Shown: positions 1-10,180 of the stretch, piece by piece
Layout: the number at the start of each line of letters is the position of its first letter
How positions within the stretch are numbered: the first letter of the stretch is position 1
Source: a bacterium
GTDB lineage: Bacteria; Patescibacteriota; Minisyncoccia; Phycocordibacterales; UBA2100
Direction: 5' to 3'
Length of the DNA stretch: 10,180 nt
Assembly (NCBI GenBank): GCA_030698935.1
Contig: JAUYLR010000098.1
Span: 1-10,180 of the forward strand
Notes under the pieces: generated by a model
Seen by the model: the letters and a program-made list of their open reading frames with translations, nothing else
What the model was told of the DNA's origin: nothing
Database searches by the model: none
Made by a program: the position numbers and the translations under genes

Positions 1-123
1 TATGAATGCGAAGAAATAGTCGCAATCCTAAAAACGGAAATGCGGATAGGAAGAGAGCTACTGTACGTTATTGCCGATGCAATAGAGTTCGATAAACCAC
101 TACGAGCTCATTTCAAGCTTTAA
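1..123 (+). CDS. 3' end of an unrecognised protein (partial)
   Basis: Reading in frame from base 1 gives an open C-terminal tail of 40 residues ending at TAA (121-123). The tail is charged and probably helical: it starts YECEEIVAIL and ends DKPLRAHFKL. The start lies outside the window. I do not recognise the family. The amphipathic pattern would fit the last helix of a small helical-bundle protein, but that is a guess. It is included because the frame is open from the window edge to a stop and is followed by a hairpin and a long gene-free stretch, as expected at a gene end. A 40-codon open frame can occur by chance, so confidence is moderate. Confidence 0.45.
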   Translation, partial: YECEEIVAILKTEMRIGRELLYVIADAIEFDKPLRAHFKL

Positions 124-131
124 ACACATAT

Positions 132-167
132 ATTGCTTAACGCGTACGATAGGATGCTCTAAGCAAT
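132..167 (+). terminator. Possible hairpin after the left-edge gene
   Basis: An 8-bp perfect inverted repeat, attgctta (132-139) and taagcaat (160-167), encloses a 20-nt loop and begins 8 bases after the stop codon of the left-edge gene. There is no T tract after it. It could be a weak or factor-dependent terminator, or a remnant of a repeat. Confidence 0.3.
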
Positions 168-249
168 ACTGATTCCTGCCCCTAAGAGGGGGGTGGGAAT
201 GGTGTGGGGATGGAACGTTCGTTCTGCGTCCCATTTCCTACTTCGGAGC

Positions 250-289
250 CCTGCCTGCCGCCTGCCTGCCGGTAGGCAGGGCAGGCAGG
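250..289. repeat. GC-rich 'cctgcc' palindromic repeat
   Basis: A palindrome built of CCTGCC units runs into GGCAGG units around a central ggta. The two arms pair well but with a one-to-two-base shift, so it is an imperfect, probably decayed hairpin. Related cctgcc/ggcagg runs lie at 3945-3954, 4043-4055 and 6064-6093 in this window, always between genes. This fits the dispersed palindromes often seen in Patescibacteria genomes. Confidence 0.6.
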
Positions 290-327
290 TCGCAGGAACG
301 TACTAAACTGTTTGCATATAAGCAAGA

Positions 328-401
328 CGCACAAAGCGGAAGACGGGTGCGAGCTCCAAAGTGAAAGTCAATGTGAGTGCCGCCGTCCTCCGCTTTATGC
401 G
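328..401. other. Long imperfect stem-loop (possible structured RNA)
   Basis: AAAGCGGA (333-340) pairs perfectly with TCCGCTTT (389-396). One mismatch follows (341/388), then GACGG (342-346) pairs with CCGTC (383-387). An outer CGC/GCG pair (328-330, 399-401) may extend it. The terminal loop of about 36 nt (347-382) holds no obvious further stem. It could be part of a non-coding RNA on either strand or a decayed inverted repeat. No known RNA family is recognised. Confidence 0.35.
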
Positions 402-486
402 CCTCTGGGTAAGCGTAGCACTCTCACAGAGTTTAACAAATGCCTCACACAAGGCCTCCAAAATGAGCCTAGATACAAGGCACCCT

Positions 487-512
487 ACTTCGCTAAAGCT
501 TCGAAGGGCAGG
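487..512. repeat. Dispersed repeat fragment (acttcgctaaagcttcgaag...)
   Basis: The segment contains the palindromes aagctt and cttcgaag and ends in ggcagg. Its composition resembles short dispersed repeats of Patescibacteria that pair 'gctaaagc' or 'gccgaagc' cores with cctgcc/ggcagg ends, such as the core at 6064-6093. It adjoins the hairpin at 520-540. Confidence 0.35.
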
Positions 513-519
513 AAACGCA

Positions 520-540
520 GTACCCGCCGAAGGCGGGTAC
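520..540 (-). terminator. Strong hairpin downstream of the O-antigen ligase-like gene
   Basis: A 9-bp perfect stem, gtacccgcc (520-528) with ggcgggtac (532-540), has a 3-base loop (or 8 bp with 5). Read on the minus strand it is the first strong hairpin after the stop of the 640-2910 gene, about 100 nt downstream, and is followed by only a short T run. It may stop transcription or stabilise the 3' end. It also belongs to the local 'cccgccgaaggcggg' class of palindromes. Confidence 0.4.
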
Positions 541-639
541 TTACGCGACTTTCAGGAGAGCCACAACCTTTATGGCACTCACAACGGAATTATATACCTC
601 CTATGCTCAACGGGTCAATCCGATTTACAGAACAGTGAT

Positions 640-2910
640 TTACATCCCGACCTTGGCGGTTCCGTTCCTCATCTCTGCTATCAAAGAATCCACCTGTGCT
701 GTTGAATCAGGGGATATGCGTTTCAGATCCTGGAGCTGCGCGATCGCCTGATTCAGATTACCTGCCATATAGAGTGCGACGGCGAGCGTGTACCTCGTCT
801 GCAACTCTTGGGGGAAAGCTTCTGCGCGCGCTTTCCATATCTCGGCTATTTTGTCGTACCGGCCCCTCTCCACATAGGCGCCCGCAATGCGGGTATCGGC
901 GGCAACGCCCGATTTCAGGAGCGGCGAAAGCAATTCATCCGCGAGGGGGTCGTTCTTCGCGCGAATGGCGGCGGCGGCGTAGTAGATGCGGGCGCTCACA
1001 AACTCGGGAGCAAGCTCGTACGCCTCTTTGAAATATCGTAGCGACCCTGCGGCATCTCCCCGCGCATATGCATTCGCTCCCAGCTCAAAAAGAATCGTCT
1101 GCTTCGCGAGCGAAAGCTCGTGCGCGCGGTTCAGCGCGATAGCCGCATTCTCATAATCGCCGTACGCATCAAGAAGAACTCCCAAGAACAGCGGGAAGCG
1201 GGCGTCCAGCGGAGACGCCTGCGACTGCGCGAACATTTCCTGCGCCGCCGTATCAAAGAACTGCCTCTTGATATCGTCGGGAATATTCTTATTTGCCGGA
1301 AGCTGCGTGGCTATCTGCACGATTTGCTCCCGCGCTTCCTGCGTGCCGAAACTGCCGTATGCCAGCGCCTCCTTGAAATAACTTAGGTTCTTGGCGGCAC
1401 CCTCCGCATGCGGAGCGATTGCCTGAAGAAGCGCGCGGTTCTGCGCGAGCGCCTTTCCGTTTACTCCCCATGCCGTTCCCCACACCACGGCCACCGCAAT
1501 ACCCGCGATAACGGGCATGGCGGCGCTTGAAATTCGTACCGAGGGAAACAACACCGGCGCATTGCCGACCGCTGCGGAGCGCGAAACTATGTAGGCCAGA
1601 ATTGTCGTGAACAAAATGTAACTCGTGATGTTGTCAAACACAAAGAGGTTGTGGAAGAAGTAGCCGGCAAGGAGTCCCGTTAGGATGCTTTGCTCGGCGA
1701 GGGAAAAAGCTCCGGCGTTCGTTACCGCGTTTTTACCGTTCTGCCGCTGTGCCGGTGGAGGCCGGACGCCCCAAATACACCACAGCGCGCATGCAATGAG
1801 CGAGAGGTAGCTCAACAGGCCCAAGAAACCGGCGGCAACAAGCCAGTCAAAAATAATATTGTGTACGCGGTCAAACCATTGCTCCTGCGCATACATTTGC
1901 GGATTGTAGTATTTATCAAAAACAATCGCATAATTTTCCTGCCCCCATCCGAGGAGCGGACGCTCTTTAACGCCCTGCCACGCCATTCCCCAGTTCATCA
2001 CACGGGCCTTAACGGTATTGTCGGTGATTGAAATTGTCGCAAGGCGGTCAAGGAAGCCGACCTTGTGCACCCACGCTTGGTCGCGCATCAGCCAGAACCC
2101 CGCGATAATGACGATGACGGCGGCCGCGATAGCGAGCGCGGTGCGGCGGGCCGTGCCCTCTCCGCGATAGAGCAGTGCAACGAGAAATGCGGACAATAAC
2201 ATCCCGCCGATGAGACCGAGAATAGTTCCGCGCGTCCCCGTGGAAAAGAGAATAACGGTGTCAAGCGCAATCACGCCGCCGTACCACAGAGATATGCCGA
2301 GGCGTTTCCCCGCCGGCCGCTCCGCCCAACTCTCCGTCCACAAAAAAGCAGCGATGAAAATATTGAACAGCATGAACGCGGCCAAATAAATCGGGTTGCC
2401 GAATGTCGCATCCAAACGGGCGCCCAACCCGCCTCCCCCTCCTGTGCCAAGCGCCGAAATACCCGCGAACTGCAGAATGCCGTAAAAACCGGCGAGTACG
2501 GAAACGACAAGCGACATAGACCAGAATCTGCGCCACAGTTTTCGCGTGGAAAGAACCGAGCTTGTAACGACACAGTATGCAAAAAGGTGCGCAAGCGTCA
2601 CCCAGCCGTCCATCCGCTCATAATTGCTCCAGAAACTTTTGAACGGATGAACGCCCTGCAGGTCGGCAACGGCAACGATGAGAACAAAGACGGCGAACGC
2701 GCCGAGAAGCCATGATTTTCTCGGCCGGTATTCGGGGTTTACGAAAGCGAGCGCAAGCCACGCGCCGGTGATAATTTCAACGATAATGCGGAACGCAAAA
2801 TTCTTTCCCGTGATGAAGGGGAAGAAAAGCGTATTGGCAACTATAAAAATAATGAACGGGAGCGCGAAAATACCGGCGAGCACCGTCCATCGCAACATCT
2901 TTTCAATCAT
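640..2910 (-). CDS. O-antigen ligase-like membrane protein with C-terminal TPR domain
   Basis: A 756-residue polytopic membrane protein. Hydrophobic segments from about residue 8 to 480 suggest 10-12 membrane spans. Signatures of the Wzy/WaaL (O-antigen ligase) superfamily include the GNP motif in ATFGNPIYLA (168-177), the STGTRG loop (223-228) and the large loop with RPLLGWGQENY (317-327). The HNIIFDWLVAAG stretch (350-361) is where WaaL-like enzymes carry a conserved His. Residues about 490-750 are soluble and helical, with TPR-like repeats (roughly 571-638 and 705-738). Family members transfer or polymerise lipid-linked glycans at the membrane; the substrate here is unknown. Patescibacteria commonly carry such ligase-TPR fusions, perhaps for surface polysaccharide or protein O-glycosylation (inference). 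The ATG start follows an extended -10 by 8 bases with no Shine-Dalgarno, so the mRNA is probably leaderless. It appears to be transcribed alone. Confidence 0.85.
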   Translation of the reverse strand: MIEKMLRWTVLAGIFALPFIIFIVANTLFFPFITGKNFAFRIIVEIITGAWLALAFVNPEYRPRKSWLLGAFAVFVLIVAVADLQGVHPFKSFWSNYERMDGWVTLAHLFAYCVVTSSVLSTRKLWRRFWSMSLVVSVLAGFYGILQFAGISALGTGGGGGLGARLDATFGNPIYLAAFMLFNIFIAAFLWTESWAERPAGKRLGISLWYGGVIALDTVILFSTGTRGTILGLIGGMLLSAFLVALLYRGEGTARRTALAIAAAVIVIIAGFWLMRDQAWVHKVGFLDRLATISITDNTVKARVMNWGMAWQGVKERPLLGWGQENYAIVFDKYYNPQMYAQEQWFDRVHNIIFDWLVAAGFLGLLSYLSLIACALWCIWGVRPPPAQRQNGKNAVTNAGAFSLAEQSILTGLLAGYFFHNLFVFDNITSYILFTTILAYIVSRSAAVGNAPVLFPSVRISSAAMPVIAGIAVAVVWGTAWGVNGKALAQNRALLQAIAPHAEGAAKNLSYFKEALAYGSFGTQEAREQIVQIATQLPANKNIPDDIKRQFFDTAAQEMFAQSQASPLDARFPLFLGVLLDAYGDYENAAIALNRAHELSLAKQTILFELGANAYARGDAAGSLRYFKEAYELAPEFVSARIYYAAAAIRAKNDPLADELLSPLLKSGVAADTRIAGAYVERGRYDKIAEIWKARAEAFPQELQTRYTLAVALYMAGNLNQAIAQLQDLKRISPDSTAQVDSLIAEMRNGTAKVGM

Positions 2911-2918
2911 GGGCGATG

Positions 2919-2927
2919 ATTATACCA
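2919..2927 (-). promoter_or_regulatory. Extended -10 promoter of the O-antigen ligase-like gene
   Basis: On the minus strand this reads TGG-TATAAT, a perfect -10 with the extended TGn element. No convincing -35 lies at 16-18 bp. The -10 ends 8 bases before the ATG, so transcription should start about 1-3 bases upstream of, or at, the start codon, giving a leaderless message. An 8-bp inverted repeat (gggcgatg 2911-2918, catcgccc 2947-2954) brackets the element. Confidence 0.7.
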
Positions 2928-2985
2928 TGTCAGTCTAGGCGAGCGCCATCGCCCGAAAAGAATGACAGCATAATTACACACATGC

Positions 2986-3127
2986 CGTCTTTGCGGGTCC
3001 TTCGAGTACTCTGGATAAACTCCGCGAAGCAATCTAGGGAACCGGAATTCTTAAGGTGAGACCTTGGGAGTGACTCTTTAAGGTCTCACCTTGGGAACTG
3101 GATTGCTTCGCTGCGCTCGCAAAGACT
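2986..3127. repeat. Composite palindromic repeat with nested AAGGTGAGACCTT boxes
   Basis: The right arm (about 3101-3127: ggattgcttcgctgcgctcg, then caaagac) and the outer and inner parts of the left arm (gtctttgcg near 2989-2997, cgcgaagcaatct near 3033-3045) are inverted copies. The left arm is interrupted by an unrelated run containing ccttcgagtactctgg. Inside lie two 13-bp boxes, aaggtgagacctt (3053-3065) and its reverse complement (3080-3092). The same arm family forms the palindrome at 5548-5626. The layout fits a MITE- or REP-like element, here a mosaic of at least two repeat families. Confidence 0.6.
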
Positions 3128-3140
3128 CCATGCTGAAAAC

Positions 3141-3160
3141 GAAGGTCTGACCTTCTTTTT
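3141..3160. terminator. Hairpin terminator at the 3' end of the phosphatase gene
   Basis: The palindrome gaaggtctgaccttc (3141-3155) gives a 5-bp stem with a 5-base loop, or longer if the loop is tightened. It is flanked by ttttt on the + strand and gttttc on the minus side. It lies 10 bases after the stop of the minus-strand phosphatase gene. Its core differs by one base from the boxes at 3080-3092 and 5529-5541, so it belongs to the same repeat family and may have been recruited as a terminator. Confidence 0.45.
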
Positions 3161-3165
3161 GATGT

Positions 3166-3933
3166 TTAAACGTCTTTTGTGAGTTTCAACAATTTCTTGT
3201 GCAGTGCGGGATTCGCCGCGACAGCTTCGTTGTCGCCCATGGTCCACGGCCCGCCCTTGCAGTTTGTCACCGTGCATCCCGCTTCTTTCAATATGAGGTA
3301 GGTCGGCGCGAAATCATGTATCTCGCCGTAGAGCGACACCGCCCAATCTTTCCTTCCGCACGCCACATAACAGGAATTCATTGAGATGCAGCCGAAGGAG
3401 TTCAGGAACAGACCCTCTCCGCGGACAGCGCCAAGCAGTCTCTTCACAAAATGCAGTGTCCTCTTCCGGGAACCGACAAATCCGCAACCGATGCTTGTAT
3501 CAAGATTCTTTGCCGGGGAGCAGTGAATCCGTTTACCGTTGAGAAACGCCCCCTTCCCCGCCTTCGCGAAGAACAGCTCATCCGTGACGGGAAGGTGGAT
3601 TGCGGAAAGAATGATTTCGTTTTTGTGCGCGAGGCACACCATGACCCCGAACATCGGCACCGATGAGGCAAAATTCATGGTGCCGTCAACGGGGTCAATA
3701 ATCCACCGGTAATCCGAGCCGGCATTTATCTCTCCCTCTTCCTCGGAAAGAATACTGTGCGTGGGGTACCGCTTCAGAATCGCGGAGATAATTATCTTTT
3801 CCGAGAGCAGGTCTGCTTTGGTTACCACGTCGTATGCGTGTTTGGATTTGGAATAGTGGACGCCGTCTTTCCCAAACCGCTTCAAGACTGCCATCCCCGC
3901 CTCTTTTGTGATTTTCTTGATGAATGTGTCCAT
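3166..3933 (-). CDS. Inositol monophosphatase family protein
   Basis: A 255-residue protein of normal family length. The metal-binding signatures of the Mg-dependent IMPase/FBPase/CysQ superfamily are present: SEEEGE (63-68), which supplies the acidic ligand, WIIDPVDGT (77-85) followed by MNF, and the second motif around D207 (IHDFAPTYLILKEAG, 205-219). In the second motif the usual Trp before Asp is His. Family members hydrolyse inositol-1-phosphate, PAP or sugar phosphates in the cytoplasm; the sequence does not tell which. It is divergent from gdhA across a 329-bp gap. The ATG has no clear Shine-Dalgarno. A weak -10 (TACTAT at 3971-3976, minus strand) lacks a good -35. A repeat-family hairpin follows the stop. 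Confidence 0.9.
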   Translation of the reverse strand: MDTFIKKITKEAGMAVLKRFGKDGVHYSKSKHAYDVVTKADLLSEKIIISAILKRYPTHSILSEEEGEINAGSDYRWIIDPVDGTMNFASSVPMFGVMVCLAHKNEIILSAIHLPVTDELFFAKAGKGAFLNGKRIHCSPAKNLDTSIGCGFVGSRKRTLHFVKRLLGAVRGEGLFLNSFGCISMNSCYVACGRKDWAVSLYGEIHDFAPTYLILKEAGCTVTNCKGGPWTMGDNEAVAANPALHKKLLKLTKDV

Positions 3934-4262
3934 CCCGTTAGAGGCCCGCCTGCCATCGCCTGAAAGCGCGATAGTAACGAACTTGATTAGTTAATAAATA
4001 TGCAGTGTTTGGTGCCGATACCGCTGAATCAGTTCTGGCTTTGGCGGGCAGGCAGGAAGCAATGCTTCCCGTACCCAGTTTATTGCTGATAATCGATATT
4101 GCTGATTTTCTACACAAATGTTCCATATATACAGTTTGTCTTCCGCAGCCTCTAACGGGATCCATAGTGCAATGCCTGACTCTACAACATACGCACCGTT
4201 GGGACAAATGCGCGTACTTACAGTATAATCCCACAGATTATAATAATAATTAATACGGCACC
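3934..4262. other. Divergent intergenic region between the phosphatase and gdhA
   Basis: No gene is supported here; the overlapping minus-strand frames of about 100 codons at 3938-4317 run into gdhA and look like no protein family. The region holds two cctgcc/ggcagg repeat pieces (3945-3954 and 4043-4055), a 6-bp hairpin ggaagc-aat-gcttcc (about 4055-4069) and, at its right end, the gdhA promoter. Confidence 0.6.
4201..4229 (+). promoter_or_regulatory. Promoter of gdhA
   Basis: A perfect TATAAT (4224-4229) lies 17 bp after GGGACA (4201-4206), which matches four of six bases of the -35 consensus. The start of transcription would be near 4236, giving a leader of about 27 nt. A second TATAAT at 4239-4244, without a partner -35, would give a leader of about 12 nt. 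Neither leader contains a Shine-Dalgarno sequence before the ATG at 4263. Confidence 0.6.
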
Positions 4263-5543
4263 ATGTCAGACAACAATCCGTGGACGAGAGCGAAGAAGCA
4301 ACTACAAACTGCGGCAAAGAATTTTCCTATTGACCCAATGCTCTTGGCACGGCTCCAACATCCGGACAGAATCGTGGAGGTTTCCGTCCCCCTCAAAAGA
4401 GATGACGGCAGTATCGTTGTGTATCAGGGCTTCAGAGTCCAACACAACAATATCCGCGGGCCGTACAAAGGCGGTTTGCGCTTCCACCCGCAGGTAGACA
4501 TGGATGAGGTAAAAGCGCTCTCATTCTGGATGACTATAAAAAACGCGGTGATTGATGTCCCTTTCGGCGGCGGCAAGGGCGGAGTGAACGTTGACCCCAA
4601 GAAAATGTCCGCGGGAGAATTAGAACGGCTCACGCGGGAGTTTGCCCGCAAGCTATCCCCTGTCATCGGCCCCTACACCGATGTGCCGGCGCCGGACGTC
4701 AACACGAACGGAACAATCATGACGTGGATTATGGAGGAATATTCAAAGATAGCCGGAAAAGAAACGCCTGCGGTAATTACAGGAAAACCGCTAGAACGCG
4801 GCGGCTCTCTGGGGCGCCCTGAAGCGACAGGATTGGGCGGATACTACGCGCTTCTTTCATTCCTGAAATTCAAACGCATCAAGACCAAGGGGCTAACGGT
4901 TGCCATACAGGGATTCGGAAACGTCGGCAGTTTCCTTGCGCACTATCTGGAAGAGGAAGGAATGAAAGTGGTGGCACTGTCGGATTCAAAAGGGGGAATT
5001 TATATGCCCGCGGGCATCCCCAGCATCAGCGAGGTCCAAAAGTGCAAGGATGCGAGCGGGCGCGTCGGCGGATGCTATTGCATCGGCTCAGTGTGCGATA
5101 TGAGCAACATGAAGAAGCTCGGCGGACGGGAAATCTCGCCTGAAAAGATTCTTGAGTTGCCCGTTGATATTCTGGTCCCCGCCGCACTGGAGAACGCGCT
5201 CACGAAAGAGAACGCGAAGAAAGTGAAGGCGCACATTATTCTGGAAATGGCAAACGGCCCGACAACCGCGGAAGCGGACGCGGTATTCAAATCCAAGAGA
5301 ATCACGGTCATCCCCGACGTACTCGCGAACTCCGGCGGCGTCGCCGTGAGTTATTTTGAGTGGTATCAAAATGTGCACAAGGAGCGCTGGAGCAAGGAGG
5401 CTGTATTCAAGAAACTGAAAGGAAAAATGGACAGCGCGTGCGAACGGGTCTACGAAATTTCCCGGGAGCTCAAAATCTCCCTGCGCGAGGCCGCATACGT
5501 TTCGGCGCTCAAGAGCTTGAGTAAATTCAAGGTGAGACCTTAA
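4263..5543 (+). CDS. gdhA: Glutamate dehydrogenase (Glu/Leu/Phe/Val dehydrogenase family)
   Basis: A 426-residue protein of typical hexameric GDH length. It interconverts glutamate and 2-oxoglutarate plus ammonia using NAD(P). The N-terminal substrate domain shows GPYKGGLRFHP (66-76), FGGGKGG with the catalytic Lys105 (101-107) and PAPDVNTN with the catalytic Asp145 (142-149). The Rossmann domain shows GFGNVG (217-222). NSGGVAVSYFEW (356-367) contains the Ser363 typical of glutamate-specific members. Cofactor preference cannot be settled by eye. An unusual Cys-rich segment (Cys261, 271, 273, 278) lies in the nucleotide domain. The last four codons and the first base of the stop lie in a repeat box, so the KVRP tail is probably repeat-derived. 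It is transcribed alone, convergent with ilvB-ilvN. The ATG was chosen because it opens a normal N-terminus behind a good promoter; there is no Shine-Dalgarno. Confidence 0.95.
   Translation: MSDNNPWTRAKKQLQTAAKNFPIDPMLLARLQHPDRIVEVSVPLKRDDGSIVVYQGFRVQHNNIRGPYKGGLRFHPQVDMDEVKALSFWMTIKNAVIDVPFGGGKGGVNVDPKKMSAGELERLTREFARKLSPVIGPYTDVPAPDVNTNGTIMTWIMEEYSKIAGKETPAVITGKPLERGGSLGRPEATGLGGYYALLSFLKFKRIKTKGLTVAIQGFGNVGSFLAHYLEEEGMKVVALSDSKGGIYMPAGIPSISEVQKCKDASGRVGGCYCIGSVCDMSNMKKLGGREISPEKILELPVDILVPAALENALTKENAKKVKAHIILEMANGPTTAEADAVFKSKRITVIPDVLANSGGVAVSYFEWYQNVHKERWSKEAVFKKLKGKMDSACERVYEISRELKISLREAAYVSALKSLSKFKVRP
5529..5541. repeat. AAGGTGAGACCTT box overlapping the gdhA stop codon
   Basis: This 13-bp imperfect palindrome is identical to 3053-3065 and to the reverse complement of 3080-3092. 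It encodes the last residues of GDH (Lys-Val-Arg-Pro) and supplies the T of the TAA stop. As RNA it gives a 5-bp stem with a 3-base loop. It lies 6 bp before the palindromic repeat at 5548. Confidence 0.7.
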
Positions 5544-5547
5544 AATT

Positions 5548-5626
5548 CGTCATTGCGAGTGTAGCGAAGCAATCCAGAGTGTAAAGCACAAAACCCATGG
5601 TTTGCTTCGCTACGCTCGCAAAGACG
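5548..5626. repeat. Palindromic repeat (cgtcattgcgag... arms)
   Basis: Two 28-nt arms (5548-5575 and 5599-5626) are inverted copies with about four mismatches, around a 23-nt centre. The arm cores, gcgaagcaatcc and ggtttgcttcgc, are the same family as the element at 2986-3127. As RNA it would fold into a long stable stem between the convergent gdhA and ilvN genes and may serve both as a 3' boundary. It is a typical non-coding MITE/REP-like sequence with no open frame. Confidence 0.75.
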
Positions 5627-5673
5627 AGTACAAAAAATGTGCACGGGTGATTAATGAGGGATGGTCTAACCGT

Positions 5674-5916
5674 CTATGCGGAACGCTTATATTCCGCGTG
5701 AAAAACCTCAACAACCCTGTCAATTTGCTTGATGAGCTTGGCCATCAGGTGTGGCGCAAGGAATATCTCAATGGTGAAATGGGAAATGTGTTTCTTCCTG
5801 TCAACCTCTTTCACGTGCAGTGACTCTATGTTTATTTTCTTACGCAGTAAAAGCCCCGCAATGCGGTAGAGGGTACCGGGCGCGTTTTCTGATTTAATGG
5901 TGAGTACGTAGCGCAT
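5674..5916 (-). CDS. ilvN: Acetolactate synthase small (regulatory) subunit, single ACT domain
   Basis: An 80-residue protein that is essentially one ACT domain: a first strand MRYVLTIKSEN, the NAPGTLYRIAGLL-type turn and helix (residues 11-23, here ENAPGTLYRIAGLL), KINIESLHV (32-40) and a closing strand ISHFTIEIF. ACT domains of IlvN/IlvH bind valine or a related amino acid and set the activity and feedback inhibition of the catalytic subunit. Many IlvH proteins are about 160 residues with a second domain; this one is short, like E. coli IlvN/IlvM. It lies downstream of ilvB on the same strand, separated by 193 bp of repeat sequence. The ATG has no Shine-Dalgarno. Another ACT regulator is possible by sequence alone, but position beside ilvB makes ilvN most likely. 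Confidence 0.87.
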   Translation of the reverse strand: MRYVLTIKSENAPGTLYRIAGLLLRKKINIESLHVKEVDRKKHISHFTIEIFLAPHLMAKLIKQIDRVVEVFHAEYKRSA

Positions 5917-5927
5917 ACTGATTTAAA

Positions 5928-6109
5928 AATTCGAAGCACGAAGCACGAAATCCGAAAAGTGTGGGAAATTATAAATTTTAAATCCAAAACGTCCGGTCGC
6001 CTTGTGAATTCTTGGGGTCATTTTTTGATTTTGCATATTTTGTATTTTTTCGGATTTCGGATTCCCGCCTGCGCCGAGGCTTCGGCGGGCAGGTAGAATT
6101 TCGGATTTT
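5928..6109. repeat. Composite repeat between ilvB and ilvN
   Basis: The ilvN-side end (5928-5958) has direct copies of cgaagca and ends in cgaaatccgaaaa (5946-5958). That 13-mer has a perfect inverted copy at 6047-6059. Further ttcggatt copies follow at 6056-6063 and near 6099-6107. Between 6064 and 6093 lies a GC-rich imperfect hairpin of the cccgcctg/ggcgggcagg class, embedded in the AT-rich repeat. The middle (about 5959-6046) is AT-rich without structure I can name. The element lies within a presumed operon, so it is likely transcribed and could set the ilvB:ilvN ratio. Confidence 0.6.
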
Positions 6110-7795
6110 TTACTTGAGCCGTATTTCATCCACGGCGGCGCCGCTCGGTATCATCGGGAAGACGTTTTCATCCCTCTCTACCATGATATCCAACAAGTAA
6201 CTCCCCTTTGCAGAGAGCATTCTATCAAGCGCCGGAGAGAGGTCCTTCCGCTCCTGCACAAGCTCGTTAGGAATTGAGTATCCGTCGGCAATCTTGTTGA
6301 AGTTCGGATTTTCCATGTGCACGAAGGAGTACCGCTCCTCAAAAAACATCTCCTGCCACTGCCGCACCATGCCGAGGTGGCGGTTGTTGAGAATGATTAT
6401 CTTCACGGAAAGCTTTTCCTGCATGATGGTCCCCAACTCCTGCAGTGTCATCTGGAACGAGCCGTCGCCGATGATGGCAATCACTTCCCTCTTCGGCCCC
6501 GCGATTTTCGCGCCGATGCTCGCGGGAAGCGCAAAACCCATCGTGCCCAAACCGCCCGACGTGATGTAGCTGTCGGGATTTTCAAAGCAATAGTAGCGGG
6601 CGGCCACCATCTGGTGCTGACCCACATCGGCCACGATGACGGCCTTCCCTTTTGTTTTCTCGCTCACGAGCCGCACCACCTCCGCCATGGTAATCTCGCC
6701 CGCTTTCGGATAGAGCTCGGCCTCTGTCACCACCTTCTTTTCTTCCGCATCAAATTTCCTGAACTCCGCAATCCACGCGCTGTGATTCTTGTGCTTTATG
6801 AGCGGTGTCAACTGCGCGAGGAACTCCTTCGCATCGGCGTGAATCGCCACTTCCGCCGGTATGACCTTGTCCAACTCCGCATAATCAATATCAACGTGAA
6901 TTATTTTTGCCTGCGGCGCGTACGCCGAGATTTTTCCCGTCACGCGGTCGTCAAAACGCATACCGATGGCGAGGATGACATCCGCTTTGTTGGTCAGTTT
7001 GTTGGGACCGTAATTGCCGTGCATGCCGAGCATCCCCATGTGGAGCGGGTGGCTCTTGGGCAAGGATGAAAGCCCGAGCAAAGTGCTCGCGGCGGGAAGC
7101 CCGCCCTTTTCCAGAAATTGCGCGAGTTCGTTCTCGGCCTTTGAGAGCGATATTCCGTGCCCGAACAACACGTAGGGCCGTTTTGCGTTGTTGAGCAAAG
7201 CCGCAGCCCGTTGCAATTTTTTTTGATAGTACGGGTCGTGCCGGCTTTTTAATTTCACGGTCTGCACGGAATCGTCATACTCGCACAATTCAAACTGCGC
7301 ATTTTTTGTTATGTCTATGAGCACGGGACCTTTCCTGCCCGCGTTTGCGATATGGAATGCTTTCGCAACGATGTGCGGGATTTCCGCCGCGTTCGTTATC
7401 TGATAGCACCACTTCGTTACGGGAGTAACGATGCCGATGATGGGCGCTTCCTGAAATGCATCCGTGCCCAAAGCCGCTTCTGTGACCTGCCCCGTTATGC
7501 ACACGATGGGGATTGAATCGCACATCGCATCGGCGATGCCTGTCACGAGGTTGGTGGCGCCGGGGCCCGACGTCACCATGCACACTCCCGGCTTTCCCGC
7601 CAAGCGCGAATATCCTTCCGCGGCGTGCGCCGCCCCCTGTTCGTGCCGCACGAGCACATGCCGGATGGAATCCTTGTAATCGTAGAGCGCGTCGTACACG
7701 GGCATTATCGCCCCGCCCGGATAGCCGAAAATAGTATCCACTCCCTCGCGCAGAAGGGACTTCATGAGTGCTTGGGCGCCTGATATTTTTTCCAT
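6110..7795 (-). CDS. ilvB: Acetolactate synthase large (catalytic) subunit
   Basis: A 561-residue thiamine-diphosphate enzyme of normal family length. It condenses two pyruvates (or pyruvate and 2-oxobutyrate) to acetolactate (or acetohydroxybutyrate), the first common step of valine, leucine and isoleucine synthesis. The N-terminal domain shows GYPGGAIMPVYDAL (24-37), RHEQGAAHAAEGYSR with the catalytic Glu52 and TSGPGATNLVTGIADA (75-90). A central FAD-type domain covers roughly 190-340. The C-terminal domain has the ThDP motif GDGSFQMTLQEL (443-454) through ILNN (468-471) and RQWQEMFF (478-485). No catalytic residue appears missing. The ATG at 7795 gives the expected N-terminus MEKISGAQAL. 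There is no Shine-Dalgarno. Upstream is an attenuator-like leader, and ilvN follows. Catabolic (FAD-free) acetolactate synthase is less likely given the ACT partner and leader. Confidence 0.95.
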   Translation of the reverse strand: MEKISGAQALMKSLLREGVDTIFGYPGGAIMPVYDALYDYKDSIRHVLVRHEQGAAHAAEGYSRLAGKPGVCMVTSGPGATNLVTGIADAMCDSIPIVCITGQVTEAALGTDAFQEAPIIGIVTPVTKWCYQITNAAEIPHIVAKAFHIANAGRKGPVLIDITKNAQFELCEYDDSVQTVKLKSRHDPYYQKKLQRAAALLNNAKRPYVLFGHGISLSKAENELAQFLEKGGLPAASTLLGLSSLPKSHPLHMGMLGMHGNYGPNKLTNKADVILAIGMRFDDRVTGKISAYAPQAKIIHVDIDYAELDKVIPAEVAIHADAKEFLAQLTPLIKHKNHSAWIAEFRKFDAEEKKVVTEAELYPKAGEITMAEVVRLVSEKTKGKAVIVADVGQHQMVAARYYCFENPDSYITSGGLGTMGFALPASIGAKIAGPKREVIAIIGDGSFQMTLQELGTIMQEKLSVKIIILNNRHLGMVRQWQEMFFEERYSFVHMENPNFNKIADGYSIPNELVQERKDLSPALDRMLSAKGSYLLDIMVERDENVFPMIPSGAAVDEIRLK

Positions 7796-7809
7796 AAAGT
7801 GTTTGTGAC

Positions 7810-7818
7810 ATTGTAACA
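7810..7818 (-). promoter_or_regulatory. Possible second, internal promoter of ilvB (extended -10)
   Basis: The minus strand reads TGT-TACAAT here, an extended -10 whose TG sits in the 3' end of the terminator stem. It ends 14 bases before the ilvB ATG, so it would give a leader of about 7-8 nt. There is no -35. It could provide basal expression that bypasses the attenuator, or be a chance match. Confidence 0.35.
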
Positions 7819-7846
7819 GAAAACCCGCTTTGGGCGGGTTTTCTGT
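7816..7846 (-). terminator. Terminator (attenuator) hairpin in the ilvB leader
   Basis: There are two 13-nt perfect arms (7816-7828 and 7834-7846) with a 5-base loop. On the minus strand the order is acagaaaacccgc, loop ccaaa, gcgggttttctgt, then tacaatg. The GC core followed by TTTT, with an A-run on the 5' side, is the form of an intrinsic terminator and is nearly symmetrical. It lies 20 bases before the ilvB ATG and after the leader reading frame, so it would end transcription before ilvB unless an alternative fold forms. Confidence 0.8.
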
Positions 7847-7887
7847 GATACTTTGTTATTGCAGTATTACAGGCCCCGCTTGAGCGG
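7834..7887 (-). promoter_or_regulatory. Alternative antiterminator fold of the ilvB leader
   Basis: In minus-strand RNA, GCGGG-GC-CUGU-A-AUACU (7863-7879) can pair with AGUAU-C-ACAG-AAAA-CCCGC (7834-7852). This gives about 14 bp in three blocks (5+4+5) around a 10-nt loop. The right half is the terminator's 5' arm, so the folds exclude each other. A small upstream stem, CCGC-UCAA-GCGG (7876-7887), would in turn block the antiterminator. This reproduces segments 1, 2, 3 and 4 of classical amino acid attenuators. Confidence 0.65.
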
Positions 7888-7929
7888 TGTAACGACGAGG
7901 CCGACGACAGATGTCAATTTCAGTGTCAT
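7867..7929 (-). CDS. Leader peptide of the ilvB-ilvN operon (20 codons)
   Basis: The frame encodes MTLKLTSVVGLVVTPLKRGL then TAA. Leu (5), Val (4) and Thr (3) make up 12 of 20 residues, with two Val-Val pairs at 8-9 and 12-13; there is no Ile. It begins 6 bases after an extended -10 downstream of TTGACA, so its AUG is expected at or next to the transcription start, meaning leaderless translation. Codons 15-20 and the stop form the segments that can fold either as a small stem or with the terminator's 5' arm. Stalling at Val12-Val13 would cover segment 1 and free the antiterminator; reaching the stop would cover segment 2 and let the terminator form. The expected role is cis-acting control of ilvBN by charged tRNA-Val/Leu. 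It is inferred from the sequence; the peptide itself need not have a function. Confidence 0.75.
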   Translation of the reverse strand: MTLKLTSVVGLVVTPLKRGL

Positions 7930-7935
7930 AGTGAA

Positions 7936-7963
7936 ATGGTAGCAGAATCCGGTTTCTTGTCAA
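7936..7963 (-). promoter_or_regulatory. Promoter of the ilvB-ilvN leader transcript
   Basis: On the minus strand, a perfect TTGACA (7958-7963) is followed after 16 bp by TACCAT (7936-7941), preceded by TGC as an extended -10. The start of transcription is expected within a base or two of the leader-peptide ATG (7927-7929). The resulting leader up to ilvB is about 134 nt. Confidence 0.75.
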
Positions 7964-7976
7964 CTGGGGGCGCTCC

Positions 7977-8046
7977 AAGCCCCGCCCATTTTAAACGGAA
8001 GATGAACCCGCACCGTTTAAAATAGGCGGGGCTTCTCGCTGAGAAG
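7977..8046 (-). terminator. 22-bp hairpin plus small hairpin after the helicase gene
   Basis: Arms of 22 nt (7977-7998 and 8013-8034) pair with a single mismatch that becomes a G-U pair in minus-strand RNA; the loop is 14 nt. Directly before it, next to the helicase stop, is a perfect 6-bp hairpin cttctc-gct-gagaag (8032-8046). The two overlap by three bases and cannot both form fully. There is no T tract, so either a non-canonical terminator/processing stop or a mobile palindrome is possible. It insulates the helicase gene from the ilv leader promoter. Confidence 0.5.
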
Positions 8047-8048
8047 AT

Positions 8049-9407
8049 TTACCTGTGATACCCCTCTACAAACGTGAGCGCTTGGCCTTTCTCCCCTGCA
8101 CGCCCCGTGCGGCCGATGCGGTGCACGTAATCGTCGTAGGTATTCGGAACGTCGTAGTTGATAACGTGCGAGACTTTTGGGATGTCCAATCCGCGCGCCG
8201 CGACATCCGTCGCAACGAGGATTTGGATTCTGTTCTGCTTGAACGCGTCCAGCGATTTCTGCCGGTTGCTTTGCGTTTTATTGCCGTGGATAGACGTGGC
8301 CTTGAATCCGAGATGCACCAAATCCTTCGCGAGCTTTTCCACGCCGTGCTTTGTGCGCCCGAAGATAAGCACTTTGCCGAAATGCGGTTGAATCAGGAGG
8401 TCGCGCAAAACGTCAATCTTAATCTTCCCCACCGGAACGCGCACGATGTCTTGGTCAACACCTGCGGCGGTGTCGCGGGTCTTTACCGAAATGCGCACAG
8501 GGTCTTTGAGGAAATCGCCGATGAGCTTCTCAATATCGCGCGAAAGCGTTGCCGAGAAAAAGAGCGTGTGCCTTTCCTTCGGAACCAATGAGAGGATGGC
8601 CCGCATGTCGTCAATAAAACCCATGTCCAGCATTCTGTCGGCTTCGTCCAAAACGACGGTGCTGAATTCCGAAAGATTAAGCGTGCGCCGTTCAATGATA
8701 TCTTTCAACCTGCCGGGGGTGCCGATTACAAAACTCGGATGTCTTCGCAGTGTAGAAATCTGCGGGCCGATGTTGGCGCCTCCCACGCATGTAACGGCGC
8801 CGATGCGAAGATGCTTGGCAAAGCTCCAAAATTCGTCTTCAATCTGCGTCGCGAGTTCGCGCGTCGGCACCATGATGAGCACGCGGTTCTTTCTGTCTTT
8901 AATAACTTTGTCTATAAGAGGAACGAGGAATGCGCCCGTCTTCCCCGTGCCGGTGTTGGCAACCCCGAAGACATCGTCTCCACGCAGGACGTGCGGAATC
9001 GCGCGGTCCTGAATAGGCGTCGGCTCAAAATAACCTTTCGCCAAGATATTTTTCTTCAAATGTTCGTCTATCGCAAAATCCGCGAAATGATGTTCGGGTT
9101 TGAAATGTTCGGTTGTCTCCGTGATGACGGCCTTGTTGATGAAGCGCGAAACGTCTATGCGTTCGCCTCCCCTTACTCCTCGCCCACCGCCTCGGCCACC
9201 GAACCCGCCACGTCCCCCTCCTCGCGGAGCGTAACTCTTGTGGAAACCTCGTCCCGCACTTGCGTGGCCATATCCAGCGCCCGCGAGGCGTCGCCTCGCA
9301 GTCCCGCCATGCGAAGAATGTCCAAAAGACCGGCGCGGAGAATAACCCCCCGATGAGGGTCTTCCATGATGAACTCCAGATTTGCCGCTTGGGCTGTGAC
9401 GAAACAT
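8049..9407 (-). CDS. DEAD-box ATP-dependent RNA helicase with N-terminal RG-rich region
   Basis: A 452-residue protein with the two RecA-like domains of the DEAD-box family. The Q-motif glutamine is Q133 (FEPTPIQ). Motif I is ANTGTGKT (150-157), Ia PTRELA (181-186), GG (209-210), TPGR (230-233), II DEAD (254-257), III SAT (285-287), V ATDVAARGLDI (399-409) and VI HRIGRTGRAG (429-438). It unwinds RNA duplexes or remodels RNPs in the cytoplasm, probably in ribosome assembly, mRNA decay or cold response (family knowledge). Residues 1-85 are Gly/Arg/Ser/His-rich and likely disordered and RNA-binding; in many bacterial homologues such a tail is C-terminal, and here the protein ends just after the core. 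The ATG is the only start between an in-frame TAA 15 bases upstream and the core. The specific subfamily (RhlE, CshA, DeaD) is not assigned. Confidence 0.95.
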   Translation of the reverse strand: MFRHSPSGKSGVHHGRPSSGGYSPRRSFGHSSHGGTARRRLAGAGYGHASAGRGFHKSYAPRGGGRGGFGGRGGGRGVRGGERIDVSRFINKAVITETTEHFKPEHHFADFAIDEHLKKNILAKGYFEPTPIQDRAIPHVLRGDDVFGVANTGTGKTGAFLVPLIDKVIKDRKNRVLIMVPTRELATQIEDEFWSFAKHLRIGAVTCVGGANIGPQISTLRRHPSFVIGTPGRLKDIIERRTLNLSEFSTVVLDEADRMLDMGFIDDMRAILSLVPKERHTLFFSATLSRDIEKLIGDFLKDPVRISVKTRDTAAGVDQDIVRVPVGKIKIDVLRDLLIQPHFGKVLIFGRTKHGVEKLAKDLVHLGFKATSIHGNKTQSNRQKSLDAFKQNRIQILVATDVAARGLDIPKVSHVINYDVPNTYDDYVHRIGRTGRAGEKGQALTFVEGYHR

Positions 9408-9490
9408 GCGAATTGTGCAGATTTACCGCTTTAACTGCCCCACGAGAATCCGCAGATTCGCACAAAACAGCAGGATGAATTTACCTCTTA

Positions 9491-9519
9491 AGTGTAGCAG
9501 GTTTCTGCCCCCATGTCAA
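9491..9519 (-). promoter_or_regulatory. Promoter of the DEAD-box helicase gene
   Basis: On the minus strand a perfect TTGACA (9514-9519) is 17 bp from TACACT (9491-9496), which is preceded by TGC as an extended -10. The transcript would start near 9484, giving a 5' leader of about 77 nt. The leader contains a small hairpin gaatc-tgcg-gattc (minus strand, about 9436-9449), as might suit a cold- or structure-regulated helicase mRNA (inference). Confidence 0.75.
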
Positions 9520-9520
9520 C

Positions 9521-9536
9521 AGTCGCTACGGCGACT
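9521..9536 (-). terminator. Stable tetraloop hairpin between rpsP and the helicase promoter
   Basis: The stem agtcgc (9521-9526) with gcgact (9531-9536) closes a tacg loop on the + strand. It lies about 30 bases after the rpsP stop and directly abuts the -35 of the helicase promoter. There is no T tract, so termination would be weak; it may mark the 3' end of the rpsP transcript. Confidence 0.4.
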
Positions 9537-9537
9537 C

Positions 9538-9575
9538 GCGGATTAACGCGGAACAAACGCAGATTTACGCAGAAA
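9538..9575. repeat. Degenerate 10-11 bp tandem repeat overlapping the rpsP stop
   Basis: Consecutive units read cggattaacg, cggaacaaacg, cagatttacg, cagaaac, a degenerate tandem of about CRGATTWACG. The last units include the rpsP stop codon and its final codons (Ser-Ala). Similar 'gcagatttacgcag' runs are familiar as intergenic filler in several bacterial lineages. Related gaatctgcggattc is also found in the helicase leader. Confidence 0.45.
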
Positions 9576-9954
9576 CAACTTCCTCTGCTTTTTCTTCTGT
9601 TTTGGCTTCTGCCACTTCCGGTGCCAGAGCTGCTTCAGCCTCCGGAGCCTTTGCCTCGGCTTTTACCTCTTCTACCGGTGCGGCAGGCTTTTCTTGGTGC
9701 TTCACAATCTTTGCTCCTGTGACGATTTTGGCGGACACGAGCATGTTGTGTACCGTCGCGGATGCTTTCGCTCCGACAGAGAGCCAATACTTGATTCTGT
9801 CCGCATTGAACTGCTTCTCTTTCGTCTTCGGGTTGTAGGTTCCCACTTTCTCAACGATATTCCCTGTCTTCGGCCCCCGCGTGTGCTCGGCGACAATAAT
9901 ACGAAAAGCCGGCATATTTTTGCGGCCTATTCTCTGCATCCGTATCATTAACAT
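9565..9954 (-). CDS. rpsP: 30S ribosomal protein bS16 with Ala/Glu-rich C-terminal tail
   Basis: A 129-residue protein. The N-terminal MLMIRMQRIGRKNMPAFRIIV is the typical bS16 start, followed by RGPKTG, the VGTYNP motif (37-42), and ADRIKYWLSVGAKAS (51-65), which matches the 'wl..GA.pT' region. bS16 is an assembly protein of the 30S body. The core ends near residue 85; about 44 further residues are rich in Ala, Glu, Lys and Pro and of low complexity, a tail seen on bS16 in several lineages. The ATG at 9954 gives the canonical first residues. A GGGG run 3 bases before it is the only ribosome-site candidate, and it lies inside one arm of an inverted repeat. The usual rimM/trmD neighbours are not downstream here; the next gene is the helicase under its own promoter. 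Confidence 0.97.
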   Translation of the reverse strand: MLMIRMQRIGRKNMPAFRIIVAEHTRGPKTGNIVEKVGTYNPKTKEKQFNADRIKYWLSVGAKASATVHNMLVSAKIVTGAKIVKHQEKPAAPVEEVKAEAKAPEAEAALAPEVAEAKTEEKAEEVVSA

Positions 9955-9957
9955 ATA

Positions 9958-10056
9958 CCCCGTTAGAAATTAAAAATTGCTCTGGATAAAATTACTAATC
10001 GTCAGAATGAATATGCGTATTTGGACACCCCCGTAAAATGAGTATTTCTAATGGGG
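9958..10056 (-). promoter_or_regulatory. Inverted repeat in the rpsP 5' region, one arm at the ribosome site
   Basis: The arm at 9958-9970 (minus: atttctaacgggg) lies 3 bases before the rpsP ATG and can pair with 10044-10056 (minus: ccccattagaaat), 12 of 13 positions, across a loop of 73 nt. Pairing would hide the GGGG before the start codon. It may be a translational control element, or a repeated motif ATTTCTAAYGGGGT present in both orientations. No clear promoter was found between the arms. Confidence 0.4.
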
Positions 10057-10061
10057 TCGCG

Positions 10062-10098
10062 ACACTCTATCAGATAGAGGCAATAAATCAATCTTTTG
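10062..10098 (-). terminator. Two small hairpins after the right-edge gene
   Basis: Minus strand, just after the stop: aatcaa-aaga-ttgatt, followed by ctctat-ctg-atagag. Both have 6-bp perfect stems. Neither has a T tract. They may form the 3' end of the right-edge gene transcript, separating it from rpsP. Confidence 0.3.
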
Positions 10099-10099
10099 A

Positions 10100-10180
10100 T
10101 TACTTAGCCACCTTTTCGGCTTCTTCAAGCTTCACAGACAAAAGTTGCGACATACCGTCACTCCCCATGGTAACGCCGTA
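10100..10180 (-). CDS. 3' end of an unrecognised protein (partial)
   Basis: The frame is open from the window edge to TAA (10100-10102) and gives 26 residues: YGVTMGSDGMSQLL, then SVKLEEAEKVAK. The end is a charged amphipathic helix. The gene is on the same strand as rpsP and ends 145 bp upstream of it. In many bacteria the gene before rpsP is ffh, but this tail does not look like the Met-rich end of Ffh, and I cannot name the family. In-frame Met codons mean that a very short gene starting inside the window cannot be excluded. Confidence 0.55.
   Translation of the reverse strand, partial: YGVTMGSDGMSQLLSVKLEEAEKVAK

Follow-up and report, generated by a model that had tools for sequence, protein, structure and literature searches.

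The ilv, leu and thr attenuators of E. coli operate by a logic of alternative 1:2, 2:3 and 3:4 pairings that is tied to the geometry of ribosome stalling. CPR/Patescibacteria, for their part, are believed to rely on other organisms for their amino acids. No description of attenuation or of regulatory leader peptides in CPR/Patescibacteria was found in the open-access literature, where the "leader peptide" of Patescibacteria concerns bacteriocin precursors; the original prediction likewise knew of none, and such absence is not proof.

The closest described parallel is the ilvBNC attenuator of Corynebacterium glutamicum, whose Val/Ile/Leu-rich leader (MTIIRLVVVTARRLP) precedes the same gene together with competing hairpins, and whose mRNA starts a single nucleotide away from the initiation codon of the leader (from the part of PMC11857589 drawn on here). 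The distance from transcription start to ilvB is 292 nt in that species, while ~134 nt separate the leader ATG from ilvB in the window (the whole stretch of 10,180 nt analyzed here). Moreover C. glutamicum belongs to another phylum and its attenuator is backed by experiments, whereas the window is known from its sequence. Predicted ilvB leaders in Actinobacteria also consist of short frames with Ile/Val/Leu runs plus terminators before ilvB, yet their codon runs overlap the terminator hairpins and their mode is called unclear, whereas the frame in the window ends before the terminator (PMC1262725, in part). In the ilvB leader of Streptomyces coelicolor, changes of candidate codons were without effect, which counts against the attenuation reading of the window (same portion of PMC1262725). 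His attenuators of Firmicutes resemble a further group of loci described below, with short His-run leaders, an antiterminator and a terminator before his genes; they occur in groups lacking HisR, whereas at many CPR loci the run of His codons forms the C-terminal end of a YerC/TrpR-family gene itself (PMC9413887, the portion drawn on here, which does not mention Patescibacteria). In Rfam, the leader families stayed under their gathering cut-offs in the window (Leu_leader RF00512, 15.3 vs 50 bits; Thr_leader RF00506, 19.5 vs 55 bits; Trp, 17.5 vs 41 bits).

The window, from a genome assembly of 679 kb (69% complete), carries on its minus strand a compact array upstream of ilvB. A promoter-like site (7936..7963; TTGACA at 7963-7958, 16 nt, then TGC-TACCAT with the -10 hexamer at 7941-7936) lies where a promoter had been proposed, matching at 10 of 12 positions, and its -10 hexamer ends exactly 6 nt 5' of the leader ATG. 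The leader ORF (7867..7929; ATG at 7929, TAA at 7869-7867) encodes MTLKLTSVVGLVVTPLKRGL in 20 codons, of which nine are Leu or Val (five and four respectively) and three Thr, precisely the counts originally given. Its putative regulatory codons are Val8, Val9, (Leu11), Val12 and Val13, within a frame that is Val-rich in all five genomes of the genus with ilvB. The small CCGC/GCGG stem in the last codons is present (arms at 7887-7884 and 7879-7876): segment 1 (CCGC, 7884..7887) is predicted to partner the start of segment 2 when the ribosome is absent, and the predicted minimum fold at this position is a longer pairing, of GGCCUCGU with GCGGGGCC. Segment 2 (GCGGGGCCTGTAATACTG, 7862..7879), assigned by fold and stall scan, would form the 5' side of the antiterminator; segment 3 (AGTATCACAGAAAACCCGC, 7834..7852) would serve both as its 3' side and as the 5' arm of the terminator. 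The alternative 2:3 stem claimed at 14 bp consists of standard pairs throughout (14/14; GCGGG/CCCGC, CTGT/ACAG and ATACT/AGTAT), and the 13-bp terminator 3:4 just 5' of ilvB (ACAGAAAACCCGC-CCAAA-GCGGGTTTTCTGT, 7816..7846) pairs at 13 of 13 positions. Its U tract (UUUUCUGU), modest in the window, sits within the stem, and the program listing gives the same 31 bases on the plus strand only. Downstream lie ilvB (6110..7795), encoding a biosynthetic acetolactate synthase large subunit of 561 aa (TIGR00118, 682.5 bits; cut-off 538.35), and an ilvN-like ACT protein of 80 aa (5674..5916) that passes the cut-off of PF22629, stays below that of TIGR00119 (45.2 bits; cut-off 56.9) and matches just the first half of the usual small subunit.

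We consider it very probable that a ribosome-mediated transcription attenuator controls ilvB(N) by valine supply, the reading first put forward and the one that the sequence evidence favours. In the proposed mechanism, RNA polymerase would start at or beside the leader AUG, as the promoter spacing suggests, and a ribosome initiating at the presumably leaderless 5' end would trail it. Under ample Val-tRNA, modelling predicts that the ribosome reaches the stop codon and covers segment 2, so that the 3:4 terminator forms. Under scarce Val-tRNA, the modelled ribosome stalls at Val8-Val13 and segment 2 stays free; a 14-bp pairing with segment 3 would then form ahead of the synthesis of segment 4, so that transcription should continue into ilvB on valine shortage. 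Without translation, the predicted 1:2 pairing leaves segment 3 to the terminator.

Folding was consistent with this scheme: the leader RNA folded more stably than 200 of 200 shuffles, both over 7936-7800 (z -4.98) and over 7929-7818 (z -4.16). The antiterminator was then assessed on the RNA that stays free when the ribosome stalls on the final codon of a V/I/L run (ribosome edge 12 nt past the first A-site base), folded up to the terminator loop, against 500 dinucleotide shuffles of the part 5' of the terminator arm. In the window its dG was -17.4, as compared to -8.3 (s.d. 2.1) for the shuffles, of which just one in 500 equalled it; the terminator alone had a dG of -16.6. Across 11 ilvB leaders (the window, L006-L009, L022, L055, L086, L087, L091 and L097), a hairpin with a U-rich tail was present in every case, and the antiterminator was reached by at most two of 500 shuffles in ten; L091 did not pass (50/500). 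As a control, a similar test (edge 15 nt before the stop codon, 200 shuffles) was applied to 51 terminators behind ORFs of at least 120 codons in the fetched loci, these ORFs being unverified as genes. Among the 48 without a His pattern, two were reached by at most one shuffle, one of which was the L097 leader itself, leaving 1/47; among the three ORF ends with a His pattern there was none. The difference between leaders (10/11) and controls (1/47) gave p = 2e-9, with five of the 11 leaders being close relatives and the two thresholds slightly unlike.

The modelled stall geometry pointed the same way. With the A site at V8 to V12, all 14 pairs of the 2:3 stem were free under ribosome edges of 10, 12 and 15 nt, and at V13 the free pairs numbered 14, 14 and 13 respectively; at codon 19 only 3, 0 and 0 remained, and at codons 20-21 none. 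Thus both the competition of 2:3 with 3:4 and the proposed placement of the Val codons, where a stalled ribosome would cover segment 1 only, were borne out by folds and stall scan. A chance origin of the layout was ruled out by the antiterminator shuffles, the ORF-end control and the stall scan.

Among 294 related genomes, ilvB was found at E<=1e-100 in five, the window's included, and all five belong to one genus. Two of the other four loci are from Candidatus Kaiserbacteria, which agrees with the Patescibacteria-like lineage originally suspected. The layout was kept in all five ilvB-bearing genomes (window, L006-L009): in each leader the -10 hexamer ends 6 nt 5' of the ATG, which is itself 34 nt away from where TTGACA begins. 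The five peptides (MTLKLTSVVGLVVTPLKRGL, MNCKLSSVLVLVVNSAGAGAVIL, MSQKFTSFVVGVVVTARAGAAILN, MNRKFTSSVVVLVVAPLERGL and MSQKGVVVVVVNPARARLS) all retain Val runs, up to VVVVVV in L009, while their C-terminal ends vary (PLKRGL, PLERGL, SAGAGAVIL, TARAGAAILN and PARARLS). The ends differ because the spacing between Val run and CCGC hairpin shifts in frame; the RNA and the Val codons persist. Leader identity among the window, L006, L007 and L008 was 74-80%, as compared to 46-65% in the 130 nt upstream, and in pairs with L009 it was 62-65% vs 45-48%. By eye, all five also have an inverted repeat at the -35 box or no more than 14 nt from it (7977-8034 in the window); it might be an operator or the terminator of the preceding gene.

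An alignment of related leaders had been proposed as a check on the prediction. In it, the frame and the Val codons were retained in 5/5, but compensatory changes were scarce: with five sequences, column covariation revealed one compensatory pair in 3:4, a number reached by 95 of 500 shuffles, and zero in 2:3. The signal is weak because four of the sequences are nearly identical in the stems and L009 pairs in another register: by column, 5 of the window's 14 pairs survive in L009, where 2:3 re-registers with a dG of -23.2. Column covariation was thus uninformative as proof of the stems.

The notion, part of the original prediction, that CPR bacteria mostly lack amino acid synthesis does not suit the window's genome, which has matches to ilvC, hisG, trpE-type chorismate-binding genes and, partially, a leuA-type gene; ilvC (PF01450), hisG, chorismate-binding and HMGL-like (leuA-type) domains each occur in all five genomes, the HMGL-like match being partial in two of them, the window's among these. 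The regions upstream of ilvC in the five genomes showed no leader by eye.

The spacing between promoter and frame, which the original prediction had not noticed, recurred more widely. In nine of the 11 ilvB leaders, 6 nt separate the end of a -10-like hexamer from the ATG (7 nt in L086 and 13 nt in L022), five of these nine being from one genus and some of the hexamers weak (e.g., TACCCT in L097, 3/6). The mean TATAAT match over the 11 leaders peaked at offset 6 (3.64; next best 2.73). Because the -10 ends 6 nt upstream, transcription is predicted to begin on the A of the leader's ATG or on a neighbouring base, so that no room is left for a Shine-Dalgarno sequence before the leader. The ilvB leader mRNA is therefore probably leaderless, as judged from promoter spacing. 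The asserted likeness to E. coli thus holds for the 1:2, 2:3 and 3:4 logic but not for initiation: the window's leader, if the predicted start is right, lacks the room for a Shine-Dalgarno sequence, and its best parallel in this respect is the near-leaderless Corynebacterium ilvBNC leader. The element is predicted to be a classical valine attenuator on a probably leaderless transcript, in a CPR genome of Kaiserbacteria type.

Beyond the genus, leaders were found directly 5' of ilvB in just four of 15 further matches: L086 and L087 among four from a search of the order, and L091 and L097 among 11 from a search of the phylum. Contig scans of other genomes added L055 (Ca. Levyibacteriota) and L022. 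A loose scan of all 80 loci from these contig scans flagged eight, of which six (L006-L009, L022 and L055) show the layout; L050 and L078 were unconvincing on inspection, and the remaining loci are mostly from Bacteroidota. At L024 the leader (MKNQMSIIVLITPLNCGVMK) lies one gene farther up, in front of an aminotransferase-like gene that is followed by ilvB. By eye, no leader lay directly 5' of the ilvB match at L013, L088, L089, L090, L093, L094, L095, L096, L098 and L099; L088 and L089, with identities of 35-37%, are possibly not ilvB. The match at L100 has no upstream DNA, and L092 was ambiguous by eye.

An RNA model (R1) built from the five genus leaders found leaders outside its training set at L022 (two places), L024, L086 and L055. 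Genome-wide, 83 of 98 genomes matched R1 at E<=1; among the matches listed, E-values were below 1e-20 for the five training leaders and above 1e-7 for all else, and many matches span the terminator part only (model positions ~88-120). Seven further R1 loci were inspected (L216-L222), six of which were without a leader. The seventh, L222 (G043:C6:698-812, minus strand), comes from a genome of the same genus that is not one of the five with an ilvB match, and has a Val-run frame (MNRNSIVVVVLRSPRGGLRS) plus a strong terminator; its 2:3 pairing was reached by 26 of 500 shuffles.

Could the hairpin merely end a separate short transcript, with ilvB expressed from a promoter of its own and the leader of little consequence? 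The sequence behind the terminator invites the question: a possible extended -10 (TGTTACAAT, 7810..7818, minus strand, by eye) lies immediately 3' of the terminator, the form TGnTAnAAT occupies this place in the window, L006 and L007, and partial forms (TGCTAAACT and TGCTTAAAT) were seen by eye in L008 and L009. However, no -35 was seen for this candidate, its spacing to the ilvB ATG is inconstant, and the more distant leaders L086 and L091 have no second -10 box by eye. Furthermore, this reading leaves the Val frame and the antiterminator unexplained, and we regard it as unlikely. A second promoter and attenuation could coexist, and with the candidate promoter behind the terminator an unattenuated ilvB mRNA that bypasses the control is possible.

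Control of ilvB by a metabolite riboswitch or a T-box, with the short frame incidental, drew some interest from T-box-like elements that precede chorismate-binding genes in the same genus. Yet no Rfam family reached its cut-off in the window, the T-box was absent from the 25 weak leader matches listed, and the T-box covariance model (RF00230) had no match in window or leader; moreover the leader RNA of ~110 nt is mostly occupied by the frame and the competing stems, and the idea deserves hardly any credence. The retention of the leader frame in 5/5 would equally suit a functional small peptide, to which the RNA stems are secondary, but the peptide ends vary as the frame slips against a conserved RNA, which makes this reading exceedingly improbable as well. 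Valine attenuation of ilvB is thus the reading we prefer.

The pattern of leaders across amino-acid genes is more novel than the window itself. We think it likely, if less firmly than for the window, that amino-acid-making Patescibacteria often use ribosome-mediated attenuation, frequently leaderless, with Val, Ile, Leu, Cys or His leaders, and with an unusual form in which a full-length YerC/TrpR-family gene ends in a His-rich leader peptide, a single frame thus specifying a putative regulator together with the sensor for the attenuator behind it. If true, textbook attenuation would extend to CPR/Patescibacteria. This would imply that transcription and translation are coupled in these uncultured cells and that leaderless initiation works in them, and the leaders would give a readable hint at the amino acids sensed by a genome.

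Short frames with terminators were sought at 54 leuA-, hisG- and trpE-type loci in 20 CPR genomes with ilvB-type matches. His runs were found at five of 14 hisG loci (L127, L129, L130, L136 and L139), a Leu run at one of 21 leuA-type loci (L106 in G774, MQKQLLLLELLLLRD plus terminator), and a Trp run at none of the 19 trpE-type loci; at L137 an HH falls inside the YerC domain. In G816, the genome behind L022, an Ile leader (MNMKFAGIIGIIITR) plus terminator lies before ilvA (L223, upstream of 1441), with TATAAT and ATG 6 nt apart by eye; the downstream gene matches the family model of threonine ammonia-lyase IlvA. By eye, Cys-codon leaders with terminators precede cysteine-synthase-family genes at L226 in G816 (MKLQNTIICCTILS) and at L227 in G817, the genome behind L024 (MKKYFVKNSSCCTSYVCGRFIC; again TATAAT-6 nt-ATG), while L224 and L228, also among the five PALP-family loci inspected in these two genomes, showed no leader by eye. 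The L226 protein shares 96% identity with one from a Patescibacteria group bacterium. In the 2:3 test, the pairing was reached by 1 (L223), 4 (L226), 4 (L227), 0 (L106), 29 (L129), 0 (L136), 1 (L024) and 26 (L222) of 500 shuffles; L129 and L222 are not convincing because of their 29 and 26. In a minority of the loci scanned, putative cognate leaders are thus present, with Ile codons before ilvA, Cys codons before cysteine-synthase genes, Leu codons before leuA and His codons before hisG.

A T-box-like motif (GGTGGCACCGCG, once GGTGGTACCGCG) plus a terminator was also seen before chorismate-binding genes of the window's genus (L148, L150, L154, L155 and L159). All of these are below the Rfam cut-off; L148 scores 33.7 bits (E 1e-5) with the T-box model, whose cut-off is 93.

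At L127 (2207-2539), L130 and L139 (which belongs to the genus of the window), the YerC/YecD (TrpR-family) gene upstream of hisG ends in the His run. For example, the TIGR02531 match at L127 spans residues 7-91 of 111, with the His tail C-terminal to it. At L133, L134 and L135, from the same genus as the window, YerC has no such tail. An HH or HxH tail was present in 107 of the best 120 among 539 YerC homologues, and in 96 of the best 120 when the query was cut to residues 1-90. YerC matched at E<=1e-12 in 79 of 379 genomes of the phylum, and among the best 30 of these loci (L181-L210), 19 have the His tail. A terminator-like hairpin (dG <= -8) lay within 170 nt of the stop in 17 of the 19 with a tail vs 3 of the 11 without (p = 0.001); the tailed L187 and L188 had no terminator. 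In the 2:3 test, 16 of the 17 were reached by at most two of 300 shuffles, with L191 failing (143). The leader of a his-type attenuator is thus probably supplied by the His-rich C-terminal end of the YerC/TrpR-family gene; if this is right, an attenuator would be built from the 3' end of a regulator gene itself.

Downstream of the tailed YerC, hisG follows by position in L181, L182 and L190. Ten other downstream genes comprise four that match TIGR00725 and one that matches histidine racemases, all below cut-off, and five without any match at E<=1e-12. Many of 21 additional hisG loci are also preceded by frames with HH or HxH; those at L161, L162, L165 (the same locus as L190) and L178 resemble YerC tails by eye, and those at L168 and L175 free leaders.
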